Shown: one piece after another, positions 1-39,815 of the stretch
Position numbering within the stretch: position 1 is the stretch's first letter
Layout: each line of letters opens with the position of its first letter
Source of the DNA: a virus
IMG/VR virus record: IMGVR_UViG_3300020182_000076
Location: 1-39,815 of that record
Strand: one strand, 5' to 3'
Length of the DNA stretch: 39,815 nucleotides
Translations under genes and position numbers: made by a program
The notes under the pieces: generated by a model
Databases searched by the model: none
The model's input: the letters and a program-made list of their open reading frames with translations, nothing else
What the model was told of the DNA's origin: nothing

Positions 1-240
1 CTTAGAAGCTTAACAGCTATAGGTAGAGAAGTTAAAAGAGACCATGCTACAGTTATTAATGGATTAAAAAAATGGGATGTAGAAATTATATATGACCCAT
101 ATATGGAGATGGTATATGATAAGATTAGTTCTATATTAACTAATTCATCTATAACAGTTAGTGCTGGAGAAAACGCAATGACGTTTCAAATATTGGAAGA
201 AAGAATATCTAAACTAGAAGAAAAATTATGCTTCGTTTAA
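1..240 (+). CDS. DnaA C-terminal-domain-like DNA-binding protein (3' end only)
   Basis: Open reading frame 1 is already open at the first base and ends with TAA at 238-240, giving the last 79 residues of a protein whose start lies outside the window. The segment LTAIGREVKRDHATVINGLK resembles the helix-turn-helix of DnaA domain IV, where an IGR...RDHxTVxH-type signature contacts the DnaA box. The tail ends in a short coiled-coil-like run (ILEERISKLEEKL). By family analogy it would bind short DNA sites, either at a phage origin or as a regulator; nothing here shows an AAA+ ATPase domain, which could lie upstream or be absent. The next gene starts inside its last codons (13-base overlap), so the two are co-transcribed. 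The DnaA-like assignment rests on a short motif and is moderately secure. Confidence 0.6.
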   Translation, partial: LRSLTAIGREVKRDHATVINGLKKWDVEIIYDPYMEMVYDKISSILTNSSITVSAGENAMTFQILEERISKLEEKLCFV

Positions 241-596
241 TTATGCTATACACACTTGTTGTATTTATTAATACTGAACAGCAAGTTACGGCTACAATAT
301 ATCACGCCGTTGAAGGACAAACTGATTCAACACCAGATACGACTGCAAGTATGTTTAAGATTGATTTGAAAAATCCGCGTAAACATAATATAATAGCTGT
401 ATCAAGAGATCTTGAAAGCTTAGGGTTTACTTTAGGTAGTAAAGTTAAAGTAACAGGAGCGGGTGATCTTGATGGTATATGGAACATAGAAGATAGAATG
501 AATAAACGTTTTACTAAACGCATTGATTTTCTAGTAAATACAACACGTAAGGGTGGTAAATGGGAAAATGTAAAAATTACAAAATGGGAAGAGTAA
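228..596 (+). CDS. Secreted double-psi beta-barrel (3D/RlpA-like) protein
   Basis: This 122-residue protein has a charged-then-hydrophobic N-terminus (MLRLIMLYTLVVFI) that looks like a signal peptide or membrane anchor. The rest has the pattern of a 3D/RlpA-type double-psi beta-barrel: IIAVSRDL, then LGSKVKVTGAGDLDGIWNIE, then DRMNKRFTKRIDFLV, with aspartates at the positions usual for this fold. Such domains occur in lytic transglycosylases and cell-wall remodelling proteins, so a role in peptidoglycan binding or cleavage is possible. No other lysin is visible in the window, which makes it a lysis candidate, but its position in the early/replication operon argues against a purely late role. 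A second in-frame ATG at 243 would still leave a hydrophobic N-terminus. Fold call moderate; function uncertain. Confidence 0.6.
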   Translation: MLRLIMLYTLVVFINTEQQVTATIYHAVEGQTDSTPDTTASMFKIDLKNPRKHNIIAVSRDLESLGFTLGSKVKVTGAGDLDGIWNIEDRMNKRFTKRIDFLVNTTRKGGKWENVKITKWEE

Positions 597-691
597 AAGA
601 ATTGCTTATGCAATTAAATCAACAGCAATTAAATGATTTAGAAATAACATACGAAGTTATTTATCCAGAGTATGACGATAGATCGTTATAA
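584..691 (+). CDS. Small hypothetical protein, 35 aa
   Basis: A short frame runs from ATG at 584 to TAA at 689-691 and encodes 35 residues beginning MGRVKELLMQLNQQQLNDLE and ending in an acidic, tyrosine-containing tail. It overlaps the end of the preceding gene by 13 bases and fills most of the space before the next gene at 710, matching the tight packing of this operon. The N-terminal half looks helical. There is no recognisable domain, and no homologue could be searched. It may be a real micro-gene or chance coding. Confidence 0.45.
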   Translation: MGRVKELLMQLNQQQLNDLEITYEVIYPEYDDRSL

Positions 692-709
692 TATTATAGT
701 AATAAGCTA

Positions 710-1324
710 ATGTCGCATAGAAATACAAAATATCTTGACAATAAAAGAATAGTGTACAGGAGAAATCCTATAACAGATGTACCAACTATATCTTTTGATT
801 GGGGTAATTTTTATGAAGAAGGCACTTATGAATGTTATGAGTTATTTAGAAGCAAAGCTAAAATAACAACTTATAAGTCACTTAAATGGCATGTTTTAGT
901 ATTATGGTATTTAAATCCTCAACTAAATAAAGAGGAATTTGAAGATATAATTTATTTTATAACAGATAAGGAAAATGGATTTGTTACATTTTTTACTCCT
1001 GAAAAAGTTATAAGGGAAATTATTACCCACGTAATGCTGCATGATTTAGAAGAACCACCAAAAAATAAACTCAGAAAAATAATCTTTAAAGACAACTCAG
1101 GATTACTTATATCCGAAAAGATGTCAATAGTAGGTAAATTGATTGGAAAAATAAAAAAAGCCGATCATAGTGATATTTACGAAACAATGTTGTACCTTCA
1201 TGACGGTAATGAAAGGATTACAATAAAAAAGATCGCAAATATATTAGATGTATCTACTAGAACAATATATCGAAACATGAACGATAAATTGAATAAAGAA
1301 AAAGAATTATTAAATGAGTTATGA
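710..1324 (+). CDS. HTH-containing hypothetical regulator, 204 aa
   Basis: The 204-residue product has no signal peptide. Only its C-terminal part is recognisable: ITIKKIANILDVSTRTIYRN, at about residues 169-188, is a good helix-turn-helix, with the recognition-helix style TRTIYRNM seen in sigma-like and terminase-like regulators. The N-terminal two thirds, rich in aromatic and charged residues (SFDWGNFYEEGTYECYELF), matches no family I know. Its stop overlaps the start of the downstream sigma factor gene by an ATGA junction (1321-1324), which suggests translational coupling and co-function in transcription control. It could be an anti- or co-sigma factor or an independent DNA-binding regulator. 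This is inference from context. Confidence 0.7.
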   Translation: MSHRNTKYLDNKRIVYRRNPITDVPTISFDWGNFYEEGTYECYELFRSKAKITTYKSLKWHVLVLWYLNPQLNKEEFEDIIYFITDKENGFVTFFTPEKVIREIITHVMLHDLEEPPKNKLRKIIFKDNSGLLISEKMSIVGKLIGKIKKADHSDIYETMLYLHDGNERITIKKIANILDVSTRTIYRNMNDKLNKEKELLNEL

Positions 1325-2085
1325 AAAAATATAATATACAGAACTATGTAAGATATAAGGAAGATGTATTAAATTCAATAAGGTTAATAGAAAATAAACA
1401 ATTGAATGAATATACTAGAGATGAGCTTATAATAACATTTTTGCCATTAGTTGAAAATATTGCAAGAAAATTTGCTACTTCACAACAAGCTTCAGGCGTT
1501 ATGGATATTACTGATTTAATTCAAGAAGGTTCAAAAGGTTTAATAAATGCTGCTGATAAAATAATATGGGAAACCATTGTGGAATCAACGGACCCAGAGA
1601 AAACTATTAAATCATTTTTATCAAAAAGAATTAAAGGTGCAATTAGAAGAGCTATAGATATAAATAGAGGAGATATAAGAATACCGGAACATAAGTTAAA
1701 TGAAATAAGAAAAGATAACGGTAAGAATGAAAAAATGGTTTCAATGTTTTTTAATTCTATTTTTTTAAGTATTGAAGAACAAGCTGTTTCATTAGATGAT
1801 GAAAATATGGTTTATCAAATACCAGATCAAGCTGAACCATATAATATTAATTTAATGAATAAATATTTAGAAGGCTTACTGAAAAAACATTTAAATAAAA
1901 AAGAGTTTGAAGTATTAAGATTATCTTACGGATTAGATTGCGATAAACATTCAGCTAATGAAATTGCTGAAATATTAAATATTGATGGTCCTAGTGCATA
2001 CGTAAGAATATCAGAGTTAAAAAAGCAAGCAATAAATAAATTAATAGAAAATGTAGATGCAGGCCAAGTACTTGATTTCCTGTAG
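1321..2085 (+). CDS. Phage-encoded RNA polymerase sigma factor (sigma-70 family)
   Basis: This 254-residue protein has the two essential parts of a sigma-70-family factor. Region 2 is at about residues 38-118 (ITFLPLVENIARKF, then DITDLIQEGSKGLINAADKI, then FLSKRIKGAIRRAID). Region 4 is at about residues 185-245 (LNKKEFEVLRLSYGLD, then SANEIAEILNIDGPSAYVRI). No region 1.1 is present. It would recruit host core RNA polymerase to phage promoters. Since no phage RNA polymerase is visible, it is the best candidate for switching transcription to the right-arm structural genes. It begins in an ATGA overlap with the HTH gene. A 53-base A/T-rich gap follows and may hold a promoter for the recombination genes, though I cannot define boxes. 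Confidence 0.85.
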   Translation: MKKYNIQNYVRYKEDVLNSIRLIENKQLNEYTRDELIITFLPLVENIARKFATSQQASGVMDITDLIQEGSKGLINAADKIIWETIVESTDPEKTIKSFLSKRIKGAIRRAIDINRGDIRIPEHKLNEIRKDNGKNEKMVSMFFNSIFLSIEEQAVSLDDENMVYQIPDQAEPYNINLMNKYLEGLLKKHLNKKEFEVLRLSYGLDCDKHSANEIAEILNIDGPSAYVRISELKKQAINKLIENVDAGQVLDFL

Positions 2086-2138
2086 GTTACATAGTAATAA
2101 ACAAGTAAATTTTAACCCTAACATGTAATATATATATT

Positions 2139-2699
2139 ATGAGTATTAAACAAAAACTAAGTTCAATTCAACAAGATTTTAAAGCAAAAAAATCTCGTTA
2201 CAACTCATTCGGTAAGTACAACTTTAGATCTGCCGAGGACATTCTGGAAGCATTAAAACCTATGAATAAAAAGCATGGAGTCTATTTTACGATTAGCGAA
2301 GAGCTAATTGCAAGTGATCCTATGCCTATTATTAAAAGTACGGCTAAAATAGTTGATGCTAAAGATGGTGATTCTATTCAAGCTGAAGCAATTGTTGGTG
2401 TAGATTTAAATCAAAAAGGTATGCAAGTACCTCAACAGTTTGGTTCTGCATCTAGTTATGCTAAAAAATATTCATTAGGTAATTTATTACTTATTGATGA
2501 TACGGCTGATTCTGATGCAACAAATACTGGAGGCAACCAACCTAAAAGTAATTTAGTTAGAAATACGGCTAAACCTGAAATTAATATGGATAACATTGAA
2601 CAAGCTAAGAAATTTTTAGCAAGTGGAGGTTCTATAGAAACATTGCATGAAAAATACACTATTAGCCCAACTATGTTGAAAATATTAAAAAATGGATAA
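2139..2699 (+). CDS. erf: ERF-family single-strand annealing recombinase
   Basis: The 186-residue product matches the ERF (essential recombination function) family of phage annealing proteins. The signature stretches are YNSFGKYNFRSAEDILEALK near residues 21-40, AEAIVGVDLNQKGMQVPQQF at 82-101 and GSASSYAKKYSLGNLLLIDD at 102-121. ERF proteins coat single-stranded DNA and anneal complementary strands, and usually act with a processive exonuclease and an SSB; both are encoded next. The C-terminal 60 residues, after a polar linker, contain a predicted helical segment (EQAKKFLASGGSIETLHEKY) probably used in oligomerisation or partner binding. The stop overlaps the next start by 8 bases. No Shine-Dalgarno precedes the ATG at 2139; the upstream sequence is a TA-rich run. 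Confidence 0.88.
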   Translation: MSIKQKLSSIQQDFKAKKSRYNSFGKYNFRSAEDILEALKPMNKKHGVYFTISEELIASDPMPIIKSTAKIVDAKDGDSIQAEAIVGVDLNQKGMQVPQQFGSASSYAKKYSLGNLLLIDDTADSDATNTGGNQPKSNLVRNTAKPEINMDNIEQAKKFLASGGSIETLHEKYTISPTMLKILKNG

Positions 2700-3423
2700 A
2701 AATAAAATTTTAAAAAAATTACAAGAAGATGAGCATTACTATGGAGAATTTGGTAGGCAATATTTAAGTAATTCTGATATAATGGCATTACTTAATAATC
2801 CTTTGGATTTTAAAAAGCCATCACAAGCATCCTCAGCTTTTTTAATTGGAGGATATTTTCACACTTGTATATTAGAACCAGATAAATTAAAAAAATATAA
2901 AGTTGTTCAATCATCAAATAGAAATACTAAAGTATATAAAGAAATATCTGAAGGAGAATTATGTTTGTTACAACATGAAGTAGATATGGTTGAAATGCTT
3001 AGAGATAAAATGTTTGATAATCAAATTTGTAAAGACTTTATACAAAATCCAAATAATGATTATGAAGTACCAGGTATTGTTGAATTACAAGGCAATATGT
3101 GGAAAGGTAAAGCTGATATTATTAATCATGATGAAAAGTTAATTATAGATTTAAAAACTACAAATGATATATCAAAATTTAAATGGAGTGCATCTAAATA
3201 TAATTATGATAGTCAGGCTTACATTTATAGAAAAATGTTTGGATATGATTTTTTATTTATAGTTGTAGATAAAAATACACAACAAATTGGTATCTTTGAT
3301 TGTTCAGACAGATTTTACGAGTCAGGAGCTGATAAAGTAGTGAGAGCTACAGAGGCTTATGAATTATTTTATAAAACCGAAGGATTTGACCCTTCACAAT
3401 ATTTTTTAACTAAAACCCTTTAA
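2692..3423 (+). CDS. RecE/RecB-like PD-(D/E)XK exonuclease
   Basis: This 243-residue protein has the layout of phage RecE-type (exonuclease VIII C-terminal) nucleases. There is an N-terminal YLSNSDIMALLNNPLDFKKP segment, a GGYFHTCILEP helix with His57, the core GKADII (Asp142), then IIDLKTT (Asp153, Lys155) and the QAYIYRKMFG helix (Gln175). These form the PD-(D/E)XK metal site and the QxxxY element common to the RecB/lambda-exonuclease superfamily. It should resect double-stranded ends to give single strands for the ERF annealer encoded just upstream, whose gene it overlaps by 8 bases. The SSB-like gene starts 2 bases after its stop, so the three genes form a compact recombination cassette. 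Confidence 0.83.
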   Translation: MDKNKILKKLQEDEHYYGEFGRQYLSNSDIMALLNNPLDFKKPSQASSAFLIGGYFHTCILEPDKLKKYKVVQSSNRNTKVYKEISEGELCLLQHEVDMVEMLRDKMFDNQICKDFIQNPNNDYEVPGIVELQGNMWKGKADIINHDEKLIIDLKTTNDISKFKWSASKYNYDSQAYIYRKMFGYDFLFIVVDKNTQQIGIFDCSDRFYESGADKVVRATEAYELFYKTEGFDPSQYFLTKTL

Positions 3424-3425
3424 CA

Positions 3426-3746
3426 ATGGCAGGAATATTAAAAGGAAGCATTAACTTAAGTGCAATTCCAAAAGACAAGATTATCGCAGGTAAGAAAGGA
3501 CAATACCTTCCGGTAACAATTACTTTTAACGATGAAATAGATCAATTTGGCAATCAAGGGCCTATTATCGTTGAACAAACTAAAGAAGAAAGAGATGCTA
3601 AAGCACCTAAAACTTACTTAGGAAACATTAAAATTGTTTGGACTAATGGTCAAGTTGAAGCGGCGCCTAGACAAGATCAAGGCATGCAACAACAAATTAA
3701 TGCAGCTGTACCACAACCACCATCAACACCAGATTTACCATTTTAA
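3426..3746 (+). CDS. Putative single-stranded DNA-binding protein
   Basis: The 106-residue product starts with a beta-rich segment (INLSAIPKDKIIAGKKGQYL and PVTITFNDEIDQFGNQGPII). A low-complexity Gln/Pro-rich linker follows, and the protein ends in PSTPDLPF. A terminal D-[IL]-P-F tip after a flexible linker is the hallmark of bacterial and phage SSB tails, which recruit partner proteins. The size and its place between an annealing/exonuclease pair and the replicative primase-helicase fit an SSB role. I do not see a canonical OB-fold SSB signature in the core, so the call rests on the tail, the general composition and the neighbours. It would protect and organise single-stranded DNA during replication and recombination. 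Confidence 0.65.
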   Translation: MAGILKGSINLSAIPKDKIIAGKKGQYLPVTITFNDEIDQFGNQGPIIVEQTKEERDAKAPKTYLGNIKIVWTNGQVEAAPRQDQGMQQQINAAVPQPPSTPDLPF

Positions 3747-3756
3747 ATTAAATTAA

Positions 3757-5466
3757 ATGAACACAACGGAGATCAATGGATTTTTGATTGATAAATTCAA
3801 TCAACATGGTCTACCAGAAGGGAAAACGCAGGGGATTTGTCCCCTGTGCTCTTTAGATAGACAACCTAAAAATCAGAAAGCAAACTGTGCTTCTTATGAT
3901 TGGGAACGTGGTCTTGGTACTTGTCACAATTGCAACAAAACATTTCAACTACATTCATACCAACGTAAAGGTTCATCAGATAAAATATACGTTAGGCCAA
4001 CTACGCCTGACTTTATTGAAGAGGTGAGTACTAACGTAGAAAAGTGGTTTAATGGTCGAGGTATATCTAAAAACACACTAAAGGAACTTAAGGTTACTGA
4101 AGGTGCTGAATTTATGCCACAGACTGGTCAAATGGAAAATGCAATACACTTTAATTATTTCATAGGAGATCAATTAATAAACGTCAAATATAGAGATGGC
4201 CGCAAAAACTTTAAATTATATAAAGGAGCGGAAAAAGTATTTTACAACATAAATAGCGTTGTAGGATATGAATACTGTGTTATAGTTGAAGGTGAAATGG
4301 ACGTACTAAGCTTGCACGAAGCGGGAATTGAAAATGTAGTATCTGTACCTAATGGCGCAACTTTAAATAACAATAACCTTGACTATCTAGATAATTGTAT
4401 AGATTATTTTACTGATAAAGATAAAATAATAATTGCAGTTGATGATGATGATGCTGGACAAGCTCTACAACAAGAGTTAGTTAGAAGATTAGGTGCTGAG
4501 ATATGTTATTTAGCTACATTTGAAGATTGTAAAGACGCAAATGAATATTTATTAAAATATGGAAAAGAAGAATTGGCAAAGCGTATTGCCAAAGCAAAAC
4601 CAGTCCCTCTTGAAAACGTTACAACGTTCAGGGACATTGAAGCGGAAATTACAGATTTTGTTGAAAATGGTTTTAAACCCGGTTTCCAAGTTGGATTACC
4701 TAATTTCGATAGCATTTTCAGCACTTACACTGGTCAGTTTATTACTGTTACTGGTATTCCTTCTAGTGGGAAGTCCGATTTTGTTGATCAAATGGTTATT
4801 GGATATAATATAAATTATCAATGGAAAACAGCTTTTGCTTCTCCTGAAAATGCACCAACATATTTGCATGCTCATAAATTAATGAGAAAAGTGTGGCAAG
4901 ACATGCCATCTAAAAAGGATATTGGTACAGATAAATGGAATCAAGTAGCAGAACATATTAATGATAATTTTTTCTTTATTGATATGGATAAATACAGTTT
5001 AGAGGCTGTATTACGTAAAGGTGCTGAGTTGGTAAAGCGCAAAGGAATTAAATGTTTAGTTATAGACCCTTTTAATAAAGTAAGATCTAATGATGCTTCT
5101 GGTGATGTTAATGTATATACTCTTGATTACTTATCTAAAATAGAGATATTCGCAAAAAAATATGATGTTTTAGTTATTGTGGTTGCACACCCTACTAAAA
5201 TGTATAAAGATGCTAATGGGCGGATTGAAGAGCCTACAATGTATAATATTAAAGGTGGAGGTGAATGGTATGATGCCAGCTACCATGGCATATTAGTTCA
5301 CAGAGACTATGAGCAAAGAACTGTTAAAGCTAAAATATTGAAAGTCAAATTTCAAAACCTTGGCGAAAATGGTGCTGAAGCTCATTTTAAATGGGAACCA
5401 AAATCAGGTTGCTTTATACCGCATGAGCCTTTAGATTTAACTGAGGAAAAAATGCCTTGGGAATAA
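3757..5466 (+). CDS. Bifunctional primase-helicase (T7 gp4/Twinkle type)
   Basis: The 569-residue protein carries all parts of a phage replicative primase-helicase. The N-terminal zinc-binding module has CPLC at residues 28-31 and CHNC at 56-59. A Toprim domain follows, with VIVEGEMDVL (Glu178) and IIAVDDDDAG (around 226-235). The RecA-type helicase domain has Walker A GIPSSGKS at 333-340, Walker B LVIDP with Asp437, and IVVAHPTK with His478. It is close to the usual length of T7 gp4 (566 residues). It would unwind the fork and prime lagging-strand synthesis with a DNA polymerase that is not in this window. The start ATG is preceded by TTAAATTAAAT, an A/T leader like those before several right-arm genes. 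The next gene begins immediately after its stop. Confidence 0.92.
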   Translation: MNTTEINGFLIDKFNQHGLPEGKTQGICPLCSLDRQPKNQKANCASYDWERGLGTCHNCNKTFQLHSYQRKGSSDKIYVRPTTPDFIEEVSTNVEKWFNGRGISKNTLKELKVTEGAEFMPQTGQMENAIHFNYFIGDQLINVKYRDGRKNFKLYKGAEKVFYNINSVVGYEYCVIVEGEMDVLSLHEAGIENVVSVPNGATLNNNNLDYLDNCIDYFTDKDKIIIAVDDDDAGQALQQELVRRLGAEICYLATFEDCKDANEYLLKYGKEELAKRIAKAKPVPLENVTTFRDIEAEITDFVENGFKPGFQVGLPNFDSIFSTYTGQFITVTGIPSSGKSDFVDQMVIGYNINYQWKTAFASPENAPTYLHAHKLMRKVWQDMPSKKDIGTDKWNQVAEHINDNFFFIDMDKYSLEAVLRKGAELVKRKGIKCLVIDPFNKVRSNDASGDVNVYTLDYLSKIEIFAKKYDVLVIVVAHPTKMYKDANGRIEEPTMYNIKGGGEWYDASYHGILVHRDYEQRTVKAKILKVKFQNLGENGAEAHFKWEPKSGCFIPHEPLDLTEEKMPWE

Positions 5467-5724
5467 ATGGCTAAAAGAAAAGAAACAATTTGGATGCCAG
5501 AATATATGACTTCTAAGAATGAAAATGAATGGTATGCTTGGGGAGTTAACAATAACATTAGAATTTCACCTAAGCCAGCAACTCAGGGCCCAAACCCTAA
5601 AGAATGGTATTTAGAGGTTTTTAATAATGGCAGATGGTATAAGTCTCCTAATGTTTATGGACCAAAAGAAATATGGTATGAATTTTATTTAATGTATAAA
5701 TTTTATTATGATAAATATAGATGA
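5467..5724 (+). CDS. Hypothetical aromatic-rich protein, 85 aa
   Basis: An 85-residue protein starts at the base after the primase-helicase stop codon and overlaps the following gene by 17 bases, so it is translated in the same operon. It is unusually rich in Trp and Tyr (ENEWYAWGVNN, PKEWYLEVFNNGRWYK, IWYEFYLMYKFYYDKYR), with no signal peptide or membrane segment. I recognise no family. The compact aromatic pattern suggests a small beta-rich domain with a C-terminal helix. Its location between replication and nucleotide-metabolism genes suggests an accessory role there, but this is only context. Confidence 0.7.
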   Translation: MAKRKETIWMPEYMTSKNENEWYAWGVNNNIRISPKPATQGPNPKEWYLEVFNNGRWYKSPNVYGPKEIWYEFYLMYKFYYDKYR

Positions 5725-6535
5725 AGAATATAGGGGATTACTCTCTGGAGTATTTCACGCAGGCAAAGATAAAGAAGACCGCACGGGCACTGGCACAAGA
5801 TCAGTATTTGGTAGAACTATAAGACATGATATGCGTGCAGGTTTTCCATTATTAACAACTAAAAAAATATATTTTAAAAATGCAGTTACGGAATTATTAT
5901 GGATCTTACAAGGTCGCACAGATATGCAATATTTGCATAATCACAATCTCACTTATTGGGATGCAGACTATACCAGAAGCGGTAGAACTGACGGAACACT
6001 TGGTAAAGTTTACGGTTATCAGTGGAGAAATAGTAATGGCGTTGATCAGCTTTATAGTTTACTTCAAGAAATCACATCTAACCCGTCTTCAAGAAGACTT
6101 ATGGTTAATTCGTGGAACCCTGGTGACCTCAATGATATGGCACTCCCTCCTTGTCATTACAGCTTTCAAGTTTATATAAATGATGGTAAACTAGATTTAA
6201 TGTGGCAACAAAGATCAGTAGACATATTTTTAGGCTTACCTTATGATATAGCTATGTATGGATTATTATTATTGATGTTAGCTAAGGGATTTGACTACGA
6301 GCCCGGAACTTTAATTGGTCAATTAGGTGATTGTCATTTATATAATAATCATTTAGATCAAGCGAGCTTGCAATTAGCAAGAGAACCTAAAAAACTCCCA
6401 ACAGTAGATGTTGACTTTGGCTTAAAATTAGTTAAAGGTGCAGGAGATTTTGTTTTTATACCAACACATAATATGATTAAATTAAATAACTATGAATCAC
6501 ACAAAGCAATCAAAGCCCCACTCTCAGTCGGATGA
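5708..6535 (+). CDS. thyA: Thymidylate synthase family enzyme; candidate dCMP (hydroxy)methylase
   Basis: The 275-residue protein is a full-length ThyA-family enzyme. It has the DRTGTGT loop, the phosphate-binding SSRR pair at 127-130, the catalytic cysteine in ALPPCHYSFQVY (Cys149), QQRSVDIFLGLP, GDCHLYNNH and a normal IKAP C-terminus. In thymidylate synthases the residue after LP[FY] is the Asn (177 in E. coli) that reads the uracil ring. Here it is Asp180 (GLPYDIAMYG, codon GAT at 6245-6247). Known work on the family links Asp at this site to dCMP use: the Asn-to-Asp mutant of L. casei TS methylates dCMP, and T4 gp42 dCMP hydroxymethylase has Asp there. The enzyme may therefore make 5-methyl- or 5-hydroxymethyl-dCMP rather than dTMP. 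Sequence alone does not decide which. MazG-like genes downstream fit such a pathway. Family call firm, substrate inferred. Confidence 0.88.
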   Translation: MINIDEEYRGLLSGVFHAGKDKEDRTGTGTRSVFGRTIRHDMRAGFPLLTTKKIYFKNAVTELLWILQGRTDMQYLHNHNLTYWDADYTRSGRTDGTLGKVYGYQWRNSNGVDQLYSLLQEITSNPSSRRLMVNSWNPGDLNDMALPPCHYSFQVYINDGKLDLMWQQRSVDIFLGLPYDIAMYGLLLLMLAKGFDYEPGTLIGQLGDCHLYNNHLDQASLQLAREPKKLPTVDVDFGLKLVKGAGDFVFIPTHNMIKLNNYESHKAIKAPLSVG

Positions 6536-6538
6536 CAT

Positions 6539-6556
6539 TTGGTTTAAAAAAACCAA
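6539..6556 (+). other. Small A/T hairpin after the thyA stop
   Basis: TTGGTTT (6539-6545) and AAACCAA (6550-6556) form a 7-base-pair stem with an AAAA loop, starting 3 bases after the thyA stop codon. It lies in the roughly 85-base space before the CAP-domain gene. No T-run follows, so it is not a convincing terminator. It could be an mRNA-stability element or chance in A/T-rich DNA. Confidence 0.25.
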
Positions 6557-6620
6557 TTATCCAGGAGAATGGCTAAGTAAAAAAAGTAAAGATATAATTA
6601 ACCAAATAAACCAAAAAAAC

Positions 6621-7043
6621 ATGAAAAATTTATTATTTACATTATTATTATTATTTCCTTTAATGTCCTTTGGGCAATTAGATCATAAAAGAGCCTTAAC
6701 ATTTCAAAACGATATTAGGTCTTTTCATGATTTAAATAAATTAAAATACGATAATTCATTAGCAGAATCCGCTAAAGTATGGGCAATATATTTAGCTGAA
6801 ACAAATAAATTTGAATTTAGCGATGATGATAAAGGAGAATTAATTTATTATTATAAAAAAAGAGAAAATATAAAAATTGAAGATTACTTATTAGATGCAT
6901 CTATAGGTTGGGCAATAAGATATAATGAGGAAGAAACATTCAAACAAATAATTTGTGAAGATTGTGAGTACATTGGATTTGGTATTGCAGAGAATATTGA
7001 CTATATTTACGTAGTTGCTAGATACAATAAACTTTATAATTAA
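6621..7043 (+). CDS. Secreted CAP/SCP-domain-like protein
   Basis: I place the start at ATG 6621, giving 140 residues, because this creates a classic signal peptide MKNLLFTLLLLFPLMSFGQ of flavobacterial style. The frame is open upstream to an ATG at 6492 inside thyA, but that start would bury the signal. The mature part resembles the CAP (SCP/PR-1) fold: FQNDIRSFHDLNKLKYDNSL and AESAKVWAIYLAETN at the N-terminal side, and ECIGFGIA-type strands (CEYIGFGIAENIDYIYVVAR) at the end. The usual two His and two Glu of the CAP cavity are not obviously all present. It should be exported by the host Sec system to the periplasm or outside. Why a phage would export a CAP protein in an early operon is unknown; envelope modification or superinfection exclusion are possibilities. 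Confidence 0.62.
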   Translation: MKNLLFTLLLLFPLMSFGQLDHKRALTFQNDIRSFHDLNKLKYDNSLAESAKVWAIYLAETNKFEFSDDDKGELIYYYKKRENIKIEDYLLDASIGWAIRYNEEETFKQIICEDCEYIGFGIAENIDYIYVVARYNKLYN

Positions 7044-7044
7044 T

Positions 7045-7797
7045 ATGTATTATATTTATCACATATTCGGTAAAAAAATAGGAGTCGCACGTAATTTAAA
7101 AAGTAGAGTTACGCTTGCGCAGGGTTATAAGCCTAATGAATATGAAGTTCTTGATTCTTCTGATGATATAGATTATATATCTCACAAGGAAATAGAACTT
7201 CAAAAGTCTTATGGCTATAGAGTAGATAGAAAATTATATAAAAATTTATTTAAGAAAATGAAAATTAATGCTACAGAACAAACGTCAACTTTTCCATACT
7301 CTATCGTAGAGTTAAAAGCTAATTTAGATAGTGATATTGGATTTAAATGGGAAACATCATTAGGTGAATTTGAATTAACAAAAAAATCTGTTAATTGGAT
7401 AAAAGCTAATGCTAAAAAATCAATGTATAATGATAACCGTACGTACATTTATAATAAAGCTTTTTATGAAGCTTTTTTGGCAGAACCACTATATGACAAA
7501 GAAAACATATTTGGACTCATTAGAGGGTGGGCACAAGAACGTGGTTTATATGATAAGGGAGATTTTAAAACTCAATATATAAAACTTATGGAAGAGTCAG
7601 GTGAATTAGCTCAAGCTATATTAAAAAATGACGAACCAGAAGTTATTGATGCTATAGGAGATATGGTCGTTGTATTAACTAATTTAGCTAAGTTACGAGG
7701 ACACAATATTGAAGATTGTATTCAGTCTGCTTATGACGAAATATCTAATCGTAAAGGCAAGATGGTTAATGGTACATTTGTAAAAAATACGCTATGA
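7045..7797 (+). CDS. GIY-YIG-like / MazG nucleotide pyrophosphohydrolase fusion protein
   Basis: Starting at ATG 7045 (the frame extends 10 codons further up, into the previous gene), the 250-residue product has two recognisable ends. Residues 1-70 (YYIYHIFGKKIGVARNLKSR, then HKEIELQKSYGYRVD) resemble a compact GIY-YIG nuclease fold, with the GIY and YIG motifs changed to YYIYHI and KKIG. Residues of about 155-250 are a MazG-type all-alpha NTP pyrophosphohydrolase: KLMEESGELAQAI (EExxE) and DAIGDMVVVLTNLA, with the common phage ending RKGKMVNGTFVKN. MazG enzymes hydrolyse (d)NTPs to (d)NMPs. Here that could degrade signalling nucleotides or supply dCMP to the ThyA-like enzyme. The roughly 80-residue middle is unassigned. 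The stop overlaps the next ATG (ATGA). MazG call firm, GIY-YIG call tentative. Confidence 0.8.
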   Translation: MYYIYHIFGKKIGVARNLKSRVTLAQGYKPNEYEVLDSSDDIDYISHKEIELQKSYGYRVDRKLYKNLFKKMKINATEQTSTFPYSIVELKANLDSDIGFKWETSLGEFELTKKSVNWIKANAKKSMYNDNRTYIYNKAFYEAFLAEPLYDKENIFGLIRGWAQERGLYDKGDFKTQYIKLMEESGELAQAILKNDEPEVIDAIGDMVVVLTNLAKLRGHNIEDCIQSAYDEISNRKGKMVNGTFVKNTL

Positions 7798-8024
7798 GAG
7801 ATAAAGTAATACAAGATGTAGTTGAAAAGTTTCAACAACGCTCAGATGTTGGTTATAAAAAATATGGTGTTACTCTTCATGATGATGAACCTAATTTGCA
7901 TAAATGGCTTAATCATTTGCAAGAAGAATTAATGGATGCAGTTAATTATATTCAGAAGCTCAAGATGGAATCTACTACAGCTTTAGAAGAAAAGCTATTA
8001 AAAGACTTTGAAGAAGATGCTTAA
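7794..8024 (+). CDS. Small MazG-like (all-alpha NTP pyrophosphohydrolase) protein
   Basis: The 76-residue protein reads RSDVGYKKYGVTLHDDE, then LHKWLNHLQEELMDAVNYIQ. The HLQEELMDAVNYI helix has the EExxD-type metal-binding pattern of MazG-like/dimeric dUTPase-like all-alpha NTP pyrophosphatases. The upstream GYKKYG motif recurs in short phage members of this group. It is much shorter than a full MazG and probably functions as a dimer or higher oligomer. It overlaps the MazG fusion gene by an ATGA junction and the endonuclease gene by 8 bases. Two neighbouring pyrophosphohydrolase-like genes next to a ThyA variant and ribonucleotide reductase point to dNTP pool control. Substrate unknown. Confidence 0.65.
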   Translation: MRDKVIQDVVEKFQQRSDVGYKKYGVTLHDDEPNLHKWLNHLQEELMDAVNYIQKLKMESTTALEEKLLKDFEEDA

Positions 8025-8475
8025 TAGAAATAGAAAAGGAAGAAGAAAAAGGGGTCCTGTTAGAGCTAAAAAAGTTAGCTTTGACGGGATTGACTTTGCT
8101 TCAGGCTTAGAAAAGTATATGTATACTGCTTTAAAAAAAGCAAAGATTAAAAATAAATATGAAGGTGAAACGTTTGTTTTAATTAATGGATTTCATTTTG
8201 AAAATGAATCTTATGAAAGACAAGCTAATGGCAAAGGGGAATTAATTAATAGAGGTAGTAAAAGAATATTACCTATTAAGTATACACCTGATTTTATTGG
8301 TGAAGATTTTATAATAGAAACAAAAGGTAGAGCTAATGAATCTTTCCCAATTAGGTGGAAACTGTTTAAAAAATTAGTTACTGAGCAATTTCCCCAGTAT
8401 ACTTTATATAAACCACAAAATCAAAAAGAATGCGACAGAGTAGTAGAAATAATCCTGAGCAAGAAAAAAAAGTAG
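8017..8475 (+). CDS. PD-(D/E)XK endonuclease (T7 endonuclease I-like)
   Basis: I choose ATG 8017 (152 residues); the frame opens at a TTG three codons earlier. After a very basic N-terminus (NRNRKGRRKRG) comes FDGIDFASGLEKYMYTALKK. The downstream metal-site residues are in YTPDFI and FIIETKGRANE (E-x-K), followed by FPIRWKLFKKL. This E...D...ExK arrangement matches phage endonuclease I-type and related Holliday-junction or packaging-associated nucleases. Likely jobs are resolving branched replication or recombination intermediates, or degrading host DNA. A second possibility is a Vsr/MutH-like repair nuclease. The insertion between the first and second motif (NESYERQANGKGEL) is unusual. It overlaps genes on both sides. 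Confidence 0.77.
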   Translation: MLNRNRKGRRKRGPVRAKKVSFDGIDFASGLEKYMYTALKKAKIKNKYEGETFVLINGFHFENESYERQANGKGELINRGSKRILPIKYTPDFIGEDFIIETKGRANESFPIRWKLFKKLVTEQFPQYTLYKPQNQKECDRVVEIILSKKKK

Positions 8476-8603
8476 CTCGGCTTAGATATGCCGAAAGGCA
8501 GATTGAAAAATGGATTAAGTGGTCTATCCAAAATAGAGGATATGTAAAATACAAAGAAATAGTTGAGATACATGATAAATATAATATAAAATGCTATGGC
8601 TAA
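8430..8603 (+). CDS. Small basic hypothetical protein, 57 aa
   Basis: A frame from ATG 8430 to TAA 8601-8603 encodes 57 residues, beginning MRQSSRNNPEQEKKVARLRY and continuing AERQIEKWIKWSIQNRGY. It starts inside the endonuclease gene (46-base overlap), and the following gene starts inside its last codons. The product is basic and probably helical, with a WIKW motif and a C-terminal KYNIKCYG. Natural codon bias and continuous overlap with its neighbours support real coding. It could be a small DNA- or RNA-binding protein; no family is recognised. Confidence 0.6.
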   Translation: MRQSSRNNPEQEKKVARLRYAERQIEKWIKWSIQNRGYVKYKEIVEIHDKYNIKCYG

Positions 8604-8730
8604 AGTAATATCAAATAATTATAAAAGTAATACAAGGGTTAAAAGACCAGGAGTACATGCTAAATCTAAAACTTCTAACTTAAAAACAAGTAAAAATTAT
8701 ACTAAACAATATAAAGGACAAGGAAGATGA
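8596..8730 (+). CDS. Small conserved-looking basic protein, 44 aa
   Basis: The frame from ATG 8596 to TGA 8728-8730 encodes 44 residues, very rich in Lys, Ser and Thr, with the core VKRPGVHAKSKTSNLKTSKN and ending YTKQYKGQGR. I recall the PGVHAK...SK..Y...Y.GQG pattern from marine phage genomes, where it occurs as a short protein of unknown role; I could not search for it. The high positive charge suggests nucleic-acid or ribosome binding. It overlaps the previous gene by 8 bases, and its stop overlaps the next start as ATGA. Confidence 0.68.
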   Translation: MAKVISNNYKSNTRVKRPGVHAKSKTSNLKTSKNYTKQYKGQGR

Positions 8731-8867
8731 CAGGCTGGGAAATTAGTGTTGGATTATATCCTGGTGTTTTATTAGGAATTAGAAGCTATGTAGAAAACGA
8801 ATCAACAGACCATGTTTTATATATACCTTTTGTAGAATTATGTTTAACTATATATTATAAAAATTAA
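8727..8867 (+). CDS. Small hypothetical protein, 46 aa
   Basis: From ATG 8727 (ATGA overlap with the previous gene) to TAA 8865-8867, this frame encodes 46 residues: MTGWEISVGLYPGVLLGIRS, then an acidic stretch, then HVLYIPFVELCLTIYYKN. It shares one base with the nrdB start (TAATG). The two hydrophobic stretches could pack as beta strands or as a short membrane hairpin. The WE.....YPG..LG.R...HVLY.PF pattern looks familiar from phages of Bacteroidota, but its function is unknown. The exact double overlap with both neighbours makes chance unlikely. Confidence 0.66.
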   Translation: MTGWEISVGLYPGVLLGIRSYVENESTDHVLYIPFVELCLTIYYKN

Positions 8868-9835
8868 TGGGATTATTTAATGAAAGAATTGCGTACAAAC
8901 CATTTGAGTACCCAGAGTACTATACTGAGGGATGGCTTAAACAAGCTCAGGCATTCTGGTTGCATACCGAAATACCAATGTCAGGTGATGTTAAGGATTG
9001 GAATGAGAAATTAACACCTGAAGAAAAAAGCTTAGTAGGTAATATACTACTAGGATTTGCACAAACAGAATGTGCTGTTAGTGATTATTGGACACAAAAA
9101 GTAGTTGGTTGGTTTCCAAAACACGAAATACAACAAATGGCTATGATGTTTGGTTCTCAAGAAACAATTCACGCTGTAGCTTATAGCTATTTAAATGAAA
9201 CACTTGGCTTAGAAGATTTTGAAGCCTTTCTTCAAGATGAAGCAACAATGGAACGATTTGATAATTTAGTTAGTTATGATGGAAATAATAAAACCAGAAT
9301 CGCAAGAAGCCTTGCAATCTTTAGTGCTTTTGCAGAAGGAGTTAGCCTCTACTCTGCTTTTGCTGTTCTTTATAGTTTTCAATTACGTAATCTCCTTAAA
9401 GGGATTGGGCAACAAATGAAATGGAGTGTAAGGGATGAATCATTACATTCTAAAATGGGCTGTAGACTCTTTAGACATATGTGCGAAGAAGATAAAAGTT
9501 TATTAGAAGATTGTAGAAAAGATATTATTGATGCGGCGACAGCAATGCTTAAGGCAGAAGAAAAATATATTGACAGAATGTTTGAAGCCGGAGACGTTGA
9601 AGGAATTAAAGCCTACGATCTTAAGCAATTTATTAGAAAAAGACTTAACGAAAAATTACAAGAGCTTGGTTACTTCGACCTCGGGCAGCACTTTGAATTT
9701 AACAAAAAAGCATCAAGTAATCTCGATTGGTTTTACCATCTTACTGGTGGTCATACCCATACTGATTTTTTTGCTGTACGTCCAACTGATTATTCAAAAG
9801 CAAATGAAGGAGAAGATTTTGAAGATATTTGGTAG
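8867..9835 (+). CDS. nrdB: Ribonucleotide reductase class I small subunit (R2)
   Basis: The 322-residue protein is a class I R2 subunit, which generates the radical used by NrdA to reduce ribonucleotides. The di-metal ligands can be traced as Glu68 (FAQTECAV), Glu99 and His102 (SQETIHAVAY), Glu157 (FAEGVSLY), and Glu191 and His194 (RDESLHSK). The radical tyrosine is Tyr106, four residues after His102. The first ligand is Glu, whereas most class Ia/Ib enzymes have Asp. The C-terminal tail is acidic (EGEDFEDIW), as expected for docking to the large subunit. nrdA follows after two small genes. Together they raise deoxynucleotide supply for phage replication. Confidence 0.95.
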   Translation: MGLFNERIAYKPFEYPEYYTEGWLKQAQAFWLHTEIPMSGDVKDWNEKLTPEEKSLVGNILLGFAQTECAVSDYWTQKVVGWFPKHEIQQMAMMFGSQETIHAVAYSYLNETLGLEDFEAFLQDEATMERFDNLVSYDGNNKTRIARSLAIFSAFAEGVSLYSAFAVLYSFQLRNLLKGIGQQMKWSVRDESLHSKMGCRLFRHMCEEDKSLLEDCRKDIIDAATAMLKAEEKYIDRMFEAGDVEGIKAYDLKQFIRKRLNEKLQELGYFDLGQHFEFNKKASSNLDWFYHLTGGHTHTDFFAVRPTDYSKANEGEDFEDIW

Positions 9836-9980
9836 TTTATTTTTATTTTTGTTTTTAAGTTGTACGGCAGAAGATATTATAGAAGAAGATTGTATTAAAG
9901 TTGCAAAACACTGCATAACAAATAGAGACCAAACAATTACGTGTACTAGTTATTATGAATGTATTATTTATAATAATTAA
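9804..9980 (+). CDS. Small cysteine-rich lipoprotein, 58 aa
   Basis: The frame from ATG 9804 to TAA 9978-9980 lies partly inside the end of nrdB (32-base overlap). It encodes MKEKILKIFGSLFLFLFLSC followed by TAEDIIEEDC and a cysteine-containing tail. The Lys-rich start, hydrophobic core and LFLSC lipobox predict signal peptidase II cleavage and lipidation of Cys20. The mature peptide is only about 39 residues and has four more cysteines, which could form disulfides outside the cytoplasm. Small phage lipoproteins in other systems block superinfection (for example T5 Llp, which inactivates a receptor), so such a role is reasonable but unproven. It sits between nrdB and nrdA, like a moron gene. 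Confidence 0.66.
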   Translation: MKEKILKIFGSLFLFLFLSCTAEDIIEEDCIKVAKHCITNRDQTITCTSYYECIIYNN

Positions 9981-10010
9981 AACCTAATAAAAATTATTAA
10001 ATAAAATGAA

Positions 10011-10238
10011 ATGAAAGAACAAAAATTAGTAGAATTAGTTAATAAGGTAAATGGTTTAGAAAATATTGTTAAACAATTAATAACTGAATTATATAACTTA
10101 AAAGATTTAAGTGTAGGCACACTAGAGGCGGTTAAATTAATGCCTGGTTATGACGATGCAATAATTGAATTAACAAAACAATTAGAAGAAGCAAATAAAA
10201 AACAACAAGAAAAAAAATTAGATTTAAATGTGGAATAA
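10011..10238 (+). CDS. Coiled-coil hypothetical protein, 75 aa
   Basis: This 75-residue product is almost entirely helical in appearance. A first heptad-like segment (LVELVNKVNGLENIVKQLIT) and a last one (AIIELTKQLEEANKKQQEKK) are separated by a loop containing MPGYDD. No signal peptide, zinc site or enzyme motif is seen. An upstream ATG at 10006 is closed after two codons, so 10011 is the start. It overlaps the nrdA start by 11 bases, which suggests translational coupling. It may be a small oligomeric adaptor. Function unknown. Confidence 0.68.
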   Translation: MKEQKLVELVNKVNGLENIVKQLITELYNLKDLSVGTLEAVKLMPGYDDAIIELTKQLEEANKKQQEKKLDLNVE

Positions 10239-11970
10239 TGAATGGGTAAAAGGTGAGGATTATCCAGTGTGGGGTGATACTGAAGTTTATAAAAAAACAA
10301 TTACAGGTGGTTATTTATTTCAAGGAGAATCACCTAAAGATGCTTATATGCGCGTTTCAACCGCGGTAGCTAAGCGTTTATACAAGCCAGAATTAGCTGA
10401 AAAGTTTTTTGATTACATATGGCGGGGTTGGCTGTGTTTAGCCTCACCAGTGTTGTCTAATACAGGTACAGATCGAGGTTTACCTATTAGTTGTTTTGGG
10501 ATTGATGTTGCTGATAGTATAAATGATATTGGACAAAAGAATTTAGAAATGATGCTCTTAGCCAAGCATGGAGGCGGTGTTGGCATAGGGATTAATATGA
10601 TAAGACCCGCTGGTGCTAAAATTACAGGTAATGGAACAAGTGATGGAGTGGTCCCGTTTTGCAAGATATACGATTCAACAATACTTGCCACTAATCAAGG
10701 ATCTGTCCGCAGAGGAGCTGCGTCAGTTAACATCAATATTGATCACCCCGACTTTGAAGAATGGGTGGAGATCAGAGAACCTAAAGGAGATGTCAATAGG
10801 CAGTCCCTCAATCTACACCAGTGCGCTGTGGTCGGTGACAAGTTTATGCGAAGACTTGAACAAGGAGATACAGAAGCTAGACGCAAGTGGGGGAAACTAT
10901 TACAAAAGCGTAAAGCAACTGGAGAGCCTTATATCCTCTTTAAGGGAAATACAAACAAAAATAACCCAAAAGCATACAAATCAAATGGGCTCAAAGTTCA
11001 TATGACAAACATATGTAGTGAAATTGCATTACATACAGACGAATCACACTCTTTTGTGTGTTGCTTATCTTCTCTTAACTTAGATAAATACGACGAATGG
11101 AAGAACACGAATTTGATATACGACGCGACATGGTTCCTAGACGGTGTGCTCGAAGAATTTATCCAGAAGGCAAAGAATATGAAGGGATTCGAGAACTCTG
11201 TACGCAGTGCGGAAAAAGGTCGGGCACTTGGGTTGGGTGTCCTTGGGTGGCACAGTCTGTTACAAAAGAACGGAATTGCTTTCGAAGGTTTATTAGCACA
11301 ATTCAAAACGCGAGAAATTTTTTCAAAATTAAAAATTGAAACTGAAAGAGCATCAAGAGATTTAGCTGAAACTTATGGTGAACCTTTATGGTGTGTAGGT
11401 ACTGGAATGCGTAATACACATTTAAGAGCTATTGCGCCTACCGTATCTAACAGTAAACTTTCAGGTAATGTTTCACCTGGTATTGAGCCTTGGGCTGCAA
11501 ACGTATTTACAGAGCAATCTGCTAAAGGCACGTTTATTAGAAAAAATAAAGAACTTAAAAAAGTATTAAGAAAAATTGGAATTGATAGTAAAGAAACTTG
11601 GGATAAGATTTTGGAAGATGGTGGATCCATTCAAGACATTAAAGAGCTCGATGGATGGAATTATGATCACCAAGGAAGACTTACCGAAGAAGATGGTGAG
11701 TCTGTAAAAAATGTATTTAAAACATTTAAAGAGATTAATCAATTAGAATTAGTTAATCAAGCTGGTATACGTCAAGATTATATAGATCAATCAGTAAGTT
11801 TAAATTTAGCGTTTCCTTCTGTAGCGGATCCTAAATGGCTTAATAAAGTGCATTTAGAGGCATGGAAACGTGGTATTAAGACTTTGTATTATATGAGAAC
11901 TGAATCTGTATTAAGAGGTGATATTGCTGCAAAAGCAATGGATCCAGATTGTATATCCTGTGATGGATAA
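10228..11970 (+). CDS. nrdA: Ribonucleotide reductase class I large subunit (R1)
   Basis: The 580-residue protein has the complete R1 active site: Cys89 (GLPISCFGID), the NICSE finger loop with Asn261, Cys263 and Glu265, the partner Cys at 278/279 (SFVCCLSSLNL), Tyr554-Tyr555 of the radical path (LYYMRTES) and a C-terminal CISC pair (575-578) for re-reduction. It is shorter than typical bacterial NrdA (about 750). It starts directly with the catalytic barrel region and lacks an N-terminal ATP-cone, so dATP feedback inhibition is probably absent, as in several phage enzymes. No intron or intein interrupts it. A long central part (about 10,560-11,280) is visibly richer in G+C than the rest of the gene. 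It is the last gene of the + strand operon. Confidence 0.95.
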   Translation: MWNNEWVKGEDYPVWGDTEVYKKTITGGYLFQGESPKDAYMRVSTAVAKRLYKPELAEKFFDYIWRGWLCLASPVLSNTGTDRGLPISCFGIDVADSINDIGQKNLEMMLLAKHGGGVGIGINMIRPAGAKITGNGTSDGVVPFCKIYDSTILATNQGSVRRGAASVNINIDHPDFEEWVEIREPKGDVNRQSLNLHQCAVVGDKFMRRLEQGDTEARRKWGKLLQKRKATGEPYILFKGNTNKNNPKAYKSNGLKVHMTNICSEIALHTDESHSFVCCLSSLNLDKYDEWKNTNLIYDATWFLDGVLEEFIQKAKNMKGFENSVRSAEKGRALGLGVLGWHSLLQKNGIAFEGLLAQFKTREIFSKLKIETERASRDLAETYGEPLWCVGTGMRNTHLRAIAPTVSNSKLSGNVSPGIEPWAANVFTEQSAKGTFIRKNKELKKVLRKIGIDSKETWDKILEDGGSIQDIKELDGWNYDHQGRLTEEDGESVKNVFKTFKEINQLELVNQAGIRQDYIDQSVSLNLAFPSVADPKWLNKVHLEAWKRGIKTLYYMRTESVLRGDIAAKAMDPDCISCDG

Positions 11971-11991
11971 AAAAAGTAAATAATTATTTTT

Positions 11992-12022
11992 ATAGCGCGA
12001 ATAAGTTGTATATTCACGCTAT
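11992..12022 (+). terminator. Hairpin in the convergent intergenic region
   Basis: ATAGCGCGAATA (11992-12003) pairs with TATTCACGCTAT (12011-12022) at 11 of 12 positions around a 7-base loop. It lies 22 bases after the nrdA stop. On the opposite strand it is followed by an A/T-rich stretch with a T-run (complement of 11970-11977). It is probably part of a bidirectional termination zone where the two arms of the genome meet. Confidence 0.6.
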
Positions 12023-12057
12023 GTTTTGTATTTGTTGTTACAAATAGTTGTTTGTTT

Positions 12058-12093
12058 AAAGGGGTAGAATTAGCGTTCTACCTCTTTTTTTTT
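12058..12093 (+). terminator. Intrinsic terminator of the + strand operon
   Basis: AAAGGGGTAGAA (12058-12069) pairs with TTCTACCTCTTT (12076-12087) around the loop TTAGCG, giving a 12-pair stem with one G-U pair, and it runs directly into a T-tract. This is a strong rho-independent terminator for nrdA and the left arm. The right half of the hairpin is also the last codons of the opposite-strand gene, whose stop (complement of 12070-12072) lies in the loop. Confidence 0.8.
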
Positions 12094-12474
12094 GTCATCA
12101 AAATCCATTGCAGCTTTTAATATGAATTTATCCATCATATTATCCTGATTTTCTAACATTTGCTTTTGCAAATTAATAATCATATCTTCAAGATTATCTT
12201 TAGCTGCCACTAATAATTCAATTTGATCTTCTTTCCTTTCAATTGTTGCTTTAAGTGCATTTATATCATCAGGCTTGGAACCCGTAATAGTGCTTATGAC
12301 CATAGCTAAACTAGCTGATAGTGTACCTACGAGCATCATTACAACTTCTTTATTAGATTCTAAAACTGGATATTGAATAAATACTACAACTAAAGCTACT
12401 ATAAAGAAAAATATTAATAATGCCCCACTATAAGAACGTAATTCTTTTGCTACTCCGTTTTTAGGTAATTTCAT
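12070..12474 (-). CDS. Small membrane protein with C-terminal coiled coil (holin-like?)
   Basis: This 134-residue protein has two hydrophobic segments near the N-terminus (ALLIFFFIVALVVVFIQYPV and VVMMLVGTLSASLAMVISTI). They are followed by GSKPDDINALKATIERKEDQ and a long charged helix to the end. The topology, with two membrane helices and a cytoplasmic or periplasmic coiled coil, recalls phage holin-like proteins, but I see no specific family signature. It is the last gene of the right-arm operon, after the giant virion protein and another small membrane protein; the pair could serve lysis or membrane-anchored ejection. Its final codons form one arm of the opposite-strand terminator. Confidence 0.7.
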   Translation of the reverse strand: MKLPKNGVAKELRSYSGALLIFFFIVALVVVFIQYPVLESNKEVVMMLVGTLSASLAMVISTITGSKPDDINALKATIERKEDQIELLVAAKDNLEDMIINLQKQMLENQDNMMDKFILKAAMDFDDKKKEVER

Positions 12475-12477
12475 GTT

Positions 12478-12756
12478 TTATTGTTTTTTTCTTCCAGATC
12501 TTTGTTTACCAGTTGCTGCAGAAGGTATATCTCCAATTTGATTACCAACTTCTTTAATAGCATCTCCTACGTCTTTAATTTCTTTTACAACGTTTTCAGC
12601 TCTTGATTTAATTTCAGCAACAGCCTCTTCAGCCGCATCCGCAATCATATCTTTATCTTTGTCTTGTATTTTACCAGTGTATAATGATATTAAATAAAAA
12701 TTTAATAAAAGGGATAATACAGTAAAAATGCTTAATGTAATTGTTATTGTGCTCAT
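12478..12756 (-). CDS. Small membrane-anchored amphipathic protein, 92 aa
   Basis: The 92-residue product begins with one hydrophobic helix (TITLSIFTVLSLLLNFYLIS), then a strongly amphipathic helical region (MIADAAEEAVAEIKSRAENV, VKEIKDVGDAIKEVGNQIGD) and a basic tail GKQRSGRKKQ. One N-terminal anchor plus a long helical body resembles an i-spanin or a small virion or ejection accessory protein, but no o-spanin partner is evident. It is separated from the following gene by only 3 bases, and from the giant gene upstream by 8 bases. No catalytic motifs. Function unknown; lysis accessory is a guess from topology. Confidence 0.7.
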   Translation of the reverse strand: MSTITITLSIFTVLSLLLNFYLISLYTGKIQDKDKDMIADAAEEAVAEIKSRAENVVKEIKDVGDAIKEVGNQIGDIPSAATGKQRSGRKKQ

Positions 12757-12764
12757 AGTTTGGT

Positions 12765-15700
12765 TTATCTTATTGATTTTCTAGTTGTTGTTGATTTTTT
12801 CTTTTTCTTTTTCTTTTTCTTTTTGTCATCCATACCAATTTCCCAATCTTGCCATCCTGATAATAAAGCAACTCGTTGCCACATTTCAGCATCTTCAGAT
12901 AAAGCATTTTGTACATTATCTATTTTTCTTAATGCTCTATCAACAGGTAAGTTAGTAGCCCCAGCTATAATTTGAGCACCAGCCATAGCGGCAGGGTTTT
13001 CTAAACTTAAACCTTTTTCTCGTATTTCTTTTCTATTCCAACTAATTTGTCTACCAGCTGATCTAAATTTAGAAATCTTAGATGATATTGGTGGTGATAT
13101 TTCAAGTAACTTCCAAGCAGCTTCTTCAAACTTAGGTGCTTTTTTATCAGATTCTTGTGCTATTTTAATAGCTATATTTTTAGCAACAGAAACAGCAGCA
13201 CCAGCAAACCCTAATCCTCTTAAAATACTATCCGACATGCTATTAGCCATGCGAATATATTTTTTATTCATTTCATCTTCTTCTTCATCATCACCAAATG
13301 CAACAGCAAATAATGCTTGCTGTAAAGCGGTAAATATAATGTTCTGAACAACCATATAATATATAATCTTAGAAACATTTGTTTTAAGGTCACCACGGCC
13401 ATTCTTAATGTCCATAACAGCTTTTTTAGTTAATCTAGCATATTGAGCTGGAGTGTTTGCAAAAGCTAATACAATGCGTCCTAATGGTCCCGCTTGCTGT
13501 TGACTAATACGTGAAGGATCAGAAGATTGTTGAGATTCAGTTGCTGTTTCTCTAAAGTCACGCATAGCTATTGCTTCAGCCTCTTCTTTTGTATATCCTT
13601 CTTTAACTAAAGAATTAAATCTATTTCTATAAAAACTAGCTCCCCCTGATGCAATTGCAAAACTATCTGCAATTTGTGTAGGTAAGAAACCAGCCTTTAA
13701 TAGTTGACCCATGATTGCTTTAGCTTTATTAGTAGACGTTTTGGCTAGATCTGCGATTTCAGATTCGTTTACATCGATCTTTAAACCATTACGTCTTTCA
13801 ACTAAGAACGGTGAGTTCATAAGCATCATAAAGTCTTTAGTCCATTGTTTTGGGTTTAAAAATGCTTTAGCAGCAGCTAATACATTATTATCACTCCAAT
13901 TTATAAAGTTTACAGCAGAAATTGTTTGAAGTACAGCTGATCTTGAATTTAAAAACATAATAGTACCAATTGAATTGGAAATCCAATCAGTAAATCTACT
14001 AGTTAAAGCATCTCCACCAAAGCTTCTATTTCTACCGCTTTTCATTCTTCCAAGAATGTTTTCTAAAGCTATTCTATAAGGTTTACCATAAGCAGCCTCT
14101 AGTTTATTTAAATTATCTTTTGAAAATATAGCGTTTACATTTTCTGTCCATCCAGACTCTTTTAAATATTTTGTTCTTCTTGTTGTGCTTAATGTTTTTA
14201 ATAAATCTGCATCAATAGTGCCAGAGTTCCACCATTTTGCACCAGGAGAAGCGTACTCTCCTTGCGTTATTTCCATTAATTGATCCGCAAATTTCAAAAG
14301 ATTAGGATCTTTTTCAACAAACTCAATTAATTGATCTAAATCAGCCTTATCCATGCCGTTTTCTTCAGTAAGCATGTCAACACCTTGCTTGTTCCAAATA
14401 TAAACACGAACTGCATCTTGCTGAGAATATTGAGTACCTGGTAATTTTTTACGTAAGTTTTTAGGTACAATTTTTAATTGCTTTTTAAGCTCTTTAAAGT
14501 CTTTAGCTAATTGTACACGATCACGAGTTATATTATTAAGAGCGTCAGTGTAAGGATTTAATAAATTATATTTATACCACGCCATTTGCTGGTCGCCTAA
14601 TTTATCTTTCCCCAATGTAGCATATAATAAGCCTACAAAATCCTCAGCACCAGGAGGAATAAAAAACTTCCATTTGCCTTTGCTTGCTCCTATAACCTCT
14701 GCTTTAGCTTTTTTATAAACCTCATCAGCGGCAATACCAGTTTTATCTTCAATAATTTTATTAAAATCTTGACTTAATGTTTTAGAAAATTTGATTTGGT
14801 TTTCTTTATATACGCTTTTAATATTTTTATATATAACGCCTTCTTTTATATCTTGCTTAACAGCTTTAATAACTAAAGAATTCAGCATTCTATCTTTACC
14901 GCTACTTTTTAAGTTTGCAGCTGTAAGAGCTTTATCAACTCTTTTTGTAATTAAATTTACTTGAGCATTATCAAATTCTTTTTCTAATTGTTCGCGAGAT
15001 ATTTTTCCATCTAAAAAATTATTAGAATCCAATGTTATTTGTAATACTGGGGTTTGATGCTCTAAAGTTGTTTCTTTAGTAGAAAGATTTTCAACATACA
15101 TACCAGCTTTCGCTATTTTTCTTAAAGCACCAATTTGGTCGTTAGCTAAAAGCTTTATATGAGCTTTACCTTCATTAATTAAATTATTATCTTTATAATA
15201 ATCTAATATTCCTAAAACATACGCTTTAGCATCATTAGCTTCTTTATTTATTTGAAGTATATATTCAGCAAAGTTTCTTTTTATATCAGTTGTTGATTTA
15301 TATCTATCAATAGGTATGTTATTAAAAAATAATTTTTTACCCGCGCCTTTTGGATTTTTATTTACCTTAAAACCTTCTATGTTGTATTTTTTTAATTCAG
15401 ACTCAATTACTTCATTATAAATATCTTGAATTTTTGTTATATTAGTAAGCCCATTAAATGTTGTAATTGCTTTTGATTCATTTATAAACCAATTTAAAAT
15501 TATTGTTGGGCGCTCATTTTTTGAGGCGTTTTTTAAACGATCTCCAAGTAATTCTTTTGATGAAGAGTAACCTAATTCTGCAATTTCTTTTTTAAGGGCA
15601 ATTCCAGTCGCTTGTTTTATTTTTAAAAAGTAATTTCTAGTTAATTTACCATTAGTATCTAAAACAGCTTTTGAAATTAAATTTTTACCAGTTTTATCTG

Positions 15701-18700
15701 TTATAAAACTATTTGTTGCTGTAATTACATTTTCTAATATTTTATTTAAATTTAAATTTTCTTCTATTCCTTCATTAAATTTATTAAGAATAAAAAGATT
15801 TAAATCATCCGTAAAATTTACACTTTCAAATTCTATATTTTTTAAAATATCACTTTGTAATGTATTTATAATTTTATCTATAGCATTTTTTTCCTTTGAA
15901 CTTAAACTAAATTTAAGAGTTGGATCTCTTTGTATTTTTTCTGCTATTTTCGCTTGTTCTTGTTGGGTAACCTTACCTTCAGCTGCTTTTTCTCTTATAA
16001 CAGTAGGCGTCATATCAGCAGCCATAGTAACACCAATAATCCTAGCTAACTCATCTTTTCTGGTTCCTTTTGTAGAACCCAAGTTAACATCATCAGAAAC
16101 ACCATAAAAATCTAAAAACTGTTTATCAGTTGGCATTAATTTTCGGTAAAGCATTGGACCCACAGCTTCGTTTTCAACGTACAATAAACCGTTTTGGTTT
16201 GCTTTATCAATTTCTTTTTGAGTAGTTAATCTTTTTACTGGCGCTGAAAATATTCTTTCATTTTCAGGCGTTGTTCTTTCTATTTGAACCCAATAAGATA
16301 TAGGCAAATTGGTTAATAAAGTTTCTTTATTTTGTGTTAAAAAATCTTTATATTTTTTACCTCCACCTATTAATTTAGCTATAGGAGCTTTAAGTTTGAC
16401 CCTGTACTGATTAATTAGTTTTTTACGGAAAGTTTTATCTTTAACATCTGGTAATCCATCTTTAAACGTTTCTTCAACACTTACTTTAATTTTATCTATT
16501 AATGGTTGTTCAATACCAATTTTGTCATCAACTTTTAATTCTCTTCTTAATTTAGACTTAGGAGCTCTATCGGTTTGCTCAATAGATCTGTCTACTATTT
16601 CTTCTACAGAAGGGCCCTCATCAATTATACTTCTAGCTACGGTTCTACCATCTACTTCATTTTCAATAGACTCTTTAGCTGTCTTTTTTGTATAAGTAGC
16701 AATAACATCCAATTGCGCTTTTTCTACAATAGGAGTTTTACCTAATAGCCAACCAAATAAACTATCATTTTTAGCAGGATCAAAGTTTTTAACAAAACGC
16801 TCTGTTAAATTATCTTTTACATTATCTATAAAATTAGCCATAGATTGCCCAGATAAGCCTTTTTCGGTCATACCTTGCATTATAACACCATCTAATAAAT
16901 TGCTTTGCGTAATAGCTTCATAAGCTTTTATATAATCTTTAGAAGTTTGAAATTCTTCTTTAGTATTATATTTTTTAGTTCCTTCTGGTGTTTGTACAAA
17001 TGTATCTAAACTTTGTTTTATATCAGATTTAGAAAACTTTTTACCAGTTTCGATTTGTTGATCTGCTAAACTTGCAATATCTTCACTTAATTTACCTTCT
17101 TTAATGCTTTTATTATATTCCCTTAAAAAATTATATACATCTTTACCAGTGTTAAATTTAATTTTTGCAAATCCTAATTTTCTTAATATAGGTGTTATAA
17201 AATCTCCTATTTTAGTAAATACATTTTCTTCAAAAGCAATTTCATTTTTCCCAATAGCATCAGAAAAAGCTGTTAAATATTCGTCTGGGTTAGCACTTAA
17301 ATATTCATCGCTATATAGCCTTTTACCTTTAGCATCAGTAGCAAATAATCTTTCATTTATAGCATTTAATTGACTTTCATTTAATCTATTTTTAAAATCA
17401 TTTACTAATTTGCTAGCATCCTTGCTTTTAAAAGCAATATTTAATATTCCATGAAGTAGCTCATGGCTACCTACTGTAATTGCATCAGTGTTTTTTGCAA
17501 CCTCTTCATTAATATAAATAATTCCTTTTTCAATAAACCCATCAGCTTTACCCGCTTCTTTACCGAATTTTTTAGTAAATTGTTTTTTAGATGGAATTAC
17601 TTTAGTTTTAAGACCAAAAACCGCACCTGCTTTTGTGGTGAAAGCTACATTTTCTTTAAGTTTTTTTTCTCTATCTACAGTTACTATTTCTTTTAATCTA
17701 TTATTGATTTCACTAACTCTTTCTGCTTCTATTGTAGTTAAACTAGCTTGGTCAACTGATTTAATTTTTTGTTTTAATGTTTGCTCTTCTTTTAATAATG
17801 CTATAGCTTCTATTTCGTTATCAGCATTTAACTCTAATTTAGATAATCTATTAACAGCCCCTTGAGTATCTCTGAAATTATTTTTAATAACCTGGCCCTC
17901 TTCAGGAGTTAATTCAGTATTTTTAACAAGATTATTTACTTGCTCATCTAGTATTTTAGAGGAGTTTTTAATTTTAGCTATATTAATCTCCGTTTCTGTT
18001 GTTGCTGCTTCAGGGGCAAAAGCTTCTGCAATATTTTTATAAGAAGTATTTTTTAATTGCTTATTAATCTTAACCCTATCAATATTAGTGTTTAGATTAG
18101 CCAATTGCCCTCCCATAGATATTGGTGCGCTTCCAAGTCCAGCAAATGCTTCAAAACCAATTTCAGCTACATCCATTTCTTGCCCGGCAACAAATCTACC
18201 AGCTACTTCACCTGTTCCTCCACCAATAACCTCAATACCACCAGCTGTTGTTGCTGCTAAAGTAGGGGCACCTCTAAAGCCTGCTTTAGCAATCTTTCCT
18301 CCAACCCCTTTAGCAATACCCATGGTTGCTAATTCAATAGCACCAATAGCAACACCTCTACCTAGTGCTTTGTTTTTTAATTCAGCGAGCTTTTCAGGAT
18401 TGCCTAATATTTTTTTTACAGATTCATTTGTTAAATCATCACCAACTTCTTCTGCTAATAGTTCAGAAAATGTTAATCCAGTTTCCATAGCAGTCATTGT
18501 ACCCCCCATTAATCCAGCAATCCCACCGGGCACAGCTAAAACTCCAGCAGAAGCTAATCCCGCTCCAGTAGCACCCGCTACTAAACCAGCCGTTCCAGCC
18601 GCAGCAACTTCACCAGATTGAAGAGACCCTATTTGAGTAGCAATAGAGCTAACTAGCATAGAGGGTAATGTTGTTGGATTGTTTGCTACACCTTTAACAA

Positions 18701-19205
18701 AACCCCACCAGCCACCGCCTTCTTTATCATAAATTTCATTAAAACTTTTCATTTCGTCAGATTCCATGTTTTTACTTGCAATCTTTTGATTTGTTTCAAT
18801 ATATTTATTAATAGTTTCTTCAGAAGCGTCTGCGCCCTGTTTGAATAAATCTAAGCTAGGATCAACCGCTTCCGCCTGTAAAGCCCCCGCAATCCCAGCT
18901 CTATATAAATCTCCAAAAAAATCTGTTACTTCATTTTTGCCAAAAGCTCTTTCTATTGCAGTATCTTTTTCACTTTGTTGTAATTCCGAAAAAGTATTTA
19001 CCGACGCTAATTCCGTAGCTTGACTTTTGGGTGCTGCAGTTTCCTCCACAACCGCACCCGGTGCTGTGGGAGATGTCTTTCCCGGTTTTCGAGAAATATT
19101 ATATTGATTTATATAATCATCAACAGAAAGTTGTTTAGCTCGAGCAGCTTCTTCAATCTCAAATAATGAATATTCTTGACCATTGAATTCAAATAATTCT
19201 TCCAT
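12765..19205 (-). CDS. Giant internal virion/ejection protein with HELLH zinc-protease motif
   Basis: This 2146-residue protein is the largest in the window. An N-terminal LFEIEEAARAKQLSVDDYIN segment is followed at about 190-370 by Gly/Ala-rich hydrophobic stretches (GTAGLVAGATGAGLASAG and others) typical of phage ejection or pore proteins. Around residue 581 lies VGSHELLHGILN, an HExxH zinc-protease motif (His581, Glu582, His585), with NPDEYLTAF (Glu642) as a possible third ligand. The C-terminal region, about 1720-1970 (SAVNFINWSDNN, FLPTQIADSFAIASGGA, LGRIVLAFANTPAQY), resembles the large polyvalent-protein C-terminal domain seen in phage giant proteins. It ends in a run of ten lysines. 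By position among internal proteins it is probably packaged in the head and injected with DNA, as for T7 gp16 or crAss-like cargo proteins. The protease activity is inferred from the motif. Confidence 0.85.
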   Translation of the reverse strand: MEELFEFNGQEYSLFEIEEAARAKQLSVDDYINQYNISRKPGKTSPTAPGAVVEETAAPKSQATELASVNTFSELQQSEKDTAIERAFGKNEVTDFFGDLYRAGIAGALQAEAVDPSLDLFKQGADASEETINKYIETNQKIASKNMESDEMKSFNEIYDKEGGGWWGFVKGVANNPTTLPSMLVSSIATQIGSLQSGEVAAAGTAGLVAGATGAGLASAGVLAVPGGIAGLMGGTMTAMETGLTFSELLAEEVGDDLTNESVKKILGNPEKLAELKNKALGRGVAIGAIELATMGIAKGVGGKIAKAGFRGAPTLAATTAGGIEVIGGGTGEVAGRFVAGQEMDVAEIGFEAFAGLGSAPISMGGQLANLNTNIDRVKINKQLKNTSYKNIAEAFAPEAATTETEINIAKIKNSSKILDEQVNNLVKNTELTPEEGQVIKNNFRDTQGAVNRLSKLELNADNEIEAIALLKEEQTLKQKIKSVDQASLTTIEAERVSEINNRLKEIVTVDREKKLKENVAFTTKAGAVFGLKTKVIPSKKQFTKKFGKEAGKADGFIEKGIIYINEEVAKNTDAITVGSHELLHGILNIAFKSKDASKLVNDFKNRLNESQLNAINERLFATDAKGKRLYSDEYLSANPDEYLTAFSDAIGKNEIAFEENVFTKIGDFITPILRKLGFAKIKFNTGKDVYNFLREYNKSIKEGKLSEDIASLADQQIETGKKFSKSDIKQSLDTFVQTPEGTKKYNTKEEFQTSKDYIKAYEAITQSNLLDGVIMQGMTEKGLSGQSMANFIDNVKDNLTERFVKNFDPAKNDSLFGWLLGKTPIVEKAQLDVIATYTKKTAKESIENEVDGRTVARSIIDEGPSVEEIVDRSIEQTDRAPKSKLRRELKVDDKIGIEQPLIDKIKVSVEETFKDGLPDVKDKTFRKKLINQYRVKLKAPIAKLIGGGKKYKDFLTQNKETLLTNLPISYWVQIERTTPENERIFSAPVKRLTTQKEIDKANQNGLLYVENEAVGPMLYRKLMPTDKQFLDFYGVSDDVNLGSTKGTRKDELARIIGVTMAADMTPTVIREKAAEGKVTQQEQAKIAEKIQRDPTLKFSLSSKEKNAIDKIINTLQSDILKNIEFESVNFTDDLNLFILNKFNEGIEENLNLNKILENVITATNSFITDKTGKNLISKAVLDTNGKLTRNYFLKIKQATGIALKKEIAELGYSSSKELLGDRLKNASKNERPTIILNWFINESKAITTFNGLTNITKIQDIYNEVIESELKKYNIEGFKVNKNPKGAGKKLFFNNIPIDRYKSTTDIKRNFAEYILQINKEANDAKAYVLGILDYYKDNNLINEGKAHIKLLANDQIGALRKIAKAGMYVENLSTKETTLEHQTPVLQITLDSNNFLDGKISREQLEKEFDNAQVNLITKRVDKALTAANLKSSGKDRMLNSLVIKAVKQDIKEGVIYKNIKSVYKENQIKFSKTLSQDFNKIIEDKTGIAADEVYKKAKAEVIGASKGKWKFFIPPGAEDFVGLLYATLGKDKLGDQQMAWYKYNLLNPYTDALNNITRDRVQLAKDFKELKKQLKIVPKNLRKKLPGTQYSQQDAVRVYIWNKQGVDMLTEENGMDKADLDQLIEFVEKDPNLLKFADQLMEITQGEYASPGAKWWNSGTIDADLLKTLSTTRRTKYLKESGWTENVNAIFSKDNLNKLEAAYGKPYRIALENILGRMKSGRNRSFGGDALTSRFTDWISNSIGTIMFLNSRSAVLQTISAVNFINWSDNNVLAAAKAFLNPKQWTKDFMMLMNSPFLVERRNGLKIDVNESEIADLAKTSTNKAKAIMGQLLKAGFLPTQIADSFAIASGGASFYRNRFNSLVKEGYTKEEAEAIAMRDFRETATESQQSSDPSRISQQQAGPLGRIVLAFANTPAQYARLTKKAVMDIKNGRGDLKTNVSKIIYYMVVQNIIFTALQQALFAVAFGDDEEEDEMNKKYIRMANSMSDSILRGLGFAGAAVSVAKNIAIKIAQESDKKAPKFEEAAWKLLEISPPISSKISKFRSAGRQISWNRKEIREKGLSLENPAAMAGAQIIAGATNLPVDRALRKIDNVQNALSEDAEMWQRVALLSGWQDWEIGMDDKKKKKKKKKKSTTTRKSIR
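12795..12824. repeat. Hexanucleotide microsatellite encoding the poly-lysine tail
   Basis: On the + strand the unit CTTTTT is repeated about four times in perfect register, with a further T-run to its left. On the coding strand it reads as alternating AAA/AAG codons and gives the Lys-rich C-terminus of the giant protein. Such a repeat can change length by slippage in whole codon pairs. Confidence 0.8.
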
Positions 19206-19216
19206 GTAAATTAAAT

Positions 19217-20821
19217 TTAAGGTAATTGTGGTTTTACAGCAAAGCTAAATCCAACTTTATCTGCTTCTTGTCTTTTTGCCCCTCTGCTTAATAAAACTTT
19301 TTGCATAAATATAGGAGCAGCAACATTTACTGGAACTTCAAAAGCCTTGCCAGTACTTTCGTCTTTTAATTCATAACCAATAATTTCAGGTTCAATACCT
19401 TCATCTTTCTCTTCTTCAGTTTGTTTAGCAGTAACTGATTTAACGCTAAAGCCTTTTTGTATTATACGTTCTTGAGTTGCTAAATCATTCATATCAACAC
19501 TACCTTTATAAATACCAGCAGGGTTCTTTTTAATATCTAATGATAAAAATAAATTATCTATATCTTCTACGGTTTGTTGAAGATTTTCAACACGTGTTAT
19601 TTCCTTTTTTTCACCTGCAGTTTGTTTAGTTGCTTTAGCAGAAACACTAGGTTTAGCCTGAATTTGTCCAGATTGTCTATAATAAACATCTTGTCCTGTT
19701 TCTGCATCAAGATATGTTCCAATCCCAGTTTGTCTCAATGTATCATCTAAAATCGTTTGTTCTAAAGCAGCTTTAACAATTTGAACTCTTTCATTAGGAG
19801 GCATTTGTTTAGTTTTATTTTGAAAATCTTCATAACTTTTAAAACCATTAGGGGCTAAATCTGGTGACGCAAAATTAAAAGAGCTATTAAATGTATCTTC
19901 TTTTTGTGATGGATTTAAGCTATTGTAAAAAGACTGCGCCTTAATATCAGCTTGTCTTGAAATAAGTATTTTATCTATGTTTATAATCTCAATGGGCATT
20001 GTTGCACCTTGCTCCCGCATTTTGCCTCCTTGTTTATTTATAACTTGCAAAGGGGCATCAATTATCTTATTTCCTATTATACTAGTTTGTTTAATATTTC
20101 CATTTTTTTCTAATAAAGAAGCCGTTACCGCCTCCGCGCCTTCTTGTGAAAGATTAATTATATCATAAGACATTCCGTCTGGACTATTAGCATAATTAGC
20201 TCCGTTTATTATTTTTTGATATTTTTGTCCATTAACATCGCCTTCAAAAATCCAATCAATTGAATTGCCATTTCTAGCACCTGTAAAAAAACCAGGCCCT
20301 CCTATAAGTGTATTTAATGAGCTTTGAGTTACAAGCTTTCCTTGAGTCCCTATGCCATTAAATCCATATTCCTTACCTTCTCCTAAAGCTTTTTGAATAC
20401 CAGTAACTTCTCCGGCTAGTTTTATTAAGTTAGATTTAATGTTATTTTGAAAACTTAGTTCTCCAGACATAGTTTCTTTTAATGCATTAATTTCATCTAA
20501 ATCAGTTATTGATTCCGCACGAATTTTTGCTCTTTCATAAATTTGTGCACTTTCTTTATATAGCTCTTTAGCTTTATCATACCCAACTTTACCGCCATAT
20601 TTTTGTTCAAAATTGCTTTGATTTTTTAGTCTTTGTTCGCCGGCATTTAAAGAAATTTTAGCGAGCTCATTATCTTTAGCATCATTTTCTTTTTGTATAC
20701 GTTCACGATTAGCATAATAATTAGTAAGCCCTTGTGCGGCATATTTACCAAAATTAGCAATACCCTCAGCTAATATCATGCCGGATTTATCTATTATTAT
20801 TCTAGGATTTTCGTAACTCAT
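19217..20821 (-). CDS. Putative internal virion protein, 534 aa
   Basis: The 534-residue protein has no signal peptide. Near its start it has a hydrophobic/amphipathic segment (MILAEGIANFGKYAAQGLTN), followed by long charged helices (YYANRERIQKENDAKDNELA and others). The middle contains beta-rich text (GNSIDWIFEGDVNGQKYQKI). I recognise no named family. The gene lies between a gp14-like membrane/coiled-coil protein and the giant ejection protein, the usual place for an internal core protein such as T7 gp15, and helical N-terminal composition fits. It is translated 11 bases before the giant gene. Internal virion role inferred from context. Confidence 0.75.
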   Translation of the reverse strand: MSYENPRIIIDKSGMILAEGIANFGKYAAQGLTNYYANRERIQKENDAKDNELAKISLNAGEQRLKNQSNFEQKYGGKVGYDKAKELYKESAQIYERAKIRAESITDLDEINALKETMSGELSFQNNIKSNLIKLAGEVTGIQKALGEGKEYGFNGIGTQGKLVTQSSLNTLIGGPGFFTGARNGNSIDWIFEGDVNGQKYQKIINGANYANSPDGMSYDIINLSQEGAEAVTASLLEKNGNIKQTSIIGNKIIDAPLQVINKQGGKMREQGATMPIEIINIDKILISRQADIKAQSFYNSLNPSQKEDTFNSSFNFASPDLAPNGFKSYEDFQNKTKQMPPNERVQIVKAALEQTILDDTLRQTGIGTYLDAETGQDVYYRQSGQIQAKPSVSAKATKQTAGEKKEITRVENLQQTVEDIDNLFLSLDIKKNPAGIYKGSVDMNDLATQERIIQKGFSVKSVTAKQTEEEKDEGIEPEIIGYELKDESTGKAFEVPVNVAAPIFMQKVLLSRGAKRQEADKVGFSFAVKPQLP

Positions 20822-20844
20822 TTATTTTTTATTTATTTAACCTG

Positions 20845-21669
20845 TTATATTCCCCCAGCAGCAGAAGCCCCTATATTCCCAGCAGCAGAAGCCCCTATAT
20901 TTCCAACAGCACTAATACCAGCACTCCACGCAGCAGCTTTAGCTTGGTTTTGATTTGCTTCATTTTGTCTTTGTTGATCAGCTTGATTTTGCAACCTATT
21001 AAGCTCTTGCATATCTCTGTTTTCTTCTTCTCTATATACAAATTCTTTACCAGCAGCTTCTGATTGTTGCATTCTTTGGGCTTCACTCATTTGAACGCCT
21101 TGTATTCTTTGTTGTTCAGCCATTTTCATTCGCTGCATTTCAGATTCACCTTGGGCTTTTAGTTTTTCATTTTGTGCCTCTTGCTGTTCAATAGAAGAAG
21201 CTACACCTTTTTTACTTTGTAAAGCCGCTTGAGCTAAAGCGGTAGCACCACCAGCGCTTGCGCCTGAAGCTCTTAATGTGTCTAATGTATTAGCTAAAGC
21301 AATATCAGTTTGTTCCATTTGAATTTCAGCAGCTGTAGTAGCAACACCTAAATTTTCATAAGGATTGTCTATCATACTACTAAGATCTTTAGCCATCCCG
21401 CTTATGTCTTTTACCCCACTATACGGGTTTACTACTGGTTGGCGCTTAAAGCTTTCAATTTCATCTTCTACTCTTTGTGCCTTACCCGCTGCACTTTCCG
21501 CCTCTCTTTTAGCTTTACCAGCAGCAATTAATGATCCACCAACAGAAACAGCCGCACCTATAGTAGCCACAATTGCAGCGGCTCCAAAAGTACCCTTAAT
21601 TAAGGTATCTGAAGAGTTAATGGCTAAATTAACTATATCGTTATTTAAAATTTCTAATATTAAAAACAT
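20845..21669 (-). CDS. Putative internal virion protein with membrane segment (T7 gp14-like)
   Basis: The 274-residue protein starts with a hydrophobic stretch (GTFGAAAIVATIGAAVSVGG) and SLIAAGKAKREAESAAGKAQ. A long Gln/Glu/Met-rich coiled coil follows (ALQSKKGVASSIEQQEAQNE, MAEQQRIQGVQMSEAQRMQQ), and the end is Ala/Gly-rich. This composition is characteristic of small internal virion proteins that insert in the outer membrane during DNA ejection, such as T7 gp14. The C-terminus contains a perfect duplication of the eight-residue unit GNIGASAA, mirrored by a 24-base DNA repeat. The start at 21669 is preceded by A/T-rich DNA with no Shine-Dalgarno. Confidence 0.72.
   Translation of the reverse strand: MFLILEILNNDIVNLAINSSDTLIKGTFGAAAIVATIGAAVSVGGSLIAAGKAKREAESAAGKAQRVEDEIESFKRQPVVNPYSGVKDISGMAKDLSSMIDNPYENLGVATTAAEIQMEQTDIALANTLDTLRASGASAGGATALAQAALQSKKGVASSIEQQEAQNEKLKAQGESEMQRMKMAEQQRIQGVQMSEAQRMQQSEAAGKEFVYREEENRDMQELNRLQNQADQQRQNEANQNQAKAAAWSAGISAVGNIGASAAGNIGASAAGGI
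20854..20901. repeat. Perfect 24-bp tandem duplication
   Basis: Two adjacent identical 24-base units (20854-20877 and 20878-20901) each begin with CCCAGCAGCAGAAGC. They lie near the 3' end of the 274-residue virion gene and add one copy of an eight-residue Gly/Ala-rich unit in frame. Perfect identity suggests a recent duplication. Confidence 0.9.
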
Positions 21670-21694
21670 TTTATATACATTATTTTGTTATATT

Positions 21695-22150
21695 TTATTT
21701 AATAGCAACAAGAGGATCATTAAAATCTTCAGCAATAACTTCTTTCGTAACTTCTTCAACGGTTAGTTTATCAGTTGCATGAACCGTTATAAATACACAA
21801 TCAGTATGTGTATATATTAATCTTTTAGTTCCAGCTTTTGTTATGCCATTATAAGGAGCTTCTATTTCTTGCTTACCTTGTTCAGATATTATAGATAATT
21901 TCCCGCTTTGTACAAAAAAAGGGTGATCTTTTTTATGTATTTTAGTTGTTATTATTTGTTCTGCTGGCATAAATATTTCTCTAATATAACATCCGCCCGC
22001 AAAAGTGCTTTTTACTGGATTTATTTTATCAAATTCTTCACCCATAATTGATTTTGGATGGTCTAGTATTTGTTTTTCAATTTCTAAAATATTTTTTCTG
22101 AAATTAATTGAATTTTCAATTTCAGTTTTTTTTTCAGTAATTTGATTCAT
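21695..22150 (-). CDS. Cupin-like phage protein
   Basis: The 151-residue protein has a helical N-terminus, then a beta-rich domain with the order TFAGGCYIREIFMPAEQIIT, KIHKKDHPFFVQSGKLSIIS, GITKAGTKRLIYTHTDCVFI and TVHATDKL. The H...H pattern (KIHKKDH), the central glycine and the later His residues fit a single-domain cupin/jelly-roll fold with a possible metal site. Proteins of this type occur in many podovirus tail-gene clusters, but their role is not settled. It lies just after the nozzle gene in transcription, so a structural or tail-adhesin accessory role is plausible; an enzymatic one is less likely. It is preceded by the TTAAATTTAAT leader seen before several genes here. Confidence 0.68.
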   Translation of the reverse strand: MNQITEKKTEIENSINFRKNILEIEKQILDHPKSIMGEEFDKINPVKSTFAGGCYIREIFMPAEQIITTKIHKKDHPFFVQSGKLSIISEQGKQEIEAPYNGITKAGTKRLIYTHTDCVFITVHATDKLTVEEVTKEVIAEDFNDPLVAIK

Positions 22151-22160
22151 TTAATTAAAT

Positions 22161-23582
22161 TTAATAAGATGATTCAACATAATCAGATGATACCGCAAAT
22201 AATTCTTTTGCACCACCATAATCTGTTACATTGTCTGTTGATACTGTTACTGTAGCAAAGTAACCTTTAATACCAGTCATTGCTGCGCCCCAAGATATTT
22301 CACCTGCAGCCGCTGGACTATTATTAATAAGATTTGCTGTATATTTATTTTCTTTTCTTACAAAACCAGCGTAATTAATAGGTGGTATAAGTGTGGCTGG
22401 ATATTCATTGCCATAATTATCGTAAGAACCTTGATTATAACTATAAACCAAAGTCGTGCTGTCTTGGGTATTACTTGCTCTTGTTATAGGACTTCCGATG
22501 CCTGTAAAGTCAGATTCAAAGGAATTTACTTCCCAGCCATTACTTCCTTCGTAATTAATAGTCTTAAATACTTTAGACATGCTTACATTAGGATTAAACA
22601 CAAATTTTACTGATGAGTCTTTAACAACACCATAAAATTCATTTCTTTTAACACTTGCATCATAATGTCTATAAATAGCACCATTATGGAATGTATAAAA
22701 ATTATTTTTTAAGCTGGTCCCCATTGTAGGTTTATAACTATAAAAACTTGTCCATCCTTTAGGACCTTCGTCAAAAGACAATGTACCGTAACTGTCACTT
22801 CCTGCGGGCTGTAAAGATAATGTATAATTTTTATTATATATATCCCACATCCCCTGCGCCTTACCAGTCAGCCCTTGGTTATTATCTAACGTACTTAAAT
22901 TATCTCTAAAGTAATCAGACATGCCGTAATTTGAAATCTCTGTTATACCGTCATTAGATAATCTTAACACAGCGTTTCTATCTTTATCTGTAAAGTATTT
23001 TCTATAACCATAAACAGCAAAACTTTCTGGATTTCTACTAATACCATATTCACCGCCGAATGCTTGAACTTGTCCTATTACATTTGGTCCAGTGGTAACA
23101 GTTGCGTTTCCTTCAGCAGAATATATTGCATCTTTATCAATTAATGCTCTACTTACTTTATTTTCTTGAAATACAATTAAGTTTGTATCTTCAGCATAAA
23201 GCTTTTGTATTGAGCCGTTAGCTGGGTCAACACTTTTAACAATATCTTCACCTACTGAAAATACATTAGTGTTATTAATTCCTGTTCTTGAATTAAATAT
23301 TCCAGAATAAATCATAGAATTAATTCTATTTGAAGAATTAGGTTCTTCTTCTACAAGATAAGCTTTTACACCATATCCTGCGGTAGTATTATTATAACCA
23401 CCACGTATTCTAGCTTCTTCAATACTCCAGTTTTTACCGCTAGCAGGATCTGCAGGTGTTGGAGATGAACCAATTGGGTACTGTGTACCATTACATCCGT
23501 TCCATACTGGAGCGCCTGAGCTACTAACCGTCTTTCTTAAAATGAAGCTATTAAAATACTTTACTTCTATTATTGCAGGCAT
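22161..23582 (-). CDS. Tail nozzle/muzzle protein, C-terminal partner
   Basis: The 473-residue protein is beta-rich and starts with AIIEVKYFNSFILRKTV. Signature stretches are ANGSIQKLYAEDTNLIVFQE, FGGEYGISRNPESFAVYG and LRLSNDGITEISNYGMSDYF. These resemble the propeller-like part of T7 gp12-type nozzle proteins and the crAss-like muzzle, which close the tail tip and bind the connector rings. The upstream 1393-residue protein appears to carry the N-terminal nozzle part, so the two products may together make what is one polypeptide in other phages. The gap between them is 33 bases. Assignment is from recalled family patterns, not a search. Confidence 0.68.
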   Translation of the reverse strand: MPAIIEVKYFNSFILRKTVSSSGAPVWNGCNGTQYPIGSSPTPADPASGKNWSIEEARIRGGYNNTTAGYGVKAYLVEEEPNSSNRINSMIYSGIFNSRTGINNTNVFSVGEDIVKSVDPANGSIQKLYAEDTNLIVFQENKVSRALIDKDAIYSAEGNATVTTGPNVIGQVQAFGGEYGISRNPESFAVYGYRKYFTDKDRNAVLRLSNDGITEISNYGMSDYFRDNLSTLDNNQGLTGKAQGMWDIYNKNYTLSLQPAGSDSYGTLSFDEGPKGWTSFYSYKPTMGTSLKNNFYTFHNGAIYRHYDASVKRNEFYGVVKDSSVKFVFNPNVSMSKVFKTINYEGSNGWEVNSFESDFTGIGSPITRASNTQDSTTLVYSYNQGSYDNYGNEYPATLIPPINYAGFVRKENKYTANLINNSPAAAGEISWGAAMTGIKGYFATVTVSTDNVTDYGGAKELFAVSSDYVESSY

Positions 23583-23615
23583 ATATTATTATTACTTATT
23601 TATAGTATAAATTAC

Positions 23616-26600
23616 TTATTGGTTTTTTCTATTAGGCTGAGCAGTTTGTTTAATTTTCTTACCATTAGAATCAAATTGAGCAGTCCATCTTCTATCTTGA
23701 TCAGTATAAGTAGAAGTTGTAGTTTGACCTATTCCATTTGTGTGAGAATTTGAATTACCATGTTCACTGTTTATAGACCCATCTGTAGCGGCACAATACG
23801 AATGAAAACCTCCCGCTGTTTGATTTAATCCATTAGCTGTAGTTAATGGAATTGTTAAATTAGGATCTTTATATAGTTGTGTTATATATTTAAAATGCCA
23901 TTCCCTTGCATATACTTCTGTTGCTATTGGTTGTGTATTTTGTGCAGTAGTTCTATTAGCTTGTCCACTTGAAATCCAATAAGAAAAAGAAGTTGCTGTG
24001 CCATAGGCAGATGGATAATAAAAATCACCAAAAGTTATTTGTGTTTGAAATTTACCAGAAAACATTTCTGTACTATGATAAATACTTCCGCTTGGTGGAC
24101 ATACACCTTGGTTAAGGATTGTTCCAGTTACTGTTATTGGCACACTTGCGCTACCATTGCTAGCAATTCCGTATGGAAAACCTATTATTAATCTGTAATC
24201 ACCAAATTTATCTGGTGTCGATTCATATCCTTGATCTTTACCTATAGCAAAAGTTCTATTTGCTTTTGCTGATAAGCTAGATGAATTTTGACTTGATTTT
24301 GCCTGTACAAAAACATTAGCTACATCTGTTGAAAATAAAGTATTACTACTACCCTCTGGAGTTCCTTGAAGATTAAGAGAACTTGTTTCATTTTTGTTTA
24401 ATAAAACCCCTTTATTACTAACTGAATTAGTATCATTAGGCAAGGTTGCAGGATAATCACTTTTTTGTTGCCCTCCAAATTGTATAGGTAAACCTTCAAT
24501 ATCAACAGCTTGTACCCAATTATCATTTCCCGCTAAACTATCAGCGGCAGAGCGATATTGTAAATATGCAGGCCATTTTAAATTTAAAGTATCATTAGTG
24601 TTAGATGAATTAAAAGAATATTGATTTAAAATAAAATCAACACTTATAAAACCAGTTCCAGCGGATAAATCACAATCTTCTTGATCACAGCTTACTTTAG
24701 CTTTAGAATTAAAATTGCTATTTTTCATTTCCCCTTGACTAAACCCGCCAATGTTTGTACAATTAGATGGTCCCGTAAATCTTTTTTGCTTATAGCTTTC
24801 TGCTAAATCAGCATCTAATTCTAAATCAAGCTCTCCTTGGTTTCTACTTATTGGTTCATTAGCCGATGCGTTGGTTTTATTAGCAACAAAATAAATTCCA
24901 TAAGCTTGGTTTTGAACACCTATAAAAGAAGGATTATAAGTGGAAACATTATTGTTAAATCCACAGTTAGCAGGTTCTTCACCAAACACAATATTAGTAG
25001 TACAGGTAGTAGATAGACCACCCGCATCAGATAATTTTACAACTGCACTAACACTTCCAGAAGCTTGACCAGATGACTCTGTCATAACCCCAGTGGTTGA
25101 GTTAATGGACAATGTGCTTAATGTAGGGGTTACAGATTGCAATGACCAAGTTAAATTTTCTGCCTGCATTCCACCGGCAGCAATAGACCCATTAACTCCT
25201 ATAAAAGTCGCAACAGTGGTTTCACCTTGTTGTACAGGAACGGAAGCGGGGCAAGTTATAGTAGGCGCAACATTTGTTAATGAACCTGTTGCTGTAAGCG
25301 TGGAATTTATCCCACCTCCTAGAACACCTAAAGTAAATGTATATGATTCCTTAGTAGAACCATTAACCCCGTAATAAAAATTACTTGTTGTTTTTAAATA
25401 CCATCTATTAGGGGTACCTGGTACTTCAACTAATTCCCAACCAGATCTAGGAGTCCCAGTACCATCAACAACACTATTTAATGTTACTACAGATGAATTT
25501 ATAGGCTGATCTGTAATGTCTAAAGGAGCAAATTCTCCCGTAACTGCTGTACCAACAGGATCAGCTTCAGATTGAGAAAAGTTCCATAAATCTAAACCAG
25601 TAGCTTGGTTTGTTCCAGTTGCAATTGCTTCATTTAAATCAGATATTAATCCAGTTGTTGAAGTTTCCCAAAATATATCTAATCTTGATTCTTCTGGATT
25701 TGTTTCATAAATACCTAATAATATATTGTAATTTCCCCCACTGTGTACATTAGCCCCAATTGGATTTGCTAAATTACTTTGAGTTAATCTAGCTAATGAA
25801 GGATTTGATGCAGATTGATAAATATCCACATAATCAGTGACACTGCCCAATAAATCATTTTCTTCTCCTATTGTAGATACAGTATGTGATTCTCTACCAG
25901 GATAATACTGTTCATTAAAAGTAGGCCCTGCTGGTAAAATATTATCTGGAGTTACTCTACCAAAAAGCTGCACGGAACTTCTATATTGTTTTTGATTTGG
26001 ACCAACCTCATTTAAATCTCTTGGTACTTTATTAATATTATCATTTAAAAGAGTAATATAAGCAATGGTATTTTTTGGATCCTCTAAACGACTACCAGGA
26101 TCTTCATTTAAAATACCTGGTAAATAAACATTGTAATAATCTTGTTCTGTTTGTTTTACAACAATTTTATAAGAATACCATCCTAATGGATTATAATTAG
26201 ATGAATTAGAATTACCATTATATAATCCTGGCCAACCGGTTTGTAGGTCTGCTGGATTATTAGGTATAATACTATTAAATAATACTTTTAAAGCATCTCC
26301 AGGCCATGTAGCTGGGGCATTATCTGTGGAATCCTTATATGGGTGATAATATGTTGATCCACCAAAAGAGCCTGAGACCCCTCCAATATCACCATCATTT
26401 ACTATAGATAATATTGTTGATGAAGATCTGCCGTATTTATCAGATAAAACCACACCAACTTGGTAGTTCCTATTTTGTTTTATAGTATGTGTGGGGTATT
26501 CAACAATGCTTGTGGTGTTTGTTGAAATGTTTCCACTGGTAACATTAAAGGAAGATTTGTTAAATGCTCCTACATTATAATCTAAATATTCTGGAGGTGT

Positions 26601-27797
26601 ATGTTTATCCTGAAAATTACTATATACAATTCTATTGCTTATTATTTCTTGGCCTAATGCTCTTACAGGTATTTTATCATATACTCTTATTATATCGGAA
26701 TCAGGTAGTGTTCTAAAAGGCTTTCTTGCTTGATAATTGTATTCAAAAACAGAAGTTGTTGTTTCTTTAATTTCTTCTTGTGTAATAACATCTACCACTT
26801 GAACAGCAATTTGATCTGATTCTTTGTAAAGAATTTCTATTTCTGTTATTTTAAAGTCATTAAATGTATTGCTACCAATTGTTGGCAATGGGATTTGAAG
26901 TAAAATATTATCTACCTTATTTTCCATAAATTCAACAATAGTACTTCTATATGCCGCATTTTCTGCTTCAGTATTACCACTAACATTAGTATCTTCTACT
27001 AAAAAATAACCGTCTTGTTTTGGTATAAAGGCTGGTTGAGTAAAAGGAGCAATTATAGAATGTTCACCATCATCAAATATATATCTATAACTAAACCTAA
27101 CAAATTTATCCTCTAAAAAATCAGGATCCCCTGCGTATTGAGCATCATAATTTGGATTAGCAGTAACGCCATCAGGAAGCAATAAACTAGTTCTATCTAG
27201 CATTGTAGTTTCCCATATAGAATTAACCTCTCTGTATAATTCAATAGGCTCATAAGGGTTTAACTTTGCTACAGAGATTTGATCTTCCGTTGTATAATAA
27301 CCAGGAACTTGAGTAGCAGAGGTAATATTTATTTTTCTTGGTTGATTTCTATTGTCAGTCCAAAATAATAAATTTTCTAATATATTAACTCCATATACTG
27401 TATTGGTAGTTGAAAAATTTAAAAAACTTCCCTCTACAAGTTTAGTTGTATCTCCGTTTAATACATTATAAGAATATATAAAGTTTTTTGCAGAAGAACT
27501 ATATGTTGGTTGAAAGCTAGGATTAGGATCAGTATAATTAGTTAAAAATACATATATAACATTATTTGTAGCATCTGTAAATTGGCCTATTGTAACCAAA
27601 TCATTTACTCCAGTTATAACCCTAAAGTCTACTGCTTTTTTATTACCTAAAACGTTTTGTAATGCACCTACATCAGCACCTTCTGATTTACTAACTTGTA
27701 TATTAATTCCTTCACGATATTCCCCAGATGGTATTAATCTATCATCTAGGTCTTGATTCATTTTGGATTTAATAAAAGCATTTTTAACTTCTGCCAT
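23616..27797 (-). CDS. Large tail nozzle (muzzle)-like protein with Ig-like insertion
   Basis: The 1393-residue protein begins with AFIKSKMNQDLDDRLIPSGE and YREGINIQVSKSEGADVGAL. This is a typical opening of the tail stabilisation/nozzle proteins of Bacteroidota podoviruses, followed by beta-propeller-like repeats (VYGVNILENLLFWTDNRNQP, FVRFSYRYIFDDGEHSIIAP). At about residues 835-941 there is an Ig/cadherin-like domain (APTITCPASVPVQQGETTVA, LSINSTTGVMTESSGQASG), often found in phage surface proteins that touch host sugars. The end is Asn/Thr/Gln-rich and His-containing. It should assemble at the tail tip beneath the ring proteins. Later parts of the nozzle appear in the next gene. Moderately confident. 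Confidence 0.75.
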   Translation of the reverse strand: MAEVKNAFIKSKMNQDLDDRLIPSGEYREGINIQVSKSEGADVGALQNVLGNKKAVDFRVITGVNDLVTIGQFTDATNNVIYVFLTNYTDPNPSFQPTYSSSAKNFIYSYNVLNGDTTKLVEGSFLNFSTTNTVYGVNILENLLFWTDNRNQPRKINITSATQVPGYYTTEDQISVAKLNPYEPIELYREVNSIWETTMLDRTSLLLPDGVTANPNYDAQYAGDPDFLEDKFVRFSYRYIFDDGEHSIIAPFTQPAFIPKQDGYFLVEDTNVSGNTEAENAAYRSTIVEFMENKVDNILLQIPLPTIGSNTFNDFKITEIEILYKESDQIAVQVVDVITQEEIKETTTSVFEYNYQARKPFRTLPDSDIIRVYDKIPVRALGQEIISNRIVYSNFQDKHTPPEYLDYNVGAFNKSSFNVTSGNISTNTTSIVEYPTHTIKQNRNYQVGVVLSDKYGRSSSTILSIVNDGDIGGVSGSFGGSTYYHPYKDSTDNAPATWPGDALKVLFNSIIPNNPADLQTGWPGLYNGNSNSSNYNPLGWYSYKIVVKQTEQDYYNVYLPGILNEDPGSRLEDPKNTIAYITLLNDNINKVPRDLNEVGPNQKQYRSSVQLFGRVTPDNILPAGPTFNEQYYPGRESHTVSTIGEENDLLGSVTDYVDIYQSASNPSLARLTQSNLANPIGANVHSGGNYNILLGIYETNPEESRLDIFWETSTTGLISDLNEAIATGTNQATGLDLWNFSQSEADPVGTAVTGEFAPLDITDQPINSSVVTLNSVVDGTGTPRSGWELVEVPGTPNRWYLKTTSNFYYGVNGSTKESYTFTLGVLGGGINSTLTATGSLTNVAPTITCPASVPVQQGETTVATFIGVNGSIAAGGMQAENLTWSLQSVTPTLSTLSINSTTGVMTESSGQASGSVSAVVKLSDAGGLSTTCTTNIVFGEEPANCGFNNNVSTYNPSFIGVQNQAYGIYFVANKTNASANEPISRNQGELDLELDADLAESYKQKRFTGPSNCTNIGGFSQGEMKNSNFNSKAKVSCDQEDCDLSAGTGFISVDFILNQYSFNSSNTNDTLNLKWPAYLQYRSAADSLAGNDNWVQAVDIEGLPIQFGGQQKSDYPATLPNDTNSVSNKGVLLNKNETSSLNLQGTPEGSSNTLFSTDVANVFVQAKSSQNSSSLSAKANRTFAIGKDQGYESTPDKFGDYRLIIGFPYGIASNGSASVPITVTGTILNQGVCPPSGSIYHSTEMFSGKFQTQITFGDFYYPSAYGTATSFSYWISSGQANRTTAQNTQPIATEVYAREWHFKYITQLYKDPNLTIPLTTANGLNQTAGGFHSYCAATDGSINSEHGNSNSHTNGIGQTTTSTYTDQDRRWTAQFDSNGKKIKQTAQPNRKNQ

Positions 27798-27803
27798 TTA
27801 ATT

Positions 27804-29033
27804 TTAGTGTTTAATCCATTTAGATTTACCTCTCATTACTTGAGTTATTTCTTCAAGCTTTATGTTCGATAATCTTATTTTAGTATTTCTAATTTTTGTG
27901 CTTTTATCTTTCTTTAAACGATTTACAATGTACTCAGGTACATTCATACGCCCATGCATAATTGCATGCAACACATAAGCATATATTGCATCCTCAGCTA
28001 ATTTTGGGATACGCATATCAGCAGTATAAGCTAATCCATCAGAAATATACTCTAATATAATTACCGCATTAACTAAGTCACTTGAAAAAGAAAACTTACC
28101 TTCTCTTTCGTTTATTGTAAACCATCCGTTAACTTGTGATGTTTCAGGATCAGTTCCGTATCTTTGACCATAAAAACCTCCGGGTCCCCACGCACCCCAC
28201 CAATCAATATCTAATCCAGCACTAATGTCTGCAACATTAAAACCTCCATTAATTAATTTTTTATTAGCAGTACCCCATCTTTCTTCTGTGGCATATTGAC
28301 TAGCCAATAAATTGTCGTCATAATTATCTTGTAACGGCAAACCATCATCATCTTGTGGTAATAAAGAGTATGGGTTTGATGTTAATGTTGTAGGATATAT
28401 AATGTGCTTAACACCTAAAGAATCTACCCATGAGCATTTAACATAATTTACATAGTCTTGCGGAATTGGAACAGATAAACTTGCAGGAACTTGTAGCTCT
28501 TGTGACTTAATGCTTTTTAAAGTATCATAACTAAGTTCTTGTAATCCACGCTTTACATGAAATATTACATCTGTTCTTTTAACGCTTTGTATTAGCTTTC
28601 CAGTGCCTACATAAGCAACCATAAAGTTATTTATAACATCGTTTACGCTTAAATATGAATAGTTATTATAATTCTCTTGTACAGTAGTGCCAAAAGCATC
28701 TTCATTACCGTAATTACCACCTGTTTCAGATTTTAATTGTACAACAACAAAGCTATTAGTAAGAGGTGCTGCGGCTAATGTTATAGTATTTTTAGTTACC
28801 GTGTATTCTGCCACATACTCTGCGAAACTACCAGGTAAACCTGTTTGGCTTAAATAAAGAACAAAGTTGTTCAAAGCATAAGCATTAATAGTAGGACTAT
28901 AACTTCCAAATTTTAAATCTGTATCAAATGTGCAAACAAAACTTGTTTGTCCTTCTGTAACTAAAAACCCTTGAGCTCCGCTATAATATTGTCTATTTGT
29001 TTCGGTTATTAAACCGCCATCAGGTTTTGCCAT
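27804..29033 (-). CDS. Head-tail connector/ring protein, 409 aa
   Basis: The 409-residue protein has a beta-rich N-terminal part (FLVTEGQTSFVCTFDTDLKF, TNSFVVVQLKSETGG). A conserved-looking core follows: YLSVNDVINNFMVAYVGTGK, then RTDVIFHVKRGLQELSYDTL. The tail contains ADMRIPKLAEDAIYAYVLHA and a basic C-terminus (KIRNTKIRLSNIKLEEITQV). I associate the VNDVINNFM...KRGLQE core with the P22 gp4-like connector or ring proteins of crAss-like and related phages. It sits between a smaller ring-like protein and the nozzle, as expected for a tail-tube ring. It starts 6 bases after the upstream stop. Confidence 0.7.
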   Translation of the reverse strand: MAKPDGGLITETNRQYYSGAQGFLVTEGQTSFVCTFDTDLKFGSYSPTINAYALNNFVLYLSQTGLPGSFAEYVAEYTVTKNTITLAAAPLTNSFVVVQLKSETGGNYGNEDAFGTTVQENYNNYSYLSVNDVINNFMVAYVGTGKLIQSVKRTDVIFHVKRGLQELSYDTLKSIKSQELQVPASLSVPIPQDYVNYVKCSWVDSLGVKHIIYPTTLTSNPYSLLPQDDDGLPLQDNYDDNLLASQYATEERWGTANKKLINGGFNVADISAGLDIDWWGAWGPGGFYGQRYGTDPETSQVNGWFTINEREGKFSFSSDLVNAVIILEYISDGLAYTADMRIPKLAEDAIYAYVLHAIMHGRMNVPEYIVNRLKKDKSTKIRNTKIRLSNIKLEEITQVMRGKSKWIKH

Positions 29034-29039
29034 TGCTTA

Positions 29040-29795
29040 TTAACTTTTTTTATTTATTTCTTCTGCTTGAACTTGCTGTGCAGCAATTTGTACAATTTGT
29101 GGATCTCTTATTACAATACCAGCATATATTAATATTTTTAATATCACTTCCGTTTGCTCTGATTCGTGCAATTCAAATTGAACAGAGCCATTTGGCTGTG
29201 TTGTAGCGTCGTATGTATTTTTGTTATATATATATTGCCCTAAGTTACCAGTTGTAAAACCCCAAACAACATTATTAGGCTTTCTAACATAATCAACCTG
29301 AATATTACTTATTATAGTTGTGGGTTTAACAAAAAGCTTTTGATTCTCGTATAAATATACGGGCCAATCTATTGAGGGTTTTGTTATAGGTGATTTATCA
29401 ATGTAAGTAAATTCACCTCTTTGAAGTCTTTGTAGTTCTACTTCATTGTCATATGTTACAGTACCAAGCCTATAAAAAGATACAGTGGCTCCATAGCCAT
29501 CAGTTGTTGGTAGTGTAAAATAAGTATTAGTGGGTGTAGTATTATTATATACCGCATCACCAAATGTTTTAAATATAGATATTTTTTCATCTAAGTTAGC
29601 AACTCTGTCCGCATAATCTGTATCTGTTTGCTGAACACGCAATTGTTGATTCAAGTCTTCAAAATACTTTTCAAATATTTCAAGTTGAACTTGTGTGCCA
29701 ATCTTATTAAATTCAGCAGGAGTCATATATCCTCTCTGTTCTTTATTAAGTATTAGCAACACTGTTTGATATACAGTATTTACGTTTATTGCCAT
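29040..29795 (-). CDS. Connector/ring protein, 251 aa
   Basis: The 251-residue protein starts AINVNTVYQTVLLILNKEQR, then GYMTPAEFNKIGTQVQLEIF and EKYFEDLNQQLRVQQTDTDY. The middle is beta-rich (TVSFYRLGTVTYDNEVELQR, KLFVKPTTIISNIQVDYVRK), and a C-terminal helix (LKILIYAGIVIRDPQIVQIA) ends the protein. The helical N-terminus, beta core and C-terminal helix, with the EFN..A..VQ.EIF pattern, match the small ring or adaptor proteins in the crAss-like neck and similar marine phages. It follows the 279-residue structural gene after a 73-base gap containing a hairpin, so its expression may be partly separated from the upstream genes. Confidence 0.7.
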   Translation of the reverse strand: MAINVNTVYQTVLLILNKEQRGYMTPAEFNKIGTQVQLEIFEKYFEDLNQQLRVQQTDTDYADRVANLDEKISIFKTFGDAVYNNTTPTNTYFTLPTTDGYGATVSFYRLGTVTYDNEVELQRLQRGEFTYIDKSPITKPSIDWPVYLYENQKLFVKPTTIISNIQVDYVRKPNNVVWGFTTGNLGQYIYNKNTYDATTQPNGSVQFELHESEQTEVILKILIYAGIVIRDPQIVQIAAQQVQAEEINKKS

Positions 29796-29822
29796 TTTGT
29801 ATTTTTTATTATTTACAGCAAA

Positions 29823-29845
29823 TAAGCCACCATAATAGCGGCTTA
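29823..29845 (-). terminator. Weak hairpin after the 279-aa structural gene
   Basis: TAAGCC (29823-29828) pairs with GGCTTA (29840-29845), with one further pair beyond a mismatch. On the - strand it follows the stop of the 279-residue gene by about 24 bases and is followed by TTATTTGC, which is T-rich but not a clean T-run. It may attenuate transcription into the tail genes. Confidence 0.35.
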
Positions 29846-29868
29846 CCTACTATAAAATATATTACATG

Positions 29869-30708
29869 TTATTTTAGTTTTTTCTCTATTGATCTAAAAA
29901 CTTCTGTGCCTTCATCTGTTTTAAAGAAAGCTGCCATAGCTGAGTATGGATTTTCATCAAACGGAACAGTCATTAGTTTGCGATCATTTGCACCCCACAT
30001 AAATGTTCTTTGATCCTGAGATATTTTTATGATTCCTTCTTCAGTAGCTCTAATTGCTACGTTACGAAGTTGAACGTTATCATCACTGGCTAATTCCATA
30101 AATAAACTAGGATTACGTTTTGCGAATAATAATAAATCTCTTTTTATTTCTTTAGAACCCATTGTAGATACAGTAGAACCAATTTCAACTCTTAAAATAG
30201 CTTCTGCTTGATCTATATCCATATTCTTAGCTGCATTTAATGCATCAAGTTGTAATTCTAAATCAGTTAATTCATCTGCAGCCTCTAAAACAGCATCAAA
30301 TTCTTCAAATACTTTACCTTTTTTAGGATGAAATATTGATAATAATTTTTGTAAATTTTGTTTTTCTTTAGGTACTGTTAGTGTACCGTTTTGAAAAATA
30401 ATGTGACCTAAAGTAGCCTCACCTTTTTGTTCGCTAACAAATACAGAATTTTGATTTGTTGCGTATCTTATTTCTTTTTGTTCCCCTAAAGTAGCATCAA
30501 ACCATAATAATGGAAACCTACTGGTATGTTTAGAAGCTAATGTATACGTTAATGGGCTATGAGCTCCAGTTAAATAATAACTTCTATCTTTTATTTCCCA
30601 TTCCGGTTTAGCGGGAGTTTTAACTTTTTTTTCTATTACTGTTGTGTTAACAGTTTCTTCTTGTTGTGGGATGTCAATAACATCATCCACGATTTTCTTT
30701 TTTGCCAT
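29869..30708 (-). CDS. Putative structural protein, 279 aa
   Basis: The 279-residue protein has a basic, disordered-looking N-terminus (MAKKKIVDDVIDIPQQEETV). A compact domain follows: SYYLTGAHSPLTYTLASKHT, then PLLWFDATLGEQKEIRYATN and GHIIFQNGTLTVPKEKQNLQ. The C-terminal half is helical (VFEEFDAVLEAADELTDLEL). It lies directly after the capsid gene and its terminator and before the ring proteins, so a head-completion, head-decoration or neck role is likely. I do not recognise a named family. The gene is flanked on both sides by hairpins, giving it its own expression window. Confidence 0.7.
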   Translation of the reverse strand: MAKKKIVDDVIDIPQQEETVNTTVIEKKVKTPAKPEWEIKDRSYYLTGAHSPLTYTLASKHTSRFPLLWFDATLGEQKEIRYATNQNSVFVSEQKGEATLGHIIFQNGTLTVPKEKQNLQKLLSIFHPKKGKVFEEFDAVLEAADELTDLELQLDALNAAKNMDIDQAEAILRVEIGSTVSTMGSKEIKRDLLLFAKRNPSLFMELASDDNVQLRNVAIRATEEGIIKISQDQRTFMWGANDRKLMTVPFDENPYSAMAAFFKTDEGTEVFRSIEKKLK

Positions 30709-30731
30709 GATATAATATAATTAAATAATTT

Positions 30732-30774
30732 AAAAAAAGGTTAGCCGGAGAAGTTAATCCCCGGCATTACCTTT
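30732..30774 (-). terminator. Intrinsic terminator just after the major capsid gene
   Basis: On the - strand, 12 bases after the capsid stop codon, AAAGGT and GCCGG segments pair with CCGGC and ACCTTT around an A/T loop, with a small internal bulge. A run of seven T (complement of 30732-30738) follows at once. The layout is like T7 T-phi after gene 10: it should leave capsid mRNA abundant and reduce read-through into the tail genes. Confidence 0.75.
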
Positions 30775-30785
30775 ATAGTAATTGA

Positions 30786-32231
30786 TTATGCAGAAGCAGT
30801 AAACAATACAAAGTTGTTAGCTGCTTGTACAACTAAACATCTTTCAGAAAGGAAGTGAACTTCCATTGCGTCAAGATCAGAAGTATAAGCTCCACCAACA
30901 GAACCAGTTAACCAAGATTTCATTCTACGATCGTCAGCTTGTGAAGCTCTATAACGTACGTGTAAGAATGGTCTACGGATATTAGTTCCAAGAATTTGAT
31001 CGTATACAGTTGAAGTACCAGCAGGTACAAGTACACCATCAATACCAGATCCTACTTCACCAGCGCCATTAGTAGCACCACGAGTAGAAGCATCGTTTAA
31101 GTATTTCCAGTCAGTCTTATAGAAATCATAAGATCCTCTACGGAAACCAGTGAATCCAAGATTCAATGCCATTTCTTCAGAGTTTTCAAATAATCCATAA
31201 GCAGTTCCACCGTTTGCTCCAGCAGAAAGACCAGCTAACATATCATCAAAATCAAGAGACGTTTGGCGATTTAAGAAAAGCATGTTTTCTTCAATAGCTC
31301 CTTGAGTATCTAAATTTTTAAGAATGTTATCAAAAGATCCAAGACCACCAACAGCAGTAAAGTTATTAATAACGTTACCTCTTGCTTGAATAGCAGCAAA
31401 AAGACCTTCAGTTCCTTTATAGCCATCAGCTCCTAATGTAGATGTTCCAGAAACTAATTCTCCTTCAACTACAGACATTTCAAGATAATCTTCAAAACGT
31501 AAACGAGTTTCAGATTCAGCTTTTAAATACCATAAATATCCAGATGCTCCAGCTTCAGTAGCAACTTCAACCCATCCGATTTGAGCAGTATCAGATCCAG
31601 AGATAGAATACTTTTCTTTAATAATGATAGGTGAATTACTATACTGAGTAAAAGAAGGAGTTACCGATTTAATATCAGAATCAGTTGTTCCTTTTTTGTA
31701 TTCAGAACCATATACAAAGATTTTAAGTGCTCCTGCTGTTGCAGAAAGAGCAGTCATATCAGCCGCTGTATAAGGCTTAACTGTAATAGTAGCTAGAGTA
31801 GGAGAAGTGTTTACACTATCTGTTACAAAAACTTTAAGATCTTGCCCAGTTGCAGGATCAACTACTACTAATGTTTGATTTTTAGAAATAACGTTAGCTA
31901 CAAAACTAGGTCCAGCTGTTGCGTTTAATGCAAAAGTTAAAGTAGTTTCAGTTGCTTTAGTTACATCGTTGTATGCAATATGCAATCTATTTTGTTCTGA
32001 CCATACTACTTGATCAGAAGTCATTGGCATTTCAGCACCGACCATACGTAAGAATCCAGAAAGTGTACGGTTTCCGTAACGCTCTACTTCTGCTTCATAA
32101 ATCTCAGGAAGATACTGTTGTGCGAAATCATTGGTTCCATTTGTGAAATCCAAATAGTTACTCTCAAGAAGTTGTTGCTTCTGTGAGGGTTTAATTGACC
32201 CATACTCGGGTGCTACAGGTACTACTGCCAT
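30786..32231 (-). CDS. Major capsid protein
   Basis: The 481-residue protein is assigned as the major capsid protein. It lies directly after the scaffold-like gene and is followed by a strong terminator. It has more G+C and more regular codon use than its neighbours, as highly expressed genes do. It has an N-terminal helical segment (SNYLDFTNGTNDFAQQYLPE) and a conserved-looking C-terminus (RRPFLHVRYRASQADDRRMK, LDAMEVHFLSERCLVVQAAN). The size and the SERCLV..AN..V end match my memory of crAss-like and related HK97-fold capsid proteins. It would form the icosahedral shell. The leader TTAAAATTTACAATT replaces a Shine-Dalgarno. No decoration protein gene is obvious. Confidence 0.85.
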   Translation of the reverse strand: MAVVPVAPEYGSIKPSQKQQLLESNYLDFTNGTNDFAQQYLPEIYEAEVERYGNRTLSGFLRMVGAEMPMTSDQVVWSEQNRLHIAYNDVTKATETTLTFALNATAGPSFVANVISKNQTLVVVDPATGQDLKVFVTDSVNTSPTLATITVKPYTAADMTALSATAGALKIFVYGSEYKKGTTDSDIKSVTPSFTQYSNSPIIIKEKYSISGSDTAQIGWVEVATEAGASGYLWYLKAESETRLRFEDYLEMSVVEGELVSGTSTLGADGYKGTEGLFAAIQARGNVINNFTAVGGLGSFDNILKNLDTQGAIEENMLFLNRQTSLDFDDMLAGLSAGANGGTAYGLFENSEEMALNLGFTGFRRGSYDFYKTDWKYLNDASTRGATNGAGEVGSGIDGVLVPAGTSTVYDQILGTNIRRPFLHVRYRASQADDRRMKSWLTGSVGGAYTSDLDAMEVHFLSERCLVVQAANNFVLFTASA

Positions 32232-32242
32232 AATTGTAAATT

Positions 32243-33418
32243 TTAATTGTTAAATTTTTTTGTTTTTACTTTTAGTTTCGAAGAATCAGCACCGCTTATA
32301 GCTCTAACTTTTAAACCTTGTATGTAGACATCACCTGGTGATTGTCTAGGTGTAGCATCAATGTTTTTGGAGCTATTTACAACTTCCTTAACAGCATCTG
32401 CTTTACCTTGTTCATAAAAATGGTTTGCAATTTTGTCCACATTTTCAGCGGCATACATAGCTTTATGATAACCTTTAGTGTCAACAACATCTCCTTTATC
32501 ATTCAAGAACTTCTTGATTAGATTGTTTATATTTGACTGGTTTTCAGCAACTTGATTAGTGTTTTGAACATTATATCTAAATTTCTTTTCTCCAATAGCG
32601 AAATCAAAACCTTTGAAATCATTGTTAAAAAGTTCTTTAGTATTGTTTTTAAAACTTTCATGTTGTTGTTGAGCTATGTTTTGCTCTTCATTATATCGAT
32701 TAAAAAACTCCATCGCTTTTTGTTGTTCTTGGGTAGTACCAGGTCTCAACTTGATTTCCTCGTAATATTTACCTTTAAGATCTTCTAAATGCGTTTTTGC
32801 TTTTGCAACCTCTTCTTTAAAAGCGAGTTTTTTCTTTCTGATGTCTCGCTCATCATCAATATCTTCATCCCAACTAAAAGCATCTTCTATTAAAAAAGAA
32901 ACTTCTTCTGCATCTAAATGAGGCCGGGTTGTTTTATAATATTCTTTTAATAATGCAGTGTTATCTATGTTTGAATAATCAGCATTAAGGCGAACGTAAT
33001 CTTCTACGCTTCCACCTGTTTCTTCCATAAATGAAACAAGTTTTTCAATATTTTCAGGTAATTGTTTTCCAGTAGTTTCTTTGTTTTCAATTGCTTCATT
33101 AACTTCTTCAGTTAACTTAGTTGCTTCTTCAACAACTTCTTCTTCTGTAATTTCCTGAATTACTGTTACTTCTTCTTCATTAACCTCTTCGGCAACGACT
33201 GTGGGCTCTTTGTTTCCTTCGACCACTTCTTGCAATCCCACTTCGGGTTGTTCTGTGCGTAACACGCTTTCATCTGTGCTTTGCTCTTGAATGGCATCTT
33301 CTTCTTTTTTAGGGGTTAAATCAACTTTAATAAGATCAGCATTCTGTGCTAATTTTTTTATTGAAGGTTTTTTCTTTTGTATTTTAAAATCCCCTTCTTG
33401 TTTTACTTGTTCTGACAT
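32243..33418 (-). CDS. Putative scaffolding protein
   Basis: The 391-residue protein has a composition typical of capsid scaffolds. Its N-terminal 120 residues are highly acidic and low complexity (VNEEEVTVIQEITEEEVVEE), a long helical coiled-coil centre follows (DDERDIRKKKLAFKEEVAKA), and the last 20 residues are strongly basic (SKLKVKTKKFNN). The basic tail is where scaffolds usually bind the capsid protein. It lies between portal and capsid genes, the standard scaffold position. No enzyme motif is seen. I cannot exclude a head-protein precursor with a cleavable part, but no protease of the S14/U9 type is nearby. Confidence 0.75.
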   Translation of the reverse strand: MSEQVKQEGDFKIQKKKPSIKKLAQNADLIKVDLTPKKEEDAIQEQSTDESVLRTEQPEVGLQEVVEGNKEPTVVAEEVNEEEVTVIQEITEEEVVEEATKLTEEVNEAIENKETTGKQLPENIEKLVSFMEETGGSVEDYVRLNADYSNIDNTALLKEYYKTTRPHLDAEEVSFLIEDAFSWDEDIDDERDIRKKKLAFKEEVAKAKTHLEDLKGKYYEEIKLRPGTTQEQQKAMEFFNRYNEEQNIAQQQHESFKNNTKELFNNDFKGFDFAIGEKKFRYNVQNTNQVAENQSNINNLIKKFLNDKGDVVDTKGYHKAMYAAENVDKIANHFYEQGKADAVKEVVNSSKNIDATPRQSPGDVYIQGLKVRAISGADSSKLKVKTKKFNN

Positions 33419-33449
33419 GATATAATAATATAAAATTGGTTAATAAATG

Positions 33450-35861
33450 TTACCTAGGCGTAAATTGTTCTAGGCCAAATCCACCCAGGCTGTCGTTACC
33501 GGATGATTCAAAGTTCTTAGGTAATAAATCATTTTGTCTTTGATCTATTAATTCAGACTGTTGAGTTCCTTGTATACGAACTCTTTTATCTTTTCTGTCT
33601 TCAATCTGTCTTTCTTTTTGTGTATCAGCTTGAGCTTTAATTTGAGCTAACTGCATTTGATAATTAAATTCTTCTGCCATTAGTTCACGTTTAATTTGAG
33701 CTTCAGTTTGTAATCTTTGAATTTCAAATTGTGATTTAGCTTGCTCAATACTTACTTTTTCTTGAGTTAAAGCTTGTTGCTTTTGTACTTCTGCTAACGC
33801 AGCAGCTTCTGAGGCTTGAGCATTTGCTTGTGCTTGTGCTTGAATATTAGCAATCTGCTGTGCCTCTGCTGCTTCTTGTTTTTTCTTTCTTTTAAACTTA
33901 AGTAATTGATTGGCTAATTTTAAGTTTTTAATTTCTCTAATATCTATTGCATCTTCAAGATCAATACCACCAGATTGTAAAGCTACTTGTATGTTTTGTT
34001 CAAGCTGTGCTTTTTCTTCATCATCAGGTTCTAACTCTAAATAAATACCAAAATCATGTAAATTAAGGTTTGAAATTTCTTCTAATGTTTTAACATTAAA
34101 TGTTGAAATACTATTTTTTAAAGCGTTAGCTGTAAGTGGAAAGCTTAAAGCATCTGCAATTCTTAAAGAAATATTTTCACATACTCTTAAATATATATAC
34201 ATTCCACCTTGTAATATATGTCTTGTAGCAACATTAGATGCATTAGCAGCCATTTTTTGCAGACCAACCAAAGCGTTTTTATCTGGTCTGCTTCCATCAA
34301 CAGCCTCGTTAAGACCGGTTACATCGCGTATCATTTGTAAATAATACTGATACGTACTTATTAAAGAATTTATTTTACCCTGACCAGATGATGTTGCTAA
34401 TTCTTGTACGGGTATTTTACCTCTATTTAAATCACCGTCTTGAGTTAATGATCTACCAACAATACTACCCGTTTGAAAATACATATTCAATGCTTCAGCA
34501 GGATTATAATTAGTTCCGTTACCAAGATCTACTTCCGCTAATCCATCCATATCTAAGAATACACCATCAGGAACTATTCTTGACATAACTTGCTGTAGTT
34601 TTAAATGAGTTAATTGAATCATATCAGCAAAACTTGTTACTCTACTAACTATTGACTCAATTTTACCTTTATACATTCTTGGTGCGGCAATTGTATAATT
34701 CATTTTAACTTTAGTAGTATCAGCATAAGGTCTAGTCATATGCTCAGCTAATCTCCAGTCCAGCATTGTATTAGTTCCTAATACTTTAGCACCAGAATAT
34801 AAAACTTCTATACTTCTTGACACTCTTTTAAAGTTGTCATTTTCTGGCGGATTAAATTCATCTGTTTTTTGAATAACTTTTTCTAATCCACTTTCAGTTT
34901 GTTTTATTTTAAATACTTGATTATTATATGTCTTGTATTCAAAGTAAAGTACTTGAACAGTATTACTATCATAATTCCCCCAGCCAGTAACATATTGGCT
35001 GTTGCCAGGCATGTTTTGAATATTTTTTAATTCTTCTTCAGATATATTAGGAAATTCTTTTTTTAATTCTGGAATTGTTATTGCTTTAATTTCCCCAGCA
35101 TAATAAATATCTTCAAAATTAGGATCTTCTGTATATGAATAAACTAAATAGGATGGATCTACATAATCAACAGTAATACCGTTGCTTTTATTAAAACTTG
35201 TTTTTGCCGCCCCAATACCAATAACAGTTAAATCGTAATTTACTCTTCTTTTAATTGATTCGTATTTATTAAAATCAAGTACATTATTAATAGCTTCTTC
35301 TTCTGCTATTTCAATAGCCTCCTTATAACTAGTTTGTAAATAAACTTCTAGTTCTTCTGGTGTTTCTGGCAATTGATTTGCAGGTATGGATGAATTAGAA
35401 ATATCTTCTCCAAATATTTCTTGCGCTTCAGCTATAATATCTTTCCCAGCCATATCCATTAATATAGCCTCAGCATAATCTGTTCTTCTTTTTAAAGACG
35501 AGGGATCTTGCGCATATGCTTTTACCTCAACTTCTTTTTCTGATATACCATTTACTAAAATATCTACAAATTTTGGTATTACAGGAACTGGTTTCCAATC
35601 TAAATTAAGATAGGATAAATCACCATTAATAGATAATTCATCTTTATATTTTTGTATTGATTGTTCACCTCTTGCGTATAATCTTAATGAATGAAAATTA
35701 TTCCAATTAGTTAAATATCTATTACCGCTAGTTCTACCTTGATCAAACCATTCTTGTTCTATAGCGTGTGCTACTTGAGTACCGTATTCTAAACTAGATT
35801 TTTCAGCATCGCTAACTACTTGGCTAGGAAAAGAACTATTAGTATTTGTTTGTATATTCAT
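33450..35861 (-). CDS. Portal protein
   Basis: The 803-residue protein is a long portal of the crAss-like/P22-like kind. Portal-typical features include FHSLRLYARGEQSIQKYKDE and SYLNLDWKPVPVIPKFVDIL near the N-terminus and MIRDVTGLNEAVDGSRPDKN in the crown/stem region. A very long Gln/Ala/Glu-rich C-terminal coiled coil (AEAQQIANIQAQAQANAQAS, then EVQKQQALTQEKVSIEQAKS) would form the barrel inside the head. It would occupy one capsid vertex and let DNA pass during packaging and ejection. TerL ends 1 base before its start. The start codon is ATG with no Shine-Dalgarno. Length and position support the call. Confidence 0.87.
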   Translation of the reverse strand: MNIQTNTNSSFPSQVVSDAEKSSLEYGTQVAHAIEQEWFDQGRTSGNRYLTNWNNFHSLRLYARGEQSIQKYKDELSINGDLSYLNLDWKPVPVIPKFVDILVNGISEKEVEVKAYAQDPSSLKRRTDYAEAILMDMAGKDIIAEAQEIFGEDISNSSIPANQLPETPEELEVYLQTSYKEAIEIAEEEAINNVLDFNKYESIKRRVNYDLTVIGIGAAKTSFNKSNGITVDYVDPSYLVYSYTEDPNFEDIYYAGEIKAITIPELKKEFPNISEEELKNIQNMPGNSQYVTGWGNYDSNTVQVLYFEYKTYNNQVFKIKQTESGLEKVIQKTDEFNPPENDNFKRVSRSIEVLYSGAKVLGTNTMLDWRLAEHMTRPYADTTKVKMNYTIAAPRMYKGKIESIVSRVTSFADMIQLTHLKLQQVMSRIVPDGVFLDMDGLAEVDLGNGTNYNPAEALNMYFQTGSIVGRSLTQDGDLNRGKIPVQELATSSGQGKINSLISTYQYYLQMIRDVTGLNEAVDGSRPDKNALVGLQKMAANASNVATRHILQGGMYIYLRVCENISLRIADALSFPLTANALKNSISTFNVKTLEEISNLNLHDFGIYLELEPDDEEKAQLEQNIQVALQSGGIDLEDAIDIREIKNLKLANQLLKFKRKKKQEAAEAQQIANIQAQAQANAQASEAAALAEVQKQQALTQEKVSIEQAKSQFEIQRLQTEAQIKRELMAEEFNYQMQLAQIKAQADTQKERQIEDRKDKRVRIQGTQQSELIDQRQNDLLPKNFESSGNDSLGGFGLEQFTPR

Positions 35862-38069
35862 TTAAAGTATAATTTTTGAGGTACCACCATCATTATTGTA
35901 TTTTTTAAAACCTAAATTAAAACTTGGTCTTATTGTTTTATTAATAGGTGCATACCTATTTTTATTACAAGCCATTATAGCAAGACCGGAGCTAATAGAA
36001 GCATCATGAGCAGTTCTTTTGTTTATATTAAATCTAGCCCAATCGTTTAATGTTCTTTGAAAATACATATCTCCATAGCCTTCGCCTAAAAATCCTACAT
36101 AAGTTTCAATGTACGATTCAATTGCCGCTGCGTGAGCTTGTTTTATATCTTCACTAGAGTTTGGTATTCCACCTATTTCTTTTTCAGTTACAGATAATTT
36201 ATTCCAAATTTTATCCGGTCTATTCATTGAAAACCCTCTGTAACCTCTTCTTTTTAAATAATATAATAGTCTTGGTTTGTTATTCTCTGCTAATATTGGC
36301 ATTCCATAAAATACCAAAGCCATTAAAACATCTTCAAAAAATATTTCAGCAGTTTGTGGTCGAGCAATGTATTCTAAAAAAAAATGGTTTGGCGGAACAT
36401 CTTCCATTGAAAATTTAGTTAAACCATGTAGAGATCCATTAGACGCTCTTGTATCAACTGTGCCCGATATATCATAACTATCGCAGCCAAATGCTCCTAA
36501 GTCTTCATTGCCAGGATGTTTCAATCCATTCTTTATTATCACTCGGTTTTGAAGGTTTTTATTAGGAACCCAAGAAACTTTAAATCTACCTGTTTTATTT
36601 GGTACAAATATTACCCTTGTATCTTTTAATCCATTCTCCCATTGAAAACTTCCTGTAGTAACTACAGATGTGTTTCTTAAATCTTCGTTATAATCTACTT
36701 GCTCATATATTTTTGCTAGATTAAATAAAGATTGTTTTGTTTCATCCCTAAAAGCATGCTGCTCTGTTCTGGGAAATTGACGATAAAATTCATTTAAACC
36801 GTCTTGATCACTTTTTAATCCTTCAACTTCGTTGTCCCAGTGCTCAATAACTCCAATGTCAATCCACTGTCCATCAACTCCTTTGATCGGTTCTTCTGGA
36901 GTTTCGAATACAGGTAATCCATAAGTATCAATGAATCCTTCGAAGTTCCATTCCATAGGTATGAACAAACTATATAGTCCTGAGCTAGTCTGTCCATTGC
37001 GGTTTCTTTTGGTAACATTTGATTCGTCATAAAGTTTTTTAAAGTTATTTCCTCCTTTATCTAAAGCATTTGATGTTGAACCCATCATACACTTACCTAT
37101 AATTTTACTACCTAATCTTAATGTTGTTTTTGTAACCCTCCAGTTGTTGAGGATATTATCTGGCCTCTCCCATTTCCCTGATTCGTCGTGTACGAGGAGC
37201 CTAAGTTTCTCCCCATCATATGAGTTGTCTCCTGTATTCTTCCAGTCGATTGTTGTGTCAAGCCCTTCAAGTTCTTCTCTGGTCTCTTTGGCAGTGATGG
37301 ACTTACGGGTAAGTTTTGAGGCGGGGACACGATACGCGAGTTCAGTCTTGGGGCGGTCCATTCCGTCCTGTATTGGCTTAAAAAAGAATGGATAGTTAAC
37401 GGATATTGGAACAACCTTGTCTGTAAACATCTTTTTAGCATCAGCTCCTGTTTTACTGAGTATGCCGAAACGGGCATCAGAAGTGCTTGTGGCTTGATTA
37501 ACTGTCTCGGAACTGGACATAAAACTAAATCCCGATCTTCTATTCTTAAGGTAACACATACCGTATGCTCTTGCATCGGCTTTGCATGCTTCCCAAAAGA
37601 TGAAGAAAATTCTGTTTGCTTCCCTATAATCTGGTCTCCCCACATCAATCTTGGTCCACTGCAAGTACATGTAATGAGTGCCAGTAATATAAGTTGGAAC
37701 TTTATTATTATAGAACCAATGCCCTTCATCACGTTTTGTAAACTCATCATCAATATACCCATACCATTTATTTTTAAAATTATCAGGGTATGTTTCCCAA
37801 TCAAAAACAGTTTTTATTCTGCTTAAATCTTTAGGATATTCACTTGCCACCCATTTATTTTCAGTATTAATAACATCTTTAGGCACAAGAGGCAAAGCTA
37901 TTCTTAGATTTTGTATTTCTAATATATCGCCTATTTTGCCTGTTTTACTAATAACTACAATATCGTGTTCTTTATTGTAACCATATTCCCATTTACCATA
38001 TCGATTATTTTTATTTATAATCTTTTTCTTTATGGGATTAATTGTTTTTACAAGAGTTTGCTCGTACAC
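35862..38069 (-). CDS. Terminase large subunit (TerL)
   Basis: The 735-residue protein has the terminase plan: an ATPase half, then a nuclease half. Walker A is degenerate (LKNRRSGFSFMSS, 174-186, with no GK[ST]). Walker B is LRLLVHDESG (Asp295, Glu296), and the coupling motif is MMGSTSN (328-334). The nuclease aspartates are Asp530 (GCDSYDIS) and Asp689 (TAHDASI), with Glu595 between. The start is GTG at 38069-38067, sharing one base with the upstream TAG; no earlier or nearby ATG fits. It would pump DNA into the procapsid through the portal. About 240 bases between Walker A and B (37141-37380) have markedly higher G+C. Moderately to highly confident. Confidence 0.88.
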   Translation of the reverse strand: MYEQTLVKTINPIKKKIINKNNRYGKWEYGYNKEHDIVVISKTGKIGDILEIQNLRIALPLVPKDVINTENKWVASEYPKDLSRIKTVFDWETYPDNFKNKWYGYIDDEFTKRDEGHWFYNNKVPTYITGTHYMYLQWTKIDVGRPDYREANRIFFIFWEACKADARAYGMCYLKNRRSGFSFMSSSETVNQATSTSDARFGILSKTGADAKKMFTDKVVPISVNYPFFFKPIQDGMDRPKTELAYRVPASKLTRKSITAKETREELEGLDTTIDWKNTGDNSYDGEKLRLLVHDESGKWERPDNILNNWRVTKTTLRLGSKIIGKCMMGSTSNALDKGGNNFKKLYDESNVTKRNRNGQTSSGLYSLFIPMEWNFEGFIDTYGLPVFETPEEPIKGVDGQWIDIGVIEHWDNEVEGLKSDQDGLNEFYRQFPRTEQHAFRDETKQSLFNLAKIYEQVDYNEDLRNTSVVTTGSFQWENGLKDTRVIFVPNKTGRFKVSWVPNKNLQNRVIIKNGLKHPGNEDLGAFGCDSYDISGTVDTRASNGSLHGLTKFSMEDVPPNHFFLEYIARPQTAEIFFEDVLMALVFYGMPILAENNKPRLLYYLKRRGYRGFSMNRPDKIWNKLSVTEKEIGGIPNSSEDIKQAHAAAIESYIETYVGFLGEGYGDMYFQRTLNDWARFNINKRTAHDASISSGLAIMACNKNRYAPINKTIRPSFNLGFKKYNNDGGTSKIIL

Positions 38070-38341
38070 TATTTAGATCTTTTTTCAGCAAAACCGCTAA
38101 AACTTTCTTTTTGTTTTAATGGTTTATCTTCTATTAGATTTTTTTCAGCTTCAATGCGATTTAAAATTTCAAAAGCATCAAATATTGCAAGCTTTTTTGT
38201 GGCTGCAGCATTTTTTAATCTATCGGCAGATATATCATCTTCTGTACCAGTAACTATTTTTTCTTCAGCTACTTTAATTAACTCCTCAACTGCTTTCTGC
38301 CCAGCTTGGATTATACTTAATTTCGTCTCCTTTGTATTCAT
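38069..38341 (-). CDS. Candidate small terminase subunit, 90 aa
   Basis: The 90-residue protein is fully helical in appearance: KLSIIQAGQKAVEELIKVAE, then DISADRLKNAAATKKLAIFD and AFEILNRIEAEKNLIEDK, with a basic tail. It lies immediately before TerL and shares one base with its GTG start. It overlaps the end of the GroES-like gene by 56 bases. Position and helical composition are those of a small terminase subunit, which recognises the packaging start. The ADRLKNAAATKKLAIFDAFE phrase looks familiar from phage packaging regions, but no canonical HTH is visible. A different packaging accessory remains possible. Confidence 0.55.
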   Translation of the reverse strand: MNTKETKLSIIQAGQKAVEELIKVAEEKIVTGTEDDISADRLKNAAATKKLAIFDAFEILNRIEAEKNLIEDKPLKQKESFSGFAEKRSK

Positions 38342-38891
38342 ATTTAATTACAATATCATTTGATTTCATGCAATATAATCTTTCATTATCTATAACAAAA
38401 TCATATTCGCTGTTTGGAGTATAACCTACAAGGTCTCCAGGATTGATTTTAAGCTTGTTTAAGGAGCTATTGTCATACTTTAGTATACCAATAAGCTTTT
38501 GTTCTTTTTGAAGCGAAAATTTATCTTTATTTTTTAGCGGTGCAACGAAGCATCTATCACCAAAACTTTTCCAGTCTTTATTATTTTTATATAAATAAAT
38601 TTGGTCTGCAGCACAAAAATATAAATTATCTTTAAAAAGAGATCTACTGTCTTTTTGTTTACCTCTAATGTCATAGAATCTTCTAAACACATTGTGATGT
38701 ATTACAACAGTATCACCAACTTTTATATCTGTTTTATATGCTAATGGTATCGCAACCACTTTAGCCATATTATTTACAAATTTCCAGCTTTCTATTTTAG
38801 TATTTACTATTAAGCTTTTGTCACCAACTTTAATGCTATTATCGTATCTTTCACCTATAGGTTTAACGATAAAATCATATATACTTTTCAT
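38286..38891 (-). CDS. GroES-like co-chaperonin protein with two GroES-type units
   Basis: The 201-residue protein reads like two GroES-type beta-barrels in a row. The first, about residues 8-102, has VKPIGERYD, AKVVAIP, IKVGDTVVIHHNVFR and YFCAADQIYLY. The second, about 110-185, has GDRCFVAPLK, KLIGILKY, INPGDLVGYTPNSEYDFVID and RLYCMKSNDIVIKYE. Both follow the GroES order: D-R-V start, G-V-V strand, VKVGD-V turn, then Y-x-M/A-x-x-D-I. T4 gp31 shows that phages can supply a co-chaperonin for capsid folding by host GroEL. Position just before the packaging and capsid genes fits that use. The tandem form is unusual compared with one-domain GroES. Confidence 0.68.
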   Translation of the reverse strand: MKSIYDFIVKPIGERYDNSIKVGDKSLIVNTKIESWKFVNNMAKVVAIPLAYKTDIKVGDTVVIHHNVFRRFYDIRGKQKDSRSLFKDNLYFCAADQIYLYKNNKDWKSFGDRCFVAPLKNKDKFSLQKEQKLIGILKYDNSSLNKLKINPGDLVGYTPNSEYDFVIDNERLYCMKSNDIVIKYEYKGDEIKYNPSWAESS

Positions 38892-39118
38892 TAATATTCA
38901 AGATCATATTCAACGGATATTGCCATATTAGAATTAAATTTCTTCCATGGCATTACCTCGTTGTTTTTCTTTATATAAATGTTATAAGAATTATCTGGTT
39001 CATTAAAAAGAATATAAGCTATTTCATGGCCACCATATACTTGTTGGCCAACAGAATAATGCATTGCTTCATTCTTGTAGTCAGAACCAATACTTATTTT
39101 TCTTATAACAGAACTCAC
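38891..39118 (-). CDS. Small conserved-looking hypothetical protein, 75 aa
   Basis: The 75-residue product starts with SSVIRKISIGSDYKNEAMHY, continues SVGQQVYGGHEIAYILFNEP and ends in SVEYDLEY. A small beta-rich domain is likely. The I.KISIG.DYK.AMHY.VGQ.V pattern is familiar to me from packaging regions of Bacteroidota phages, where its role is unknown. It shares one base with its neighbours on both sides (stop/start overlaps), so it is co-translated with the GroES-like protein and the preceding coiled-coil protein. No catalytic residues stand out. Function unknown; head-assembly or packaging accessory by context. Confidence 0.7.
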   Translation of the reverse strand: MSSVIRKISIGSDYKNEAMHYSVGQQVYGGHEIAYILFNEPDNSYNIYIKKNNEVMPWKKFNSNMAISVEYDLEY

Positions 39119-39378
39119 TATTCAGTATCTTTAACTATTTCTGTGTAAGTACCAGTTTCAATATCAATACTTATTGCACCATATTCTTTTTCAAGGTCTG
39201 CTTTATATTCTTCAATAGAATTATTAAGTTCAGCTTGCTTATGTAGCAAAAGATGCTTTTGAGTTTCAACATACCCAATGTCTCTTAAAAGAGTGTTTAA
39301 TTCTTTTTGTTGATCTTGAACTTTAGTTAATTGTTCTTTTGTAATTTGGTTTTCTACTTTTTCTTCTACTTTTTTCAT
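39118..39378 (-). CDS. Coiled-coil hypothetical protein, 86 aa
   Basis: The 86-residue protein is a long helical hairpin or coiled coil. The N-terminal part (EEKVENQITKEQLTKVQDQQ, then KELNTLLRDIGYVETQKHLL) leads to AELNNSIEEYKADLEKEYG. A short beta-like end follows (ISIDIETGTYTEIV). It is preceded by the leader TTAAATTTAATCAA before ATG, the clearest example of the A/T translation signal here. It sits between the holin and packaging genes. No known family; similar short coiled-coil proteins are common near terminases in such phages. Confidence 0.7.
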   Translation of the reverse strand: MKKVEEKVENQITKEQLTKVQDQQKELNTLLRDIGYVETQKHLLLHKQAELNNSIEEYKADLEKEYGAISIDIETGTYTEIVKDTE

Positions 39379-39403
39379 TTGATTAAATTTAATTGATTAC
39401 TAT

Positions 39404-39784
39404 TTACTTTGTTTTGTCTTTTAATTTTTCATAGGTTCTTAAACCGCCTAATCCTAGCATACCTAAGAGTACGGTCATAAGGTGTTCCATTTGCAGTGCA
39501 GGTGGTATCTCTTCAGGCTGTAACACCCAAATAAATAAATCACGTATAACAAAATTATATGCTAAAGCAAACCCACAAATCCATCCAATAAATGGACGCC
39601 AACCTGCAACAAATATACTACGATGGCTAGCTTCTATTTCATTTATTTTGGTTTGTAAAGATATTAATTCGTTGGGATCTAATTCTTTACCCTTTATAGC
39701 TTCTCTTATTTCCCAAGCTAAATTACCAGCAACAGATTTATTTCCACCACCACCTTTTAATAAGCCTAGTAATAAGTTCCACAT
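39404..39784 (-). CDS. Holin, 3TM family
   Basis: The 126-residue protein has the features of the 3TM (gene-transfer-agent-type) holin family. There is a short N-terminal amphipathic part (LLLGLLKGGGGNKSVAGNLA), the hallmark SIFVAGWRPFIGWICGFALA and a following hydrophobic segment (NFVIRDLFIWVLQP), then HLMTVLLGMLGLGGLRTYEK. Holins open the cytoplasmic membrane at the end of infection so that a lysin can reach the wall; no dedicated endolysin is visible nearby, and the upstream partial gene might encode one. It starts 3 bases after the stop of that partial gene. Confidence 0.83.
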   Translation of the reverse strand: MWNLLLGLLKGGGGNKSVAGNLAWEIREAIKGKELDPNELISLQTKINEIEASHRSIFVAGWRPFIGWICGFALAYNFVIRDLFIWVLQPEEIPPALQMEHLMTVLLGMLGLGGLRTYEKLKDKTK

Positions 39785-39787
39785 GTA

Positions 39788-39815
39788 TTATCGGTTTTTA
39801 GCTCCTGTCGCCATT
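39788..39815 (-). CDS. 3' end of a gene cut by the window edge
   Basis: On the - strand a frame open from the window edge ends with TAA (complement of 39788-39790); its last residues read MATGAKNR, where the Met may be internal. It ends 3 bases before the holin start, which fits an upstream operon member. Nothing about its function can be said from so few codons. Confidence 0.35.

Follow-up and report, generated by a model that had tools for sequence, protein, structure and literature searches.

A thymidylate synthase homologue with aspartate at the base-recognition position, a predicted dCMP C5-methylase, in an exchange slot of uncultured phages

Introduction

What does a phage thymidylate synthase (TS) homologue make if aspartate takes the place of the asparagine by which TS selects uracil? 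The window examined here, that is, the whole stretch of DNA that was analysed, is a linear IMG/VR record of 39,815 bases, and it raises this question with a gene at 5708-6535 on the plus strand. An earlier note had proposed that the 275-residue product makes 5-methyl- or 5-hydroxymethyl-dCMP and that the phage genome may contain a modified cytosine. Our characterization arrives at a predicted dCMP C5-methylase, possibly a hydroxymethylase, which we call type A. The terminase of the phage is 65% identical to that of the environmental genome MW202828, 45.7% to those of Elemovirus phages of Flavobacterium and about 38-40% to those of Cellulophaga and Maribacter phages, and we regard the source as an uncultured relative of flavobacterial podoviruses.

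Results

An intact TS active site with aspartate at the base-recognition position

Pfam, NCBIfam and PHROGs all label the query thymidylate synthase, through matches to PF00303 (299.6 bits), TIGR03284 (281 bits, cut-off 108) and phrog_160. It qualifies as a member of the TS family, defined as the PF00303 superfamily by the fold and the catalytic Cys, Arg, Asp and His/Tyr: the catalytic pair Cys149 and His150 (6152-6157, plus strand; C146 and H147 in E. coli TS) is accompanied by E62, W84, Y102, R169, S170, D172, H210 and Y212, and the C-terminus ends with the TS tail IKAPLSV(G). The predicted structure (pLDDT 90.8) has a plain TS fold, with M. tuberculosis ThyA as its closest match (Z 36.2, rmsd 1.3 A, 46% identity). 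This model confirms the fold only, and is silent on the base that is recognised.

A dUMP-specific TS proper would have Asn at E. coli position 177, which is also the residue in the aligned TS structures. The query does not meet this criterion, as it has Asp180 (codon GAT, 6245-6247, plus strand) in the motif GLPYDIAMYG, equivalent to Asn177 of E. coli TS and Asp179 of T4 gp42; it meets instead the criterion of a dCMP-type TS homologue. The earlier claims that Asp replaces the TS Asn while the catalytic elements are intact, that T4 gp42 has the equivalent Asp and that the gene would be auto-annotated as thymidylate synthase have all held, the first by reading frame, codon and alignment. The further claim that Asn selects uracil and Asp leads to dCMP is supported by published work (PMC8670742, PMC6400193).

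The aspartate is fixed in a new clade

Asp is found at this position in all 80 closest IMG/VR relatives (63-92% identity). The clade boundary was drawn by scanning the coding patterns 'LP[YF]DIA..Y' and 'LP[YF]NIA..Y' separately in IMG/VR. A tree built from 159 representatives puts the query in an Asp-only clade, whose 47 representatives stand for 146 sequences. This clade (support 1.0) is nested within the Asn-type TS and lies well away from T4 gp42, and several other Asp-type groups arise separately. As all 146 members have Asp and none has Asn, though only 51 of 275 columns are invariant and Asn is a single base away, Asp180 is not a chance substitution.

Two further changes on the folate side mark the clade. 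Tyr83 (5954-5956, plus strand) occupies the position of E. coli Ile79, a PABA contact, and Tyr is present there in 145 of 146 clade members versus none of 114 Asn-type TS. In roughly three of every four members, the C-terminal tail is one or two residues longer than usual; 97 of the 99 Asn-type TS scored end exactly at the usual last residue. Leu143 and His147 (E. coli numbering) are retained. While the clade is new and uncharacterised, the enzyme class is already known. Four type A genes (L362, L363, L364 and L365) lie on contigs binned to Rickettsiales, Bacteroidetes and Flaviramulus MAGs, which are likely phage contigs placed in bacterial bins.

Type A meets the methylase but not the hydroxymethylase criteria

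In T4 gp42, Asp179 decides between dCMP and dUMP, and hydroxymethylation requires Asp145, three residues before the catalytic Cys, together with Ser94-x-Tyr96; the D145N mutant yields no product (PMC6400193). TS differs from gp42 in having Leu at the Asp145 position and a C-terminal tail that gp42 lacks (PMC6400193). The alignment with TS and hydroxymethylases that the earlier note had proposed placed Asp180 on gp42 Asp179, but left the hydroxymethylase signature unmet. The query has Leu146 (6143-6145, plus strand) at the position of Asp145, as do all 145 clade members scored; Lys100-Val-Tyr102 in place of a Ser or Thr two before the Tyr, with Pro or Lys at the position of Lys100 in nearly the whole clade; and the closing tail IKAPLSVG, the absence of which is a hydroxymethylase criterion. 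With gp42 (PDB 1b5e, 6a9b) it thus shares the Asp at the Asn177 position, the catalytic Cys and the fold family, while His replaces Thr after the Cys, identity to type A is only about 23%, and the two lie in separate clades.

The criterion for a dCMP methylase, Asp at 177 with an intact hydride-transfer side, is met (Leu146, Asp172, Tyr212 and the tail). Bacterial ThyA proteins (M. tuberculosis, E. coli) are 44-46% identical to the query and have the same fold (Z 35-36), but carry Asn at the uracil-recognition position. The engineered L. casei N229D and E. coli N177D enzymes match the query in a TS-like site in which only the base-recognition Asn is changed to Asp, and an engineered Asn-to-Asp TS makes 5-methyl-dCMP (as cited in PMC8670742). 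By analogy, type A would be the natural counterpart of these enzymes, with its product inferred; it differs from them in being natural and clade-fixed, and in its Ile79Tyr change and tail extension. In a metagenome association study, the two strongest markers of modified-cytosine contigs were Asp at 177 and replacement of the residue at 147 (PMC8670742). The query meets the first and not the second, as it retains His.

A rival reading, which remains possible, is that the query is a dCMP hydroxymethylase in which water traps the exocyclic methylene intermediate to give 5-hydroxymethyl-dCMP, by an arrangement unlike that of T4 gp42. In its favor are the clade-specific folate-side changes, Tyr for Ile79 and the tail extension found in most members; in T4 gp42, Tyr56 overlays the TS Ile79 position (PMC6400193). 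Against it stand the missing signature (Leu146, Lys100) and the TS closing tail. Asp87 was considered as a substitute water activator for the gp42 Asp, and was rejected because Asp or Asn is found there in 90 of 114 Asn-type TS.

Three alternative genes share one slot

In relatives whose terminases are 75-77% identical, the corresponding position is occupied by TS-family genes of quite another kind. Loci were gathered by their primase/helicase, blind to the downstream gene, and the gene preceding the MazG-like gene was then read. This yielded 155 complete slots, 102 of them distinct, each with exactly one gene of three types: type A (25 loci; motifs LPYD, LPPCH), type B (33; GIPYD, LPPCY) and the gp42-like type C (44; GFCND, DTPCT, RSNYG). 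Among the 102, none was empty and none held an Asn-type TS. Asp177 is present by alignment in all 24 intact type A genes, 33 of 33 type B and 44 of 44 type C genes; types B and C have Tyr and Thr, respectively, after the catalytic Cys, where the query has His150. All three types form monophyletic groups (support 1.0, 0.998 and 0.985), with mean identities of 36% between A and B and 24% between A and C, and the 21 long type B and C records tested have one PF00303 gene each. Separately, one terminase relative (L478, G035:6469-7014) has a weak match to PF00303 that is interrupted by internal stops.

Type C carries the complete published dCMP-hydroxymethylase signature, with Asp three before the Cys in 44 of 44, Ser at position 92, Thr147 and Asp177, and shares it with T4 gp42, with which it groups (support 0.949); it is a hydroxymethylase by signature, its activity being inferred. 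Its best PDB matches, ahead of any TS, are T4 gp42 and the CMP 5-hydroxymethylase MilA (PDB 5b6d, 5jnh), a TS-family enzyme acting on cytosine nucleotides. MilA differs in its ribonucleotide substrate and its role in antibiotic biosynthesis, and is not close to the query.

The types have been exchanged in place. On the primase tree we count 20 type changes (shuffled mean 46.6, minimum 39), and at least 17 or 14 if branches below 0.90 or 0.95 support are collapsed. In the closest cross-type pair, L517 (B) and L528 (A), identity at the DNA level is 92% along the primase and over the very start of the TS gene; similarity is undetectable over the rest of that gene, and returns at 81% identity from the MazG-like gene onward. 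Five more cross-type pairs show the same pattern, and in most of them similarity is lost where the primase ends or shortly afterwards. These comparisons show in-place replacement with homology stopping close to the gene edges, and as identical borders recur in so many metagenomes, chimeric assembly is an unlikely cause. We found no description of such an exchange slot in the open-access literature searched, and it is probably undescribed.

Through the slot, an argument from a single residue becomes a genetic argument, as three unrelated cytosine-type lineages repeatedly replace each other. Since it holds a full-signature hydroxymethylase in 44 of 102 sister loci and never an Asn-type TS, the slot gives the dCMP reading strong and independent support, and for this reason of interchange we consider dCMP the very likely substrate, an inference from sequence and synteny without an assay. 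The alternative that the query is still a thymidylate synthase, or a dual dUMP/dCMP enzyme, which mainly raises dTMP during infection, is unlikely. It can point to the retention of all TS catalytic residues including His147, to a model whose nearest structures are those of true TS (Z 36.2, rmsd 1.3 A), to the absence of any other TS-family gene from these phages, and to the location of the query beside genes for ribonucleotide reductase. However, the fold match is uninformative on the recognised base, Asp is kept in 146 of 146 clade members though a single base would restore Asn, and the slots are often occupied by a hydroxymethylase-type enzyme and in 0 of 102 cases by an Asn-type TS.

One type A homologue, L537, is split into two frames, by sequencing error or as a broken allele. 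It is all that speaks for the reading that Asp180 is neutral or a sign of decay in a gene being lost, which we consider very unlikely: clade members from different metagenomes keep an open frame and are conserved, with intact catalytic residues, and the slot has been filled repeatedly and independently.

Neighborhood and gene content

The conserved gene order runs from a sigma-like factor, ERF recombinase, exonuclease and primase/helicase through the TS homologue to a MazG-like protein, a small protein, DUF1064, NrdB and NrdA. On the plus strand of the window, the primase/helicase (3757-5466) forms the left border of the slot; a short conserved ORF (5467-5724) that precedes the TS homologue is present in four of the five relatives compared; and a protein with a MazG/PRA-PH-like nucleotide pyrophosphohydrolase domain (7015-7797) forms the right border. 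Beyond it lie a conserved 76-residue cassette member of unknown function (7794-8024), a DUF1064/Holliday-junction-resolvase-like protein (8008-8475), and the small and large ribonucleotide reductase subunits NrdB (8867-9835) and NrdA (10228-11970). Between the TS homologue and the MazG-like gene, 6492-7043 encodes a CAP/SCP-domain (PF00188) protein, a relative of which was found in two of five genomes compared (G007, G030). Elsewhere, a GroEL-like chaperonin (PF00118) is conserved in these phages (e.g. L090:9322-10872), and its 86-residue neighbor could be GroES.

The MazG-like protein might supply dCMP from dCTP, though this is inferred only. The adjacency is weak as specific support, because elemoF, which lacks a TS gene, carries an annotated phosphoribosyl-ATP pyrophosphohydrolase in a similar neighborhood. 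The MazG/PRA-PH match is confined to the C-terminal part of the protein, and the N-terminal part (YYIYHIFGKKIGVARNLKSRV) resembles, by eye only, a GIY-YIG nuclease domain.

A PF00303 gene is absent from six related records (elemoF, MW202828, phi13:2, phi38:1, Panino and Gundel_1), while 31 related IMG/VR records have one each and no ThyX was found in the same 31. In 17 long related records we found no DHFR, dCMP deaminase or family A DNA polymerase, and no dedicated dNMP kinase was seen in the phage parts tested. The missing DHFR lends some support to the hydroxymethylase alternative, as a hydroxymethylase would not need it.

Genome-level tests are of limited help

The observed/expected ratio of C-containing palindromic 6-mers is about 0.90 in slot-filled phages (n = 22) versus 0.78 in five TS-less relatives (p = 0.0007); for 6-mers made up of A and T only, the two groups do not differ (p = 0.19). 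A/T-only 4-mers also differ between the two groups, and RB14, a true hydroxymethylcytosine phage, gives a mixed result (0.78 for 4-mers, 0.93 for 6-mers). The test was post hoc, with few and phylogenetically dependent controls, and reduced avoidance of C-containing palindromes could at most be weak genome-level support for modified cytosine. Base composition was rejected as a sign of 5-methylcytosine decay, GC showing no difference between types (p = 0.19); CpG differs solely owing to type B. Gene families with a bias to one of the three types, compared across 21 genomes by presence/absence and sequence only, included no evident product-revealing accessory genes such as glycosyltransferases.

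Discussion

What can be discerned about the product? Of the earlier claim of 5-methyl- or 5-hydroxymethyl-dCMP, the dCMP part is supported, and which product is formed is undecided, with a lean towards methyl (Leu146, Lys100). No assay is at hand, but the balance tips towards 5-methyl-dCMP because the query has Leu146, not Asp, and keeps the TS tail. The interchange with type C, Tyr83 and the lack of DHFR weigh against this, the interchange counting for the hydroxymethylase rival; the exchange between the query type and a hydroxymethylase allele would fit just as well with 5-hydroxymethyl-dCMP being the product of all three types. As the query has the switch residue in a slot filled by three cytosine-type enzymes, the DNA of these phages probably contains a chemically modified cytosine, as the earlier note had suggested; this rests on sequence and synteny, with no measurement of phage DNA. 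That note would have been refuted by methylation of dUMP only, by proven thymidylate synthases among close relatives with the same Asp, or by unmodified phage cytosines, and we found no refuting result.

The explanation we prefer, with some reservation, is inferred: a dCMP-specific TS-family enzyme making 5-methyl-dCMP that is incorporated in phage DNA. Cys149 would attack C6 of dCMP, Asp180, in the role of Asp179 of T4 gp42, would recognise and protonate the cytosine, and the C5 carbon would come from methylene-tetrahydrofolate. With the hydride-transfer side kept (Leu146, Asp172, C-terminal tail), 5-methyl-dCMP would be the likeliest product. Host kinases may then phosphorylate it, host polymerase may incorporate it into phage DNA, and the methylated cytosine may blunt host restriction; the anti-restriction role, like substrate, product and incorporation, is inferred, and not shown as are the sequence features, clade, slot and swaps. 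Speaking against the methylase explanation are the retention of His150, the second published marker position, which is changed in B, C and the phage AXL1, and the fact that DHFR, dCMP deaminase and dNMP kinase were unseen in the phage parts tested.

The query gene would be one of three interchangeable alleles at a single slot in this lineage, a widespread, uncultured, flavobacterial and marine phage group. A bolder reading, which we are slightly more inclined to doubt than to accept, is that the A and B alleles make 5-methylcytosine and C makes 5-hydroxymethylcytosine at this fixed slot. If true, allele exchange would evade both ordinary restriction and restriction enzymes specific to one modified base, and alleles making different bases would amount to modular switching of DNA chemistry under host-defence selection. 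More generally, a natural TS homologue that is set apart from TS essentially by Asn-to-Asp alone is a good candidate for cytosine modification, while databases call it thymidylate synthase. Further Asp-type TS exist outside the three slot types (L165, L171, L150, L156, L218, L157, L182, L224, L216 and L114), some with His147 changed to Pro or Gln; they represent several independent Asn-to-Asp origins.

A side result concerns the phage XP12, whose DNA contains 5-methylcytosine. As stand-ins we used its relatives AXL1 and YB23, reached via the XP12 qPCR primers printed in PMC8670742. AXL1 gp63, the nearest readable sequence to the XP12-type dCMP methyltransferase, is annotated as thymidylate synthase (L367:46622-47563, NC_073034.1) and is, like the query, an Asp-type TS (Asp at 177, motif LPYDVMGH) adjoining a nucleotide pyrophosphohydrolase gene. 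It differs from the query in Asn at 143 and Pro at 147, in the dCMP deaminase and DHFR genes alongside, and in belonging to an unrelated phage lineage. We infer that gp63 is a candidate dCMP methylase, and it may possibly be the XP12-type enzyme. AXL1 DNA resists most restriction enzymes, as does that of XP12, by a mechanism unknown according to the authors (PMC9206674); perhaps this resistance is due to its own Asp-type 'thymidylate synthase' gp63.
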